Shown here in pieces: positions 1 through 64,000 of a DNA stretch of 64,000 bases; position 1 is the first letter of the stretch, and each line of letters begins with the position of its first letter. Under the pieces are notes generated by a model. The model had not been told where the DNA came from. It did no database searches and worked only from the letters and a program-made list of their open reading frames with translations. The translations under genes and the position numbers were made by a program. Location: assembly GCF_029016485.1 (NCBI RefSeq), contig NZ_CP092106.1, positions 434,001 through 498,000 on the forward strand, given 5' to 3'. Source of the stretch: Vibrio sp. JC009. GTDB taxonomy: Bacteria > Pseudomonadota > Gammaproteobacteria > Enterobacterales > Vibrionaceae.

Positions 1-392
1 AGTCTGAGCTTGTGGGGTACCGGGCGACAAGAAGGATAACGGTGACCACTTATAATCTGGAGCAACTCAATACCTATCTGGATGAAGCGCTGGGAGAGGG
101 AATTAAGCGAGTTGATAATATTCAACTGAAGGTAAAAAACAGGGATAAGTATCAGAGCTTAGCCCGCCTTGAAGCGATCAGAGATGCCAATGAAAAAGCG
201 AAATCTCTTGCTGAAGGCTTTGGTGGTGAGTTGCATGGTGTGTGGAAGGTCAGTTACCACAACAACCAGGGAGTGCAGCCTGTGATGATGAGAGCGATGA
301 ACGCAAAGGCTGAGTCTTCAATGGAGTATCAGGATACCAGTATCACTATCCGGGACAATGTCAGTGTGATTTACCGGTTTGAGCAGAAGTAA
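1..392 (+). CDS. SIMPL-domain (DUF541, YggE-like) protein, 3' part only
   Basis: The reading frame is open from the first bases of the window, so the gene begins upstream and only about the last 130 residues are visible. The segment VGYRATRRITVTT, followed by a long helix and the ending VSVIYRFEQK, fits the SIMPL/DUF541 family. E. coli YggE of this family is a periplasmic or outer protein linked to oxidative stress defence and also lies near serA. The codons before position 12 continue the same domain, so the GTG there is not a start. The gene converges on serA, with a terminator hairpin between them. Function beyond the family name is inference. Confidence 0.75.
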   Translation, partial: SELVGYRATRRITVTTYNLEQLNTYLDEALGEGIKRVDNIQLKVKNRDKYQSLARLEAIRDANEKAKSLAEGFGGELHGVWKVSYHNNQGVQPVMMRAMNAKAESSMEYQDTSITIRDNVSVIYRFEQK

Positions 393-396
393 TAAA

Positions 397-422
397 AAGC
401 CCGGCTGGTGACTGCCGGGCTT
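397..422 (-). terminator. Rho-independent terminator of serA
   Basis: The stem AAGCCCGGC/GCCGGGCTT has an 8-base loop. On the minus strand it is followed by a run of U, and it starts 8 bases past the serA stop. On the plus strand the tail is poor, so it mainly serves serA. Confidence 0.8.
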
Positions 423-429
423 ACAAGTA

Positions 430-1659
430 TTAGAAAAGAAGACGTGCGCGGATAGTGCCGTCGATGCCTTTCAGCTTCTGCAGAGCCTCTTCTGAGCGGT
501 CTGCTTCAATATCCAGAACAACATAACCGATATCTGCTTTTGTCTGCAGGTACTGACCAACGATGTTGATATTCTCTTCTGCGAAGATGGTGTTGATCTT
601 GTTCAGAATACCAGGGCGGTTTTCGTGAATGTGCAGCAGACGTGAAGCACCTGTGTGGCTTGGCAGAGATACTTCAGGGAAGTTCACACTTGATAGTGTT
701 GAACCGTTGTCAGAGTATTTCGCAAGCTTACCTGCAACCTCAATACCGATGTTTTCCTGAGCTTCCTGAGTAGAACCACCCACGTGCGGAGTCAGAATCA
801 CATTGTCAAACTTCATCAGTGGAGATTCAAACGGGTCTGCATTTGTTTTCGGCTCTGTCGGGAATACGTCCACAGCTGCACCGCCAAGGTGACCAGACTC
901 AAGAGAGTCACACAGTGCCGGAATATCAACAACGGTACCGCGAGCGGCGTTGATAAAGATAGCGCCAGGCTTCATGCGGGAGAACTCTTCAGCGCCCATC
1001 ATGTTTTTGGTTTCCGGTGTTTCCGGAACGTGAAGAGAGATAACATCACACTTGTTCAGCAGATCGCTCATGGTGTGAACCTGAGTGGCGTTACCCAGAG
1101 TCAGTTTGTTCTCGATATCGTAGAAGTAGACGCGCATGCCCAGGTTTTCAGCCATAATACCCAACTGAGTACCGATATGACCGTAACCGATAATACCAAG
1201 GCGCTTACCACGGGCCTCAAAAGAACCGATAGCACTTTTCTGCCAGATGCCACGGTGAGCCAGTGCGTTTTTCTCTGGAATGCCGCGAAGTAACAGAAGA
1301 AGCTGACCAACAACCAGTTCTGCAACGCTTCGTGTGTTTGAGAACGGCGCATTAAATACCGGAATACCACGCACAGCTGCCGCATTCAGGTTTACCTGGT
1401 TTGTACCAATACAGAAACAGCCAACAGCAACCAGCTTGTTCGCAGCCTGGAATACTTCTTCAGTCAGGTTAGTTCTGGAGCGGATACCGATAAAATGAAC
1501 ATCTTTCACTGCTTCAAGCAGTTCGTCTTCTGGCAGGGAGCCTTTATGGTATTCAATATTGGTGTAACCTGCGGCTTCTAAAACCTCTACCGTTGAAGGG
1601 TGTAGTCCTTCTAAAAGCAGGATTTTAATCTTATCTTTTTCCAGTGATACTTTCGCCAT
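430..1659 (-). CDS. serA: D-3-phosphoglycerate dehydrogenase
   Basis: This 409-residue protein catalyses the first committed step of serine synthesis, oxidising 3-phosphoglycerate with NAD+ in the cytoplasm. The Rossmann motif GIIGYGHIGTQLG lies near residues 155-167. The catalytic segments NAARGTVVD, DVFPTEP and TPHVGGST of the D-2-hydroxyacid dehydrogenase family follow. The last 70 residues form an ACT domain (LLHIHENRPGILNKI) and end in IRARLLF, as in E. coli SerA, whose ACT domain gives feedback inhibition by serine. Length is normal for the short gamma-proteobacterial form. It is transcribed alone, with its own terminator, next to rpiA as in E. coli. Confidence 0.97.
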   Translation of the reverse strand: MAKVSLEKDKIKILLLEGLHPSTVEVLEAAGYTNIEYHKGSLPEDELLEAVKDVHFIGIRSRTNLTEEVFQAANKLVAVGCFCIGTNQVNLNAAAVRGIPVFNAPFSNTRSVAELVVGQLLLLLRGIPEKNALAHRGIWQKSAIGSFEARGKRLGIIGYGHIGTQLGIMAENLGMRVYFYDIENKLTLGNATQVHTMSDLLNKCDVISLHVPETPETKNMMGAEEFSRMKPGAIFINAARGTVVDIPALCDSLESGHLGGAAVDVFPTEPKTNADPFESPLMKFDNVILTPHVGGSTQEAQENIGIEVAGKLAKYSDNGSTLSSVNFPEVSLPSHTGASRLLHIHENRPGILNKINTIFAEENINIVGQYLQTKADIGYVVLDIEADRSEEALQKLKGIDGTIRARLLF

Positions 1660-1823
1660 CTCTTCTCGTCCTTAAAATGAAAAGTTATAAGCGCAACTTT
1701 TTTTAATCTGATTAGCTAATCCCATGGGTGACACGGGGGATACTAGGGAAGGTTGCACAGTTAGTGACCATAAACTTACCAAAAAAAACGGCGTATGGGT
1801 AAGAAAATTACGGAATAAATAAT

Positions 1824-1850
1824 AAAAAACGGCGCTTTCAAGCGCCGTTC
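1824..1850 (-). terminator. Rho-independent terminator of rpiA
   Basis: The hairpin ACGGCGCT-ttca-AGCGCCGT is followed on the minus strand by TTTTTTATT, about 40 bases past the rpiA stop. The rest of the 230-base gap between serA and rpiA shows only a presumed serA promoter region. Confidence 0.85.
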
Positions 1851-1887
1851 GTCATTAAGCAACAGAAAATCAAGAAAACTTACTCAG

Positions 1888-2544
1888 TTAGTCTTCGATT
1901 TTTGCTCCTTCAGGAGTACCTGTAATCACCACATCAGCGCCGCGGTGAGCAAACAGGCCAACAGTCACAACGCCAGGAATGTTGTTGATCTTGTCTTCCA
2001 TCTCTTTCGGGTTGGTGATTTCAAGGCCGTATACATCAATAATGATATTGCCGTTATCCGTTACCACACCTTCACGGTAAGCCGGGTCACCACCCAGCTT
2101 CACCATTTCACGGCCAACCTGAGAGCGGGCCATCGGAATAACTTCAACCGGAAGCGGGAATTTACCCAGAACATCCACAGCTTTAGTACCGTCAACGATA
2201 CATACGAACTTCTCAGAGATAGCCGCAACAATCTTTTCGCGAGTCAGTGCAGCACCGCCGCCTTTGATCATTTCACGCGCCGGGTTAATTTCGTCTGCGC
2301 CGTCAACGTAAACATCCAGTTTTAGTATTTCGTTGCAGTCAAAAACTTCGATGCCAAGCGCCTTTAGTTTTTCCGTAGAGTCGACAGAGCTGGATACAGC
2401 ACCTTTGATGTCATCTTTCATAGTGCCCAGAGCATCAATGAAGTGTTTTACTGTAGAACCTGTACCAACGCCAACGATGCTTCCTTTTTCAACGTACTTA
2501 AGTGCCGCCCAGCCAGCTTCTTTCTTCATTTCATCTTGAGTCAT
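1888..2544 (-). CDS. rpiA: Ribose-5-phosphate isomerase A
   Basis: RpiA interconverts ribose-5-phosphate and ribulose-5-phosphate in the non-oxidative pentose phosphate pathway. The 218-residue protein shows the family motifs [13 protein letters not shown] (phosphate binding), DGADEINP (catalytic Asp) and [11 protein letters not shown]. The open frame extends upstream to 2619, but I place the start at 2544 ([18 protein letters not shown]). That matches the E. coli N-terminus, gives the usual length and has a GGAG ribosome binding site just upstream. The gene lies between serA and fau, all on the minus strand. It probably has its own promoter in the 50 bases after fau. Confidence 0.96.
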
Positions 2545-2597
2545 GCCATTCTCCGGAATTAATAGGGGGATATATTGCGCGGGATTATAGCGGTTTC

Positions 2598-3194
2598 TTA
2601 CTCGCTTTCCCATTGCCAAATTTTATCAGGGGTAATGATATAAGGAAGCGGGACATCCCAGGGCTCAACCGGTACTTCATCAACTTGCTGGCAGTTGTGA
2701 GCAATACCAGCCGGAGTGGGGCCTTCGCCTGTTTTAAACCACTTCTCAAGTGTTCTGTCGTAATACCCGCCGCCCATACCAAGCCTGTGCCCTTTGTCAT
2801 CAAAGGCCACCAGAGGAGTGAAAACAATATCCAATTCAGACACAGGCACAATTTTCTGTTTATCCAGCTCCGGCTCCTGAATATTAAAGCGGTTCTCTAC
2901 CATAGGGGTTTGCGGAGTATATTCCAGAAATAGCAGATGCCCTTTGGAGAAAGGGTGAATTACAGGCAGGCAAACGGTTTTTCCCTGCTGCCAGAAGTAT
3001 TCAATGATAGGGTGAGTATCTATCTCGCCGTCTGCAGATAAATAGATGGCAATATTTTGCGCGGTCTGGATTAACGGGAATTTTTTGACTTTTTGCAGGA
3101 TATCCTCAGCGGCCAGAGTCTGATCTAAGGCGTTGATGGCGTTTCTATTGCTGCGGATTTGCTTGCGGATTTCTGTTCTGGACAGGTTTGGCAT
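2598..3194 (-). CDS. fau: 5-formyltetrahydrofolate cyclo-ligase
   Basis: Also called YgfA, this enzyme uses ATP to turn 5-formyl-THF into 5,10-methenyl-THF, returning a storage folate to the one-carbon pool. The 198-residue protein begins [14 protein letters not shown]. In its C-terminal half it carries the family signature [12 protein letters not shown], and earlier the substrate-site segment [11 protein letters not shown]. The open frame reaches 3248, but codons above 3194 lie inside the 6S RNA gene, so 3194 is the better start. As in E. coli it is directly downstream of ssrS and probably cotranscribed with it. Confidence 0.95.
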
Positions 3195-3197
3195 AGA

Positions 3198-3381
3198 GGT
3201 ACCCCAGAGTGCCGTTGAGGATATTGACCCTTGAACCAGCTGGTTCAAGGCGGATCAGCAATGATAACCGTAGGCTTCTCGATACGGGCCGAGCTTGCTC
3301 AATAGCTATCAAGTACTAACCCTTAGGTATTGCTTATCGGCTCAGGGACGTAATCCTGCTGACAAACACTCCAGGGTAAAT
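3198..3381 (-). ncRNA. ssrS: 6S RNA
   Basis: 6S RNA mimics an open promoter and sequesters sigma-70 RNA polymerase. Read on the minus strand, the segment has the conserved blocks CCCTGAGCCGATA and TCGAGAAGCCT and the loop-stem CTTGAACCAGCTGGTTCAAG. The two ends close in a 12-bp stem (UACCCUGGAGUG at 3379-3368 with CACUCUGGGGUA near 3211-3200). Total length of about 184 nt equals that of E. coli. Its place between zapA and fau is the classic one. Exact ends are estimated from the closing stem. Confidence 0.93.
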
Positions 3382-3390
3382 TTGAGTATA

Positions 3391-3696
3391 TCACTGCTGT
3401 CCGTGTGATAAATCTTTTAATGCATCTTCTAACGATGCACTGAGCTTTTCCATGCGCTCAGTCATCTGCTTTTGACTTTCTTCATCAGTTTTTCTCTGCT
3501 GAAGTTCGTAGCAGGCGTTTAGTGCAGCGATAGTAAGCAGCTTTTCTGTGTTAGCTACATTAGTCTTTTCGCTCATCTTCTGTAGTCGTTCATTCAGGTC
3601 AGCAGCAGCGTTAAGCAATGACTCTTCCTGACCCGGAGGACAGTTAACTCTGGTCATCTTACCTAGAATCTCTATTTCTACCGCTTGATTACTCAT
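3391..3696 (-). CDS. zapA: Cell division protein ZapA
   Basis: ZapA binds and cross-links FtsZ filaments at the division site. The 101-residue protein has the family's N-terminal beta part (VEIEILGKMTRVNCPPGQEESL) and a long C-terminal coiled coil from about residue 35, rich in Glu, Leu and Lys, which makes the tetramer. The frame extends to 3723, but MSNQAVEIEILG at 3696 matches family N-termini. It lies upstream of 6S RNA and divergent from ygfB, as in E. coli. Confidence 0.95.
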   Translation of the reverse strand: MSNQAVEIEILGKMTRVNCPPGQEESLLNAAADLNERLQKMSEKTNVANTEKLLTIAALNACYELQQRKTDEESQKQMTERMEKLSASLEDALKDLSHGQQ

Positions 3697-4106
3697 ACCG
3701 AATGAACTCTTAATGCGCCACAAAAGCCGTTTGGTGGTCTGTTACCACCGAAGTGGAACTATAGGTAAAGCCAATTTAAGATTCAAGTGATTCCTCATTA
3801 ATTCGGTATATTTGCTGATGCAATGACTCAGGAACTAAGCGAATTGTCTATTTGTTATTCTGAGGAGCCGAAAGGGTAGTGGACTGATATTGATAAGCAA
3901 ACCGTTCTTGCCATGGATGGCAAGATCGAGCCCCATGGAAGGGTTTATGCGTGTTTGTGTTCAATATCAGTTCACTGCCCTCTCCACCGAACTTTTAGCT
4001 ACCAGCTTATCTCCTGCTTGTCTCAAAACGCTTTTTACCATTCCCGCCTTAGCCATGAAATGATACGATTACTCTTTAACAAACATTTAATAAATAGTGA
4101 GTCATC
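3697..4106. other. zapA-ygfB intergenic region
   Basis: This 410-base divergent gap holds the presumed zapA and ygfB promoters and a 107-bp palindromic repeat (3874-3980, listed separately). An open frame at 3913-4110 mostly translates the repeat and is not counted as a gene. Confidence 0.6.
3874..3980 (+). repeat. 107-bp palindromic repeat, copy A1
   Basis: The 20-bp terminal arms 3874-3893 and 3961-3980 are inverted repeats with two mismatches. The inside contains TGATAAGCAAACC, a small hairpin around CTTGCCATGGATGGCAAG, and GGGTTTATGCGTGTTTGTG. Three more copies of exactly the same length occur in this window (4693, 24776, 28563). A1 is in the plus orientation. Confidence 0.9.
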
Positions 4107-4676
4107 ATGAGCGAAACAACGCTTCCGGAATATCTGAGTGTGGAATCGGTACTTCAGTCGGCAGAGCTGTCTGTCACCCCTGCTGAGTTACATGGTTTGC
4201 TGGCAGGTATGCTAAGTGGCGGGATGTCTTTGAATGATACAAGCTGGCAGCCGCTGATTTTTGATTACACCAGTGATGGTATGGCCTGGACTGACAGGGC
4301 TCTGAGAATTGCCGACGATATTCTAAAGGTTACAACATCAGAACTGACGGGCACGGGCATGGAGATGTCGCTGCTGTTACCTGATGAAGATAAGGATCTT
4401 TTGGAATTTGCTGATGCTTTGTCTGACTGGGTGAATCACTTTATTTCTGGCCTGGGCCTGATTAACGTTTCTCTGAAAGATATGCCAGAGGATGTAAAAG
4501 AAGCGCTGGGTGACTTAGAAGAAATCGGCAAGCTTGGTATTGATGAAGATGACGATATGGATGAGCAGGCGGACCTGCTGGAGCAGGTTATTGAGCATGT
4601 AAAAGCGTGTGTGCTGACTATTCATGCTCAGTATGGTGTTAAGGCGGAGAAAGATAGCCAGCCTACGATACATTAA
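4107..4676 (+). CDS. ygfB: UPF0149 family protein YgfB
   Basis: This 189-residue all-helical protein belongs to the YgfB/UPF0149 family. The start MSETTLPEYLSVESVL and the segment TPAELHGLLAGMLSGG are typical, and the middle is strongly acidic (IDEDDDMDEQADLLEQV). The biochemical role is unsettled in most species; in Pseudomonas a homologue has been tied to gene regulation affecting beta-lactam resistance. In E. coli it is followed by pepP and ubiH. Here a 107-bp repeat and then ubiH follow directly, so pepP is not at this place. Copies A1 and A2 of that repeat bracket the gene in opposite orientation. Confidence 0.9.
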   Translation: MSETTLPEYLSVESVLQSAELSVTPAELHGLLAGMLSGGMSLNDTSWQPLIFDYTSDGMAWTDRALRIADDILKVTTSELTGTGMEMSLLLPDEDKDLLEFADALSDWVNHFISGLGLINVSLKDMPEDVKEALGDLEEIGKLGIDEDDDMDEQADLLEQVIEHVKACVLTIHAQYGVKAEKDSQPTIH

Positions 4677-4692
4677 GGTTTGGCCCGGTGGC

Positions 4693-4799
4693 GGGCATCA
4701 TACTGGTATCGAACACAAACACGCATAGACCCATCCATGGGGCTCCACCGTGCCTTCCCTGGCACGGAGGGTTTGCTTATCGATACCAGCATGATGCCC
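4693..4799 (-). repeat. 107-bp palindromic repeat, copy A2
   Basis: Arms 4693-4712 and 4780-4799 are inverted repeats with one mismatch. The inside is the reverse complement of copies A1 and A4 (GGTATCGAACACAAACACGC ... GGGTTTGCTTATCGATACC). It begins 16 bases after the ygfB stop and is probably transcribed with ygfB and ubiH. It is translatable in the ubiH frame but is not part of that protein. Confidence 0.9.
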
Positions 4800-4841
4800 T
4801 CAGTAACATGTGTACAAAGTGTCAGGGATGAAAAGCGAGCA

Positions 4842-6017
4842 ATGAAACACTACGATATCGCAATTGCCGGTGGTGCCATGGCCGGGGCAACGTTAGCTCT
4901 GGCCTTGAGTGAGCTGAGTAACCGCAGCTTTTCCATTGCGGTGATTGAACCCTATCAGGCCGATAACTCTCTTCATCCCGGGTTTGACTCCCGCTCTATT
5001 GCGCTTTCGCATGGAACCGTGAATATCCTTAAATCCTTTAGCTTATGGGAAGGCATAAAGTCTGAAGCGACGGCTATCAGGCATATTCATGTGTCTGACA
5101 GAGGCCATGCCGGAATGACGGATATCGTTGCTGCTGATTATGCCGTTGATGCTTTGGGCTATGTTGCCGAGCTGGAAAAGGTGGGCTGTTTTTATCATAG
5201 CCGCTTGAATCAGCTGGATAATATCGACTTCCTGTGCCCGGATTCTGTGAGCGATATTGAGTCATTTCCTGATGTTGTGCGGGTGACGCTGAAGTCGCAA
5301 GTGCAGTTTGAAGCTAACTTGCTGGTGGCAGCTGATGGTGCGGTATCGCACTGCTGCCAGTTAATGAAGATTGAAAACCTGCAGCATGACTTTAATCAGA
5401 CGGCTTTGATTGCCAATATCTCCGCCACAGAAGCGCATAATGGCAGGGCCTTTGAGCGCTTTACCAAAAACGGGCCGCTTGCGCTGCTTCCTTTGACTCA
5501 AGACAGAATGTCACTGGTCTGGTGTTTATCTCCGGAGATTGCATCTCAGATGATGGCGGTTTCTGATGAAGAGTTTCTCGCTCAGCTACAGGATTCATTT
5601 GGCTGGCGACTGGGAAAACTGACTCAGGTTGGCTCCAGAGCTTCCTATCCGCTGATACTGAAAGAAAAAAGTAAAATCACTTCCCATCGCTTTGCGACAG
5701 TTGGCAATGCCGCTCAGACTCTTCACCCTATTGCCGGGCAGGGTTTTAATCTTGGTATCCGCGATGTGGCCTCGTTGGCTGAAGAGCTGGTTAAGAGTGA
5801 TGATCCCGGTGCCTTCCGGACCTTAAACCGCTATCAGCAAAGAAGAGAGGATGACCGCCGCTCTACGATTGATCTGACGGCGGGATTGGTACATGTTTTC
5901 TCAAATGAGTGGTTGCCTCTGGTTGTGGGAAGAAACGTATCGCTGATGGCAATGGATAATATTCCTCTGCTTACAAAGCCACTACTGAGCAGAACCATGG
6001 GTATGGTGAAAAGATAG
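4842..6017 (+). CDS. ubiH: 2-octaprenyl-6-methoxyphenol hydroxylase (ubiquinone synthesis)
   Basis: UbiH is an FAD-dependent monooxygenase that hydroxylates an intermediate of ubiquinone synthesis in the membrane-associated Ubi complex. The 391-residue protein starts MKHYDIAIAGGAMAGATLAL, the ADP-binding fold of FAD enzymes. It has the middle motif LLVAADGAVS and the second FAD motif GNAAQTLHPIAGQGFNLG. The GNAAQ form, in place of GDAAH, is typical of UbiH. The frame is open back to 4680, but that part translates repeat A2, so the ATG at 4842 is the real start. The gene is followed after 3 bases by ubiI, so the two form an operon. Confidence 0.95.
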   Translation: MKHYDIAIAGGAMAGATLALALSELSNRSFSIAVIEPYQADNSLHPGFDSRSIALSHGTVNILKSFSLWEGIKSEATAIRHIHVSDRGHAGMTDIVAADYAVDALGYVAELEKVGCFYHSRLNQLDNIDFLCPDSVSDIESFPDVVRVTLKSQVQFEANLLVAADGAVSHCCQLMKIENLQHDFNQTALIANISATEAHNGRAFERFTKNGPLALLPLTQDRMSLVWCLSPEIASQMMAVSDEEFLAQLQDSFGWRLGKLTQVGSRASYPLILKEKSKITSHRFATVGNAAQTLHPIAGQGFNLGIRDVASLAEELVKSDDPGAFRTLNRYQQRREDDRRSTIDLTAGLVHVFSNEWLPLVVGRNVSLMAMDNIPLLTKPLLSRTMGMVKR

Positions 6018-6020
6018 ATT

Positions 6021-7247
6021 ATGATGAAAAGTTTTGATATCGCCATTATTGGTGGCGGGATGGTTGGCTTAACGCTGGCTGCCGCTCTGAAAGATACGGA
6101 TTTAAGAATTGCTGTTGTGGAGGCGAATAAACCTTCAGATGAACTGGATCTTCTGCCGGATGTGCGTGTATCTGCGCTAAGCCGGGCAAGTGAAGTGATT
6201 ATGCGGAATCTTGGCGCCTGGCCGGGAATAGAGCGCAGGCGTTTTTCTCCCTATAAAGCAATGGAAGTCTGGGAACAGGACAGCTTCGCCCGCATTGAAT
6301 TTAATGCCGGTGAATTCGGACAGCCTAATCTGGGGCATATTGTTGAAAACAGGGTGATACAACTGGCACTGCTGGAGCAGGTAAGCAATCAGCCAAATGT
6401 AACCATGTATATGCCGACCAGATGTCAGAGTCTGGTAATGGGCGAAAGCGAAGCCTGGATTACTTTAGATAACGGCCAGTCCCTGACCACTAAGCTTGTT
6501 GTGGGCGCGGACGGTGCTAACTCCTGGGTTCGCCAGCAGATGGATATTCCCTTAACTCACTGGGATTACGGCCACAGTGCCATTGTTGCCAATATAAGAA
6601 CGGCTGAACCTCACCAAAAAACAGCAAGGCAGTCATTTTCACCTATGGGACCTCTGGCTTTTCTGCCAATGTCTGAACCGGATATGAGTTCAATTGTCTG
6701 GTCAACGGATCCAAACCGCGCCGAGCAGTTGCTGGCTATGCCGGATGATGAATTTAACAAGCATCTGTCAGCCGAGTTTGATATGAAGCTTGGACGCTGC
6801 AGAGTTATCGGTGACAGGCAGGCATTTCCGCTAAAAATGCGTTATGCAAGAGACTTTACTCTGGAGCGCATTGCATTGGTTGGAGATGCGGCTCATACCA
6901 TACATCCGCTTGCCGGGCAGGGTGTTAACCTTGGACTGTTAGATGCGGCCAGTCTGGCTCAGGTTATTCTGGAATTGTGGCAGAATGGGGAAGATATCGG
7001 CCGCCGCCCCGGGCTGAGAAAATACGAGCGCTGGAGAAAATCTGAAGCGGCAAAAATGATTGCTGCAATGCAGGGGTTCAGAGATCTGTTTGATGGCGGA
7101 AATCCTGCGAAGAAACTGGTTCGTGGTATAGGTATGACTCTTGCCGGTAAGCTGCCGGGAGCAAAAGATGAGCTTATGAAGCGCGCTCTGGGGTTAAAAG
7201 GTAACCTGCCTTATCTTGCCAAAATGCCTGATTTTGCTGGTAAATAG
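6021..7247 (+). CDS. ubiI: FAD-dependent 2-polyprenylphenol hydroxylase UbiI/VisC
   Basis: A paralogue of UbiH, this 408-residue enzyme performs the C5 hydroxylation in ubiquinone synthesis in E. coli (UbiI, formerly VisC). Visible motifs are FDIAIIGGGMVGLTLA at the N-terminus, LVVGADGANSWVR in the middle and GDAAHTIHPLAGQGVNLG near residue 290-307. Start codons ATG ATG follow ubiH by 3 bases, so translation is coupled. A bidirectional hairpin ends the operon 10 bases past the stop. Assignment to UbiI over UbiF rests on gene order and motif form. Confidence 0.93.
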   Translation: MMKSFDIAIIGGGMVGLTLAAALKDTDLRIAVVEANKPSDELDLLPDVRVSALSRASEVIMRNLGAWPGIERRRFSPYKAMEVWEQDSFARIEFNAGEFGQPNLGHIVENRVIQLALLEQVSNQPNVTMYMPTRCQSLVMGESEAWITLDNGQSLTTKLVVGADGANSWVRQQMDIPLTHWDYGHSAIVANIRTAEPHQKTARQSFSPMGPLAFLPMSEPDMSSIVWSTDPNRAEQLLAMPDDEFNKHLSAEFDMKLGRCRVIGDRQAFPLKMRYARDFTLERIALVGDAAHTIHPLAGQGVNLGLLDAASLAQVILELWQNGEDIGRRPGLRKYERWRKSEAAKMIAAMQGFRDLFDGGNPAKKLVRGIGMTLAGKLPGAKDELMKRALGLKGNLPYLAKMPDFAGK

Positions 7248-7255
7248 CTGAAACT

Positions 7256-7286
7256 AAAAAGGGTTGGTATTATAAACCAACCCCTT
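7256..7286. terminator. Bidirectional terminator between ubiI and the small ORF
   Basis: The stem GGGTTGGT-attataa-ACCAACCC is flanked by an A-run on the left and a T-rich tail on the right, so it can end transcription from both converging genes. Confidence 0.8.
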
Positions 7287-7309
7287 CCTCTTTTGAGAAC
7301 AAAAAACAA

Positions 7310-7516
7310 TTAAGCGTACGCGCAACGAAGTCTCATTACCTCTTCATTGATCTCTTTTACAGCCATAAAATGACGCTTGTCAGCTCGCTCCGGCAATATG
7401 AGCTTACCGTTATCAAATTCAAATTTTCCAATTCCGTAGATGTAAATTCTTCCTTTAAAAAGCCTACTAACATGCTTCGCTATCATGCCGGGTGAATAGC
7501 GCTTAAACAACCTCAT
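7310..7516 (-). CDS. Small conserved-looking protein of unknown function
   Basis: This 68-residue basic protein (MRLFKRYSPGMIAKHVSRLF...) has a central stretch rich in Tyr, Gly and Phe (GRIYIYGIGKFEFDNG) and the ending EVMRLRCAYA. There is no signal peptide or membrane segment. I do not recognise a named family, though I believe similar short proteins occur across vibrios. Support for it being real: a proper ATG, compact layout against the shared terminator and an amino-acid composition like a folded small protein. A weak GGA lies upstream of the start. Confidence 0.65.
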   Translation of the reverse strand: MRLFKRYSPGMIAKHVSRLFKGRIYIYGIGKFEFDNGKLILPERADKRHFMAVKEINEEVMRLRCAYA

Positions 7517-7821
7517 AGTTGAATCCTTGTTATCAATCTTGCAAGACGAATTATAGAAAAAACAGGGTTACATTAATGTGACTAAAACCGACTAAAGATT
7601 CGCATGAACCTATGGATTTGGATTTTTGTGCTGAGTTCTGCATAAATGAGGATATTTATCCGCATCAGCGTGACCTTGGGCGCAAAAATTAAATCGGATA
7701 TTTATTCGTTTTTAGATTTAATGAACTCTTGGCTAAATTTTGTACTAAGTTTGTTCATTTAAAGCTCACTTAATAAGGATAGTTCGGTTTCTGGCTTCTA
7801 CCAGAAAAAAGAGCAGATAGT

Positions 7822-7985
7822 CTAAAAAAAAATGCCCGCGCAAGGCGGGCCAATAGTCACAGATGCATTACACAAAAGTGGATAACTGAATAAATCAGCG
7901 GATTCACTTTTTCTCCGGCTCAAAAGCAACGTAAAAAACGTTAGAGCCGAACAGCACGAAGAGCATACACAAAATAAGGTCTTGT
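7822..7985 (-). ncRNA. Candidate small RNA ending in a strong terminator
   Basis: Reading the minus strand, an AT-rich putative promoter near 7990-8020 is followed by a hairpin at 7949-7916 (CGGCTC/GAGCCG outside, AACGT/ACGTT inside). About 65 bases of little structure come next, then the terminator GCCCGC-cttgc-GCGGGC at 7850-7834 with a run of eight U. No ORF fits inside. The predicted RNA is about 150-165 nt. I do not recognise it as a known vibrio sRNA. The 5' end is a guess. Confidence 0.5.
7824..7850 (-). terminator. Terminator of the candidate sRNA
   Basis: A 6-bp GC stem with a 5-base loop is followed on the minus strand by eight U residues. No annotated minus-strand gene ends close by: the YbaK-type gene stops more than 230 bases upstream. 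That argues for a separate transcript. Confidence 0.75.
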
Positions 7986-8037
7986 GAATATTTATTTGTT
8001 GTAATTAATTAAATATTCATAATTGGGAGTTTATTAG

Positions 8038-8053
8038 TGTGATCTAGATCGAG
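8038..8053 (-). promoter_or_regulatory. CRP-like site
   Basis: TGTGATCTAGATCGAG has one perfect CRP half site and a degraded second half (consensus TGTGA-N6-TCACA). It lies about 50 bases upstream of the start proposed for the minus-strand sRNA and just past the 3' end of the YbaK-type gene. Confidence 0.4.
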
Positions 8054-8087
8054 ATAATATGAAAGGATGTAATTGTGTTCTCACTAA

Positions 8088-8564
8088 TTAACGGGTGATA
8101 TCTGCAAAGGTAGGATTGCAGAGTGAAACAAGATGCTCGGTTTTAAGCGCCAGTCCGGCCATATTGCTTCCGCTACTGATTGTTATCTCAGGAATGGATT
8201 TAAAGCTGTTGTCGAAAAAAACAGGCATTGGAGTTGGCAGCATAATGGGGGCTACCGTACCGGGCTGGTAGCCGGTGATTTCGGGGACTTCACTTAATGA
8301 TACACAAGTCATTCTACGGCACTGAAGAATCTGCCTTACTTTTTTAGGGTCAGCCTGCAGATCTCCGGGGACGCAGGCTAAGGCATAATTATTGTCCATA
8401 TCCCTTAGCAAAATGGATTTGACCATCTGGCGTGGAGAAATGCCGCGCTGTCTGGCGGCATCTTCTATGGTGACAGCCGGAGTCTGGTGCCGCAGTATCT
8501 GATAGGGAATTTTTTGCCCTTCCAGATAGTCGGTTATCCGGGTATTAAACGGGGTGTCTGTCAT
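8088..8564 (-). CDS. YbaK/ProX-type aminoacyl-tRNA deacylase
   Basis: This 158-residue protein matches the YbaK/aminoacyl-tRNA editing domain family, which hydrolyses wrongly charged tRNA such as Cys-tRNA(Pro) or Ala-tRNA(Pro). Seen are ITDYLEGQKIPYQILRH at the N-terminus, ARQRGISPRQMVKSILLRD, which carries the conserved Lys, and GYQPGTVAPIMLP with the conserved Gly-x-x-x-Pro, followed by SSGSNMAGLAL. It lies 3 bases after ygfZ on the same strand, so the two are cotranscribed. Which tRNA it edits cannot be told from the sequence. Confidence 0.85.
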   Translation of the reverse strand: MTDTPFNTRITDYLEGQKIPYQILRHQTPAVTIEDAARQRGISPRQMVKSILLRDMDNNYALACVPGDLQADPKKVRQILQCRRMTCVSLSEVPEITGYQPGTVAPIMLPTPMPVFFDNSFKSIPEITISSGSNMAGLALKTEHLVSLCNPTFADITR

Positions 8565-8567
8565 GAC

Positions 8568-9533
8568 TTATTCACTTTCCAGTGAGTAAGGCATTTCACC
8601 AAAAACAAAGCTGCTGTCAGGCTGGTGCGCAAGTCTGAATTTGGTATCCGGTTCCAGATTATTTGGCAGAACGGCTATGCCGGTTACTTGGCCGTCAGCA
8701 TACTGATAGTAGCTGAGAAACTCTCCGGCGCTGCGCCAGTTTTGTCCGACATTTCTTTCCAGTTCAACCCTTCCTTCCAGCCTGGTATCGCATTTTCCCT
8801 TCAGGATATAGGTTGCTCTTTTATTGGTGCCTCTGTATTTGGCTCTGGCCACGGTTTCCTGGCCTGTGTAGCAGCCCTTGTTAAAGCTGACGCCACCAAT
8901 TAAGTGCAGGTTGAATGCCTGAGGAATATGTTCATTCTGGTTGCTGTCGGTAACGCAAGGCAGAGCGGCTTTAATATCGGCAAGGTTCCAGGCCTCTTCG
9001 CTAGCCAGATTAAAGCTATCTTCTTCGGTGAGAGTGACGGCATCCTGCTCAGAAAGCAGAAGCAGCCAGCGGTTATCTTCCACCCAGACAGCGCTTCCGT
9101 TCATAAAGCTCCGGACCTTACCGCTGCCTTCTGTTGCTTTGTTAATATACTCATCTGCACCATCTCCCTGAAGCCCCAGAGCAATATCAGAGCTTAGTTC
9201 AATAGTTACTTTGGAAAACACCGAGTATTTCTTAATCTCAGCCAGAGCTTTTTCAGCAGAGGATGCATGCAGGCAAAGGGCGTAAGAGTCTTTATGTCCG
9301 AACAGCCTGAATAGGCTCCAGACCTTTCCTTTGGCATCACAGTGGGCACCCAGAGTAGATTCAGACTCTGGAAGGGTGACCAGATCACAGGTGAGTTGTC
9401 CCTGCAGGTAAGTCTTTCTGTCTTCACCGGAAACACTTATTGCCTGGCATGAGGGAAGGTAGGACAGTACCAGAGAAGGCAGCTTGTCGTTCTCATTCAG
9501 GGAGAGAGGAGTAAATCGGTTTTTCCAGTCCAT
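8568..9533 (-). CDS. ygfZ: Folate-binding Fe-S cluster protein YgfZ
   Basis: YgfZ (COG0354) binds tetrahydrofolate and supports the making or repair of Fe-S enzymes such as MiaB. The diagnostic motif KGCYTGQETVAR, with its essential Cys, lies around residues 218-229, in a GcvT-like fold. The 321-residue length is close to the E. coli protein (326). It faces away from sdhE/ygfX, the same arrangement as in E. coli, and shares an operon with the YbaK-type gene. Confidence 0.95.
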   Translation of the reverse strand: MDWKNRFTPLSLNENDKLPSLVLSYLPSCQAISVSGEDRKTYLQGQLTCDLVTLPESESTLGAHCDAKGKVWSLFRLFGHKDSYALCLHASSAEKALAEIKKYSVFSKVTIELSSDIALGLQGDGADEYINKATEGSGKVRSFMNGSAVWVEDNRWLLLLSEQDAVTLTEEDSFNLASEEAWNLADIKAALPCVTDSNQNEHIPQAFNLHLIGGVSFNKGCYTGQETVARAKYRGTNKRATYILKGKCDTRLEGRVELERNVGQNWRSAGEFLSYYQYADGQVTGIAVLPNNLEPDTKFRLAHQPDSSFVFGEMPYSLESE

Positions 9534-9681
9534 AATTTCGTTCCAGGGGCTGATTATTTCAGGTTATGTTAATCGGCTTACAAAAATTTGTCAGCTAATG
9601 GATGTTTTCTTCATCCATAGAAAGTATTAGGGCTAATATTGACAAATCAAGTAGATAAATAAGAGTTTAAGAGGATTTTAC

Positions 9682-9942
9682 ATGTACACAGCGGAAGAGA
9701 AAGCTCGTATCAAGTGGGCGTGCCGTAGAGGAATGCTGGAGCTGGACGTAGTTATTATGCCTTTTTTTGAGGAGTGCTTTGAATCTCTGACCGAACAGGA
9801 GCAACAAGATTTTGTCGCTCTGCTGGAGTGTGATGACCCGGATCTCTTTACCTGGGTGATGGGGCACGGCAGAAGTGAAAGGGAGCCGCTGGCTTTAATG
9901 GTAGATAAGATTGTTGCCCACAACCTCGCCAAAGTCCGTTAA
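9682..9942 (+). CDS. sdhE: FAD assembly factor SdhE
   Basis: SdhE (YgfY) promotes covalent FAD attachment to succinate dehydrogenase and fumarate reductase flavoproteins. The 86-residue protein carries the conserved RGMLELD motif (RGxxE) at about residues 14-20, the segment DPDLFTWVMG and a helical bundle composition. An AGAGGA ribosome binding site precedes the ATG. It is divergent from ygfZ and overlaps or abuts ygfX, as in enterobacteria. Confidence 0.95.
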   Translation: MYTAEEKARIKWACRRGMLELDVVIMPFFEECFESLTEQEQQDFVALLECDDPDLFTWVMGHGRSEREPLALMVDKIVAHNLAKVR

Positions 9943-10300
9943 TCTCTATCTTCAACCATCTTTGATAGCTCAGGTAATACAACTGGTTGTTTCTGTTGTT
10001 ATTATCTGGGCTATTTTGATCTCGCCGGTATGCTTAGTTGCCTCAGCCTGGATGTTAGCTTATCTGTTTTCAAAGGGAGTCAGGAAATCACAGGCAGGGC
10101 AATTAAAAATTGCGGCGGACAAGAAGCTAATCTGGAATGGAGTGGAGGATGTATTCAGGTTTGCTGAAACCTTATTCAGGCCTATGTGCGTTGTTATTCA
10201 CTCACAGAGCGGACAAAAGATTACCGTGTGGAGAGACAGTTGCAGGGAAGAGGATTACCGGCATTTGATGGTGGTTATTTCTAATCAGCCTAAAGATTAA
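9911..10300 (+). CDS. ygfX: YgfX-like membrane protein
   Basis: The protein of up to 129 residues has two close membrane segments at about residues 17-50 (QVIQLVVSVVIIWAILI and LVASAWMLAYLF) and a cytoplasmic C-terminal domain. This fits YgfX/CptA, the usual partner of sdhE. In E. coli YgfX has been reported as a toxin acting on FtsZ and MreB with SdhE (CptB) as antitoxin, though the role in Fe-S or FAD biology is debated. The 5' end is uncertain: the open frame begins with TTG at 9911, 32 bases inside sdhE, and no ATG is available nearby. Confidence 0.75.
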   Translation: MLPTTSPKSVNLYLQPSLIAQVIQLVVSVVIIWAILISPVCLVASAWMLAYLFSKGVRKSQAGQLKIAADKKLIWNGVEDVFRFAETLFRPMCVVIHSQSGQKITVWRDSCREEDYRHLMVVISNQPKD

Positions 10301-10346
10301 CGTTAAAAACGGATGTCATTGTGTGAAGGCAGGAATCTGATTGAAG

Positions 10347-10386
10347 CGCGCTGTAGAGCATTATATGACCGCAGCTCTACAGCGCG
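10347..10386. repeat. Inverted repeat (12-bp perfect stem)
   Basis: CGCGCTGTAGAG at 10347-10358 pairs perfectly with CTCTACAGCGCG at 10375-10386. It lies between the converging ygfX and nadB genes. It has no T-run, so it is not a classical terminator. Confidence 0.7.
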
Positions 10387-10396
10387 TTGAAAGTAG

Positions 10397-10428
10397 ATCC
10401 CGGATAATGGCTTCGCTATTTCCGGGAT
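10397..10428. repeat. REP-like palindrome
   Basis: ATCCCGGA/TCCGGGAT encloses AATGGC-ttc-GCTATT. The form (TCCCGGATAA...TTTCCGGGATGACG) is one I associate with common intergenic palindromes of vibrios. That association is from memory. Confidence 0.55.
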
Positions 10429-10480
10429 GACGCCTCAGGTGTTGTCGGAGTGACAAAAAACGTTAGCGATGTTTCTGCTT

Positions 10481-12079
10481 TCAGCTATCTGTTTTTTCAG
10501 GATCCAGAATTGTCGGGCCTGAATTCTCCAGTTTATCCGGGTAGTCCAGCGTATAGTGAAGGCCACGGCTCTCTTTACGCATCATGGCACAGCGCACCAT
10601 CAGCTCGGCAACCTGCAGCAGGTTTCGCATTTCAAGCAGGTTGTTTGATACACGGAAATTACTGTAGTACTCGTGCGTTTCCTGCTTAAGCAGCTGGATA
10701 CGGCGCATTGCCCGCTCAAGACGTTTATCGGTCCTTACAATGCCCATGTAGTCCCACATAAACAGGCGCAGCTCGTGCCAGTTGTGCTGAATGATAACTT
10801 CTTCATCAGAATCACAAACCTGACTTTCATCCCATAGCGGAAGATCTGTCGGCAGCTCAACGCTGTCCAGTTTTTTCAGGATATCTTTGGCCGCTGAGCG
10901 GGCGTAAACCACACACTCAAGCAGAGAGTTAGAAGCCATACGGTTTGCACCGTGAAGGCCGGTGTAACTGACTTCACCAATGGCATAGAGGTTGGCTAAG
11001 TCGGTATTACCTCTCTGGTTAACCATAACGCCACCGCAGGTGTAATGTGCAGCAGGGACAATAGGAATCGGCTCTTTGGTCATATCGATGCCAAGATCCA
11101 GAAGCCTCATATGAATGGTCGGGAAGTGTTTCTCGATAAATTCAGAAGATTTATGGCTGATATCCAGATACATGCAGTCGGCACCCAGACGCTTCATTTC
11201 ATAGTCGATGGCTCTTGCCACGACATCGCGTGGAGCCAGCTCTTCACGTTCATCAAAGTCCGGCATAAAGCGTGTGCCGTCCGGACGTTTAAGGAATGCA
11301 CCTTCACCACGCAGGGCTTCAGTCAGCAGAAAGTTACGCGCTTCCGGGTGATACAGGCAGGTCGGGTGGAACTGGTTAAATTCCATATTGGCAACACGGC
11401 AACCCGCACGCCAGGCCATCGCAATACCGTCACCGGAAGAGACATCCGGGTTAGAAGTGTACTGGTACACTTTTGAAGCCCCGCCGGTTGCCAGTACAAC
11501 AAACTTCGCTCTTACGGTTTCCACCTGCTCATGATTGCGGCTCCAGATATAAGCTCCGAGTACTTTTTTATCTTCAGTAATAAGGTCCAGAGCGTTATAA
11601 CGTTCGAAAATCGTAATGTTAGGGTGGTTTTTCACGTTATCCTGCAGTGAAGTCTGCATCGCCATGCCTGTTGCATCAGCGGCATGCAGAATGCGGCGGT
11701 GACTGTGTCCGCCTTCCCTTGTCAGGTGATAGCGTGGTTCATCATCTGAATCATCGTCAATACGGTCAAAAGGAACACCGCCGTCGATAAGCCACTGGAC
11801 GCAGCGTTTACCGTTTTTAGCAATGTACTCAACCGTCTCTTTTTCACACAGACCGGCGCCGGCGATCAGGGTATCTTCAACGTGAGACTCGATACTGTCT
11901 GATTCATCAAATACCGCAGCAATACCGCCTTGAGCGTAAAAGGTTGAGCCTTCACTAAGCTGGCTTTTACTCAGAACAATAACTTTGGCGTACTTCGCGA
12001 TACGTAACGCAAGAGACAGGCCTGCTGCACCGCTACCCACAACTAACACATCACACTGATGTTCCCGATTTCCGTTCAT
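10481..12079 (-). CDS. nadB: L-aspartate oxidase
   Basis: NadB oxidises aspartate to iminoaspartate, the first step of de novo NAD synthesis; NadA then makes quinolinate. The 532-residue flavoprotein shows the FAD fold [17 protein letters not shown] at the N-terminus. The succinate-dehydrogenase-type motifs [15 protein letters not shown] and HPTCLYHP follow, then AAHYTCGGV and [15 protein letters not shown]. The C-terminal helical domain contains [10 protein letters not shown]. It is divergent from rpoE, as in E. coli, with a 358-base regulatory gap between them. Confidence 0.97.
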
Positions 12080-12311
12080 AAAACTTTTAAAATCCTGAAC
12101 TATATTAGAGTAGTGAAAATCTTACTCTTAAAAAAATATGCAACCAACACAAAGCATTATGTGGTGATTTAACGACACCTTCAATTTATTTCATGGTGTG
12201 AACTGCGAAAAAGTTGCATTTCTCCATCTGCGGCCTCACTATTTCGAGGTAGCACAAAAATGTCTTATTCATCACACTATCAAATAAATCGAATAAATGT
12301 TTAGAAAGTTT

Positions 12312-12339
12312 TGAACTTTCTGAAATATATAAAGTCACA
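12312..12339 (+). promoter_or_regulatory. Sigma-E promoter of rpoE
   Basis: TGAACTTT (-35) is followed after 16 bases by TCACA (-10), close to the sigma-E pattern GGAACTT-N16-TCAAA. It is about 100 bases upstream of rpoE, fitting the known autoregulation of this operon. Confidence 0.65.
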
Positions 12340-12437
12340 ATAGTGCTCATGTAAGCGGTGGTGTCAACACTACATTTTGCATTATTAATGCTCATATCTG
12401 AGAAGGTAAGGGCGAAAACATAGGAGTATATGCTCGA

Positions 12438-13016
12438 ATGAACGAGCAGTTGACCGATCAGGTATTAATTGAGCGAGTTCAGAACGGAGATAAGCAAGCG
12501 TTTAACTTGTTGGTGATCAAATATCAGAACAAAGTTTGCAACCTTATTTCCCGGTACGTGAATAATTCTGGCGATGTAGCAGATGTAGCACAGGAAGCAT
12601 TTATTAAGGCTTATAAAGCGATCCCTGGTTTCAGAGGGGAGAGTGCGTTCTATACTTGGTTATATCGAATCGCTGTTAATACGGCAAAAAATCACATTGT
12701 TGCACAGGGGCGCAGGCCACCGGCAAATGATGTGGATGCTGAAGAAGCTGAATATTACGAAACGGGTAGTGCGTTAAAAGAAATATCGAACCCTGAGAAC
12801 TTAACGTTGTCCAACGAGTTGAAACGCGTTGTTTTCAGTGCGATAGAAGCGCTGCCTGATGATTTAAAGACGGCAATGACTCTGCGAGAGCTGGATGGCT
12901 TGAGCTATGAAGAAATTGCTGAAGTGATGGATTGCCCGGTAGGGACAGTACGTTCGCGTATCTTCCGTGCCAGGGAGGCGGTTGAAAAGAAAATTCAGCC
13001 GTTAATACAGAGATAA
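12438..13016 (+). CDS. rpoE: RNA polymerase sigma-E factor
   Basis: This ECF sigma factor directs the envelope stress response. The 192-residue protein has region 2 (LLVIKYQNKVCNLISRYV, DVAQEAFIKAYKAI, FYTWLYRIAVNTAKNH) and region 4 (LPDDLKTAMTLRELDGLSYEEIAEVM with VGTVRSRIFRAR). Length and sequence are as in E. coli RpoE. It heads the rpoE-rseA-rseB-rseC operon and is preceded by a likely sigma-E promoter. Confidence 0.98.
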   Translation: MNEQLTDQVLIERVQNGDKQAFNLLVIKYQNKVCNLISRYVNNSGDVADVAQEAFIKAYKAIPGFRGESAFYTWLYRIAVNTAKNHIVAQGRRPPANDVDAEEAEYYETGSALKEISNPENLTLSNELKRVVFSAIEALPDDLKTAMTLRELDGLSYEEIAEVMDCPVGTVRSRIFRAREAVEKKIQPLIQR

Positions 13017-13039
13017 CCTCAGAGACTATGGTGACTAGA

Positions 13040-13639
13040 ATGTCTGAAAAAGAATTGCTTTCAGCTCTAATGGATGGAGAAACGGTCGACAAGGCCCTGA
13101 TAGCAAAACTGGAACAAGACCCTCAGGAGCAAGAAACCTGGCAAAACTATCACTTAATCGGTGATGTGATGAGAGGTGAAGCACCTGAGACGCCAAGCTG
13201 GAATATTGCTGAAAGTGTTGCTGCTGCATTAGAAGATGAGCCTGCACACAAGCCGCTGACAACACCTATGGTTGAGGCTCAGCCTACTCCGGCTAAAGCG
13301 AGAAGAGAGTTGCCTTCATGGTTGACTCAGTTAGGTCAGGTAGCAGTTGCTGCAAGTGTCTCTCTAGCTGTGATAGTGGGTGTTCAGCAGTATGGTGGCA
13401 GCGTAGACCCATCTGCTCCGGATCAGCTTCCTGTACTTCAGACTATTCCGGTAGCAGGTAGCGTAGAGCCGGTAAGCCTGACTCGCGAATCAGTGAATAC
13501 TCAGAAGCAGCAGAATGAAGCGCTTCTGGTTGAGAAGCGTCGTAAAATTAACTTAATGCTGCAGGACTATGAATTGCAGCTACGCCTGGCAACTCAGGTT
13601 GCAGAAGGCCAAGAAGAAACAGATTTGGTAGTTGAATGA
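13040..13639 (+). CDS. rseA: Anti-sigma-E factor RseA
   Basis: RseA is an inner-membrane protein that holds sigma-E until DegS and RseP cut it. The cytoplasmic part begins MSEKELLSALMDGE and contains ETWQNYHLIGDVMRGE, which contacts sigma-E. One membrane segment (VAVAASVSLAVIVGV) lies near residues 105-120, and a periplasmic tail follows that binds RseB. The frame also has an ATG at 13028, but MSEKELLSAL fits family starts better. The stop overlaps the rseB start (ATGA). Confidence 0.93.
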   Translation: MSEKELLSALMDGETVDKALIAKLEQDPQEQETWQNYHLIGDVMRGEAPETPSWNIAESVAAALEDEPAHKPLTTPMVEAQPTPAKARRELPSWLTQLGQVAVAASVSLAVIVGVQQYGGSVDPSAPDQLPVLQTIPVAGSVEPVSLTRESVNTQKQQNEALLVEKRRKINLMLQDYELQLRLATQVAEGQEETDLVVE

Positions 13640-14601
13640 AGAAATTTCTGATCAGTGCACTGACACTGTTCAGTTTGATCCAGCCACAAGCCTCAGCAGA
13701 GGAGATCTCAGCTGAGGCTTTGTTGCATCAAATGAATCAGGCCAGTCAGAGCCTAAATTATGAGCTGTCTTATATTCTGATAAAGAAAAACAGCATAGAA
13801 CCAATAAGATACCGTCACGCAAGCAACAATGAACAAAGCCTGGCTCATCTGCTTTATCTGAGCGGACCCGTTCGGGAAGTCATCCGTCGTGGTGAAGAAA
13901 TCAGCTACATCGAACCGGGTATCGAACCTTTCTCCATCAAGTCCGACAATATGGTCGCTCCGCTCATTCCTCTTATCGACAGTGATATCACGGAAATAAG
14001 TGAGTACTACGACTTTGTCACCATGGGAAGGGCAAGGGAAACCGGCTCAGCCACACAGGTTATCCGCATAGTGCCTAAAGACGGGCAGAGATATTCCTAT
14101 GTGATGTGGATTGACGAGAAGAGTCATCTTCCCATGCGGGCCGATTTGGTTGACAGAGACGGAGAGGTGCTTGAACAGTACAGAGTTATCTCTTATGCGG
14201 TAAATGACAAAATCGGTGAGGTCATGGCCGGACTGAACGATGCCCGCCTGCCTTCGGTGATCAGCCTTCCTAAGCAGAAACCGGCCTCGTCATTCTGGAA
14301 GGTTGAATGGATTCCGGACGGCTTTAAGCCACACCAGATGAACCGCTACAAAATGCTGACAACGGAAAAGGTTGTTGAAAGCCAGATGTACAGTGATGGT
14401 TTGTTCAGCTTCTCGGTCTATATTGCTGAAAAAGATGATGCTTCCCTGAAGGGCCAGCTTGTCCGCCAGGGCAGAAGAACCCTGCACAGCTTTGTTAAAG
14501 AGAACAAAGAGATCACCGTTGTTGGTGACATTCCGCCTGCAACGGCCAAGCAGATCGCTGCTTCAGTAACATTCCTGCCGAAGACAACGGAGCAGCAGTA
14601 G
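13636..14601 (+). CDS. rseB: Sigma-E regulator RseB
   Basis: RseB binds the periplasmic domain of RseA and shields it from DegS; lipopolysaccharide intermediates release it. The 321-residue protein has a clear signal peptide (MKKFLISALTLFSLIQPQASA) and the MucB/RseB two-domain arrangement, with MNQASQSLNYELSYILI at the start of the lipid-binding domain and WIPDGFKPH in the C-terminal domain. It overlaps rseA by 4 bases, so expression is coupled. Confidence 0.96.
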   Translation: MKKFLISALTLFSLIQPQASAEEISAEALLHQMNQASQSLNYELSYILIKKNSIEPIRYRHASNNEQSLAHLLYLSGPVREVIRRGEEISYIEPGIEPFSIKSDNMVAPLIPLIDSDITEISEYYDFVTMGRARETGSATQVIRIVPKDGQRYSYVMWIDEKSHLPMRADLVDRDGEVLEQYRVISYAVNDKIGEVMAGLNDARLPSVISLPKQKPASSFWKVEWIPDGFKPHQMNRYKMLTTEKVVESQMYSDGLFSFSVYIAEKDDASLKGQLVRQGRRTLHSFVKENKEITVVGDIPPATAKQIAASVTFLPKTTEQQ

Positions 14602-14602
14602 T

Positions 14603-15085
14603 ATGATTACCGCGTTAGCTACGGTTGTTTCCGTTGAAGCAACCGATGAGGGAAACCGGCTGGAGCTGAGCTGCGAGCAGCAGACCAGTTGCAGCCACTG
14701 CTCATCCAGAAGCAGTTGCGGAACCGGAATCGTTTCTAAAGCTGTCGGCAACAAATCACACCGCTGGGTACTGACCACTTCCAAATCTGTCAAAGCCGGG
14801 CAAACGGTGGAGATAGGACTGTCAGAGCGTAATCTTGTCCAGTATGCCTCTGTTGTTTACCTGCTTCCTATATTTGCCCTTATCCTTGGCGCGGCTATTG
14901 CTGAGCTGTATCTGGCACCTATGCTAAGTATGGGAGAAGGCTTAATAATCGGAGTGGCGATTCTGTTTATGTCTGCAGGTATTTTGCTTGCGAAACAGAT
15001 AGCTAAAAGTCTTCAGGCCAAGTCTCAGCAGTCGGTTTCTCTTATCAGAGTACTGGGAGAAACGCTGGAAACCGGTATAAATTGA
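14603..15085 (+). CDS. rseC: SoxR-reducing/sigma-E regulator RseC
   Basis: RseC is an inner-membrane protein linked to sigma-E control and, with the Rsx complex, to SoxR reduction. The 160-residue protein has the cysteine cluster C-x5-C-x2-C-x5-C (SCEQQTSCSHCSSRSSC), which suits an Fe-S or redox role. Two membrane segments follow (ASVVYLLPIFALILGAAI and GLIIGVAILFMSAGILL). It is the last gene of the operon, one base after rseB. Confidence 0.95.
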   Translation: MITALATVVSVEATDEGNRLELSCEQQTSCSHCSSRSSCGTGIVSKAVGNKSHRWVLTTSKSVKAGQTVEIGLSERNLVQYASVVYLLPIFALILGAAIAELYLAPMLSMGEGLIIGVAILFMSAGILLAKQIAKSLQAKSQQSVSLIRVLGETLETGIN

Positions 15086-15214
15086 CAGCTTGTATGCAAA
15101 TGAAGATAGCGGCAAGGCGTGAAATTGGGTAGAATCGCGCAACTTGATCGAAATACCATCAAAGATGAGTATTTCTTCCATTCACTATTTTTAAGAGTTT
15201 AGTCACACCAACCT

Positions 15215-17008
15215 ATGAAGCACATTCGTAACTTTTCGATTATCGCCCACATTGACCATGGTAAGTCGACCCTTTCAGACCGCTTAATCCAGGTATGTGG
15301 TGGATTAAGTGAGCGTGAAATGGACGCTCAGGTTCTGGATTCAATGGATCTGGAACGTGAACGTGGTATTACCATCAAAGCACAGAGTGTGACTCTCGAC
15401 TATAAAGCAAAAGATGGTGAAACCTACCAGCTTAACTTTATCGATACACCGGGACACGTTGACTTCTCCTATGAAGTTTCACGCTCACTGGCTGCCTGTG
15501 AAGGTGCACTGCTGGTGGTGGATGCCGGTCAGGGTGTAGAAGCTCAGACTCTGGCTAACTGTTACACGGCGATCGAAATGGATCTGGAAGTGGTGCCGAT
15601 TCTGAACAAGATCGACCTGCCAGCCGCCGACCCTGAACGCGTATCCGAAGAGATCGAAGAGATCGTTGGTATCGATGCGCTGGAAGCAACCCGCTGTTCA
15701 GCGAAGACTGGCCTGGGTGTTGACGATGTTCTGGAAAATATCGTAACAGCAATTCCTGCTCCGGAAGGCGATCCTGACGCTCCGCTTCAGGCGCTTATTA
15801 TCGATTCATGGTTTGATAACTACCTTGGTGTTGTATCCCTTGTTCGTATTAAGAACGGTGTTCTGAAGAAGAACGACAAGATCAAGGTAATGAGTACCGA
15901 TCAGGTTTGGGGTGTAGACCGTCTGGGTATCTTCACACCTAAGCAGGTCGACACCACTGAACTGAAAACCGGCGAAGTAGGCTGGGTGGTTTGTGGTATT
16001 AAAGATATTCTGGGTGCGCCGGTAGGTGATACCCTGACTCTGGCTAAACACGGTTGTGAAAAAGCACTGCCTGGTTTCCAGAAAGTTAAGCCTCAGGTAT
16101 ACGCGGGTCTGTTCCCGGTATCATCTGATGACTACGAAAGCTTCCGTGATGCACTTGGCAAACTGAGTCTGAACGATGCGTCTCTGTTCTATGAGCCAGA
16201 GAACTCAGCGGCACTTGGCTTTGGTTTCCGCTGTGGTTTCCTTGGTATGCTGCACATGGAGATCATTCAGGAGCGTCTGGAGCGTGAATACGATCTGGAC
16301 CTGATCACCACAGCGCCTACCGTAGTGTATGAAGTTGAGCAGACCAACGGCGAAATCCTGTATGTGGACAGCCCGGCTAAGCTTCCTGCGGTAAACGACC
16401 TGCTGGAGATTCGTGAGCCGATTGCCCGCTGTAATATCCTGGTGCCTTCAGAGTACCTGGGTAACGTAATCACACTGTGTGTTGAGAAGCGTGGTGTTCA
16501 GGTGGATATGGTTTACCACGGCAATCAGGTAGCGGTAACCTACGACATTCCTATGGCTGAAGTGGTTCTGGACTTCTTTGACCGTGTTAAGTCCACTTCT
16601 CGTGGTTATGCTTCTCTGGATTACAACTTCCAGCGCTTTGAAGCTTCTAACATGGTTCGTGTTGATGTACTGCTTAACGGCGATACCGTTGATGCTCTTG
16701 CGATCATCACTCACAAAGACCAGGCACAATCGCGTGGCCGACTGCTGGTTGAGAAGATGAAAGAGTTCATCCCTCGCCAGATGTTTGATATCGCGATTCA
16801 GGCTGCAATCGGTAACCACATCATTGCACGTTCAACCGTTAAGCAGTTACGTAAGAACGTAATCGCGAAATGTTACGGTGGTGACGTAAGCCGTAAGAAG
16901 AAACTTCTGAAGAAGCAGAAAGAAGGTAAGAAACGTATGAAGCAGATCGGTAACGTTGAACTGCCACAAGAAGCGTTCCTTGCTATTCTTCATGTCGGCA
17001 AAGATTAA
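15215..17008 (+). CDS. lepA: Elongation factor 4 (LepA), ribosome GTPase
   Basis: LepA is a translational GTPase with roles in ribosome assembly and back-translocation. The 597-residue protein has G1 [10 protein letters not shown], the G3 region DTPGHVDF and G4 NKIDLP. It also has domain II, the EF-G-like domains III and V, and the LepA-specific C-terminal domain with lysine-rich ending ([19 protein letters not shown]). It precedes lepB as in E. coli; a terminator-like hairpin separates them. Confidence 0.98.
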
Positions 17009-17047
17009 TTTGACGACCCAACTATCAGAATAGTGCAAGAAATTGTC

Positions 17048-17092
17048 ATTCCCGGACAGGGTTTCCCCCTCGCCGGGAATATTGTTTTTTAA
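17048..17092 (+). terminator. Terminator-like hairpin between lepA and lepB
   Basis: ATTCCCGG/CCGGGAAT with a 17-base loop is followed by ATTGTTTTTT. It may reduce read-through from lepA into lepB. Confidence 0.65.
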
Positions 17093-17116
17093 GAACAGCA
17101 GATTTAAGGGAAATAG

Positions 17117-18013
17117 ATGGCTAATACATTCTCGCTCATTTTGGTCTTAGTTACCCTGGTGACTGGTATCGTCTGGGCTCTTGAGAAGCTTGTCTGGGCT
17201 AAAAAGCGTGAGCAAAAACTGGCGGATGTCCAGGCGCAGACAAACGGGCTTGATGGCGAAGTGGCAGCAAAAGTGGCTGCGCAGCCGTGGTGGGTGGAAA
17301 ACAGCGTATCCATTTTCCCTGTTATCGCATTTGTTCTGGTGCTTCGTTCGTTTATTTATGAGCCGTTCCAGATCCCGTCAGGTTCAATGATGCCGACACT
17401 GCTTGTTGGTGATTTTATTCTGGTGGAGAAGTTCTCGTACGGTATTAAAGATCCGGTATTCCGCAGCGAGCTGGTTGAAACCGGTAAGCCTGAGCGTGGT
17501 GATATCGCGGTATTTAAATACCCGCCACAGCCAAACATTGACTACATCAAGCGTGTGGTCGGTATGCCGGGCGATACCGTTGTCTACAGCAAGAAAAAGG
17601 AACTTTGCATCAAGCCAAAGGGCGAAGCAAGCTGCAAGCCTGTGAAGCTGTCCAATGTTGTAGAAAGTGAGTTTGTTCAGCGCGGTATTCCTCTGGCTCA
17701 GCTGGATGAAAAACTGGGTGAAGTGGATCACCAGATTCTGGTCAATCCGCTGCAGATTGATAATTCGGCGCTGTATAAGCCCCGTCCCGGTATCAACGAG
17801 TGGGTTGTGCCGGAAGGTCAGTACTTTGTGATGGGTGATAACCGTGACAACAGTGCAGACAGCCGCTTCTGGGGCTTTGTTCCTGAAGCAAACCTTGTTG
17901 GCAAAGCAGTCGGTATTTGGATTAGCTTTGAGTTTGAACGTGGTGCAGACAGTGCACTGCCTTCTTGGATTCCTACTGGTGTGCGCTTTAGCCGCATCGG
18001 TGGCATAGATTAG
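17117..18013 (+). CDS. lepB: Signal peptidase I
   Basis: LepB cleaves signal peptides of exported proteins at the outer face of the inner membrane. The 298-residue protein has two N-terminal membrane segments (FSLILVLVTLVTGIVWALE and SIFPVIAFVLVLRSFI). The catalytic Ser is in QIPSGSMMPTL and the catalytic Lys in YIKRVVGMPGD. The GDNRDNSADSR box E follows. It lies in the lepA-lepB-rnc-era cluster, with rnc starting 10 bases later. Confidence 0.97.
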   Translation: MANTFSLILVLVTLVTGIVWALEKLVWAKKREQKLADVQAQTNGLDGEVAAKVAAQPWWVENSVSIFPVIAFVLVLRSFIYEPFQIPSGSMMPTLLVGDFILVEKFSYGIKDPVFRSELVETGKPERGDIAVFKYPPQPNIDYIKRVVGMPGDTVVYSKKKELCIKPKGEASCKPVKLSNVVESEFVQRGIPLAQLDEKLGEVDHQILVNPLQIDNSALYKPRPGINEWVVPEGQYFVMGDNRDNSADSRFWGFVPEANLVGKAVGIWISFEFERGADSALPSWIPTGVRFSRIGGID

Positions 18014-18023
18014 TTGAGAGAGT

Positions 18024-18701
18024 ATGACTACTCCATTAACAAAGTTAGAGAAGAAGCTTGGCTATCAGTTTGAAGATGGCCAGCTGATTAATCTGGCGCT
18101 GACACACCGCAGCGCCAACAGTAAACACAACGAACGTCTTGAGTTTCTGGGCGATTCAATTTTAAGTTTTGTCATTGCAGACGACCTTTACCACCGTTTC
18201 CCTAAGGTAAACGAAGGTGATATGAGCCGTATGCGTGCAACGCTCGTGCGTGGTCATACCCTTGCAGAGCTGGGTCGTGAATTCGACCTGGGAGAGTACT
18301 TAAAATTAGGTCCAGGTGAGCTGAAAAGTGGCGGTTTCCGTCGAGACTCCATTCTTGCGGATGCGGTTGAAGCGATTATCGGCGCGATTTATCTGGACAG
18401 CGATATTGAGAAGGTACGGGAAATTATTCTTTCCTGGTACCAGTCACGCCTTGAAGCTATCAAGCCGGGTGTATCGCAGAAAGACCCTAAAACCCGTCTG
18501 CAGGAATTCCTGCAGGGGCGTAAAAAGCCTCTGCCGGTTTACACTGTGGCTAATATTAAGGGTGAAGCACACAATCAGGAATTTACGATTTCGTGCGATG
18601 TAGCGGGTGTGGATAAACCTGTTATTGGTAAAGGCACCAGCCGCCGCAAGGCAGAACAAGCGGCTGCAGAATTAGCTCTGGAGCGACTGACCAATGGCTG
18701 A
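18024..18701 (+). CDS. rnc: Ribonuclease III
   Basis: RNase III cuts double-stranded RNA in rRNA maturation and mRNA decay. The 225-residue protein has the catalytic signature [12 protein letters not shown], the second acidic motif [15 protein letters not shown], and a C-terminal dsRNA-binding domain ([12 protein letters not shown] ... [16 protein letters not shown]). The end overlaps era by 8 bases, as usual for this pair. Confidence 0.98.
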
Positions 18702-19671
18702 AGATAACAACGAATTTGATTTGGATGCATACTTTGCAACGCATGAAACACAGGCGAGCTCTCCGGAGAATCAGCACTGTGGTTTTATTGCCATTGTAGG
18801 CCGTCCGAACGTTGGTAAATCAACCCTGCTGAACCATATTCTGGGACAGAAGATTTCTATCACCTCAAGAAAACCACAGACAACACGTCACCGTATTATG
18901 GGCGTGGATACTGATGGTGACTATCAGGCAATTTATGTTGATACGCCGGGACTTCATATCGAAGAGAAGCGTGCGATTAACCGCCTGATGAACCGTGCGG
19001 CGAACAGCTCCCTGAGTGATGTGAACCTGGTGCTTTTCCTTGTTGACGGTACGCACTGGACCAAAGATGATGAGATGGTGCTGACCAAGCTGCAGAAGTC
19101 TGACTTCCCGGTTGTACTTTGTGTAAACAAGGTCGACAACGTGAAAGACAGAAATGATGTCATGCTTCATATGCAGGAGCTTTCCAGGAAGATGGAATTT
19201 GTCGATGTAGTGCCAATCTCTGCAAAACACGGCAAGAACACAGATGTGATTCGAAAGCATGTGCGTGAGCATTTGCCTTTGGCGGAGCACCACTTCCCTG
19301 AAGAGTATGTAACCGACCGTTCTCAGCGCTTTATGGCCTCTGAAATCTTACGTGAAAAGCTGATGCGCTTCACTGGTGAAGAGCTGCCTTACTCGGTAAC
19401 CGTTGAAATCGAACGCTTCGATTACAACCCGGAAACCGACGGCTTCCATATCAACGCCCTGATTCTTGTTGAGCGAAACGGCCAGAAGAAGATGGTGATC
19501 GGTAAAGGTGGCGAGAAGATCAAAACCATAGGCCGCGAAGCCCGTCTGGATATGGAAGAGCTGTTTGAGCGTAAAGTCTATCTGGAGACCTGGGTTAAGG
19601 TTAAGTCAGGCTGGGCGGATGACGAGCGTGCGCTGCGTTCGCTTGGGTATATTGACGATTTGGATAAATAG
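18694..19671 (+). CDS. era: GTPase Era
   Basis: Era binds the 3' end of 16S rRNA and assists 30S maturation. The 325-residue protein has G1 [13 protein letters not shown]3 DTPG, G4 NKVD and the C-terminal KH domain ([17 protein letters not shown]). It has about 20 extra residues at the N-terminus compared with E. coli. Immediately after its TAG stop the first GGGCCC-type repeat begins. Confidence 0.98.
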
Positions 19672-19672
19672 T

Positions 19673-19870
19673 AGGCCCTGGGCCCTGGGGACGGACTGCG
19701 TCCTACGGGCCCTGGGAAAAGACTCGTTTCCATGTTCCAGCGTGGGAACGAAGTTGAAATAGATCGATAGGCCCTGGGCCCTGGGAGCGGACTCCGTCCT
19801 TTGGGCCCTGGGAAGTGAAAATATTATTGGTTTCTTACCCAGGGCCCAGGGCCCAGAAACCTAGGGCCCT
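19673..19870. repeat. GGGCCCT-word repeat cluster B1
   Basis: Two left-type units (19674-19727 and 19770-19813) each have GGCCCTGGGCCCTGGG, a small hairpin core (GGACGGACTGCGTCC or AGCGGACTCCGTCC) and GGGCCCTGGG. A right-type inverted array (19839-19870) reads CCCAGGGCCCAGGGCCC and CTAGGGCCC. The cluster fills the entire space from the era stop to 6 bases before recO. Confidence 0.85.
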
Positions 19871-19875
19871 TATAA

Positions 19876-20595
19876 ATGTCCCAAGGATCAGAACTTCAAC
19901 GTTGCTTCATTCTAAACCGCCGCCCCTACAGCGAAAGCAGCCTGATCCTTGATGTCTTCAGCGAAGAGTTTGGTCGCCTTTCTATCATGTCCAAAGGCTC
20001 GCGTAGTAAGCGTTCCAATCTTAAAGGCGCGCTTCAGCCATTCACCCCCTTATTGATGAAATGGTCCGGTAGCGGATCAATGAAAACACTGCGACAGGCA
20101 GAGCCTATCAGCCTGGGTTTACCACTTTCCGGTATCTATCTTTACTCGGCAATGTACGTCAATGAACTGCTTGCCCGGGTCATTGAAAATGAAACCCCAT
20201 ATCCGGCCCTTTTTCACGATTATCTTCAGGCATTAACCGAACTTGCTCAGGCAGAAAATCCAGAGCCTGCATTGCGTCGCTTTGAGTTAGCTCTGCTTTC
20301 TGCTCTTGGCTACGGAGTGGACTTTCTTCACTGCGCCGGAACCGGAGAACCAATAGCCCCTGATATGACCTATAGGTACCGGGAGCAGAAAGGATTTATC
20401 GCCAGCGTTCGCAAAGACAACCTGACTTTTCTCGGAAATGAACTGATTGCCATCGCCGAACGACGATTTATGACAAAAGAGCAGTTAATTGCTGCAAAAC
20501 GCTTTACACGAATAGCCCTGAAGCCTTATCTTGGCGGCAAACCATTAAAAAGCAGGGAGCTCTTTGTAAAGAGCCCCAGATCATGGAGTAGATAA
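19876..20595 (+). CDS. recO: DNA repair protein RecO
   Basis: RecO works with RecR to load RecA onto SSB-coated single strands and anneals complementary strands. The 239-residue protein starts with the OB fold ([35 protein letters not shown]) and goes on to a helical region. The ATG is only 6 bases after a GGGCCC repeat, and no good ribosome binding site is visible, so translation may be weak or the site may have been altered by the repeat. It is followed 1 base later by pdxJ. Confidence 0.95.
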
Positions 20596-20596
20596 A

Positions 20597-21325
20597 ATGA
20601 GCTCTATCCTTTTAGGAGTTAACATCGACCATATCGCGACACTAAGAAATGCTCGCGGTACCAAGTATCCGGATCCTGTGCACGCAGCTGAAATCGCTGA
20701 GCGTGCGGGCGCTGACGGTATCACCATTCATCTGCGTGAAGACCGCCGTCATATCAAAGATCGTGATGTTCGCATTCTTCGCGAAACCATTCAGACCCGA
20801 ATGAACCTTGAAATGGCGGTAACCGACGAGATGGTGAAAATCGCCGTTGAAACCAAGCCTGAGTTTGTTTGCCTTGTACCTGAAAAGCGTGAAGAGCTGA
20901 CAACCGAAGGTGGTCTGGATGTTAAAGGCCAGCTTGAGAAGATCAAAGCGGCCACCAAAGCTCTGACTGAAGCGGGGATCAAGGTTTCTCTGTTTATCGA
21001 CGCAGACCGCGAGCAGATCGATGCTGCAAAAGAGTGTGAAGCGCCATTTATCGAACTTCACACAGGTCACTACGCAGATGCAGAGACTGAACTGGACCAG
21101 CAGAACGAGCTGAAAAAAATCGCAGCAGCAGCAAGCTACGCAGACGATCTTGGCATCACAGTGAACGCCGGTCATGGTCTGACTTACCACAACGTAGGCC
21201 CTATCGCAGCCCTTCCTGAGCTGTATGAGCTGAATATCGGTCACTCAATTATTGGCCGTGCGGCATTTGATGGTCTGAGCAAAGCGGTAGCGGATATGAA
21301 AGCAGCTATGGCGGCCGTTCGATAA
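20597..21325 (+). CDS. pdxJ: Pyridoxine 5'-phosphate synthase
   Basis: PdxJ condenses 1-deoxyxylulose-5-phosphate with 3-amino-2-oxopropyl phosphate in the last ring-forming step of vitamin B6 synthesis. The 242-residue TIM barrel shows [15 protein letters not shown] at the N-terminus, [12 protein letters not shown], the catalytic Glu region [10 protein letters not shown], and [12 protein letters not shown]. The recO-pdxJ-acpS order equals that of E. coli. Confidence 0.98.
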
Positions 21326-21362
21326 GCTGTCAGCTATCGGCTTTCAGCTGTCAGAATAAAGC

Positions 21363-21749
21363 ATGAGCATCATAGGATTAGGCACAGATATCGCTGAAAT
21401 TGAGAGGGTAGAAAAAGCCCTCTCAAGGTCCGGCGATGCGTTTGCTGAGCGCATTCTGTCTGCCTCTGAACTTGAAACCTTCCATTCTCTTAAGCAAAAA
21501 GGCCGCTTTCTGGCAAAGCGCTTTGCTGCAAAAGAAGCCGCGTCCAAAGCATTAGGTACTGGCATAGCCCAGGGAGTCACCTTCCACGACTTTATCGTCA
21601 GCAATGACGAACACGGCAGACCGGTACTGACGTTAGCCAATAAGGCAAAGCAAATCGCTGAAGGGCTGGGGGTGTCGGGGGTGCATTTGTCGATATCGGA
21701 TGAAAGGCAGTATGCGGTGGCGACGGTGATTTTTGAGGGGCCTAAGTAG
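21363..21749 (+). CDS. acpS: Holo-acyl carrier protein synthase
   Basis: AcpS transfers 4'-phosphopantetheine from CoA to apo-ACP. The 128-residue protein has the Mg-binding motif [13 protein letters not shown] and the second motif [17 protein letters not shown]. The C-terminal [15 protein letters not shown] is typical. The 37-base gap after pdxJ contains the direct repeat CAGCTGTCAG (twice within about 25 bases). The TAG stop is followed at once by repeat B2. Confidence 0.96.
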
Positions 21750-21877
21750 GGCTATGGGCTAGGGGACGGACTTCGTCCTAAGGGGCTATAGGGAAAAGCT
21801 GAAAAAGCTTGACATCATGTGCAGTTGAATCAAATCTTGATAACCCCATAACCCCATAACCCCATAACCCCATAACC
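21749..21877. repeat. GGGCTAT-word repeat cluster B2 with tandem ATAACCCC
   Basis: The left part (21749-21794) has GGGCTATGGGCTAGGG, the core GGACGGACTTCGTCC and GGGGCTATAGGG. The right part (21840-21877) is 4.75 tandem copies of ATAACCCC. The core is the same as in B1, but the surrounding word is different. It fills the gap between converging acpS and barA and touches the barA stop codon. Confidence 0.8.
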
Positions 21878-24666
21878 TACAAATACAACCTCCCAGTCTC
21901 CCTAACCTTCTCCATCTCATCCTGAAGCTCAAACAATTCCGGCTCAATATCCATAATGCTCATCCCGGAACGCAGTGATTTCTCAATCAGAGCACAAATA
22001 GATTTAAGCTTAGGAACGCCGCTGTATGAACAGCTGCCGTGCAGTTTGTGGATATGATGCAGAAGTTCTTCTGTGGAGAAGTTATCGTCCATTAGTGCCT
22101 GTTCTGCGACCTGATCCACTTCGGCGATGTAGTCGATAAGCATCTGCAGCATCTCTTTGGCCAGATCTTCTTTATTGGCGGCCTGCTTTAGTGCTGCCTG
22201 CCAGTCTACGATGACATCCGGGTTTTGTTTGTTTTGTGGTAAATCTGCTTCTGCCGGAGGCAGCTCTACTTTGTCTACTTCTTCTGTGTTGGCGTTAGGG
22301 TTCCAGTGAACCAGAACCTGCTGAAGAACATGCTCTTCGATAGGTTTGGTCAGGTAGTCGTCCATTCCTGCATTCAGAAGTCGGTCTCTTTCTCCGCTCA
22401 TTGCATGGGCGGTAACAGCAATCACAGGGGTATCATGGTTCAGTTCGACTTCCTTGATATGACGACAGGCGGTAACGCCGTCCATATGTGGCATCTGAAT
22501 ATCCATCAGAATCATATCGAACTTACATTTCATCGCTTCCTTAATGGCATCGGAGCCATTGGTGCAGGAGACCACGTGCTCTACGCGCTCGGTAAGAAGA
22601 GCTGTGATAAGTTTCAGGTTTGCCGGGTTGTCATCCACCGCCATCACGGTTAATGGTAGTTTTTTCTGTTCCTGCTTTTCAGGCTCTCTTTCTTGTACGG
22701 TTTCTGTGCTGCCGGCTTCTAACTGGTGCTGGGCAAGTGAAGTGAGCAGCTTTCTTCGTGACAGAGGTTTGGTCATGCATTGAATACTGCTGTCGTTAAT
22801 CAGTTTTTCTGCCAGGGCCAGTTCTGTGCTTGGAATTCCGACAATGATCTGCTCAGAGTATCGTTTGATAACCTGAATCATTCCCTGAACCTCTTCCAGG
22901 TCGTAGCTGTTCTTAGGTGACAGACAGAGCAGAACGCAATCTTGTTTCTCAAACATAGCCGGAGGGGATGTCTGGTAGGTAACCAGAAGCCCTTCCAGGC
23001 TTAGCTGTTGCTGAATAACTGATGCGGCCTGCATATTGGATTCGATAACAAGAATGCGCCGGTTAGCAAGGTACTGAGAATCAAAACTTTGTCCCAGAGG
23101 AAGATTGGTGGTTTCCAGTCTGATGGTAAACCAGAAGGTTGAGCCCTGATGCAGGCGGCTGGTAAGGCTTATCTCACCACCCATCTGGGCAACCAGTTTC
23201 TGGGTGATAACCAGACCTAGCCCGGTACCGCCATAACGGCGTGAAATGCTGGCATCGGCCTGACTGAATGCCTGGAACAGTTGCGCCTGCTGGCGTTCGG
23301 AAATTCCGATTCCGGTATCTTTGACCATAAACTGCAGCTCAACGGCTCCGTCTTTCTGGTTGCGCATTTCTATGCTGATATCGATATTGCCGCGTTCGGT
23401 AAACTTAATGGAGTTGCCTACGAGGTTGGTGAGGATCTGTTGCAGACGAAGCGGGTCACCAATCAGTCCTGAAGGAACTTTAGGGTCAATTTTCAGTGTC
23501 AGCTCCAGACCTTTTTCGTGCGCACTGGTTGCCTGAAGGGCGACCACTTCTTCAAGGGTTTCCTGGAATTCGAACGGGATATTTTCCAGAAGAAGTTTAC
23601 CGGCTTCCAGCTTAGAGAAGTCGAGAATATCGTTGATGATATTGAGCAGGTTGTTGGCAGAGCGTTCAATGGTCTGCAGATAATCTGTCTGGCTGGAGGA
23701 GAGCTGAGTTTTAAGCATCTGGCGGGTAAAGCCGATAACGCCGTTTAGCGGGGTTCTTAACTCATGCGACATATTAGCCAGGAACTCGGACTTAACCCGG
23801 GCGGCTTCCTGTGCGCGCTTTTTGGCGATGTCCAGCTCAACGTTCTGAATCTCTAGCTGTTCCAGTGTTTCCCGCAAATCGGACGTGGCCTGGTCGATAC
23901 TGTTTTGCATCTCCACATGGTATTCGGAGAGGGAAACGGCCATGGCGTTGATACCGTTTTTCAGGGAATCCAGCTCGCCATGCATTTTCCCTTCGATACG
24001 GGAGTCGAGGTGGCCGCGACGAATTCTGTCGACGGTCTTTTTCATGTTGGTGATAGGCTGGGTTACGTTTTGCATCAGGCTGTATGCGAAAAAGCCTGAC
24101 ATGCCCAGACCAAGCGCCAGAACGAGTAGTGCTGCGAAGATTTCCTGATACTGTTGCAGCCTTAGTGGCGAGGTATCCAGCTCCATGGCTATGTAGCCCA
24201 TGGCCTGATTGGGATCGGAGATGGTGCCGTCCAGTTGTGAGAACTGTCCTTCGGCTACGATGGGGGCGCGAAGGATCATTCGCCTTTCATGCTGTTCTAT
24301 CTGGGTTAGCAGGGGGATGGGCTTATCTTTAAGCTGAAAGGTGAGCGAGGCAAAGTTTGGGTGAAAGTTCGAGGTTACAAACAGTTCATGGTTGGCATCG
24401 AATACGGCGATACTTCGGACTATTTCAGAATTTTTTCTGTGGGCGTAGCTGATAAGTCGTCTGACGGCTTCGCGGCTTTCCTGGGTCATGCCGTATTCGC
24501 TGGCAATGGCCAGAGGTTCAAGAATACTGGTACCGGAATCAACAAGTTGAGACTCAAGATCGTTATAACGATTTGATGTGAAGAAGGCACTTAAAAGCAG
24601 GCCAATGATTAGTGTTGGCGCTAAAGTTAATGTGATTACGCGGGCGCGTAAGCCATATCTGGTCAT
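21877..24666 (-). CDS. barA: Hybrid sensor histidine kinase BarA/VarS
   Basis: BarA (VarS in V. cholerae) starts the phosphorelay to UvrY/VarA, which turns on Csr small RNAs. The 929-residue protein has two membrane segments (about 11-31 and 170-195) around a periplasmic domain, then HAMP and HisKA with the phospho-His in NMSHELRTPLNG. The ATPase domain has DTGIGIS and GGTGLGL. A first receiver-like domain (about 535-650) has LLCLSPKN where the Asp should be, so it looks inactive. A second receiver is intact (MILMDIQMPHMDG), and the C-terminal Hpt has its His in IHKLHGSC. It is transcribed alone, opposite to its neighbours. Confidence 0.95.
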   Translation of the reverse strand: MTRYGLRARVITLTLAPTLIIGLLLSAFFTSNRYNDLESQLVDSGTSILEPLAIASEYGMTQESREAVRRLISYAHRKNSEIVRSIAVFDANHELFVTSNFHPNFASLTFQLKDKPIPLLTQIEQHERRMILRAPIVAEGQFSQLDGTISDPNQAMGYIAMELDTSPLRLQQYQEIFAALLVLALGLGMSGFFAYSLMQNVTQPITNMKKTVDRIRRGHLDSRIEGKMHGELDSLKNGINAMAVSLSEYHVEMQNSIDQATSDLRETLEQLEIQNVELDIAKKRAQEAARVKSEFLANMSHELRTPLNGVIGFTRQMLKTQLSSSQTDYLQTIERSANNLLNIINDILDFSKLEAGKLLLENIPFEFQETLEEVVALQATSAHEKGLELTLKIDPKVPSGLIGDPLRLQQILTNLVGNSIKFTERGNIDISIEMRNQKDGAVELQFMVKDTGIGISERQQAQLFQAFSQADASISRRYGGTGLGLVITQKLVAQMGGEISLTSRLHQGSTFWFTIRLETTNLPLGQSFDSQYLANRRILVIESNMQAASVIQQQLSLEGLLVTYQTSPPAMFEKQDCVLLCLSPKNSYDLEEVQGMIQVIKRYSEQIIVGIPSTELALAEKLINDSSIQCMTKPLSRRKLLTSLAQHQLEAGSTETVQEREPEKQEQKKLPLTVMAVDDNPANLKLITALLTERVEHVVSCTNGSDAIKEAMKCKFDMILMDIQMPHMDGVTACRHIKEVELNHDTPVIAVTAHAMSGERDRLLNAGMDDYLTKPIEEHVLQQVLVHWNPNANTEEVDKVELPPAEADLPQNKQNPDVIVDWQAALKQAANKEDLAKEMLQMLIDYIAEVDQVAEQALMDDNFSTEELLHHIHKLHGSCSYSGVPKLKSICALIEKSLRSGMSIMDIEPELFELQDEMEKVRETGRLYL

Positions 24667-24775
24667 GTTCTGTGATTACATTCGAATCTGGATATGTGAA
24701 AATAGTATCAAAGCATTGAATTTCTACAATCATTGCAGACTAGAATAGTGATATTTGTGGGGGTCTGTGCGCGCC

Positions 24776-24882
24776 GGGCTATAAGCAGGTATCGAACACA
24801 GACACGCATAAATACTTCCCTGTAGCTCGGCTTTGCCATCCATGGCAAAGACGGTCTGCTTATCGATACCTGCTTACAGCCC
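24776..24882 (-). repeat. 107-bp palindromic repeat, copy A3
   Basis: Arms 24776-24795 and 24863-24882 are inverted repeats with one mismatch. The inside is in the same orientation as A2 (GGTATCGAACACAGACACGC ... GGTCTGCTTATCGATACC). It lies in the 289-base divergent gap between barA and rlmD. Confidence 0.9.
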
Positions 24883-24955
24883 TCAAGTAAGGCTTCGGGA
24901 AGGAATAAATCGTTAGCATGCAACTGATTGTAAACACAACTTATGGAACAACTAA

Positions 24956-26269
24956 ATGGCCCGCTTCTTCCAACCCAAAAAGAAATCCCAAATTGAGAAA
25001 AAACATCAGCAGGTGAAGATTGAACGCCTTGACCATCATGGTGCGGGGATAGGTTATCTGAATAAAAAGCCGGTGTTTGTTGAGGGGGCGCTGCCCGGTG
25101 AAGAGGTGTTGGTGCAGCTAACTGAGAGTAAGAGCAAATATGCACGTGGCAACCTGATTAAGCTGTTATCGGAAAGCAGTAAAAGGGTGGAGCCTTTTTG
25201 TCCTCACTACAAAGAGTGTGGCGGGTGCAATATGCAGCACCTTTCTCACGAGGATCAGATTGAGTACAAGTGTCAGTCTTTAAAGCAGTTGTTTGCCAAG
25301 TTTGCTAAAGAGGATATTAAGCTTGAAGCACCGGTAACCGGGGATGAAAAGGGCTACCGCAGAAGGGCTCGTTTTAGTCTGCTGGTGGATAAGCGCAGTG
25401 GCGAGCTGCGGTTTGGTTTTCGCAAGAAACAGAGTAAGCAGGTTGTGAACGTGACGGACTGTCCTGTTCTGGATCCTGCTTTAAATAGCCTTCTGCCTGA
25501 GTTAAAAGCTTGCCTGTCAAAGCTGAAGGCGAGCGCCAATTTAGGGCATGCCGAAGTTGTTTTGGGCGATGATACTCCGGTTGTTCTGCTGCGTTATGTT
25601 CGAGCGCTTCCTCAGGAAGACAGAGATAAGCTGGTTGAGTTTGCACAACAGGTAAATGTGTCTTTGTATCTTCAGTCTGATAAAGAGCTGGAGCTGGTTA
25701 CTGGTGATATGCCTGCTTACAGTGAAGCCGGAGTCCGGATTCCGTTTTTGCCGACTAACTTTATTCAGGTAAACCGTAAGGTGAACCAGAAGATGGTCGC
25801 TAAGGCGCTGGACTGGCTGGATATTCAGGAAGATGAATCCATACTGGACCTTTTCTGTGGGCTGGGCAATTTCAGTCTTCCTGCTGCACAAAAGGCCAGA
25901 AAAGTGGTTGGTATTGAAGGTGTGGATGAGATGGTGGTTCAGGCGAAGCAGAATGCTGAAATAAACCGGGTCACCAACGCAGAGTTTTATCAGGCCAACC
26001 TGGAAGAAGATTTGTCCGACCGCGAGTGGGCTAAATCTAAGTTTGAAAAAATTCTGCTAGACCCTGCCCGTGCGGGAGCTGCCGGAATCGTAGATCAAGT
26101 TTCTGAGCTCGGAGCGAAACGCGTAGTTTACGTTTCCTGTAATCCTGCTACTCTAGCCAGAGATAGTCAGAGTTTGACTCAGCAAGGTTTCCGGCTGACG
26201 AAACTGGGTATGCTGGATATGTTTCCGCATACCGGTCATCTGGAATCCATTGCTTTATTTGAAAAATAG
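24956..26269 (+). CDS. rlmD: 23S rRNA (uracil-1939-C5)-methyltransferase
   Basis: RlmD (RumA) methylates U1939 of 23S rRNA. The 437-residue protein has an N-terminal TRAM domain ([15 protein letters not shown]), a cysteine cluster for an Fe-S centre ([15 protein letters not shown] plus Cys in VTDCPVLDP), the SAM motif [13 protein letters not shown] and the catalytic Cys in [12 protein letters not shown]. It lies directly before relA, as in E. coli. Confidence 0.97.
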
Positions 26270-26318
26270 AAAACCGTGGTGACGGGAAAGTCACCGGAAG
26301 AACAAGCTAGGAAAGAAA

Positions 26319-28541
26319 ATGGTTGCTGTACGTGGTGCGCACTTAAAGAAAGATGAAGAGTTTGAGCTGGAAGAATGGATTTCCAGCCTGAAGCAGGAAA
26401 AAAAGACCGGCAATAAGCTGATTAAAGTCTACAGACAGTGTGAGGAACTTCTTGAAGGAAAAGAAGATGCTCAACTCCTGCTTTGGCGCGGACGTGAGAT
26501 GATTGAAATCCTTATCACGCTTTCCATGGACAGACCAACGCTGGTGGCCGCTCAGCTTTTCCCTGTTGTTTCTGCCGGGTATTTCGATCAGGAAGCTCTG
26601 GAAGAAGACTACGGTAAGGAAATCGTTAAGCTTATTGAAGGCGTAGACGAAATGGCGGCCATAGGTCAGCTTAACGTTACACTGGAAGGCAGTGCTGCAT
26701 CGGGACAGGTGGATAACGTTCGTCGCATGTTGCTGGCAATGGTGGATGACTTCCGCTGTGTAATCATCAAGCTTGCTGAGCGTATCTGTAATCTTCGTGA
26801 AGTGAAAAATGAGCCGGATGAGGTTCGTCAGGCTGCTGCTAAAGAGTGTGCCAATATCTACGCGCCACTGGCAAACCGTCTTGGTATCGGTCAGTTAAAG
26901 TGGGAAATTGAAGATTACGCTTTCCGCTACCAGCATTCAGCAACCTACAAACAAATTGCCAAACAGCTTTCCGAGCGCCGGATTGATCGCGAGCAGTATA
27001 TTGAAGACTTTGTTAACGACCTGACGCAGGAGATGCAAGCTTCCGATATCCGTGCAGAAGTGAGTGGCCGTCCTAAACATATTTACAGTATCTGGCGCAA
27101 AATGCAGAAGAAGAGTCTGGCATTTGATGAGCTGTTTGATGTGCGCGCCGTGCGCATTATTGCAGAAAGGCTGCAGGACTGTTATGCAGCACTTGGTGTT
27201 GTTCACACTAAGTACAAGCACCTTCCCAGCGAGTTTGACGACTACGTTGCCAACCCTAAACCAAACGGCTACCAGTCTATCCATACCGTTATTCTGGGGC
27301 CGGAAGGCAAAACCATTGAGATCCAGATCCGTACCAATCAGATGCATGAAGAGTCTGAGCTTGGTGTTGCGGCTCACTGGAAATATAAAGAAGGCAGCTC
27401 AGGCGGTCGCAGTGGTTACGACGAGAAAATCAAATGGCTGCGTAAGCTGCTTGACTGGCAGGAAGAGATGTCTGATTCCGGAGAAATGCTGGATGAACTG
27501 CGTAGTCAGGTATTTGATGACCGCGTATACGCCTTTACCCCGCGAGGTGATGTTGTAGACCTGCCAATGGGCGCAACACCTCTGGATTTTGCCTACCACA
27601 TCCACTCTGAAGTGGGTCACCGCTGTATCGGTGCCAAGGTCGCAGGACGAATCGTTCCGTTTACTCATAAACTGGAAATGGGCGATCAGGTTGAGATTAT
27701 TACGGCAAAAGAGCCAAACCCTTCCCGTGACTGGTTAAACCCTTCCATGGGCTTTGTTCTCTCAGGACGTGCCCGCGCAAAAATTAATGCCTGGTTCCGC
27801 AAACAGAGCCGTGAAAAAAACCTGGAAGCGGGTCGTGAGATCCTGGAAGCCGAGTTAGCCAAGATAGGGGCTAACCTGAAAGATGCCAGTGAGTACGCGC
27901 TAAAACGCTTCAATGTAAACACGCCGGATGAGTTGTACGTTGGTGTAGGCAGCGGTGATTTAAGAATTAACCAGATCATCAACCACATTAATGCTCTGGT
28001 AAATAAGCCAACCGCGGAAGAAGAAGATCAGCAGGCGCTGGAGAAGCTTCAGGAGTCGGAAGCCAAAGCACCAGCTCAAAGCAGGCCGCATAAAGATGCC
28101 GTTGTTGTTGAAGGCGTTGATAATCTGATGACTCACCTGGCCCGCTGCTGTCAGCCAATTCCGGGTGACGCCATTGCCGGTTATATCACTCAGGGGCGCG
28201 GTATTTCAGTTCACCGCGCCGACTGTGAACAACTGGCCGAGCTGCGCATTCATGCACCGGAACGTATTATTGATACTGTCTGGGGTGGCGGTTTTGTCGG
28301 TTCTTATATTCTGACGGTTCGCGTAGAGGCCCTTGAGCGAAGCGGACTGTTAAAAGATATCACCACGCTTCTGGCAAATGAAAAGCTGAAAGTGTCCGGT
28401 ATGAAGAGCCGTACTGACTATAAACGCCAAATCTCAGTTATGGATTTTGACATTGAAGTTCAAAGTGTTGAAATTCTGGGAAGAATTCTAACCCGCATTG
28501 AACAAATCAAAGATGTAGTATCAGTAAAAAGGCTGAGTTAG
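26319..28541 (+). CDS. relA: (p)ppGpp synthetase I
   Basis: RelA is the ribosome-bound GTP/GDP pyrophosphokinase of the stringent response. The 740-residue protein has a degenerate hydrolase domain (VVSAGYFDQEALEEDYG, without the HD pair) and the synthetase core (EFDDYVANPKPNGYQSIH, IEIQIRTNQMHEESELG). TGS (YAFTPRGDVVDLP), zinc-finger/CC (ARCCQPIPGD) and ACT domains follow. Copy A4 of the 107-bp repeat begins 22 bases after its stop and separates it from mazG. Confidence 0.98.
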   Translation: MVAVRGAHLKKDEEFELEEWISSLKQEKKTGNKLIKVYRQCEELLEGKEDAQLLLWRGREMIEILITLSMDRPTLVAAQLFPVVSAGYFDQEALEEDYGKEIVKLIEGVDEMAAIGQLNVTLEGSAASGQVDNVRRMLLAMVDDFRCVIIKLAERICNLREVKNEPDEVRQAAAKECANIYAPLANRLGIGQLKWEIEDYAFRYQHSATYKQIAKQLSERRIDREQYIEDFVNDLTQEMQASDIRAEVSGRPKHIYSIWRKMQKKSLAFDELFDVRAVRIIAERLQDCYAALGVVHTKYKHLPSEFDDYVANPKPNGYQSIHTVILGPEGKTIEIQIRTNQMHEESELGVAAHWKYKEGSSGGRSGYDEKIKWLRKLLDWQEEMSDSGEMLDELRSQVFDDRVYAFTPRGDVVDLPMGATPLDFAYHIHSEVGHRCIGAKVAGRIVPFTHKLEMGDQVEIITAKEPNPSRDWLNPSMGFVLSGRARAKINAWFRKQSREKNLEAGREILEAELAKIGANLKDASEYALKRFNVNTPDELYVGVGSGDLRINQIINHINALVNKPTAEEEDQQALEKLQESEAKAPAQSRPHKDAVVVEGVDNLMTHLARCCQPIPGDAIAGYITQGRGISVHRADCEQLAELRIHAPERIIDTVWGGGFVGSYILTVRVEALERSGLLKDITTLLANEKLKVSGMKSRTDYKRQISVMDFDIEVQSVEILGRILTRIEQIKDVVSVKRLS

Positions 28542-28562
28542 GATCCCACAAAACTCAATTGA

Positions 28563-28669
28563 GGCAGGTGTGCAGGTATCGATAAGCAGACCGTCTTTGC
28601 CATGGATGGCAAAGCCGAGCCCCAGGGAAGGGTTTATGCGTGTCTGTGTTCGATACCTGCACACCTGCC
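28563..28669 (+). repeat. 107-bp palindromic repeat, copy A4
   Basis: Arms 28563-28582 and 28650-28669 are a perfect 20-bp inverted repeat. The inside has GATAAGCAGACCGTCTTTGC, the hairpin CTTTGCCATGGATGGCAAAG and GGGTTTATGCGTGTCTGTG. It is in the relA-mazG space and probably present in the mRNA. Confidence 0.92.
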
Positions 28670-28713
28670 GGATATCACCAAACGTAACCACACCATACAA
28701 GAGTTAGATAACA

Positions 28714-29523
28714 ATGAGTCAGCCAATAGACCAGCTGTTAGAACTAATGACCACCCTAAGAGATCCGCAGAAAGGATGTCCCTGGGATCTAAAGCAAACC
28801 TTCGACACCATAGTCCCTCACACCATTGAAGAAACCTATGAAGTGGTCGATGCCATCCATAACCGTGACTGGGAAAACCTCAGAGAAGAGCTGGGTGATC
28901 TGCTGTTTCAGATCATCTTCTACAGCCAGATGGCACAGGAAGAAGGCCACTTTAAATTCGAAGAGGTGGTAGAAACCGTCAACGAAAAACTGATTCGCCG
29001 CCACCCTCACGTCTTCTCCGATTCAGAGTTTGACACCGACGAAGAGATAAACGCCAACTGGGAACTGGAAAAGGCAAAAGAAAAAGCCGAAAAGGGAAAA
29101 ACAGAAGAAAGCATTCTGGATGCGATCCCTAACTCTCTGCCAGCCCTGTCCAAAGCCAACAAGATCCAGAAAAAATGCGCCAAATACGGTTTTGACTGGA
29201 AAACCCTTGGCCCGGTAGTTGATAAAGTCCGGGAAGAAATCGACGAAGTGGTCGATGAAGCCCATCAGGTTACCCCGGATGAAGAACGGGTAGAGGAAGA
29301 GTTGGGCGATCTGCTGTTTGCTACCGTAAACCTGGTCAGGCATCTGGGCAAAGATCCGGAAGTTGCTCTTAATAAAGCCAATATTAAGTTTAGTAAGCGG
29401 TTTAAAGGGGTTGAAGCGATTGTTCGGGGGGAAGGGAAGGAGCTTACGGATTATAGTTTGGAAGAGCTGGATGGGTTTTGGGAGGAAGTTAAAAGGGCCC
29501 TGGGAACGGACTCCGTCCTATAG
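28714..29523 (+). CDS. mazG: Nucleoside triphosphate pyrophosphohydrolase MazG
   Basis: MazG hydrolyses NTPs and dNTPs to monophosphates and has been linked to lowering (p)ppGpp. The 269-residue protein carries the two expected half-domains: [10 protein letters not shown] with [11 protein letters not shown] near residues 36-65, and [11 protein letters not shown] with [10 protein letters not shown] near 170-205. The normal ending would come soon after DGFWEEVKR. Here the frame runs on into a GGGCCC repeat (B3), which encodes the last residues RALGTDSVL and the stop. In E. coli mazEF precedes mazG; it is absent here, replaced by repeat A4. Confidence 0.95.
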
Positions 29524-29588
29524 GCCCTGGGAGGGGGTATCTTCCCAGAGCCCAGCAGGGCGAAGCCCGAACCCAGGGCCCAGGGCCT
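29494..29588. repeat. GGGCCCT-word repeat cluster B3, overlapping the end of mazG
   Basis: The left unit (29495-29532) reads GGGCCCTGGG, core AACGGACTCCGTCC, TATAGGCCCTGGG. The right unit (29544-29587) has CCCAGAGCCC, the small hairpin GGGCGAAGCCC and CCCAGGGCCCAGGGCC. The mazG stop codon at 29521-29523 is inside the left unit. Confidence 0.85.
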
Positions 29589-29687
29589 GAGAGTGCATAA
29601 CCCGAACGTAGTACCGTTAGTTGTTGATTTGATTTGAAGCAAAAAATAAAAAACACGTCTGTGATAAGTTTCACGTTGTGGTGGTAA

Positions 29688-31403
<1,716 letters not shown>

Positions 31404-31461
31404 GGATACGGGCGGTTGATTTTGTTGTTCAACCGTTCATTAGTTATGACATTTAATATAG

Positions 31462-32778
<1,317 letters not shown>

Positions 32779-32811
32779 TCCGTAGGATTATCCGACTCTT
32801 AAGTCTTTGAT

Positions 32812-32846
32812 AAAACGCCTCCGGTTTCGGGGGCGTTTTTGTTTTT
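32812..32846 (+). terminator. Rho-independent terminator of eno
   Basis: The hairpin AACGCCTCCG-gttt-CGGGGGCGTT is followed by TTTGTTTTTT, about 35 bases past the stop. Confidence 0.9.
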
Positions 32847-32848
32847 TC

Positions 32849-33012
32849 GGCCCTGGGCCCTGGGACGGGCTGCGCCCTATTAGGCCCTGGGAATTTAGGT
32901 GTACTTGACTCCTAGGTTCACCACATTAAAATCCGCACCCTGAGCTAAGGTTTATGCCTGAACTCAAGTATTACCATTTTCCCAGGGCCCAGGGCCCAAA
33001 AACCGAGGGCTC
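32849..33012. repeat. GGGCCCT-word repeat cluster B4
   Basis: The left unit (32849-32891) is GGCCCTGGGCCCTGGG, a variant core ACGGGCTGCGCCC, then TTAGGCCCTGGG. The right unit (32981-33012) is CCCAGGGCCCAGGGCCC followed by GAGGGCTCT. About 90 bases without features lie between. The right unit ends 8 bases before the yacL start. Confidence 0.85.
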
Positions 33013-33020
33013 TTTCCCCC

Positions 33021-33380
33021 ATGGAATACCAATTCACAAAAAACACCTTAACCGGCGGTATCCGCATCAAATGCAGCATGGGCCACGAAGTCGTTGCGCG
33101 CTGGCTGGAAGAAGAGCTGACGGCGGATAAAGAGAAAATCAATGCGCTGCTTGAGACTGTAGCAGAGCTTAAAACCGGCCTTTCCGGAGAAGTTACCCTG
33201 CGCGGTAAAGAGATCTCTGCCTACCTTTCTTCCGATGATGTGATTATTCAGGAAAACGTCCTCTCTTACGACTCAGATGAAGAGAGCGAGTTTGATTTCT
33301 ACGACAGCGAAAGCACTTCAGCTTGTGGTCTGGAAGATTTTGAAGAGCTGCTGAAGTCATTTCTCGAGTTTCTTTGCTGA
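33021..33380 (+). CDS. yacL: UPF0231 family protein YacL
   Basis: This 119-residue acidic protein matches the YacL/UPF0231 family of gamma-proteobacteria. It shares the conserved SMGHEVVARWLEEE near residue 20-33, LSYDSDEESEFDFYDSES and CGLEDFEELL at the C-terminus. No function is established. It sits alone between repeat B4 and the nitrogen operon. The only purine-rich stretch upstream (GAGGG) is part of the repeat. Confidence 0.9.
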   Translation: MEYQFTKNTLTGGIRIKCSMGHEVVARWLEEELTADKEKINALLETVAELKTGLSGEVTLRGKEISAYLSSDDVIIQENVLSYDSDEESEFDFYDSESTSACGLEDFEELLKSFLEFLC

Positions 33381-33414
33381 TTTTTACTTCTCTTTTCTCC
33401 TCAAGTTATCTCCT

Positions 33415-33431
33415 TGCACAAAATTGGGTCG
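33415..33431 (+). promoter_or_regulatory. Weak NtrC-like site
   Basis: TGCACAAAATTGGGTCG matches the left half of the NtrC consensus TGCACC-N4-TGGTGCA well and the right half poorly. It lies 50 bases upstream of a better site, the usual two-site arrangement. Confidence 0.4.
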
Positions 33432-33464
33432 TACATAAATCGCGCATCATTCGGGTGATTCTTC

Positions 33465-33481
33465 TGCACCAAAATTGTGCA
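33465..33481 (+). promoter_or_regulatory. NtrC (NR-I) binding site
   Basis: TGCACCAAAATTGTGCA is one or two bases from the NtrC consensus. It lies about 62 bases upstream of the -24 element of the sigma-54 promoter of glnK. Confidence 0.75.
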
Positions 33482-33542
33482 TCACTTTCTGCAAAATGTG
33501 ATGTAAATCACTCAATTCTATGTAAAACAACAAGTTAAAAAA

Positions 33543-33559
33543 TTGGCACGCCTCTTGAT
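33543..33559 (+). promoter_or_regulatory. Sigma-54 promoter of glnK-amtB
   Basis: TTGGCACGCCTCTTGAT carries the -24 GG and -12 element (consensus TTGGCAC-N4-TTGCT, with GAT in place of GCA/GCT). It is 44 bases upstream of the glnK start and is paired with NtrC-like sites further up. Confidence 0.8.
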
Positions 33560-33569
33560 TACCCTATAA

Positions 33570-33941
<372 letters not shown>

Positions 33942-33959
33942 GCGATTGGAGATATTACG

Positions 33960-35189
33960 ATGGAATTAACGACTACAGTTACAGAATTACGTTACGCACT
34001 GGATACATTTTTCTTCCTAATTTCGGGTGCGTTGGTTATGTGGATGGCAGCAGGTTTCGCAATGTTGGAAGCCGGTCTGGTCCGCTCTAAGAACACAACA
34101 GAAATCCTTACTAAGAACTTCGTACTATACGCAATCGCTTGTACCATGTACCTGCTGATTGGTTACAACATCATGTATGTTGATAACGCAGAAGGCGGCT
34201 TCCTGCCATCACTGGGTGCTCTGATTGGTACTCAGGCTGAAGGCGCAGACCACTCTCTGGAATCTGACTTCTTCTTCCAGGTGGTATTCGTAGCAACAGC
34301 AATGTCAGTGGTATCTGGCGCGGTTGCTGAGCGTATGAAGCTTTGGGCATTCCTAATCTTCTCAGTAGTACTGACAGGTGTAATCTACCCGGTTGAAGGT
34401 TACTGGACATGGGGCGGCGGTTTCCTTTCTGAAGCAGGTTTCAGTGACTTCGCAGGCTCAGGTATCGTTCACATGGCTGGTGCAGCAGCAGCACTTTCGG
34501 GTGTACTACTACTAGGTGCCCGTAAAGGTAAATATGGTAAGAATGGTGAAGTTCACCCGATTCCAGGTTCAAACATGCCTCTTGCAACGCTTGGTACATT
34601 TATCCTGTGGTTAGGCTGGTTCGGTTTCAACGGTGGTTCTCAGCTGATGGTATCTGACTTTGAAAACGCAACAGCAGTGGGTCAGATCTTCCTGAACACG
34701 AACGCAGCAGCAGCAGCAGGTGCAATTGCTTCACTGCTAGTATGTAAGACAATGTGGGGCAAAGCTGACCTGACAATGATTCTGAACGGCGCACTGGCTG
34801 GTCTGGTTGCAATCACAGCAGACCCACTATCACCATCGCCAATGTTCTCAGTAGCTATCGGTGCAGTTGCAGGTGTAATCGTAGTATTCAGCATCCTGGC
34901 TCTGGATAAAGTTAAGATTGATGATCCAGTGGGTGCTATCTCTGTACACGGTGTATGTGGTTTCTTCGGTATCATGGTTGTGCCACTAAGCAATGGCGAC
35001 GCATCTTTCGGTGCTCAGCTTCTGGGTGCAGCAGTCATCTTCGGTTGGGTATTCGCAGCTAGCCTTGCAGTATGGGCTGTACTTAAAGCGACAGTTGGTA
35101 TCCGAGTTTCTGAAGACGAAGAGATGGAAGGTATGGATATGCAGGATTGCGGTATCGTAGCTTACCCAGAGTTCGTATCACTTAAGTAA
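33960..35189 (+). CDS. amtB: Ammonium transporter
   Basis: This inner-membrane ammonium channel has 409 residues and about 11 membrane segments. The Amt signature AGLVRSKNTTEILTKNF and the two pore histidines (in GIVHMAGAAAAL and ISVHGVCGFFG) are present. There is no obvious cleaved signal peptide, unlike E. coli AmtB. The C-terminal tail (SEDEEMEGMDMQDCGIVAYPE) is where GlnK docks in this family. It forms an operon with glnK under a sigma-54 promoter. Confidence 0.96.
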   Translation: MELTTTVTELRYALDTFFFLISGALVMWMAAGFAMLEAGLVRSKNTTEILTKNFVLYAIACTMYLLIGYNIMYVDNAEGGFLPSLGALIGTQAEGADHSLESDFFFQVVFVATAMSVVSGAVAERMKLWAFLIFSVVLTGVIYPVEGYWTWGGGFLSEAGFSDFAGSGIVHMAGAAAALSGVLLLGARKGKYGKNGEVHPIPGSNMPLATLGTFILWLGWFGFNGGSQLMVSDFENATAVGQIFLNTNAAAAAGAIASLLVCKTMWGKADLTMILNGALAGLVAITADPLSPSPMFSVAIGAVAGVIVVFSILALDKVKIDDPVGAISVHGVCGFFGIMVVPLSNGDASFGAQLLGAAVIFGWVFAASLAVWAVLKATVGIRVSEDEEMEGMDMQDCGIVAYPEFVSLK

Positions 35190-35212
35190 TAGCTTATTAC
35201 TAAAAAACATAA

Positions 35213-35240
35213 TAAAGCCTGCTGAAAAGCAGGCTTTTTT
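35213..35240 (+). terminator. Rho-independent terminator of glnK-amtB
   Basis: AAGCCTGC-tgaaaa-GCAGGCTT is followed by TTTT, 25 bases after the amtB stop. Confidence 0.9.
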
Positions 35241-35289
35241 ACGTTCAGTACTATTGCAGGCAGAGTAAATTTGAATACAATAACGCAAC

Positions 35290-35304
35290 TAATAACTATT
35301 ATCA
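35290..35304. promoter_or_regulatory. Fur box upstream of the iron transporter
   Basis: TAATAACTATTATCA matches 12 of the 14 defined positions of the 7-1-7 Fur motif TGATAAT-N-ATTATCA. It lies 35 bases before the start of the binding-protein gene. Confidence 0.7.
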
Positions 35305-35338
35305 TTTGCAAGAAAGTAAATCTAGTTGGGATGTATTT

Positions 35339-36352
35339 ATGAAAAAAATCATTGCTCTTAGCACAGTAGCACTTAGTGCGTTTGCCACTTCTTCTTTCGC
35401 GGCGGAAGAAGTTAATGTTTATTCGTACCGCCAGCCATTTCTGGTTCAGCCAATGTTTGACGAATTTACCAAAGAGACCGGAATTCAGGTCAATGTGAAA
35501 TTTGCCAAGAAAGGTCTGGCAGAAAAAATGGTTCAGGAAGGAGAGTACAGTCCTGCGGATGTTGTTCTGACCACAGATATCAGTCGCTTGGTGGAACTGG
35601 TACAGAAAGACGTTGTTCAGTCGTTAGATAGTGATGTTATTGAAGCAAATATTCCAGCTCAATACCGTGACAGTAAGGATGAGTGGTTTGCCCTGACAGT
35701 AAGAACCCGCAGTCTGTACTCATCCCGTGACAGAGTGGGCAGGTTAGGTGCTGACTTTAATTACGCCGATCTGACTAATCCTGAATTTAAGGGAAAGATC
35801 TGTACCCGATCAGGCAAGCATCCGTATAACGTATCTCTGATCTCTGCGATGATTGCTCATAAAGGTGAAGCTGAAACCAGGCAGTGGCTGGAAGGCGTAA
35901 AAGCTAACCTTGCCCGTAAACCACAGGGCAATGACCGTGCTCAGGTTAAAGCCATCAAAGAAGGCCTTTGTGACGTTTCTCTGGGTAACAGCTACTACCT
36001 TGGCAAGATGGTGAACGATGAAAACCAGAAGGCATGGGCTGAGTCTGTTTACATCAATTTCCCGAATCAGAACACAACCGGCACACACGTAAATGTTAGC
36101 GGTATGGCTTTGGCTAAATATGCACCAAACCGTGAAAATGCTCAGAAGCTGATGGAGTTCCTGACGGGTGATAAAGCTCAGCAGATGTACGCAGAAGTGA
36201 ACTATGAATACCCGGTTAAAGAAGGTGTTAAGCGCTCTGCTCTGGTTGAGTCATGGGGCGATTTCACTGCTGATACTCTGAAGCTGGAAGAGATTGCAAA
36301 GCACCATGCTACCGCGGTGAAACTGGTTGACGAAGTGAAGTTTGATCTTTGA
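35339..36352 (+). CDS. fbpA: Periplasmic ferric iron-binding protein (FbpA type)
   Basis: This is the substrate-binding subunit of a ferric iron ABC importer. From the ATG at 35339 the protein is 337 residues, with signal peptide MKKIIALSTVALSAFATSSFAA. The open frame continues upstream, but the signal peptide fixes the start. The paired tyrosines that bind Fe3+ in FbpA/FutA proteins are seen in GNSYYLGKM. A Fur box lies just upstream, and the permease gene overlaps the stop by one base (TGATG). The same three-gene set in V. cholerae is FbpABC. Confidence 0.93.
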   Translation: MKKIIALSTVALSAFATSSFAAEEVNVYSYRQPFLVQPMFDEFTKETGIQVNVKFAKKGLAEKMVQEGEYSPADVVLTTDISRLVELVQKDVVQSLDSDVIEANIPAQYRDSKDEWFALTVRTRSLYSSRDRVGRLGADFNYADLTNPEFKGKICTRSGKHPYNVSLISAMIAHKGEAETRQWLEGVKANLARKPQGNDRAQVKAIKEGLCDVSLGNSYYLGKMVNDENQKAWAESVYINFPNQNTTGTHVNVSGMALAKYAPNRENAQKLMEFLTGDKAQQMYAEVNYEYPVKEGVKRSALVESWGDFTADTLKLEEIAKHHATAVKLVDEVKFDL

Positions 36353-37980
36353 TGACCAAAGAAACCTTTAAGCTCTGGAAAACCGGCAGCGGGGCTACAG
36401 CCCTACTGCTGGTTTTACCTATTCTGGCAATTTTCTACTTATCCTTCGGTGAAACAGAGGGCCTTTTTACTCACCTTTTTGACACTGTTTTACCTGTTTA
36501 TACCCTGAATACTTTTGCTCTGGTTTCCGGAGTAATGATTCTGGCTCTGCTTTTTGGCGTTCCCTCTGCCTGGCTGATGGCAATGTGCCGGGTTCCGGGA
36601 GAGAAAGTCCTTCAGTGGGCACTGGTTCTTCCTCTTGCTATGCCCGGTTATATCGTCGGATATATTTACACCGACTGGTTTGACTATGCCGGGCCGATAC
36701 AATTTTTTATCAGAGATATGACAGGGTGGGGAGCCGGAGAATATTGGTTTCCTGATCTCAGAACCCTGCCGGGAGCGACTCTGATTCTGGCTCTGGTATT
36801 TTATCCCTATGTTTATCTGATGGTGCGTGCAGCTTTTATGGAGCAGAGTGTGAGTCTGCTGCAATCAGCGCGGTTACTGAAATGTTCTCCGTGGGAAAGC
36901 TTTAAACGGGTATCGCTTCCGCTTGCAAGGCCCTCAATTGCCGTTGGTCTTTCTTTGGTTGCTATGGAAGCTTTGGGAGACTTTGGTACGGTTAGTTATT
37001 TTGCGGTGAACACATTAACTACTGCGGTTTACGATACCTGGCTTGGGTATTCAAACTTAAATGCTGCCGCGAAAATTTCGGCCATTATGCTGGTTGTGGT
37101 GGTTCTGCTGCTAAGCGGAGAAAGATACAGCAGGCGCAAACAAAAGCTATTCCAGAGCAGTTTCAGTAGCCATGAAGATATCCGTTATGCACTCACCGGC
37201 TGGAAAAAATGGTTGGCACTAATCTGGTGCTGGGGGCTGATTTCTGTCGCTTTTATTTTTCCCTTAGGCCAGTTACTTATTTACGCGTTTCAATATTTGG
37301 CTGAAAGCTGGACCGCTGAATTTAAAGCCTATGCGCTAAACAGCCTGCAGGTGTCCGTGCTTGCTGCAATTGCGGCAATCATGGTGGCTTTAGTGGTTAA
37401 CTTTGCTTATCGTCTGGATAAGTCGGGAGTCAGTCTGGCACTTATCCGGCTCTCTTCTTTAGGCTATGCCGTGCCGGGAACGGTTCTGGCTATTGGTGTG
37501 ATGGCACCGGTATTAACCATGGATCACTGGATAAATGATATTGCTAAGCTGATGGAATGGGGACGGCCGGGACTTATTCTGTCCGGCTCTATGTTTGCTA
37601 TTATCTTTGCCATGGTAGTGCGCTTTTCTGCAGTGGCGATTGGTAGTGTGGAAAGCAGCCTGAATAAGATCTCTCCGTCGATGGATATGGCGGGAAGAAC
37701 CATGGGGTGCGAGCCGGGTCAGATGCTACGCCGGATACACCTTCCTATGATCCGCAGAGGTATTCTGGTGGGAGGTCTGCTGGTCTTTATTGAGTCCATG
37801 AAGGAGCTGAATGCCGCTTTACTTTTGCGGCCCTTTAACTTTGAAACCCTGGCAACCTATGTTTATAACTTTGCATCCGACGAACACCTGGAGCTGGCTG
37901 CATTACCCGCAGTGCTTCTGGTTCTGGTCGGTTTAATCCCGCTAATTGTCGTTAACCGTTCACTGGAGCAGGCACATTAA
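36352..37980 (+). CDS. fbpB: Ferric iron ABC transporter permease (FbpB type)
   Basis: This 542-residue inner-membrane permease has about 12 membrane segments in two homologous halves, the fused form typical of FbpB. Each half has an EAA-type loop that contacts the ATPase (ARLLKCSPWESFKRVSLPLARP, and MAGRTMGCEPGQMLRRIHLP). The ATG at 36352 overlaps the fbpA stop. A TTG three bases earlier is less likely. The stop overlaps the fbpC start (TAATG). Confidence 0.94.
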   Translation: MTKETFKLWKTGSGATALLLVLPILAIFYLSFGETEGLFTHLFDTVLPVYTLNTFALVSGVMILALLFGVPSAWLMAMCRVPGEKVLQWALVLPLAMPGYIVGYIYTDWFDYAGPIQFFIRDMTGWGAGEYWFPDLRTLPGATLILALVFYPYVYLMVRAAFMEQSVSLLQSARLLKCSPWESFKRVSLPLARPSIAVGLSLVAMEALGDFGTVSYFAVNTLTTAVYDTWLGYSNLNAAAKISAIMLVVVVLLLSGERYSRRKQKLFQSSFSSHEDIRYALTGWKKWLALIWCWGLISVAFIFPLGQLLIYAFQYLAESWTAEFKAYALNSLQVSVLAAIAAIMVALVVNFAYRLDKSGVSLALIRLSSLGYAVPGTVLAIGVMAPVLTMDHWINDIAKLMEWGRPGLILSGSMFAIIFAMVVRFSAVAIGSVESSLNKISPSMDMAGRTMGCEPGQMLRRIHLPMIRRGILVGGLLVFIESMKELNAALLLRPFNFETLATYVYNFASDEHLELAALPAVLLVLVGLIPLIVVNRSLEQAH

Positions 37981-39011
37981 TGAGCAGTACTCTTTCAATT
38001 ACAGATTTAGTTTGTAAGTACGAACAGCAGGTCGTACTTGAGTCTCTTTCCCTGAAAGTTGATAAAGGTGAAATTGTCTGTCTGCTTGGCGCAAGTGGCT
38101 GTGGAAAAACAACCTTATTGAAAGCGATCGCGGGATTGATTCCGCTGAGTTCAGGAAACCTGAGCCTTAATGATCAACTTCTGGATGATGGAAAGCGCTG
38201 GATCGCTCCGGAAAAGCGTAATATTGGTATGATCTTTCAGGATTATGCGCTCTTTCCTCACTTAACCGTGGCTGAAAACATTGTCTTTGGATTGAAAAAT
38301 CAATCTAAAGCCGGGAAAGAAAAGAAAGTCGAAGAGATGCTTTCTCTGGTGCATTTAAATGGCTATGGAGAGCGCTATCCGCATCAGCTTTCCGGAGGTC
38401 AGCAGCAGCGGGTTGCGATTGCACGCTCGTTAGCTTATCAGCCGGATCTTCTGCTACTGGATGAACCTTTCTCCAACATCGACACACAGGTAAGGCACGC
38501 CCTGATTCTTGAGATCCGAAAGATATTTAAAAGCCAGGGCGTAACAGCGATCTTTGTTACTCACAGCCGTGAAGAAGCTTTTGCCTTTGCCGATAAAATG
38601 GCGGTAATGAATAAAGGAGTAATAGAGCAGTTTGGCAGCCCGGGTGAGCTATATTACCGGCCCTCAAGTAAGTTTGTGGCTGATTTCTTAGGTGGTGGCA
38701 GTTACCTGCCAGCCAGGAGAATATCAGAGGGCATCTATAAAACCTCGCTTGGAGAGATCTCTGCAAGTTCCGACAAGGAGATAGCTCCGGGACAGGAGTG
38801 CGTTCTGCTTCTGCGCCCGCAGCAAGTGATTATCCGGCCTGATAACGATAGTGAGCTTAGAGTGGCAGAGCAGCAGTTTATGGGGGATCACTGCCGCTAT
38901 ATTGTGGATGTTAACGGAACCCGGTTAGTTGCTACTTCTTCTGAGCCTTTGTCTGTTGGGGATAAGGTTTCCATAGCGTTAGATCAGGAAGGTATTCTGG
39001 CCTTTGCCTGA
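37980..39011 (+). CDS. fbpC: Ferric iron ABC transporter ATPase (FbpC type)
   Basis: This 343-residue ATPase has Walker A LLGASGCGKTTLLK, signature [16 protein letters not shown], Walker B LLLLDEPFSNID and the switch His in IFVTHSREEAF. A C-terminal TOBE-like regulatory domain follows (from about residue 245). It overlaps fbpB by one base and closes the iron operon. A small hairpin TTACCA/TGGTAA (39045-39064) after the stop has no T-run. Confidence 0.95.
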   Translation: MSSTLSITDLVCKYEQQVVLESLSLKVDKGEIVCLLGASGCGKTTLLKAIAGLIPLSSGNLSLNDQLLDDGKRWIAPEKRNIGMIFQDYALFPHLTVAENIVFGLKNQSKAGKEKKVEEMLSLVHLNGYGERYPHQLSGGQQQRVAIARSLAYQPDLLLLDEPFSNIDTQVRHALILEIRKIFKSQGVTAIFVTHSREEAFAFADKMAVMNKGVIEQFGSPGELYYRPSSKFVADFLGGGSYLPARRISEGIYKTSLGEISASSDKEIAPGQECVLLLRPQQVIIRPDNDSELRVAEQQFMGDHCRYIVDVNGTRLVATSSEPLSVGDKVSIALDQEGILAFA

Positions 39012-39128
39012 TTTTAAAATCCTTCATGCCAGATCCCCCTCGTTACCATGCTCTGCGTGGTAATGCATATCGGGTGTTTTTTGTTCATTTGGGTAGCTAG
39101 TGGTAAATGGGTCTACCACTGAGGGCCT

Positions 39129-39151
39129 GAGTGGTAAAATTTTTACCACTC
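39129..39151. repeat. Perfect 23-bp palindrome
   Basis: GAGTGGTAAAA-T-TTTTACCACTC is an 11-bp perfect inverted repeat around one base. Further TACCACT motifs lie on both sides. It could be an operator, a hairpin in RNA or a remnant of an insertion. Confidence 0.75.
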
Positions 39152-39255
39152 GCTACCACTGAGGATATTTAAATAAACCACCCGGATCAAACATGTAAAT
39201 CTGATGCTAACTTTGTTCTCACAATTTTGGTCTATAAGCAGCTTGTTATACCCCA

Positions 39256-39281
39256 TATATAGAGCTAATATGACCTATATA
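39256..39281 (+). promoter_or_regulatory. Operator-like inverted repeat before the antitoxin gene
   Basis: TATATAG and CTATATA face each other across 12 bases, 25 bases before the antitoxin start. This is where autoregulating antitoxins usually bind. Inference from position only. Confidence 0.45.
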
Positions 39282-39305
39282 AAGACTGTTTAAGAGACCT
39301 AAAAA

Positions 39306-39554
39306 ATGACCGCTAGAATTTTGGCTGATGTAGCAGCGAGTATTACGGAATTAAAAGCTAATCCAATGAAAGTTGCATCTAGTGCATATGGCGAACCTGT
39401 TGCCGTGCTAAACCGAAATGAGCCTGCATTTTATTGTGTCCCTGCTGAAGCGTACGAAATGATGATGGACAAGCTTGAAGATCTTGAACTGCTTGCTATA
39501 GCTCAGGAACGTGAATCTGAAGAGAGTATTTCGGTAAACATTGATGACCTATAA
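39306..39554 (+). CDS. Type II antitoxin, RelB/StbD (Phd-YefM) family
   Basis: The 82-residue protein has an N-terminal DNA-binding Phd/YefM-like half (ADVAASITELKANPMKVASSAYGEPVAVLNRNEPAFYCVP) and an acidic, probably flexible C-terminal half (ERESEESISVNIDDL) that would wrap the toxin. It resembles the StbD/RelB-like antitoxins common in vibrio integrons and plasmids. No integron attC site is seen here. It overlaps the toxin gene by 11 bases. Confidence 0.88.
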   Translation: MTARILADVAASITELKANPMKVASSAYGEPVAVLNRNEPAFYCVPAEAYEMMMDKLEDLELLAIAQERESEESISVNIDDL

Positions 39555-39834
39555 GCTGGATTTTAAAAAGAGTGCTCTCAAAGAGTGGAAAAAGCTGGGC
39601 TCGACGTTACAGCAGCAGTTTAAAAAGAAACTAATTGAGCGTTTGGATAATCCGCATGTACCGGCGTCCAAACTTTCAGGTGCTGATAATTTGTATAAGA
39701 TTAAGCTGCGTCAGTCTGGTTATCGTCTGGTGTACAAGGTTGAAGATAACGTAATTGTTGTTACCGTTTTGGCTGTAGGTAAGCGTGAACGAAGCGATGT
39801 TTATCGAAAGGCAATGAAACGTTTGGATGACTAA
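39544..39834 (+). CDS. Type II toxin, RelE/StbE family mRNA interferase
   Basis: The 96-residue protein fits the RelE/ParE fold: YKLDFKKSALKEWKKLG at the start, ASKLSGADNLYKIKLRQSGYRLVYKVEDN in the core and VLAVGKRERSDVYRKA at the end, with the basic and Tyr residues used for ribosome-dependent mRNA cutting in RelE. The ATG at 39544 is preferred over a TTG three bases before. The arrangement of antitoxin first with a short overlap is standard. Confidence 0.9.
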   Translation: MTYKLDFKKSALKEWKKLGSTLQQQFKKKLIERLDNPHVPASKLSGADNLYKIKLRQSGYRLVYKVEDNVIVVTVLAVGKRERSDVYRKAMKRLDD

Positions 39835-39863
39835 AAAAGGCCCGGCGATACAACAAGCCGGGC
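39832..39863 (-). terminator. Terminator of the chitobiose operon
   Basis: GCCCGGC/GCCGGGC is followed on the minus strand by CCTTTTTTAG. It lies 60 bases past the last gene of the minus-strand operon and also just past the toxin gene on the plus strand. Confidence 0.8.
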
Positions 39864-39922
39864 AAAGGTCTCTACCTATAGGGATTAGGGGCTGATAGTC
39901 CAGCAGCCCTGGTGTAGAGTCG

Positions 39923-41335
39923 TTATAAAGACAAGAAGTCTTTCATCTGTTTTAGCACTTTCTCAGCCGTTGCCTTATCTTCCATTTCAGAAAAAATTCT
40001 CAGCAGCGGTTCTGTGCCTGAGAAGCGTGCGATAACCCAGCCTCCGTTCTGGAAGTAGACTTTAAGACCATCGGTATAGCTGACCCGCTCGATTTTATGC
40101 TCAAATTGCGGAAGCTGTTTTTCAACATAGAGTTTATTATACAAAGCCTCCTTCTCCTCCGGTTTAAAAGTACAATCGCCTTCGGCAGTGTAGGCATAAC
40201 CGTATTTTGAGTAGATCTCATCAAGCAGTTCAGAGAGTTTCTTTCCGGTCACGCTGATCATTTCCACCAGAAGGCTTGAAGCAAATACGCCATCTTTGCC
40301 CTTAATATGCCCGCGAATTGTCAGGCCGCCGGAGCTTTCTCCGCCAATCAGGGAGTTATCTTCTTCCATCTTTGAGCTGATATGCTTAAAGCCTACGGGA
40401 ACCTCAAAGCTCTTTTCTCCGTAATCTGACGCTATCCTGTCCAGAATATGGGTGGTGGCGATATTGCGAACCACTGAGCCTTCCCATTTTTTGTATTCCA
40501 GCAGGTAGTAATAGAGCAGAATTAGCACCTCATTGGGATGGATAAAGTTCCCCTTTTCATCAATGATGCCCAGCCGGTCTGCATCTCCGTCGGTACCTAT
40601 ACCGATATCGTAGCCTTCATGGGCAACCAGATGTTTTAAGCGGTAAAGCGTTGCGGCGCTGGGGGAGGGCATCAGGCCACCAAAGGCCGGGTTTTCTCCG
40701 TCATTGATAACATCCACTTCGCAGCGGCCTGCAATCAGGACGGTTTGCAGGGCGTTCTTTGCCACACCAAACATAGGATCGATAAGCACCTTCAGGTTTG
40801 CCTGTTTGATCGAGTCAGTATCAATAAAGTCGATGACCGAATCCACAAACTCGTTCATTGGGTTGATAACCTGGATCTTTGCGCTGGAAACCGCAGTTTT
40901 AAAATCCATGCAGCGGATATCACTCTGGCAGATGGAAGCGACCTGAACTTCGATCTTTTCGGTGATCACCTCGTCAGCATCCCGGCCTCCTTCAGTAAAG
41001 ATCTTAATACCGTTGTAGTCAGCCGGGTTATGAGAAGCGGTAATGCAGGCAGAATAAGCGCACTTCATCTCCCTGGCTTTAAACATCACAATGGGGGTCG
41101 GGACAAAGTTACCGATAAAGCTGACGGTTATCCCGTTAGCAGTCAGCACCTCAGAAAACCACTTCGCAGCTTTATCTGACAGAAAGCGGCGGTCATAACC
41201 GATAACAAAACCGCGGTCTGCTACCTGTTCGGCATTGATAATATTAGCCATTGCCTGGGCCACGACTCTGACATTATCTCTGGTGAACTCCTCACCAATA
41301 AAGGCTCTCCAGCCCCCGGTGCCAAATTTGATCAT
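39923..41335 (-). CDS. Hexose-phosphate mutase of the chitobiose operon
   Basis: This 470-residue member of the alpha-D-phosphohexomutase superfamily has the phospho-Ser motif ACITASHNPADYNG, the metal loop GTDGDADRLG, the sugar loop GGESSGGL and the phosphate site FSGTEPLLRI. In the vibrio chitobiose operon it lies next to the phosphorylase that releases GlcNAc-1-phosphate. The likely reaction is therefore conversion of GlcNAc-1-P to GlcNAc-6-P. That substrate is inferred from context; the family also includes phosphogluco- and phosphomannomutases. It ends the operon. Confidence 0.88.
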   Translation of the reverse strand: MIKFGTGGWRAFIGEEFTRDNVRVVAQAMANIINAEQVADRGFVIGYDRRFLSDKAAKWFSEVLTANGITVSFIGNFVPTPIVMFKAREMKCAYSACITASHNPADYNGIKIFTEGGRDADEVITEKIEVQVASICQSDIRCMDFKTAVSSAKIQVINPMNEFVDSVIDFIDTDSIKQANLKVLIDPMFGVAKNALQTVLIAGRCEVDVINDGENPAFGGLMPSPSAATLYRLKHLVAHEGYDIGIGTDGDADRLGIIDEKGNFIHPNEVLILLYYYLLEYKKWEGSVVRNIATTHILDRIASDYGEKSFEVPVGFKHISSKMEEDNSLIGGESSGGLTIRGHIKGKDGVFASSLLVEMISVTGKKLSELLDEIYSKYGYAYTAEGDCTFKPEEKEALYNKLYVEKQLPQFEHKIERVSYTDGLKVYFQNGGWVIARFSGTEPLLRIFSEMEDKATAEKVLKQMKDFLSL

Positions 41336-41346
41336 TTCCGGTCTCC

Positions 41347-43752
41347 TTAGCCCATAGTCACGCTGATATAGTTGACACTTCCCTGTGCCTGAGGAGCGAT
41401 AGCTCCCGTCACTTCAGTCCCGTTTAGCGTGACTTGTTTTACACCCTTACTGACGTTGTCGGGATTCTTTACTTCAATATGGTATGTCGCTCCGCGCCAC
41501 TCACGCTGGACCTCAAAGCCTGGCCACTCTTTTGGAATACATGGGTCAATAATCAGGCCGTCAAAGCTTAATCTCACACCCAGAATATGGTTGGTTGCTG
41601 CAATATATGCCCAGCCGGAAGTGCCGGTCAGCCATGGGTGGTTCGCTCTGCCATGATCCTGATGGTCTTTGCCCATAATGAACTGAACATAAGAGTATGG
41701 TTCGGTGATGCGGGTTTCGATCATCTCGTTCTGGTTATACGGATTCAGGGCGTCGTAGAACTTCATTGCCCTGTCTCCCCGGCCAAGCTTAGCTTCAGCA
41801 ACCCAGGCCCATGGGTTAGGGTGCGAGAAGATGGCGCCGTTCTCTTTTACTCCCTGATAGACACGGGTAACAAAGCCGATATCATCATCTGGTGTGGCAA
41901 AGGAAGGGGCATTCAGATGCAGTCCGTAGTCTGAATAGAGATATTCATCGACTGCGTTCATGGCTTTTGTGCCGCGCTCTTCTGAAACCGCACCGGAAAC
42001 TACTGCCCAGGTGTTTGATTCAAGATGAACCTTGCCTTCCTCCTGTTCACTGGTTCCGATTTTTTCTCCGTTTTTCGTGATGCCACGGATATACCAGCCA
42101 CCTTCTTCATCCCAGAGGTGAGTTTCACAGACATCTTTTACTTTATTTGCCATGGCCTGATAGCGGGTAACATCTTCGCCTCTGCCAAGGTAACGGGCCA
42201 GATGGACAAACTCATTGAGTGACCAGTAATGCAGGAAGGAAACCATGGATGACTCGCCACCACCAAGGTTCAGGCAGTCATTCCAGTCAGCTCTCAAACC
42301 CTTTGCTACCCCGGTTTTGCCTACATGTATGTCGGTAAACTCCAGCGCTGCTTTCATATGATCATAAACGCAGGCTTCGCCGCCATCGGCATAGGGAATC
42401 ACCTCGTCAAAGAACTTCGTCTCGCCAGTCTCCATCACATAGCGGCAGATGGTCGGGATCAGCCAGAGGTGATCGTCTGAGCAGGTATCATCAATGCCGT
42501 GGATCTTATCTTCATCACCTGGTGTCGGTACAACGGTTGGTGACTTTGAAGGCTCAACACTGGCTTTTTCAGGATCAAACCAGTCGGGATCAAAAAGATG
42601 CAGGCCATAACCGGCTTTTACCTGACCGCGAAGCAGATCCACAATTCGCTTTCTGGTCATTTCAGGGTTGGAGTGAGGAACGGCCATGGCATCCTGAGCG
42701 GTATCCCTGTAACCAAGGCCGGTTCTTCCTCCCACTTCAATAAAAGAGGCGAAACGGGACCAGACCACACAGGTCTCGGCCTGATAAAGTGTCCAGGCGT
42801 TAATCATGGTATCCAGCCCTTTGTTCGGGGACTTCACCTGAAACTTACTGCAACGCTTATCCCAGTGAGCCTTGATATCGTTAAAGGCCTTATCAATATT
42901 CTCCGGATTCTGATATTTGTTTCTTAATCTTTCTCCATTGCCTTTGCCTAGCCCTAGAATAAAGGCAAAGCGCACCTCTTCACCCGGCTGGATAACAAAC
43001 TGCTTATGCAGCGATCCGCACTGGTTGTAACAGGTTTGAGTCTGGTTTGAACAATGTCCTTTCTCCACTGCAACCGGGTTGGACTCATCCCGGTACAGGC
43101 CAAGGAAGTTATCTCTCTGACCATCGTAGCTGTCAGGCGTGAAGGTGGAAGCCAGATAGTAAAAGCCTTCAAACTCGTCTGTGTTGTAGAAAAGATCGTA
43201 TTCAATCACCCCTTCTCTGTATTCCGTGCCGCCGGAATAAAGTGACATCTGATGGTTCTGATTGTCGGAAGCGATATGGCTGAAGGAGAACTCAACAAAA
43301 GAGAAAGCACTGATGGTTCTTGGTTTATCTGAATTGTTTTTAATCACCAGATCCCAGACTTCGGCATCTTCGCCCTTTGGCACAAACAGAGTTTTGGTTG
43401 CGGTTATACCGCTATAGTCACAACGGAATTTTGAATAGGAGAGGCCATGACGAACTTCGTAGTCAGCCTCTTCAAGGCTCTTTGCCACCGGCTGCCATGA
43501 AACAGACCAGTAATCGCCGCTCTCATCATCTCGCAGATAGACATAGTGTCCCGGACGGTCAAAGGGTGCATTAGGGCGGAACTTGGTTACCCGGTTGTAT
43601 TCCGGTGAATTATAGAATGAGTACCCTCCGGCGTTCTGCGAGATTACCGTGCAGAATTTTTCCGTGCCCAGATAGTTCGTCCACGGAGCCGGCGTGTCCG
43701 GCCTGGTGATAACATATTCGCGATTTTCATTGTCGAAATAACCGTATTGCAT
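41347..43752 (-). CDS. chbP: N,N'-diacetylchitobiose phosphorylase (GH94)
   Basis: This cytoplasmic enzyme splits (GlcNAc)2 with phosphate into GlcNAc and GlcNAc-1-P, saving ATP. The 801-residue protein closely resembles the structurally known Vibrio proteolyticus enzyme from its start (MQYGYFDNENREYVITRPD) to its end. The catalytic acid lies in RADWNDCLNLGGGESS; by codon count this Asp is residue 492, the same number I recall for the V. proteolyticus catalytic Asp. It follows the GH9 gene by 58 bases, whereas V. cholerae has two more genes in between. Confidence 0.97.
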   Translation of the reverse strand: MQYGYFDNENREYVITRPDTPAPWTNYLGTEKFCTVISQNAGGYSFYNSPEYNRVTKFRPNAPFDRPGHYVYLRDDESGDYWSVSWQPVAKSLEEADYEVRHGLSYSKFRCDYSGITATKTLFVPKGEDAEVWDLVIKNNSDKPRTISAFSFVEFSFSHIASDNQNHQMSLYSGGTEYREGVIEYDLFYNTDEFEGFYYLASTFTPDSYDGQRDNFLGLYRDESNPVAVEKGHCSNQTQTCYNQCGSLHKQFVIQPGEEVRFAFILGLGKGNGERLRNKYQNPENIDKAFNDIKAHWDKRCSKFQVKSPNKGLDTMINAWTLYQAETCVVWSRFASFIEVGGRTGLGYRDTAQDAMAVPHSNPEMTRKRIVDLLRGQVKAGYGLHLFDPDWFDPEKASVEPSKSPTVVPTPGDEDKIHGIDDTCSDDHLWLIPTICRYVMETGETKFFDEVIPYADGGEACVYDHMKAALEFTDIHVGKTGVAKGLRADWNDCLNLGGGESSMVSFLHYWSLNEFVHLARYLGRGEDVTRYQAMANKVKDVCETHLWDEEGGWYIRGITKNGEKIGTSEQEEGKVHLESNTWAVVSGAVSEERGTKAMNAVDEYLYSDYGLHLNAPSFATPDDDIGFVTRVYQGVKENGAIFSHPNPWAWVAEAKLGRGDRAMKFYDALNPYNQNEMIETRITEPYSYVQFIMGKDHQDHGRANHPWLTGTSGWAYIAATNHILGVRLSFDGLIIDPCIPKEWPGFEVQREWRGATYHIEVKNPDNVSKGVKQVTLNGTEVTGAIAPQAQGSVNYISVTMG

Positions 43753-43810
43753 TGAAACTTCCTTCTAGATGTTCTTTTTCAGTTGTTTTTGTTGATTAAA
43801 AATCAGGGAA

Positions 43811-45523
43811 TTACTCTCTTGTTGAACAGGTAAACTGGCAGATAACGGCGAGCAGGAACCAGGCTCCGTGGGGGATCCATTGCTCTCCCCAGCGCCAGTT
43901 TTGCAGCATGTCATCTTTCTGTTTCTCCGGGTTAAAGGCGATATCTTCCTCGTCTTCAAAACCTGCGGTGATTCCGTTGCAGATCCCTCCTTTAGCATTG
44001 TTAAAGCCCTGGTGAGGGAGGTAGTCCGGGTTGTTATGACCGTGCCCGTCCAGCATGCAGATATCGAAAGGGTTAAGGCCGGTAATCCAGTTCAGTGCAT
44101 TCTGCGCATAATCTGACAGCGTTTTTTCTAACCTGAGAGAAGGAACGGCTTCGGTTGCCAGATAGGCGGCGCAGGCCAGAGAAGCCAGCCGGGCGTTTTC
44201 CCCCTGCCACCAGTAACCGGACTCATTGTCCTGAGCAATAAAAAACGCCTCGCGCTTATTGCCCGAAACTGACTTAACGTACTGCCTTGGATAACCAAAG
44301 GGATTGATGACCTTTTGAGTTACTGTGAGCTCAAAGATCATGGCAACCCCGACTTTTGATTTTATTGATTTTTTTATTTCTTCATCGGTTTCGATTGCAA
44401 GATATTCACAAAGAGCGATAACCGGCATGCCCGCTTCCGAGGCATGAAAATAGGGACGAGAGCCGTCATGGTTTGCTGACCAGTAATATGAAAACTGATT
44501 ATCTGTGTGCTGGCGTCTGGCAAGCCTTGCCGCCCATTCCCGGGCTTCAGTCAGATAACAACTTTTTTCTGTCGTGCGGTAGAGTTCCACGCAGGCTAAC
44601 AGAGCGCAGTACTCATCGATGATATTTTCTTCACCATCGGGCAGGTAGCGCAGGTTATTTTCTCTCAGATGCCGGTAGCCTTTTTCGGCGCATTCCAGAT
44701 AGGTTTTCTGGCCGAATTCGCCGTGATAAATAAAACGGGCAGCAGATGCCAGAGCAGCAATTGCAACTCCACCCCCTTGGCGAAACGCTGCCTCAAAATC
44801 GTCGGATTTAATGCCCTCCTGAGTTGAGTAACAGCAAAGCTCCCGCTGCTTGCTGTCTTTACTCCACTTATCAAACACTGTCATATAGAAAAAGCCGGAT
44901 GGATCCTGCATGCGAACCAGAAAATCCGCGCCATGCAAAGCTTCTTCCAGAAGACGGCTTTTCAGAAAAGGCGGGAAATCAGTTTTACTGTCAAGCAACT
45001 GATGACCCTTCAGCATATTCCAGACAACCATTGGCGTTTGCTGAGGGTTCAGGTAATTGGCATAAGAGAGGTGACTCAGGTACTTACTCACATCTCCGGA
45101 TGCATCGTACCAGCCGCCTCTTGCATCAATGCACAAATCGCTATCCAGCAGAGGTACATTTTTATCCTGCTGTTCATAGATCCCGCCGCAGCGTTGAGAT
45201 TTAAAATAGTGAAGGAGATCTGAGAAGGTGTGCGTAATCAGCACATCTTCATCAATAATAAACACGTGAGAACGGGCCTCTCCCACAGCCAGATAGTAGG
45301 ATCCTTTTTCAGTCCAGCGTGAGAGATCTATGCTGTAGAAGAGACCGCAGTGCCAGTTGGCCACTCTGCCCTGATAGAGCAGATCAAACTCAGCGACGCA
45401 CTCCTTACTTTCCCCCGAAATAAGTTGTGCGGTTAATGGCTGAGTCAGCTTTTTACCGGTCATGAGAATGGCTTTTTTCTCTCCCGTCAATTCATAACCT
45501 ATGTGGTTGGTTAGCAGCTGCAT
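43811..45523 (-). CDS. Glycoside hydrolase family 9, probable exo-beta-glucosaminidase
   Basis: The 570-residue protein has an N-terminal Ig-like domain (TNHIGYELTGEKKAILMTG) and a GH9 catalytic domain with the Asp motif GGWYDASGDVSKYLSHLSY near residue 137 and a C-terminal GITAGFEDEEDIAFNPE segment where the acid Glu is expected. No signal peptide is seen, so it acts in the cytoplasm. Homologues in this operon are often labelled endoglucanase, but a Photobacterium member was shown to be an exo-beta-D-glucosaminidase. The likely substrate is a glucosamine-containing disaccharide, by inference. Confidence 0.85.
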   Translation of the reverse strand: MQLLTNHIGYELTGEKKAILMTGKKLTQPLTAQLISGESKECVAEFDLLYQGRVANWHCGLFYSIDLSRWTEKGSYYLAVGEARSHVFIIDEDVLITHTFSDLLHYFKSQRCGGIYEQQDKNVPLLDSDLCIDARGGWYDASGDVSKYLSHLSYANYLNPQQTPMVVWNMLKGHQLLDSKTDFPPFLKSRLLEEALHGADFLVRMQDPSGFFYMTVFDKWSKDSKQRELCCYSTQEGIKSDDFEAAFRQGGGVAIAALASAARFIYHGEFGQKTYLECAEKGYRHLRENNLRYLPDGEENIIDEYCALLACVELYRTTEKSCYLTEAREWAARLARRQHTDNQFSYYWSANHDGSRPYFHASEAGMPVIALCEYLAIETDEEIKKSIKSKVGVAMIFELTVTQKVINPFGYPRQYVKSVSGNKREAFFIAQDNESGYWWQGENARLASLACAAYLATEAVPSLRLEKTLSDYAQNALNWITGLNPFDICMLDGHGHNNPDYLPHQGFNNAKGGICNGITAGFEDEEDIAFNPEKQKDDMLQNWRWGEQWIPHGAWFLLAVICQFTCSTRE

Positions 45524-45543
45524 ATCGTTCTCCGGTTTAAAAA

Positions 45544-45587
45544 TGGGGTTATAGGGCTATGGGGTTTTTAGGCCCTGGGCCCTGGGA
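45544..45587. repeat. Mixed word repeat B5 (GGGGTTAT and GGCCCTGGG)
   Basis: GGGGTTATAGGGCTATGGGG, as in cluster B2, is followed directly by GGCCCTGGGCCCTGGG, as in B1, B3 and B4. No core hairpin is present. It lies 21 bases upstream of the GH9 start, inside the chitobiose operon. Confidence 0.75.
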
Positions 45588-45608
45588 TTTTTTACTCTGT
45601 AGCTGAGG

Positions 45609-45720
45609 GGCACTCTGGGTGGGTGTGGCGGAGCAAACATAAAATGTACATGGATGTACATTTGTGAGCGCCCATGGATGGCCTGAGCGTTTTGCGCAGC
45701 CATACCCACCCAGAGTGACC
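45609..45720. repeat. 112-bp palindromic element C inside the chitobiose operon
   Basis: Arms 45609-45629 and 45700-45720 are inverted repeats with few mismatches (CACTCTGGGTGGGT / ACCCACCCAGAGTG). The inside has AAATGTACATGGATGTACATTT and GCCCATGGATGGC, small hairpins like those in the 107-bp family. It lies in the 213-base gap between the OppF-like ATPase and GH9 genes. It could pause or process the operon mRNA. Confidence 0.85.
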
Positions 45721-45736
45721 TATCTCTGAACTCAAA

Positions 45737-46729
45737 TTATTCAAACAAGTAACAACGCACAAAATGGTTGTCGGACAACTTAGTTACTCCTGGTAACTGT
45801 TCTTTACAGCGGGCTGTTGCATGTATGCAGCGGCCGGCGAAAGGGCAGCCTGTGGAGTCAGGTGTCCAGAGCGGGATCTCTCCCTTATTGCCTTTGAGCT
45901 TTTCGTGGATCGACTTTTTAGGATCCGGAACGGCGGAAACCAGAAGCTGGGTATAAGGGTGCTGTGGATCGTGAATGATCTCTTCCGTATCTCCCCATTC
46001 CACCATATGGCCCACGTACATTACCGCCAGATCTTCCGCGATATAGCGGGCTGTGGCGATATCGTGAGTGATGTAGAGCAGAGACATCTGCTTCTCAAAT
46101 TTCATCTCTTCCATCAGGTTCAGAACCCCGGCCCGGATAGAGACATCCAGCATAGAAGTTGGCTCATCGGCCAGAACCACCTCAGCGCCCACAGCGATAT
46201 TGCGTGCAAGGTTTACCCGCTGGCGCTGACCACCGGAAAGCTGGTGCGGGTACTTAGCTGCCGTTTCCTTTGGCGGGATAAGACCCACCTGTTCCAGTAG
46301 ATCATAAACCCGCTCCTGCAGCTCTTTTTTGTTCCCCTTCGTCACCTTCTTGTGGATCAGAAGCGGTCTGGCGATATGGTGGAATATGGTGTGGGTCGGA
46401 TTGAGTGAACCGAAGGGATCCTGCCAGACCATCTGCACGCCTTCGCGGTACTTCATCAGGTCTGCACGCTTCTGAATTGTCTGGATATCACGGCCCTTGT
46501 ACTCGATATGCCCGCCGGTGGGGGCGTACATCCTGGCGATCATCTTAGCCGTAGTTGACTTGCCTGAACCGGATTCCCCGACAACAGCCAGACCCCGGCT
46601 TTTATACATTCTGAATGACACATCATTAATTGCGCGCATCATAGGCTGCTTTAGTGCGTTGCTGGTGATAGGAAAATCCTTAATCAGGTTATTACCTTCA
46701 ACCAGCAGTTCGCCGAAATGGTTACTCAT
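45737..46729 (-). CDS. Chitooligosaccharide ABC transporter ATPase (OppF-like)
   Basis: The 330-residue ATPase has Walker A VVGESGSGKSTTAK, signature HQLSGGQRQRVNLARNI, Walker B VLADEPTSMLD, the switch region LYITHDIATARY and the Opp/Dpp C-terminal extension with a Cys pattern (TGCPFAGRCIHATARCKEQLP) that can hold an Fe-S cluster. It is the partner of the next ATPase gene upstream in the operon. In V. cholerae the same genes import chitin disaccharide. Confidence 0.95.
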   Translation of the reverse strand: MSNHFGELLVEGNNLIKDFPITSNALKQPMMRAINDVSFRMYKSRGLAVVGESGSGKSTTAKMIARMYAPTGGHIEYKGRDIQTIQKRADLMKYREGVQMVWQDPFGSLNPTHTIFHHIARPLLIHKKVTKGNKKELQERVYDLLEQVGLIPPKETAAKYPHQLSGGQRQRVNLARNIAVGAEVVLADEPTSMLDVSIRAGVLNLMEEMKFEKQMSLLYITHDIATARYIAEDLAVMYVGHMVEWGDTEEIIHDPQHPYTQLLVSAVPDPKKSIHEKLKGNKGEIPLWTPDSTGCPFAGRCIHATARCKEQLPGVTKLSDNHFVRCYLFE

Positions 46730-46757
46730 AGTTATCTCCTCAAATTCCCGTTACTGT

Positions 46758-47756
46758 TTACACTTGTGCCAGAGCTATCTGCTCGCCATACAGGTGGCAG
46801 TTGGAGAAGCGGTTCGGCTTAATTTGTCTTAGTTGTGTCGTTTGCTGACGGCATATCTCGCTGACTTTTTCGCATCGCGCCTGAAAACGACACCCCTGCG
46901 GAATTTCAAGTAAATTAAGCGGATTGCCGGGAATACCCGTCAGCTTGGTCTTTGGTCCTGTTAACGGAGGGAACGAGCTTCCCAGACCTTTGGTGTACGG
47001 GTGATAAGGGCTTTCAAGAATATCCTTTGAAGGTGCGACTTCTATCAGTTCACCTGAATACATGATCCCGATACGATCCGAGAACTCCACCATCAGAGAA
47101 AGGTCATGGGTGATAAACATAATCGAGAACCCGAACTCTTCTTTCAGCGCATAGATTTTTTGCAGAATCTCCCTCTGAACCACCACATCCAGCGCCGTTG
47201 TCGGTTCATCCATAATGATCATCTTCGGATTCAGGGCCAGAGCAATGGCGATCACCAGACGCTGACGCATACCACCTGAGAACTGGTGCGGATAGTCAGT
47301 TAAACGGCTTGGATGAATATCCACTATTTCCAGCAGACCTTCCGCCCGGCTTTTCGCCTGCTGGCGGGTCATACTGGTGTGACGCATAATCACATCACAG
47401 AATTGCTCTTCCATGGTCAGAACCGGGTTCAGCGCATTCATTGCACTCTGGAAAACCATGGACATCTCACTCCAGCGGAATGACTGCATTCTGGCATCGC
47501 TGTATTTAAGGATATCCTCACCGTTGAAGAACACTTCTCCTCCGGTGATAAACGCTGGTGGCTTATGCAGCCGCATCAGTGAAAAGGCCACGGTGGATTT
47601 ACCGCATCCGGATTCACCGGCCAGACCGAAAACCTCACCTTTACCAATATCGAAACTGATATTGTTGCAGGCACGGACATCACCGGCGTCAGTGATATAG
47701 TCGACGCACAGATTACGGATTGAAATTAACGGATTAGTCATAGGGTTACTCTCCAT
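46758..47756 (-). CDS. Chitooligosaccharide ABC transporter ATPase (OppD-like)
   Basis: The 332-residue ATPase has Walker A LAGESGCGKSTVAF, signature HQFSGGMRQRLVIAIAL, Walker B IIMDEPTTALD, the switch His in MFITHDLSLM, and the oligopeptide-type C-terminal region with Cys residues (GCRFQARCEKVSEICRQ). It overlaps the upstream permease gene by 11 bases, so the two are translationally coupled. Confidence 0.95.
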   Translation of the reverse strand: MESNPMTNPLISIRNLCVDYITDAGDVRACNNISFDIGKGEVFGLAGESGCGKSTVAFSLMRLHKPPAFITGGEVFFNGEDILKYSDARMQSFRWSEMSMVFQSAMNALNPVLTMEEQFCDVIMRHTSMTRQQAKSRAEGLLEIVDIHPSRLTDYPHQFSGGMRQRLVIAIALALNPKMIIMDEPTTALDVVVQREILQKIYALKEEFGFSIMFITHDLSLMVEFSDRIGIMYSGELIEVAPSKDILESPYHPYTKGLGSSFPPLTGPKTKLTGIPGNPLNLLEIPQGCRFQARCEKVSEICRQQTTQLRQIKPNRFSNCHLYGEQIALAQV

Positions 47757-48771
47757 CCCATAGTTCTTTACGCTGAGGGAATAGTTCTGGTTGGCGCTCT
47801 TGCTTGTCTTTTTTTGCCATCTTCTTCCAGCGTTTCATTCCCTTGTGGGAGCGAAGCTGAGGGTTGGCAATTTCATCGACAGCGAAGTTAAGCAGGGCAA
47901 GGCCGGTAACAAGCAGTGTCAGGGACAGACACGGAGCAAGCAGTTCCCACCATGCGCCGATTAGCATGGAAGATGACGTCTGTACGTTGTACAGCATGAT
48001 GCCCCAGCTGATGGTGTTCGGGTCGCCCAGACCAAGGAAGGAAATGGTCGCTTCCATCATGATGGCGTACATCACCGAGCCGATAAAACTGGCGCCCACA
48101 ATGGAGATCAGGTTTGGCAGTATTTCCACAAAGATGATGCGCCATGACTTCTCACCAAGTACTTCGGCCGCTTTAACAAACTCCTTTTCACGCAGGGCAA
48201 GAGTCTGTGAGCGGATGACCCTTGCGCCCCAGGCCCAGGAGGTACAGCCGATAATCAGAGCAATAGTGAGCGGCCCGGCTTCACCGATAAAGGCGGCAAC
48301 CACAAACAGCAGCGGGTACTGAGGAATCACCAGCATAATGTTCATAGCAGCGGTAAGAAAATCATCCACCCGTCCGCCAAAGTAACCGGCTGAAACGCCA
48401 ATGACAGTTGCCAGAAAACAGACGGTCAGGCCTGCACCAAAACCAACGGCAAGTGAAACCCTTGCACCGTACGCCACCTGAGACCAGATATCGCGCCCCA
48501 TGCGGGAAGTGCCCAGCACATGATCGGCTTCTTTCGACATATGCATTGTGCGGCGGTCGGTGGCAAGGCTCTGCGCCACCCATCCGTCCGGATTACCTTG
48601 CGCACTCTTGACCACAAAGGCCGGATATTCGTGTGGGTTACCGCTCCGCTTGTCCGGAGCGTGCTTGGTGATTAAAGGCGCGGCAAGCGCAATAAAGATA
48701 AATATGCCCAGTATAGATACGCCGGTCAGCGCCATACGGTTACCCAGAATTAGCTTAATAAAACCTTTCAT
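47746..48771 (-). CDS. Chitooligosaccharide ABC transporter permease (OppC-like)
   Basis: The 341-residue inner-membrane protein has an N-terminal membrane segment (MALTGVSILGIFIFIALAAPLI), a periplasmic stretch, then five more segments. The EAA loop is ALREKEFVKAAEVLGEKSWRI. It ends in a lysine-rich cytoplasmic tail. It is 2 bases after the OppB-like gene. Confidence 0.94.
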   Translation of the reverse strand: MKGFIKLILGNRMALTGVSILGIFIFIALAAPLITKHAPDKRSGNPHEYPAFVVKSAQGNPDGWVAQSLATDRRTMHMSKEADHVLGTSRMGRDIWSQVAYGARVSLAVGFGAGLTVCFLATVIGVSAGYFGGRVDDFLTAAMNIMLVIPQYPLLFVVAAFIGEAGPLTIALIIGCTSWAWGARVIRSQTLALREKEFVKAAEVLGEKSWRIIFVEILPNLISIVGASFIGSVMYAIMMEATISFLGLGDPNTISWGIMLYNVQTSSSMLIGAWWELLAPCLSLTLLVTGLALLNFAVDEIANPQLRSHKGMKRWKKMAKKDKQERQPELFPQRKELWDGE

Positions 48772-48773
48772 AA

Positions 48774-49760
48774 TTATTTGCCTCCCTTACGCAGGCGAGG
48801 GTCAAGAACCACATAAAGCATGTCTGCCAGCAGGTTAAAGCAGAGCATAAACAGCGTCATAATCAGCAGTTGTCCCTGAAGAACCTGATAGTCACGGGCT
48901 GTGATGGCGTTAAACAGAACAGTGCCAAGACCCGGATAGTTAAAGATAATTTCGATAATCAGCTGACCACCGATAGCCATGCCCAGAGACATGGACAAAG
49001 CAGTTACACTTGGCAGCAGAGCGTTTCTGGCGGCGTAGTTAAAGACCACCCGGTTTTCGCTCAGGCCCTTACCCTTTGCCATGGTGATATAGTCTTCAGC
49101 CAGCAGGTTGATCATGTTGTTACGCATGTTCACCAGAAAGCCGCCAATCTGAACGACAGATGCACAGAAAAGAGGAAGCACAGCGTGATAGGCAACGTCT
49201 TTAATAAATGCCCAGCTAGTCCAGTCAGGCGTGCTGCCTGGTGTATAGGCATAGCCGGTCGGGAACCATTTAAAGCCGATGGCAAAGACAAACATCGCCA
49301 GCATAGCGATAACCACCTGAGGAACCGCCTGAATAATCAGAGTGCCCGGTGTGACCATGGCGTCGTATTTACTGCCCCGCTTCCAGGCGGCAAATATGCC
49401 CAGGATGGAACCTATGGAGAAGGAGATAACCACAGCGGTGCCGGCAAGGAACAAAGACCAGCCAAAGGCACTGCCCAGAAGTTCGTTTACGCTTAGCGGA
49501 TAAAACTTAATTGAGGTACCCAGCTCCCAGCTCAGGATGCTTTTCATATAGGTCAGGTACTGCATCCAGATTGGACCGTCGACAAAACCAAGAAGCTGTT
49601 TCATAGCTTCAATACGTTCCGGGGTAACCTGTGTGGTCGCATTGGCGAACATCATGGTGACCGGATCGCCCGGCATGGCCCGGGGGATAATAAAATTCAG
49701 TGTTGCGGCGACAAGCAGCGCAATCAGATAAAAAGAGAGTCGTCTCAGAAAATAACCCAT
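48774..49760 (-). CDS. Chitooligosaccharide ABC transporter permease (OppB-like)
   Basis: The 328-residue inner-membrane protein has the OppB/DppB start (MGYFLRRLSFYLIALLVAATLNFIIPRAMPGDPV), six membrane segments and the EAA loop EDYITMAKGKGLSENRVVFNYA. It is the first gene after the binding protein, 148 bases downstream of it. Confidence 0.94.
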   Translation of the reverse strand: MGYFLRRLSFYLIALLVAATLNFIIPRAMPGDPVTMMFANATTQVTPERIEAMKQLLGFVDGPIWMQYLTYMKSILSWELGTSIKFYPLSVNELLGSAFGWSLFLAGTAVVISFSIGSILGIFAAWKRGSKYDAMVTPGTLIIQAVPQVVIAMLAMFVFAIGFKWFPTGYAYTPGSTPDWTSWAFIKDVAYHAVLPLFCASVVQIGGFLVNMRNNMINLLAEDYITMAKGKGLSENRVVFNYAARNALLPSVTALSMSLGMAIGGQLIIEIIFNYPGLGTVLFNAITARDYQVLQGQLLIMTLFMLCFNLLADMLYVVLDPRLRKGGK

Positions 49761-49908
49761 AACTTACACCTTACTTAATCCAGATATTTGCTGACTCTGG
49801 TGTCAGTAGCTCTGTTTTTAGAACGAATCATCCCCTGACGAACTGGCGCCATAATTATTGCTTTGGGGATTGCGGCGCACCGGGGTACGCCGCCTGGAGT
49901 GTTGTGAA

Positions 49909-51567
49909 TCAGTTCACTGGTTTAAGGTCCAGCACATGAAGCAGACGCTCCGGAATACCGGCCCAGATATTTGGACGGCCCTGAGGGTTTTCTTCATTCC
50001 ACCATCCGGTAAAGCGGGTGGTGTTGTACTGATACATATTGGCACCGGAGAGAACCGGAATCGTCACCTGATTTTCAGCGATGATTCTCTGAATGCCGTG
50101 GGCAATCTTCATCTGCTCACCTTTGTCAGCCGTTTTGTAGAAGCTGTCCAGCAACTGATCCAGTTTGTCATTCTGGAAGAAGTGCATGGCAAAGCGCGGC
50201 ATGCCTTCACCTTTCTGAAGTGCTGAGCTGTAGCCACTGTGCCAGTACTTGTGCGGGTCTGCACCGTGGAAGTAGTTGGTGTAAGCGACATCGTAAGTTG
50301 CGTCCAGCATCGCCTGGTTATATACCGCAAACTCAGGAGTACGGGCGCGCGCCTTAATACCGGCTTCGTTTAGCTGTTCAACGGCAAGCTGCACTGTGTT
50401 GTTAAAGTCAGTCCAGCCGTTTGGTGACTGAATCAGCAGCTCAAAAGTCTTTCCTGATGGCGTTTCAACAAAGCCATCTTTGTTGATGTCTTTAAATCCG
50501 GCTTTTGCCAGCAGATCCTTCGCTCCTTGTGTGTCGTAGGTATTAAATTTCTTGAATTTCTCATGGGTATCCTTATCTGACCAGGCTTCAAATGCGTAGC
50601 CAAGGCCGGATGCAAAGTCATTGACTGTGCCACCGCCATAGAAGGCGATATCAATAATGGTCTGGCGATCCAACGCCATAGAGAAGGCGCGGCGGAAATC
50701 CACATTGTTCAGGGCTTCATGCTTAGCCGGATCAGGGTTTTTGTAGTTAACCACAAATGCCTGAGTACCGGATGCCGGATACCAGTAGTGATGGTTCGGG
50801 CTGGCTGCGGCATAGGTGCGGTCGATATCCGGCACAAATGAAGAGGTCCAGTCCAGTTCTGAGTTTACGATTTTACCCAGCAGCTGATCGTTGTTGGCAA
50901 TCTGAGGCACGCGCAGACAATCAACCTTCAGGCTCGCATTATCCCAGTAGTTCGGGTTGCGGCACTGAATGTAGAGCTGCGGAGTAAAGGTGTCGATTTC
51001 GGTAAAAGGACCTGTACCCACCGGCTGCTCATTGGTGAAGGTTGTCGGGTCTTTTACCTCTTTCCAGATATGTTTAGCGACAACCGGAACATGAGACATT
51101 TCGTACGGGACATTTGAGTTTTCTTCTGTCAGCTTAAACTCAACCTTATGAGCATTGACTTTGTTAACGGACTTAATCCATTTGTTGATGCCGCGCTGGT
51201 CCAGCTCTGGTTTTTGCTCCAGAAGCTTATAGGAGAAGACAACGTCATCTGCAGTGAAGGCTTTACCGTCAGACCATTTTACCCCCTTGCGAAGGTCAAA
51301 AGTCACGGTCATCAGGTCATCCGACATAGAGAAGTTTTCTGCCAGACGCATAACCGGCGTATTGCCGTGCATCTCATTGAAAACCACCAGAGGTTCATAG
51401 ATAAAGTCGGTTGTGGTGCGAAGGTTAGTTGCAAGATAGGGGTTAAAGTTTCTAACCATAGTCGGATAGAAGTCGGGTACGATGGTTAGCTCACTTCTGG
51501 CTAGAGCCTGAGCTGAGACGCTTGTAGCTGCAATGACAGTTGTTGCAACGATCGTCTTTTTAATCAT
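49909..51567 (-). CDS. Periplasmic chitin oligosaccharide-binding protein (CBP)
   Basis: This cluster C (Opp-type) solute-binding protein delivers (GlcNAc)n to the ABC importer. In V. cholerae, CBP without ligand also holds the sensor ChiS inactive. From MIKKTIVATTVIAATSVSAQALA (signal peptide) it is 552 residues; an ATG three codons earlier is also possible. Family features include DFIYEPLVVFNEMHGNTPVMRLAENFSM, LRKGVKWSDGKAFTADDVVFSY and the C-terminal NEENPQGRPNIWAGIPERL. The gene heads the operon behind a long regulatory region with CRP and SlmA sites. Confidence 0.94.
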   Translation of the reverse strand: MIKKTIVATTVIAATSVSAQALARSELTIVPDFYPTMVRNFNPYLATNLRTTTDFIYEPLVVFNEMHGNTPVMRLAENFSMSDDLMTVTFDLRKGVKWSDGKAFTADDVVFSYKLLEQKPELDQRGINKWIKSVNKVNAHKVEFKLTEENSNVPYEMSHVPVVAKHIWKEVKDPTTFTNEQPVGTGPFTEIDTFTPQLYIQCRNPNYWDNASLKVDCLRVPQIANNDQLLGKIVNSELDWTSSFVPDIDRTYAAASPNHHYWYPASGTQAFVVNYKNPDPAKHEALNNVDFRRAFSMALDRQTIIDIAFYGGGTVNDFASGLGYAFEAWSDKDTHEKFKKFNTYDTQGAKDLLAKAGFKDINKDGFVETPSGKTFELLIQSPNGWTDFNNTVQLAVEQLNEAGIKARARTPEFAVYNQAMLDATYDVAYTNYFHGADPHKYWHSGYSSALQKGEGMPRFAMHFFQNDKLDQLLDSFYKTADKGEQMKIAHGIQRIIAENQVTIPVLSGANMYQYNTTRFTGWWNEENPQGRPNIWAGIPERLLHVLDLKPVN

Positions 51568-51798
51568 GGTAAGCATAGCTGTTCCTTACTATTTGGATTC
51601 ATTATTTCCTGACCTTGCTACCTAAGCTCTCCTTAACCGGATAACTCAGTGGCCTGTAGCCCTGGTCCGTAAGTAAGAAAACATCTTGCTGCTAATTTGG
51701 TCAATTAGCGGTTCCGTTAATAACGTCAAAATGGTTTTCTGTTACGTAAAAAACGTTAAAAATGGTGCAATTTATTGGTTTGTATAGAGAAAAGCTTG

Positions 51799-51814
51799 TG
51801 TGATATTGGTCACT
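51799..51814 (-). promoter_or_regulatory. CRP site of the chitobiose operon
   Basis: TGTGATATTGGTCACT matches the CRP consensus TGTGA-N6-TCACA at nine of ten positions. It is 232 bases upstream of the binding-protein start. CRP control of this operon is known in V. cholerae. Confidence 0.75.
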
Positions 51815-51838
51815 TTCCTTTCTGGTCTTTCTGTTTGT

Positions 51839-51850
51839 GTGAGTGCTCAC
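51839..51850. promoter_or_regulatory. SlmA-binding site
   Basis: GTGAGTGCTCAC differs by one base from the SlmA palindrome GTGAGTACTCAC. In V. cholerae the nucleoid-occlusion protein SlmA directly activates the chb promoter together with ChiS, so the position upstream of this operon is meaningful. Confidence 0.7.
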
Positions 51851-52074
51851 TACCTTTATTCTCTATTTTTATTGGTGTGTTAGCTTGGTTACTTATGAAG
51901 TTGATAGTCATCACACCAGAGTTTGTGAAGGGAAAAGTTGCTGTAGGGAAAAGGTGACAGTTTGTCGTGATAGAGATCCCGATATAGATAATTATCAGTT
52001 TTGCATATCTAATCTGGTTTGCCTGCTTGATATTTTGTACGATAAACAGATAGGTATAAATCAAGGAAAGTAAA

Positions 52075-52209
52075 ATGAAATTGTCTGTTATTGCTCTGAT
52101 GGCTGCTCTGTTTCTGGCAGGTTGTTCCAATACCTGGCAAGGTGTAAAGGATGACTCGTCTAAGATCTGGAAGGATACGAAAGAAGCTATCCATGAGGCT
52201 ACAGAGTAG
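52075..52209 (+). CDS. Small (44-residue) lipoprotein
   Basis: An ORF of 44 codons with ribosome binding site AAGGAAAG starts MKLSVIALMAALFLAGC. The hydrophobic stretch and lipobox LAGC are a lipoprotein signal, leaving a mature peptide of about 28 charged residues (CSNTWQGVKDDSSKIW...). It resembles entericidin-like lipoproteins. A small gene at the same place between the binding protein and chiS also exists in V. cholerae, as far as I recall. Function unknown; it may be an envelope stress or toxin-like peptide. It converges on chiS with 24 bases between stops. Confidence 0.75.
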   Translation: MKLSVIALMAALFLAGCSNTWQGVKDDSSKIWKDTKEAIHEATE

Positions 52210-52233
52210 CCATCATACATAGCTTCTGAGGCG

Positions 52234-55200
52234 TCAGATAAGTTTGGCTAACTGGCTTCTTAGCTGCTCAAGCTCTTTGCGCTGGTCTGTATCCTGGTCT
52301 GCGCATTTATCCAGAATATAGTCCAGAGAGCTGAGGACGGTGCGCCACCTTGGGGTTTTTGGCAGGGTTTCCAGTCTGAGGTATTTGTCCAGCGTACGGG
52401 TCTGCAGAGTGCTTCTGTCCAGATAAACCCGCCACAGACCGCTGGCTTCAGCAAAGTCGAACTTGCTTTTGCCTGTGGAGGTTTCCCAGTAGCCGATGGC
52501 TGTTGTCATTGCAGCAACCAGCAGCTCTCGGAGTTGTTGCTGTTTATCCTGAGCGTTTCCGCTGACCTTCTGCACCACTTCCTTAAACTCATCGCCCAGA
52601 TTCTGAAGCTGTTCCAGTTTGTCCTTATCTCCCTCGCAGGCGTAGGAAGAGAGTACTTCAACCGCGGTTTCCAGGCTGTGTATCCTTTCGCTGCTGGCAG
52701 ACTTTCCGCTATCAAAGATAAACAGCAAACGGATACCTGAGCTTTCTGGAAGCGTAATAATATCGCCCGGTATTTTTCGTTGCCGGTCACCGGTGAAGAT
52801 TTCTATATCGCCGCTGTATTGATCCGTCAGCATGTAGCAGTACTTTCTGGCGATAAGCTCGTTCAGGTGGGAGCGTGTAAGCTGGCCGGCGGTCTTTTTG
52901 AAAAGCATAGATGCAGCCTGATTAGCAAAGATAACCTTATCTTCCAGGTTAACGCAGAGGATAGCTTCCTGTGTGGAGTCCAGCCTCTCAAGCAGGGTTT
53001 TCTGGGCCATGAGCAGCTCTGTTTCTGTGATTTTCTGGCTTTCAACCTCCTGTTGCAGCTGGTGGTTTTCTAAAAGGCTGGTTTGCGTTTTACCGGCTGC
53101 CAGATTGGTGGAAACTCTTGCGGTCAGCTCCTGCTTGCTAAAGGGTTTTATCAGATAATCATTGGCTCCGGACCCGAACCCTTTTGTTCTTTCTTCCGTT
53201 TGATTTTGAGAAGTGAGCATAATGACAGGCAGCTCTGCCTGGCTGAATTCGTTGCGAATTGATTCACAAATCTCATAGCTGCTGATCCCCGGAAGCATAA
53301 TGTCCAGCAATAAGATTTCCGGCTGCTCTTCCTGTATCTGTTTTAGCACTTCACATCCTTCAGAGGAGGTGATTACGCGGTAGCCTTCATAGCGTAAAAA
53401 GCTTTCAACCACCTGGAGAGTCACAGGGTTTGCGTCGGCCACCAGGATAAGCGGTCCGTCACTGTTTTCAGGAAAAGCGGAGCTATCAGGCTCTGGCTGC
53501 TTTGGTATTTCAGGCAGCTGAAAGTGAACCGGGTGAGTTTCCTTTGCCAGTTCCGAGTTATCTTCAGAAGCCAGAGGCAGGCTGAAGCTGAAGGTTGTTC
53601 CAACATATGGCTGACTGCTGATATAAAGATTACCGCCCATTAACTCAATTAGCTGATAGCTGATGGAAAGGCCGATCCCGGTTCCCTGCCTGAATTTGTC
53701 AGCATGTTCCAGGTATTGCGGCGGGATCCCCTGGCCGGTATCCACGATCTGTACTCTGACATGGTGATTTAAAGCCGTGGCTGAAATGACGATCTTACCC
53801 TCATGAGTGTATCTGACAGCGTTGCCGATAAGGTTGTAGAGAACCTGCTCGAGCCTTTCCGGATCGGCGGAGATTTTGGGCAGTTCGTCCGGGATCTGGT
53901 TCAGAATACGGATTCGTTTTCCCTTCAGAAGATGGCCGGATAACTGCAAAACCAGGCTGGTGGCAGAAAACAGATCCGTTGCCTGTTTATTTATCTCCAT
54001 ATGACCATAACGCATCTTATGATAATCCAGCAGGTCATCAACCAGATTAGACAGGCGCTTGCCGCTATTTATGATGATCTCTAACTGGTATTTCTGATGG
54101 GCCGGAACAGAGCCGATGGAACCTGAGGCCAGTGCTTCTGCGATTCCTATAATTCCGTGAAGCGGCGTTCGCAACTCATAGGAAGTGGAGGCCAGGAATT
54201 CGTCCTTGAGTTTATCTGCCTGCTGAAGCTCCAGGTTTTGCTGGCGGATAAGTCTGAGATTTTTTTCCAGCTCATCATTTTGTTTACCTATGGTGAGTAT
54301 TTTTTCCCGGATAGACGCGCGCATCCTTTCAAAGCTGACAGCCAGACGGCCTATTTCATCGGTTCTGTCGGTGCTGAGCATATTGTGTTCCAGTTCGCCT
54401 GCTGAGACTTTTTCTGCTGCCCAGGTTAGTTTAAGCAGCGGGTCGGTTATAAAGCGGGACAAAAAATGCGAAGCGATAACCACAAGTGCAAATGCCAGAA
54501 GCATAGCGGCAATAAAGACTTTTTTCAGATGATGAACTCTGGCATAGGCGACATCTTCTGAAAGCTGAACCGAGAGCGCCCAGTTTAGTCCCATAAAGGA
54601 AACCGGAGCGGATGCTGCTATTATTCTTTCGCCTTTGGAGTTGGTGTAAGTATTTACTTCTGTAATACCCTTCAGAGCGCGGTTTACTGCGTACTGGTTG
54701 TTGTTAATGTCTTCCTGAGCGAGTGAAGAGGATCTTGAAGTCAGGTCAGAGCCGGTAAGCAGGAGCTGAAGCGCATCGCTGTTGTCATCAACCAGCACAT
54801 CGATTCCCTCAAGCGGGAGGCGGAACAGGGCATAGCTGTGCAGATAGCCTTGCTGAACAATCGGAGCGGCAAACCATGCATAACTATTTTCGTGCTCTGC
54901 TGAAAAATCAGAGATAACCACAGGAAGTGTTTCATCCGGCCTGCTCTGATATGAATTCATTTCCTTCCGGATTCTCAGAAAAGTGATTCCCAGATTGGTG
55001 CTCTTGTAGTTATCGCTTAGCAGGTTCGCTCCAATATTGTCACTTTTTAGTGTTGAATAGGCGACGTTCCCTTCAAAGTCGACCAGGAGAATATCGTCAA
55101 AATCAGAGCGTTTGAGATGTTCCACATAACCTCTGTGGTATCTCTTGTGCAGCAGACGGTATCTTTCTGTGCTGGTGTAGTCCTTAGACTTTTTATTTAC

Positions 55201-55578
55201 CGAGGTCTTTATTTTATCTCCGGAGCCAGTGATATAGCGCTGCTTAAGATTTGTCCGCGCCTCTTCAATATCAGAGCCAAGCAGCCGGAAGGCCTTGACC
55301 AGACCATAGAAGCGTCCGCCACTGGCATAGGCAAGCTCTGAGCGGACGAAACCGGAAACCTCGGTTCTTTTGGCTTCAAAATAGTCCAGTATCTGTTGCT
55401 GTTTGGTGTCCCGCACCGACACCAGATACGAGTGGCTCTGCTCCTGCAGATCTTTGCTGTGGGAGTGGAGAAAAAAGAGGGCAATTAAGGTGAGGGGAAT
55501 CAGGCTCAGAGTCAGAAAAGCTGTCATCAGTGTGTTGCGAAGCTTCTTAAATAGGTTCTTTTTTCTCTTTTTAATCAT
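52234..55578 (-). CDS. chiS: Chitin sensor ChiS, hybrid kinase with Tyr at the phospho-His site
   Basis: ChiS is the membrane regulator of chitin use; in V. cholerae it binds DNA directly through its C-terminus. The 1114-residue protein has TM1 (about 17-38), a large periplasmic sensor, TM2 (about 353-375), HAMP (375-430), HisKA (458-525), ATPase (DTGQGIP, GTGIGLSI), a receiver (about 708-830), a PAS-like region and a C-terminal domain. In the H-box the codon TAT at 54180-54178 gives FLASTSYELRTPLHG, with Tyr467 where His is expected. Thr471 and the receiver Asp759 (LLLDIMLPG) are kept, while the receiver acidic pair reads LVADANP (Asp715, Ala716). The protein is otherwise full length. Confidence 0.95.
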   Translation of the reverse strand: MIKKRKKNLFKKLRNTLMTAFLTLSLIPLTLIALFFLHSHSKDLQEQSHSYLVSVRDTKQQQILDYFEAKRTEVSGFVRSELAYASGGRFYGLVKAFRLLGSDIEEARTNLKQRYITGSGDKIKTSVNKKSKDYTSTERYRLLHKRYHRGYVEHLKRSDFDDILLVDFEGNVAYSTLKSDNIGANLLSDNYKSTNLGITFLRIRKEMNSYQSRPDETLPVVISDFSAEHENSYAWFAAPIVQQGYLHSYALFRLPLEGIDVLVDDNSDALQLLLTGSDLTSRSSSLAQEDINNNQYAVNRALKGITEVNTYTNSKGERIIAASAPVSFMGLNWALSVQLSEDVAYARVHHLKKVFIAAMLLAFALVVIASHFLSRFITDPLLKLTWAAEKVSAGELEHNMLSTDRTDEIGRLAVSFERMRASIREKILTIGKQNDELEKNLRLIRQQNLELQQADKLKDEFLASTSYELRTPLHGIIGIAEALASGSIGSVPAHQKYQLEIIINSGKRLSNLVDDLLDYHKMRYGHMEINKQATDLFSATSLVLQLSGHLLKGKRIRILNQIPDELPKISADPERLEQVLYNLIGNAVRYTHEGKIVISATALNHHVRVQIVDTGQGIPPQYLEHADKFRQGTGIGLSISYQLIELMGGNLYISSQPYVGTTFSFSLPLASEDNSELAKETHPVHFQLPEIPKQPEPDSSAFPENSDGPLILVADANPVTLQVVESFLRYEGYRVITSSEGCEVLKQIQEEQPEILLLDIMLPGISSYEICESIRNEFSQAELPVIMLTSQNQTEERTKGFGSGANDYLIKPFSKQELTARVSTNLAAGKTQTSLLENHQLQQEVESQKITETELLMAQKTLLERLDSTQEAILCVNLEDKVIFANQAASMLFKKTAGQLTRSHLNELIARKYCYMLTDQYSGDIEIFTGDRQRKIPGDIITLPESSGIRLLFIFDSGKSASSERIHSLETAVEVLSSYACEGDKDKLEQLQNLGDEFKEVVQKVSGNAQDKQQQLRELLVAAMTTAIGYWETSTGKSKFDFAEASGLWRVYLDRSTLQTRTLDKYLRLETLPKTPRWRTVLSSLDYILDKCADQDTDQRKELEQLRSQLAKLI

Positions 55579-55674
55579 ATGACTGCATAAGATGGGGCTG
55601 GGTGGTTGCTTACTCTAGCATCTTATTTTTAGTCAACAATAAAGTTTTTTGATATACGGGTAGGGTCACGCAAA

Positions 55675-55703
55675 AATAGGCAATCAAAGGGAGGTTGCCT
55701 ATT
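55675..55703 (-). terminator. Rho-independent terminator of rsmC
   Basis: AATAGGCAA/TTGCCTATT has an 11-base loop and a TTTTTG tail on the minus strand, 9 bases past the rsmC stop. Confidence 0.8.
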
Positions 55704-55711
55704 GATGTCAG

Positions 55712-56734
55712 TTATTTTGATGCGTGGTAAATAGCGAATTTATTGGTCTTATTTATTGTCGCGTAATTAGTGAAACTTTCCTGAATGATTGGCTGATACT
55801 TAAGGAAGCTGTTAGCAACGATATAGAGTTCACCTGATGCATTCAGATATTCCGGCGCCTTTTCCAGCAGGGTTTCTGTTGCGCTGTAGCTGGTATCCAG
55901 ACCTGAATGGAAAGGAGGGTTGCTGATGATAAAGTCGTAGTCCTTGCTGGTATCCGAATAAACATCAGAGGCAAACACTTTTGCGTTTGCACCGTTGGCA
56001 GCCAGTGTTTGTTTACTTGAAGCGATGGCTAAGGCGCTGATATCGCACATTTCCAGTTCAATACCCGGATTGGTGACTGCCATGACGGCACCTAGTACAC
56101 CGGCGCCGCAGCCAAAGTCCAGTACCTTGCCTTTTAGTGATGGCAGGGAGTCTACAAGTAGTTGACTGCCGATATCAAATTCACCATGGCTGAATACACC
56201 CGGAAGACTTTTTACAGTGATTTCATTGCCGGACACATTTAGGGTGTAGGTTTTGTACCAGTCTTGCAGGACAAAAGCAGCAGGCTCATTTATGCACTGT
56301 CCCCAGTAGAAAGAGCTGCGTCTTGCTGAGTCATATTTCTTAATCGGGCCGTAGGGTTTAAAGAACTTTTCAATGCTTTTCACACCGGAGCGGTTTTCAC
56401 CCACCACCACAATTTCAGTCTCAGTGCCCAGCTTGCTCAGCAGCATAGCCAGCAGATATTCCGCTTCTGCCTTTGCTTTAGGCCAGTAAAGCAGAATCAT
56501 ATCAGCGCCGGTTTCTTCGGTTAGTTCAACATCAAAGATACGTTTCACAGAGGTCTGTCTCTCTAACTGACGGTAGTAGCCGTAGTTAGTGGTAAATACA
56601 GTAACAGACTCACAATGCTTAGCCAGTTCCACCGGAAACAGATCTTCGGCTTCACCGGCAACAAGCACATGCTTGCCTGCAAAGTATTCAAGTTGACGTT
56701 CTGCGATTTGGCTTGGTGCGATATAAGAGGACAT
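55712..56734 (-). CDS. rsmC: 16S rRNA (guanine-1207-N2)-methyltransferase
   Basis: RsmC methylates G1207 of 16S rRNA. The 340-residue protein has a duplicated methyltransferase fold. The active C-terminal half shows the SAM motif [16 protein letters not shown] and the catalytic [11 protein letters not shown]. The frame is open to 56908, but [18 protein letters not shown] at 56734 agrees with the family N-terminus and length (E. coli 343). Confidence 0.96.
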
Positions 56735-56933
56735 GAAAAGACCTGAGTGAAAAAATTTGCGCCGATTTTCGCATAATCTGGCGGCATGATGAAGAAGAAA
56801 AGGGGCTTTGGCAGCTAGATAAATGTCTGGATAACGGAGGACGCTGGAACAGTAAGGATAAAGGGTGTGAGTATAAAAATGAGGATTTGGATAGTGGAGC
56901 TGTCGCAAAACAGCTCCACTTAATTGCTCTGCT

Positions 56934-58019
56934 TTAACTGTTATCCTGATTTTTCAGGAAGTTATGGAACTCATCTTCATAGATGTTAAACAGCACTATG
57001 GTGATGGCAAAGACCAGCGGGCCGTAGATTAAACCAATTAGACCGAATAGCTGAATACCTCCCAGCAGGGAGAAGAAGATCATCAGGGTATTCATCCCGG
57101 CACTGCCTTGCATCAGGAAAGGTCTGAGCAGGTTGTCGATAGAGCCAACCACAACGGCACTCCAGACCGCTAAGAAAATCGCCCAGGTTACATCGCCGGT
57201 AAAAAACAGATAAAGGGATGCAGGAATCCAGATCAGTGCGGTTCCCACAACGGGAATAAATGAAGCAAAGCCGAACATGGTTCCCCAGAACAGGCCCGGG
57301 AATCCTACTATCCACATACCAATGCCCCCGGCCACACCCTGTGCAATGGCGGTTAAAAATGATCCCAACACAGCTGACTTGGACACTTTTTCTATCTCTT
57401 CCAGAAGCTTATCTTCCTGGCTGCGGGAAAACGGCAGGATATGGCGCAGAGCTTTAATGATAGTGTCGTGGTCTCTTAACAGGAAGAAGAGCACAAACAG
57501 CATCAGGAAAAAGTCCATCAGGAAGTTGGTGGCATCACCCAGTATTTTGGCGCTAAGGGCAACCAGATTGGAACCAAAGGTGCTCGCATACTGGCCAATT
57601 TTTGTTGCTATCTCTTGTGGCTCAACGCTCTCAAAAGGCAGATACTGGTTAGCGAAATCCAGAGCTTTGACTATCCATGGATTTTCAAACAATTTCTGAA
57701 TGCCGCCGTCGGTAACCCAGGTATAAATATTCTGCGACGCATGAGAACCCTGCTGGACGATAGCCCCGAACACGGTTAGCAAAGGGATAACGATAATAAA
57801 GGTCAGCACAATACAGGAAACCAGTGACGCCATGTTTCTGTGTGTGGGCATTTTACGTTCAATCCGCTCATGAATCGGAAACATCATCAGCGAAATGATA
57901 AAGGCCATCACAATGGAGTTCACATAAGGTTCAACAATCAGGTAACAGCCAAAGGCCGCCGCCAACAGCGCAACGATAAGCACCCAATGGCTTGAAGATA
58001 TTTTTGCTTTATCTGACAC
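56934..58019 (-). CDS. AI-2E transporter (PerM) family permease
   Basis: The 361-residue integral membrane protein has about 8 membrane segments and the family features: a long soluble loop (residues about 95-150), [16 protein letters not shown], then [38 protein letters not shown], and [11 protein letters not shown] near the end. Members include YdgG/TqsA and PerM-like proteins; substrates are mostly unknown. I prefer the GTG at 58019, 7 bases after AAGGA, over the TTG at 58037 that would place this ribosome binding site inside the gene. Confidence 0.88.
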
Positions 58020-58139
58020 GAGACAATCCTTTCGCAATATTTAGGGGTATATGATGGCGGTTTATCAAGTGGTTAGCAAATGGTGTGGGGGATTTTTGGG
58101 GATAGTGGCTATTTGTTGAAAATTGATAATGGGGTTACA

Positions 58140-58420
58140 GGTTACAGGCTGACTCTTATACACAAATATTAAAGTGACCAGAGAACGGTTCTCCCCCTTG
58201 AGTGAAAAAGTCTAACTGGTTGATAAAGCTAATAGAAGGGGGAGTTAGAGGGGGTTGGTTATGCCATGTATGGTTAAAGCACCAAAACTTAAACCCATGA
58301 GAAACAACCCCTCCCAGCCTCCCCTTCGATGTTACTTCTTCGAAAATCCGGCCTTTCGAGGCTAAGGGGAGGAGCATTCTTTGGCTTCTTAAACTTGTGT
58401 ATAAGAGTCAAGGTTACAGG
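58140..58420. repeat. 9-bp target-site duplication of the MITE
   Basis: GGTTACAGG stands at 58140-58148 and again at 58412-58420, directly flanking the element. The 9-bp length is that of Tn5/IS4-family insertions. The surrounding DNA already has TTACAGG in tandem, so part of the match may be older. Confidence 0.75.
58149..58411. mobile_element. 263-bp MITE with Tn5-type ends
   Basis: The left end CTGACTCTTATACACAAAT and right end (reverse complement) TTGACTCTTATACACAAGT each differ from the Tn5/IS50 outside end at one of 19 bases. No transposase is encoded. The inside has C- and G-rich blocks (AGAAGGGGGAGTTAGAGGGG and CCCCTCCCAGCCTCCCC) and the hairpin-like CCGGCCTTTCGAGG. It is non-autonomous and would be moved by an IS4/IS50-like transposase elsewhere. 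Confidence 0.85.
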
Positions 58421-58456
58421 TTACAGGCGGTTATACCCGTAACCCGTAACCTATTT
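58412..58456 (+). repeat. Inverted repeat and possible terminator next to hemL
   Basis: GGTTACAGGTTAC (58412-58424) pairs with GTAACCCGTAACC (58439-58451) with one mismatch, followed by TATTTTTAA on the plus strand. The MITE has inserted in its left arm. Confidence 0.6.
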
Positions 58457-59749
58457 TTAATCCTCTGCCGCCAATCGCGCAAAACACCTATCCGCAGCTT
58501 CCAGTGTTTTCTCAATATCCTTATCGGTATGAGCCAGAGAGGTGAAGCTTGCTTCGAATGCAGACGGTGCAAGGTAAACGCCTTCGCCCAGCATATAGTG
58601 GAAGAACTTCTTAAAGCGCTCTACATCGCATTTACACACTTCTTCAAAGCTGGTGACTTTTTCCTGGTCGGTAAAGAAGAAGCCGAACATACCGCCAACC
58701 TGACTAACAAGCAGCGGGATGTTGTTTTTAGCTGCCATTGCCTTAAAGCCTTCAGCCAGTTTTTTGGTGATTTCAGCAAGACGGGCTTCGTTGCCTTCTT
58801 TTTTCAGCTCGTTCAGGCAAGCAAAACCGGCAGCCATCGCAATCGGGTTACCTGAAAGCGTACCTGCCTGATATACAGGGCCTGTCGGTGCGATATATTG
58901 CATTACTTCCTTGCGGCCGCCGAAAGCGCCAACCGGCATACCGCCGCCGATAACTTTGCCTAGTGTGGTCAAATCAGGTTTGATGTTGTAGTAAGCCTGA
59001 GCACAGCCCTGAGCCACGCGGAAACCTGTCATTACTTCATCAAAGATAAGCAGCGCGCCTTCAGCGTCACAGATCTCTCTCAGACCTTCAAGGAAGCCTT
59101 CAACCGGAGGAATGCAGTTCATGTTGCCTGCAACAGGTTCAACGATAATACAGGCGATTTCGCCTTTATTTGCTCTGAACAGAGACTTAACCGATTCCAA
59201 GTCGTTAAATGTTGCCGTTAGCGTATGCTTGGCAAAATCAGCAGGAACACCCGGTGAGCTTGGCTGACCAAGAGTCAGCGCACCAGAGCCTGCTTTAACC
59301 AGCAGGCTGTCAGCGTGGCCGTGGTAACAACCTTCGAACTTCAGCAGCTTGTCTCTGCCGGTAAAGCCACGGGCAAGACGGATAGCACTCATGGTTGCTT
59401 CTGTGCCTGAACTTACCATTCTTACCTGCTCCATAGACGGAACAAGTTCAGAGACCAGCTCAGCCATGGAGATTTCCATTTCCGTCGGAGCACCAAAGCT
59501 CAGACCGCGGTGCGCCGCTTCAATCACTGCATCACGGATTGCCGGATGGTTGTGACCCAGAATCATAGGTCCCCATGAGCCAACGTAATCGATATATTCT
59601 TTGCCGTCCGCATCTGTGATCAAAGGGCCGTCAGCCTTCTCAATGAAAATTGGTGAGCCGCCAACGCCGTTAAATGCTCGTACCGGCGAGTTTACGCCAC
59701 CTGGAATCTTATCCTGAGCCTTTTGATATAGTTCCACTGATTTGGTCAT
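58457..59749 (-). CDS. hemL: Glutamate-1-semialdehyde 2,1-aminomutase
   Basis: HemL makes 5-aminolevulinate for heme synthesis. The 430-residue PLP enzyme has [16 protein letters not shown] at the start, [37 protein letters not shown] and the PLP-binding Lys in [18 protein letters not shown]. The frame is open to 59833, but [18 protein letters not shown] at 59749 is the family start, preceded by AGGATAATTC. It is divergent from erpA, as in V. cholerae. Confidence 0.97.
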
Positions 59750-59911
59750 TGAATTATCCTCGTTGTGTTGGTTAGGGAGAGCCCTATTTTGTGACCTTGT
59801 TTTGCATTGTAACCAGAGAAGATTTTTTTTCATTAATTAACAAGTGCTTTTTTAGCGAATTACCTAAAAAGTGATATAAAGCGACTAACTGCTGGTATAT
59901 TGCTGAGCAGA

Positions 59912-59936
59912 ATACTTGAACAAAACAGTCAGGTAT
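59912..59936. promoter_or_regulatory. IscR type 1 site upstream of erpA
   Basis: The 25 bases ATACTTGAACAAA...GTCAGGTAT fit the E. coli type 1 IscR consensus (ATASYYGACTRWWWYAGTCRRSTAT) at 23 of 25 positions. The site lies 86 bases before erpA, an Fe-S carrier that IscR controls in E. coli. Confidence 0.75.
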
Positions 59937-60021
59937 TAGATAATCACCCGATTATCAGTTTTGATACATACTGAAGCACAACTATTATTATTTGAGTGCA
60001 ATGTGAGTGAGAGAGGTCGTC

Positions 60022-60363
60022 GTGAGCGAAGTTAGCGTACCATTAACATTTTCTGATGCGGCAGCATCAAGGGTTAAGACTCTGATTTTAGAAGAGGAAA
60101 ATCCTAACCTGAAATTGCGCGTTTATATTACCGGTGGTGGTTGTAGCGGATTTCAGTATGGTTTCACATTTGATGAAGATGTGAACGAGGGAGATATGGT
60201 TATTGAGAAAAATGAGGTCACTCTGGTTGTAGACCCTATGAGTCTGCAATACCTGATTGGCGGAACGGTTGACTTTACTGATGGCCTGGAAGGATCGCGC
60301 TTTTTCGTAGATAACCCGAACGCAACAACAACCTGTGGCTGTGGCGCTTCATTCAGTGTCTGA
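60022..60363 (+). CDS. erpA: Iron-sulfur cluster insertion protein ErpA
   Basis: ErpA is an A-type carrier that delivers Fe-S clusters to proteins such as IspG. The 113-residue protein begins at a GTG ([18 protein letters not shown]) placed 5 bases after GAGAGG; a GTG at 60007 is less likely. The three cluster cysteines are present: Cys41 in GGGCSGFQY and Cys105/Cys107 in [12 protein letters not shown]. An IscR-like site upstream and a strong terminator downstream make it a single-gene unit. Confidence 0.96.
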
Positions 60364-60422
60364 TTTTTAGACCAGCATCACCGCATTTCTCCTGCTATAA
60401 CGATTAAGTTTGAGATACCATA

Positions 60423-60458
60423 AACCCTGCGTAATAACTTTATTACGCAGGGTTTTTT
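60423..60458 (+). terminator. Rho-independent terminator of erpA
   Basis: A perfect 15-bp stem AACCCTGCGTAATAA/TTATTACGCAGGGTT with a 2-base spacer is followed by TTTT. It lies about 60 bases past erpA. Confidence 0.9.
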
Positions 60459-60478
60459 AATATAACAAGGATTTCGTT

Positions 60479-61579
60479 ATGCGCCGGATAAGCCCCCTGA
60501 CCTTCTTATCTCATCGTCCCTGGCTGATATCACTGCTGATCATTATTGGTTTATCTCTGTGGCTGTCCATGGGGATGCTTAAGGCTGAAGAGAGTTCTTC
60601 AACAGTGAAAAGCGAGCATGAACAGGCACCGCTTGCCAGAGTGGTTTATCAGACATTCACTCCTCAGAATACCGCTAAGAAGATCGACCTCTACGGCAGA
60701 ACAGCGCCAGACCGGCAGGCGAAATTAGGTGCTGAAGTTGCGGGGAAAGTCACCGGACTATTGGTGAAAAAAGGTGATTTTGTAGAGAAAGGGCAGGGTG
60801 TTGTTCAGGTAGATAAAGCTAACCTGGAAACTCAGCTGGAAAGAGCCAAAGCATCTTTAAGGTTAAGAGAAAAAGAGTATAAAGCAGCTCAGTCTCTGAA
60901 AAGCAAAGGTCTTCAGGGGGAAGTGGCCTTTACTCAGGCGCAGTCATCTCTGATTGAGGCCAGGGCGCTGGTTAAAGATGCACAACTGGCAATAAAGAAC
61001 TCCCTTATCAAGGCACCGTTTGACGGCATAGTGGATGATCTTTTTGTTGATCTTGGTGATTTTATCGGCGTCGGGGATCCGGTTTCTTCCTTTATCGATC
61101 TAAAAAAACTGGTGATAGAAGCGGATGTCAGCGAGCGGCATATACAGAGCCTGGAACTGAATCAGAAAGCGCGTATCCGGATGATTGGCGGACAGATTGT
61201 ATACGGCAAGCTCAGATACATTTCCAGAGTTTCTTCTGTTGCCACCAATACCTTCCCGATTGAAGTGGAAATCGAAAACCGGGACGGAAAAATTCCGGCA
61301 GGTATCAGTGCAGAGGTTGAGCTTGAACTGGAAGCAACCAGAGCAATTAAAGTCACCCCCGCTATGCTGGCGCTGGATGAAAGCGGTAACCTTGGCGTTA
61401 AGACGGTCAAAGACAACATGATTAAGTTTGTTCCTATTCAGTTGGTAAAAGCTGAGCAGGACGGCGTCTGGCTGTCAGGCTTTGGTGATTCGGTGGATAT
61501 TGTGACTGTCGGCCAGGGCTTTGTCCGCGATGGCGACCGGGTCATTGCCGTTAGCAAAAATCCTGATAATAGCCAGTAA
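60479..61579 (+). CDS. RND efflux periplasmic adaptor (membrane fusion protein)
   Basis: This 366-residue HlyD/AcrA-type adaptor has an N-terminal membrane anchor (PWLISLLIIIGLSLWLSMGML), a lipoyl half (AEVAGKVTGLLVKKGDFVEKGQGVVQVD), an alpha-hairpin (about 105-165), the second lipoyl half (IKAPFDGIVDDLFVDLGDFIGVGDPV) and a beta-barrel domain. It lies 15 bases before the RND pump gene. The position next to erpA matches an RND pair in V. cholerae that I believe is the VexEF locus; the name is not certain enough to assign. Confidence 0.93.
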   Translation: MRRISPLTFLSHRPWLISLLIIIGLSLWLSMGMLKAEESSSTVKSEHEQAPLARVVYQTFTPQNTAKKIDLYGRTAPDRQAKLGAEVAGKVTGLLVKKGDFVEKGQGVVQVDKANLETQLERAKASLRLREKEYKAAQSLKSKGLQGEVAFTQAQSSLIEARALVKDAQLAIKNSLIKAPFDGIVDDLFVDLGDFIGVGDPVSSFIDLKKLVIEADVSERHIQSLELNQKARIRMIGGQIVYGKLRYISRVSSVATNTFPIEVEIENRDGKIPAGISAEVELELEATRAIKVTPAMLALDESGNLGVKTVKDNMIKFVPIQLVKAEQDGVWLSGFGDSVDIVTVGQGFVRDGDRVIAVSKNPDNSQ

Positions 61580-61593
61580 CAGCGGAGAGGACT

Positions 61594-64000
61594 ATGTTTA
61601 CGACGATTGATGCTGCGCTGTCACGCTCAAGGACAGTGATGACTCTGCTGGTTATGATTCTGATAGCAGGCGTTATCACCTATATCACGATTCCCAAGGA
61701 ATCCAGTCCGGATATCACCATCCCGGTTATCTATGTCAGTGTCGGCCATCAGGGGATTTCTCCCGGAGATGCGGAGCGGCTGCTGGTTCGTCCTATAGAG
61801 CAGGAATTGCGTTCCATTGAAGGCGTTAAAGAGATGACCTCCACAGCTGCAGAAGGCCACGCCTCTGTGATGCTGGAGTTTAATGTGGGAATGGATCTCG
61901 ATAAAGCCATGGCTGATGTGCGTGATGCCGTGGATCAGGCTAAGCCTAAACTTCCGGCTGACAGTGATGAGCCAACGGTTAATGAAGTGACGCTGGCATC
62001 CTTCCAGCCGGTACTTTCTGTTGTGCTGTACGGCAGTGTGCCAGAAAGAACCATAGTGCAGGTGGCACGTGAACTGGGCGATAAGCTGGAAAGCTATAAG
62101 CAGGTACTGGAAGTGGATATTGCCGGTGACCGTGAGGATATTGTTGAGATCATCGTCGATCCTCTGCTAATGGAAAGCTATAACCTGGACCAGGGCGATA
62201 TCTACAATCTGATTGCTCTGAATAACAGAGTGGTTGCAGCCGGCTTTGTGGATACGGGTTACGGACGCTTTTCAGTAAAAGTTCCTTCGGTTTTTGACTC
62301 TTTAAAAGATGTTCTGGAACTGCCGATTAAAGTGGATGGCAAACAGGTGATTACCTTTGGTGATATTGCTACGGTAAGGCGCTCATTCCGCGACCCTGAA
62401 AGTTATGCAAGACTGGACGGTGAGTCAGCTGTTGTTCTGGATGTGAAAAAGCGCGCCGGTGAAAACATTATTGAAACCGTTGAACTGGTCAGGGCAATTA
62501 TTGCCACAGCTGAGCAGCAGGAAGAGTGGCCGAACAACCTGATGGTGGAATATACCTGGGATGAATCTGAAGATGTGAAGATGATGCTGAACGATCTTCA
62601 GAACAATATCTTATCGGCCATTATTCTGGTGGTGATCGTCATTATCGCCATCCTTGGGGTAAGAACCGCCTTTCTTGTGGGTGTCTCTATTCCAGGCTCT
62701 TTCCTTACCGGACTTTTGGTATTAGCGGTGTTTGGCCTGACGGTGAACATCATCGTTCTTTTTTCGCTGATTATGGCGGTGGGGATGCTGGTGGATGGGG
62801 CCATAGTGGTTACCGAGTTTGCTGACCGGCGAATGCACGAAGGCAAAAACCGGGTTGATGCCTACCGCGATGCGGCAAAAAGGATGGCCTGGCCGATCAT
62901 TGCATCCACAGCAACCACTCTGGCTGCCTTTGCACCACTGCTGTTCTGGCCGGATGTGACCGGCGAGTTTATGAAGTATCTGCCGATTACGCTCATCGCA
63001 ACTTTGAGTGCATCACTGTTGATGGCACTGGTCTTTGTGCCGGTTCTGGGTAGCCTGATTGGTAAAGAGCAGTATATCAGACCTGAATTCCGGGCAGAGC
63101 TGGTTGCTCTGCATGACGGCGATTTTTCCAAGGCGACCGGTTTTACCAGGCTCTATTTTAATACCCTGTCGATTGCGATTAAGCATCCGGTAAAAATCTT
63201 TATCGGCGCAGTTTTGCTTGCTATCGGTGTTGGCTTTGCCTATTCCAAGGCCGGGTTGGGCGCCGAGTTTTTCCCGGAGGTGGACCCGCCTTCATTTACC
63301 ATTAAGGTTCGCTCCTATGGTGATCTTTCTATTAATGAAAAAGATAAGATCATGCGCGAAATTGAATCTGTGGTTATCGGTGGCGAAGAGTTTGAGAGTG
63401 TATACACAAGAACCGGGGGAGGTGATTCTATCGGCCAGATTCAGGTGACTCCGGTGGACTGGCAGTACCGCAGACCGGTAAATGAAATTATTGAAGAGCT
63501 GAAGCAGAAAACTGATCAGTTTGCCGGTGTCGAAATCGAATATAAAAAACCGGAAGCCGGGCCGCCAAGCGATCATGATCTGGTGATTGAACTCTCTGCA
63601 CGGGAGCAGGATAAGCTGGATGCTGCAACTAAGGTTGTCCGTCACTGGGCTGACAGCTATCCGGCATTTACCAACATAAGTGACAATTCTAAAAAACCGG
63701 GAATCGACTGGCAGATTGATATCAAGCGAGATGATGCAGGCCGTTTTGCCGCCGATGCAACCCTGGTGGGTAATACGGTTCAGTTTGTTACCAATGGCCT
63801 GAAGATAGGAGACTACCTGCCGGATGATGCCAATGAAGAAGTGGATATTCTGGTTCGTTTCCCTAAAGAGCAGAGAGATATCGGCCGCTTTGATGAGTTA
63901 AGAGTAAAGACTCCGGCAGGTCTGGTACCTATTACTAATTTTGCTGAAATCAGACCTGAGCAGAAGCAGGATACGATTCACCGTACCGATGGCAGACGCG
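61594..64000 (+). CDS. RND efflux transporter, 3' end beyond the window
   Basis: The frame opens at the ATG at 61594 after GGAGAGG and runs without a stop to the window end, giving about 802 of the usual 1020-1050 residues. The first segment (MFTTIDAALSRSRTVMTLLV) and TM2-TM6 region (ILSAIILVVIVIIAILGVR to LLMALVFVPVLG) are typical. The TM4 motif GMLVDGAIVVTEFADR, with the proton-relay Asp, is intact. PESYARLDGESAVVLDVKKRAG and KAGLGAEFFPEVDPP mark the porter domains. The export substrate is unknown. Confidence 0.95.
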   Translation, partial: MFTTIDAALSRSRTVMTLLVMILIAGVITYITIPKESSPDITIPVIYVSVGHQGISPGDAERLLVRPIEQELRSIEGVKEMTSTAAEGHASVMLEFNVGMDLDKAMADVRDAVDQAKPKLPADSDEPTVNEVTLASFQPVLSVVLYGSVPERTIVQVARELGDKLESYKQVLEVDIAGDREDIVEIIVDPLLMESYNLDQGDIYNLIALNNRVVAAGFVDTGYGRFSVKVPSVFDSLKDVLELPIKVDGKQVITFGDIATVRRSFRDPESYARLDGESAVVLDVKKRAGENIIETVELVRAIIATAEQQEEWPNNLMVEYTWDESEDVKMMLNDLQNNILSAIILVVIVIIAILGVRTAFLVGVSIPGSFLTGLLVLAVFGLTVNIIVLFSLIMAVGMLVDGAIVVTEFADRRMHEGKNRVDAYRDAAKRMAWPIIASTATTLAAFAPLLFWPDVTGEFMKYLPITLIATLSASLLMALVFVPVLGSLIGKEQYIRPEFRAELVALHDGDFSKATGFTRLYFNTLSIAIKHPVKIFIGAVLLAIGVGFAYSKAGLGAEFFPEVDPPSFTIKVRSYGDLSINEKDKIMREIESVVIGGEEFESVYTRTGGGDSIGQIQVTPVDWQYRRPVNEIIEELKQKTDQFAGVEIEYKKPEAGPPSDHDLVIELSAREQDKLDAATKVVRHWADSYPAFTNISDNSKKPGIDWQIDIKRDDAGRFAADATLVGNTVQFVTNGLKIGDYLPDDANEEVDILVRFPKEQRDIGRFDELRVKTPAGLVPITNFAEIRPEQKQDTIHRTDGRR

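What the first reader, a model, noticed from the sequence alone, without database searches (positions are those of the whole stretch)
54178..54180. ChiS has Tyr467 in place of the phospho-accepting histidine
The H-box reads FLASTSYELRTPLHG. In every active histidine kinase of this type the Tyr position is His (V. cholerae ChiS His469). The codon is TAT, one transition from CAT. The rest of the kinase is intact, Thr471 of the E-x-x-T phosphatase motif is kept, and receiver Asp759 is kept. V. cholerae work shows ChiS works as a direct DNA-binding activator whose kinase activity is dispensable and whose phosphatase activity matters. This strain would be a natural version that cannot autophosphorylate: a one-component membrane transcription factor evolving out of a hybrid kinase.
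Basis: partly seen in the sequence, partly recalled or inferred. Interest (0 to 1): 0.85.

Follow-up and report, generated by a model that had tools for sequence, protein, structure and literature searches.

The report
Chitin sensor with a dead kinase
A marine Vibrio carries a chitin-sensing regulator whose built-in enzyme has lost its key working parts while its sensing and DNA-binding ends are kept, which suggests a switch that has evolved to work without passing on phosphate.

Summary
In detail: codon 54178-54180 (minus strand) gives Tyr467 where ChiS has its phospho-accepting His. It is not a lone change. The protein also lacks 11 residues between the G1 and G2 boxes (F-box and part of the ATP lid) and half of the receiver's Mg-binding acid pair (D716A, E717N). 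So 'the rest of the kinase is intact' is wrong, and a sequencing error or single recent mutation is very unlikely. All 195 other genus genomes with a hit at E <= 1e-180, and 30 of 30 sampled from sister genera, have His. Among 171 orthologues compared, the window is the extreme outlier at near-invariant kinase and receiver columns (19 deviations; next highest 4). Its DNA-binding domain deviates at 0 of 34 such columns and, like the sensor half, shows a branch length like its sisters'. The chb operon and paired promoter repeats follow, but the genome has no GH18 or GH20 hit. Best reading: a natural ChiS pseudokinase, working as a membrane one-component regulator with a dead transmitter. Closest analogue: DivL, also Tyr for His. 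Main rival: decay of the chitin pathway. Known from one genome.

The parts
52234..55578 (-). chiS, hybrid-kinase-type membrane regulator, 1114 aa
   Evidence: Pfam HAMP, HisKA, HATPase_c, Response_reg; full-length orthologues at 49-61% across the genus
54178..54180 (-). codon of Tyr467 in place of the phospho-accepting His
   Evidence: His in 195 of 195 other genus genomes
53701..53703 (-). residue 626, just 3' of the point where 11 residues (F-box and part of the ATP lid) are missing, i.e. after residue 625
   Evidence: lid columns I, F, E, P, L, Q present in 194-195 of 195 orthologues
53428..53433 (-). residues 716-717 (Ala-Asn) where orthologues have Asp-Glu: receiver acid pair broken
   Evidence: D716 in 194 of 195 and E717 in 194 of 194 orthologues with a letter there
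53302..53304 (-). Asp759, receiver phospho-acceptor position, kept
52237..52551 (-). ChiS-type DNA-binding domain (about residues 1010-1114); the five residues reported critical for DNA binding in V. cholerae are kept (R1055, R1061, K1065, R1077, R1079)
   Evidence: mapping; PMC8092284 passages; sequence match to PDB 7kpo over residues 1011-1114; 0 of 34 near-invariant columns deviate
51715..51756 (-). two repeats ACGTTNNTNACG, 30 bp apart (51756-51745 and 51726-51715), upstream of cbp: candidate ChiS-binding sites of P_chb
   Evidence: same pair and spacing in 36 of 55 relatives searched; equation with the published sites is inferred
51839..51850 (-). GTGAGCACTCAC, SlmA-site-like palindrome in P_chb
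   Evidence: SlmA consensus recalled, not from a call; SlmA role at P_chb in PMC5519180 (passages)
49909..51576 (-). periplasmic binding protein (CBP-like), 85% identical to that of G066 (V. hannami-like)
45737..49760 (-). two permeases and two ATPases of the ABC importer
39923..45523 (-). GH9-like, GH94 phosphorylase and phosphohexomutase genes; the BadF-type kinase and GH20 genes that lie between GH9 and GH94 in G066 (V. hannami-like) are absent

Best explanation
This is a vertically inherited ChiS whose phosphorelay core has decayed: it is a pseudo-histidine-kinase that senses CBP-bound chitin oligosaccharide in the periplasm and passes the signal mechanically through HAMP, the HisKA coiled coil and the rest of the cytoplasmic part to the C-terminal DNA-binding domain. 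That domain activates the adjacent chb operon from paired promoter sites. Shown by sequence: loss of the His at 467, of the F-box/lid segment and of the receiver acid pair; preserved sensor, DNA-binding domain and promoter repeats. Inferred: no autophosphorylation, a receiver that stays unphosphorylated, DNA binding controlled by conformation (CBP, and possibly EIIA-Glc) alone.
For: H-box lesion unique among 195 genus and 30 family orthologues. Eleven-residue in-frame lid deletion and D716A/E717N/G767S in the same protein. Outlier test: 19 deviations at near-invariant HisKA/CA/REC columns against a maximum of 4 among 170 other orthologues, with only 1 in sensor plus DNA-binding domain (14 if the deletion is counted once). 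Branch-length ratio to its sisters: sensor 0.97, DNA-binding domain 0.94, but HAMP+coil 2.46, HisKA 2.28, CA 1.71, PAS 1.81, REC 1.27. Relative-rate counts, outgroup majority 0.5, both sisters: everything from HAMP to PAS 75 against 30 (p 1.3e-5), the two ends 17 against 14 (p 0.72). All five DNA-binding residues kept. Promoter repeats kept. Open reading frame of 1114 codons although synonymous sites are saturated against the V. hannami-like gene. Same locus, and same nearest relative by ChiS tree and by HemL.
Against: The direct contrast of middle and ends is only borderline (Fisher p 0.12, 0.09, 0.018 at the three thresholds with both sisters). The receiver alone shows 17 against 11 changes, and at the 0.8 threshold the sensor shows 8 against 2. 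One genome, no close relative with Tyr. The chitin pathway is reduced here (no GH18, GH20 or BadF-type kinase hit), so weakened selection on the whole system is possible. HisKA is still 81% identical to the V. hannami-like gene, so either the loss is not old or the coiled coil keeps a structural role. No expression or binding data. The V. cholerae phosphorylation model is recalled.
Confidence: 0.74

Rival explanations
1. Pathway decay: the lineage is abandoning chitin, chiS is under relaxed selection throughout and will become a pseudogene; the transmitter simply broke first.
For: No GH18 and no GH20 hit in the genome; two chb genes lost. Other Vibrio genomes appear to have lost ChiS altogether: of 31 genus genomes without a hit at 1e-180, 18 were looked at again and 16 had none at 1e-60. 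At the 0.8 threshold the sensor too shows 8 against 2 changes.
Against: DNA-binding domain and sensor have branch lengths like the sisters', with 0 of 34 and 1 of 59 near-invariant columns changed; the ABC importer and CBP remain 85-94% identical to G066; promoter repeats intact. G066 (V. hannami-like) and G005 also lack a GH18 hit yet keep His, so chitinase loss alone does not break the kinase.
Confidence: 0.17
2. Phosphatase-only or receiver-relay form: the protein no longer makes phosphate but its receiver is phosphorylated by another kinase or a small phospho-donor, and Thr471 still removes it.
For: Glu468, Thr471, Asp759, Thr789 and Lys811 are kept; RetS, LadS and GacS show kinase cross-talk (passages of PMC12189002).
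Against: D716A/E717N remove half of the Mg-binding acid pair, and the lid is deleted; the receiver is among the altered domains (6 of 38 near-invariant columns).
Confidence: 0.06
3. Sequencing or assembly artefact at codon 54178-54180.
For: One codon, one genome, no reads available.
Against: Assembly of 3 contigs at completeness 100; further lesions in two other catalytic sites, including an in-frame 11-residue loss; 28 of 29 readable HisKA domains of the genome have His.
Confidence: 0.02
4. Tyr467 is itself a phospho-acceptor, giving a tyrosine-phosphorylating ChiS.
For: DivL, with Tyr in this place, was once described as a tyrosine kinase (title seen in the reference list of PMC12189002).
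Against: DivL showed no autokinase activity in vitro (passages of PMC4211667); here part of the lid needed for ATP handling is also missing.
Confidence: 0.01

Closest known systems
ChiS of Vibrio cholerae
   Same: Same domain order, same five DNA-binding residues, and the HAMP-region residues W388 and I429 (here W386 and I427) kept (passages of PMC8092284, and PMC10208484); both linked to the chb operon
   Different: V. cholerae ChiS keeps His469, full lid and acid pair; the window protein has lost all three
DivL of Caulobacter (pseudo-histidine kinase with Tyr550)
   Same: Tyr in place of the phospho-accepting His; catalytic function lost, fold kept as a signalling module (PMC4211667 passages)
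   Different: DivL acts within the DivK and CckA circuit and its described parts are PAS domains plus the kinase module; its Tyr is conserved across alpha-proteobacteria with one exception. Here Tyr is known from one genome and the output is a fused DNA-binding domain
ChrS pseudokinase of laboratory-evolved Corynebacterium glutamicum
   Same: Catalytic-domain loss turns a histidine kinase into a pseudokinase (PMC9491836 abstract and passages)
   Different: A laboratory frameshift acting through a separate response regulator; here a natural, in-frame change in a protein with its own DNA-binding domain
Transmembrane transcription regulators, including hybrid ones
   Same: Membrane-anchored direct regulators; 8.4-9.2% carry histidine-kinase or receiver domains (PMC10269533 passages)
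   Different: The transmitter here is a recognisable but broken kinase, possibly an intermediate state

Membership tests
ChiS orthologue | Locus upstream of the CBP and chb operon | tested here: met
ChiS orthologue | Sensor, HAMP, HisKA, ATPase, receiver and C-terminal ChiS DNA-binding domain in one protein | tested here: met
ChiS orthologue | Tree position with ChiS of its species relatives | tested here: met
   Sister to HN007 and V. hannami, support 100/99; HemL also nearest to G066
Active HisKA histidine kinase | Phospho-accepting His | tested here: not met
   Tyr467
Active HisKA histidine kinase | N, G1, F and G2 boxes with ATP lid | tested here: not met
   N, G1 and G2 recognisable; F-box and part of the lid deleted
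Phosphorylatable receiver domain | Acid pair, Asp, Thr and Lys | tested here: not met
   Asp759, Thr789, Lys811 kept; second acid of the pair is Ala716
Bifunctional HisKA phosphatase | E-x-x-T motif | tested here: met
   Glu468, Thr471; activity itself not testable
Pseudo-histidine kinase (DivL-like) | Acceptor His replaced in an otherwise recognisable HK fold | tested here: met
   HisKA and HATPase_c above Pfam cut-offs; the model keeps strands and helices of the ATPase domain, 10-residue blocks at pLDDT 70-86 except 39-67 over 611-640
Pseudo-histidine kinase (DivL-like) | No kinase activity measured | not testable with these tools
   Needs purified protein
One-component transmembrane regulator | Direct DNA binding by the membrane sensor itself | tested here: inconclusive
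   DNA-binding residues and promoter repeats kept; binding not measured

The most novel reading that the evidence does not exclude
A natural end-point of the hybrid-kinase to one-component transition: a chitin sensor whose kinase, ATP lid and receiver were all released from selection while sensor, DNA-binding domain and operator sites stayed constrained, so the transmitter now serves only as a mechanical rod in a DNA-binding membrane protein.
Probability: 0.6. Interest if true: 0.72.

Novelty: new variant of a known kind. Interest (0 to 1): 0.62.

Why it matters
All 225 other ChiS genes examined here at the H-box (195 genus, 30 family) keep the His although V. cholerae ChiS acts by binding DNA directly, so what the kinase is for is an open question. 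A natural orthologue that has lost three phosphorelay sites but kept sensor, output and operators makes that question testable: compare it with its nearest His-bearing relative. It would also be a clear natural case of a hybrid kinase turning into a membrane one-component regulator, with DivL as the only Tyr-for-His precedent met in my paper searches.

Tried and rejected
Single recent mutation or sequencing error: rejected as main explanation because two further catalytic sites are damaged. Generally fast-evolving or horizontally acquired gene: disfavoured by synteny, tree and the sister-like branch lengths of sensor and DNA-binding domain. General decay of kinases in this genome: 28 of 29 readable HisKA domains have His. 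Chitinase loss as the direct cause: relatives without a GH18 hit keep His. dN/dS dating failed because synonymous sites are saturated against the V. hannami-like gene. The search for related loci on genome contigs returned only 8 loci, 4 of them Vibrio ChiS. A third repeat match at 7941-7930 is what chance would give in 64 kb by my estimate. The AlphaFold model of the whole protein is of middling confidence (mean pLDDT 72.8, pTM 0.39); no fold search was run on it. Paper searches: no listed title or abstract start described a natural ChiS with Tyr for His; only the listed top results were seen, and most subscription papers are not held.

Full report
WHAT IS THERE. The minus-strand ORF 52234-55578 encodes 1114 residues with HAMP, HisKA, HATPase_c and receiver domains. 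Its last 104 residues match PDB 7kpo, deposited as 'Response regulator'; that this entry is the ChiS DNA-binding domain is recalled. Residue 467 is Tyr, codon TAT, at 54178-54180. On a V. cholerae ChiS (P0090, its extra 48 N-terminal residues subtracted) this is His469; Thr471 is Thr473 and Asp759 is Asp772. It is the only full-length ChiS in a 5.21-Mb, three-contig genome. Several searches used the reference 52234-55575, which drops Met1 and leaves 1113 residues; numbering here is of the full protein.

HOW UNUSUAL IS THE TYR. Of 227 genomes of the genus, 196 including the window's own have a ChiS hit at E <= 1e-180. I took the locus from all 195 others: 195 of 195 have His, in the motif TTSHELRTPL. 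Pieces of two further genomes with fragmentary genes were left out of this count; where they cover the site they read His as well. Of 95 other-genus genomes of the family with a hit, I took 30 over eight genera: 30 of 30 have His, the F-box letters FEP and the receiver acids DDE. All 119 other listed proteins of a 286-hit protein search, itself limited to the 7994 candidates sharing most words, have His. In the window's own genome 28 of 29 readable HisKA domains have His (the best 30 of 52 hits were fetched, one failed the pattern).

IT IS NOT THE ONLY LESION. At columns at least 99% conserved among the other orthologues, the window deviates in HisKA at 3 of 40 (T464S, H467Y, M476I), in the ATPase domain at 10 of 45, in the receiver at 6 of 38 and in the PAS region at 5 of 27, but in the sensor half at 1 of 59, in HAMP at 1 of 23, in three linker or coil segments at 0 of 19 and in the DNA-binding domain at 0 of 34. 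The ATPase deviations include an in-frame loss of 11 residues after residue 625 that removes the F-box and part of the ATP lid (IFEPL..Q). The receiver deviations include D716A, E717N and G767S; by recalled CheY numbering, 716 is the second acid of the Mg-binding pair. In a leave-one-out test, each sequence was compared with orthologues under 75% identical to it; 171 of 196 rows could be tested, the rest being too short or having too few such partners. The window has 19 deviations in HisKA, ATPase and receiver; the next highest is 4 and the median of the others is 0. Counting the deletion once leaves 14. One other locus, L216, also lacks Asp in column 716, but it was fetched only to about residue 672 of the query, so this is probably an effect of the alignment's end. 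L073 shows 34 deviations in the DNA-binding domain because only its first open piece was in that test.

WHERE THE CHANGE FALLS. A maximum-likelihood tree of 38 rows puts the window sister to Vibrio sp. HN007 and V. hannami (support 100/99; L073 of genome G066 is nearly identical to the V. hannami protein). HemL also makes G066 the nearest genome, 93% against 87% for the next. With the topology fixed, the window's branch relative to the mean of its two sisters is 0.97 for the sensor half and 0.94 for the DNA-binding domain, but 2.46 for HAMP and coil, 2.28 for HisKA, 1.71 for the ATPase domain, 1.27 for the receiver and 1.81 for the PAS region; 1.24 overall. Relative-rate counts point the same way: from HAMP to PAS 75 window-only against 30 sister-only changes (p 1.3e-5), the two ends 17 against 14 (p 0.72), at outgroup majority 0.5 with both sisters. 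Against this: the direct contrast is weaker (Fisher p 0.12, 0.09 and 0.018 at thresholds 0.5, 0.8 and 0.95), the receiver alone is 17 against 11, and at 0.8 the sensor is 8 against 2. The ATPase fold itself seems kept in the model: strands and helices are there, with 10-residue blocks at pLDDT 70-86 over 571-670 except 39-67 over 611-640, where the lid is cut (modest overall confidence).

OUTPUT AND TARGETS. [quoted passage not shown] passages of PMC8092284) are all present, as R1055, R1061, K1065, R1077, R1079. Between chiS and cbp lie two ACGTTNNTNACG repeats 30 bp apart at 51756-51745 and 51726-51715. The same pair with the same spacing is in 36 of 55 relatives searched (1400 bases after chiS each); 13 show one copy near there and 6 none under this strict pattern. 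A palindrome like a SlmA site lies at 51850-51839. That the repeats are the published ChiS sites is inferred: the paper speaks of two sites within 60-bp probes.

METABOLIC SETTING. The chb operon follows: CBP, two permeases, two ATPases, GH9, GH94, phosphohexomutase, 71-94% identical to the G066 proteins. The BadF-type kinase and GH20 genes that stand between GH9 and GH94 in G066 are absent, and no copy was found elsewhere in the genome (GH20; kinase, a search without a positive control of its own). GH18 gave no hit, whereas 183 of 227 genus genomes have one; G066 and G005 also have none but keep His. So this is probably a non-chitinolytic Vibrio that scavenges chitin oligosaccharides, and chitinase loss by itself did not break the kinase in its relatives.

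MECHANISM. Most likely the protein cannot autophosphorylate and its receiver is not phosphorylated in practice. By the recalled abstract of Klancher et al. 2020 (not held), phosphorylation diminishes ChiS DNA binding, so such a protein would sit in the binding-competent state and be gated by CBP, the sensor and perhaps EIIA-Glc, which in V. cholerae inhibits ChiS directly (passages of PMC10208484). Shown: the lesions, their concentration and what is conserved. Inferred: loss of activity, regulation by conformation alone.

COMPARISON AND VERDICT. It remains a ChiS by locus, architecture and descent. It fails defining features of an active histidine kinase and of a normal receiver. It works most like a pseudo-histidine kinase: DivL has Tyr550 in the same place, showed no kinase or phosphatase activity and binds an ATP analogue weakly (passages of PMC4211667). 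What is new is the combination with a DNA-binding output in a natural gene.

Noticed in passing
43752-43811: The chb operon lacks the BadF-type kinase and GH20 genes found at this junction in G066 and downstream of GH9 in G159 (named by Pfam) and, by size and place only, in G112; the whole genome gave no GH20 and no GH18 hit.
   Followed up: partly
L073 (genome G066): chiS of this V. hannami-like assembly is frameshifted near residue 984, splitting off the DNA-binding domain, while the listed V. hannami protein P0003 is intact; assembly difference or strain variation.
   Followed up: no
genus-wide: Of 31 genus genomes without a ChiS hit at 1e-180, 18 were looked at again and 16 have none at 1e-60; ChiS seems lost in several lineages.
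   Followed up: no
L252: In genome G005 (ChiS like the V. albus protein) no listed ORF of the chb region matched the two ABC ATPases, and none of the BadF kinase's size stands between GH9 and GH20.
   Followed up: no
52076-52220: A short + strand ORF read by eye between chiS and the chb promoter looks like an entericidin-type small lipoprotein.
   Followed up: no
51715-51756: The ACGTTNNTNACG pair with 30-bp spacing is present in 36 of 55 relatives searched and could be used to look for further ChiS targets.
   Followed up: partly
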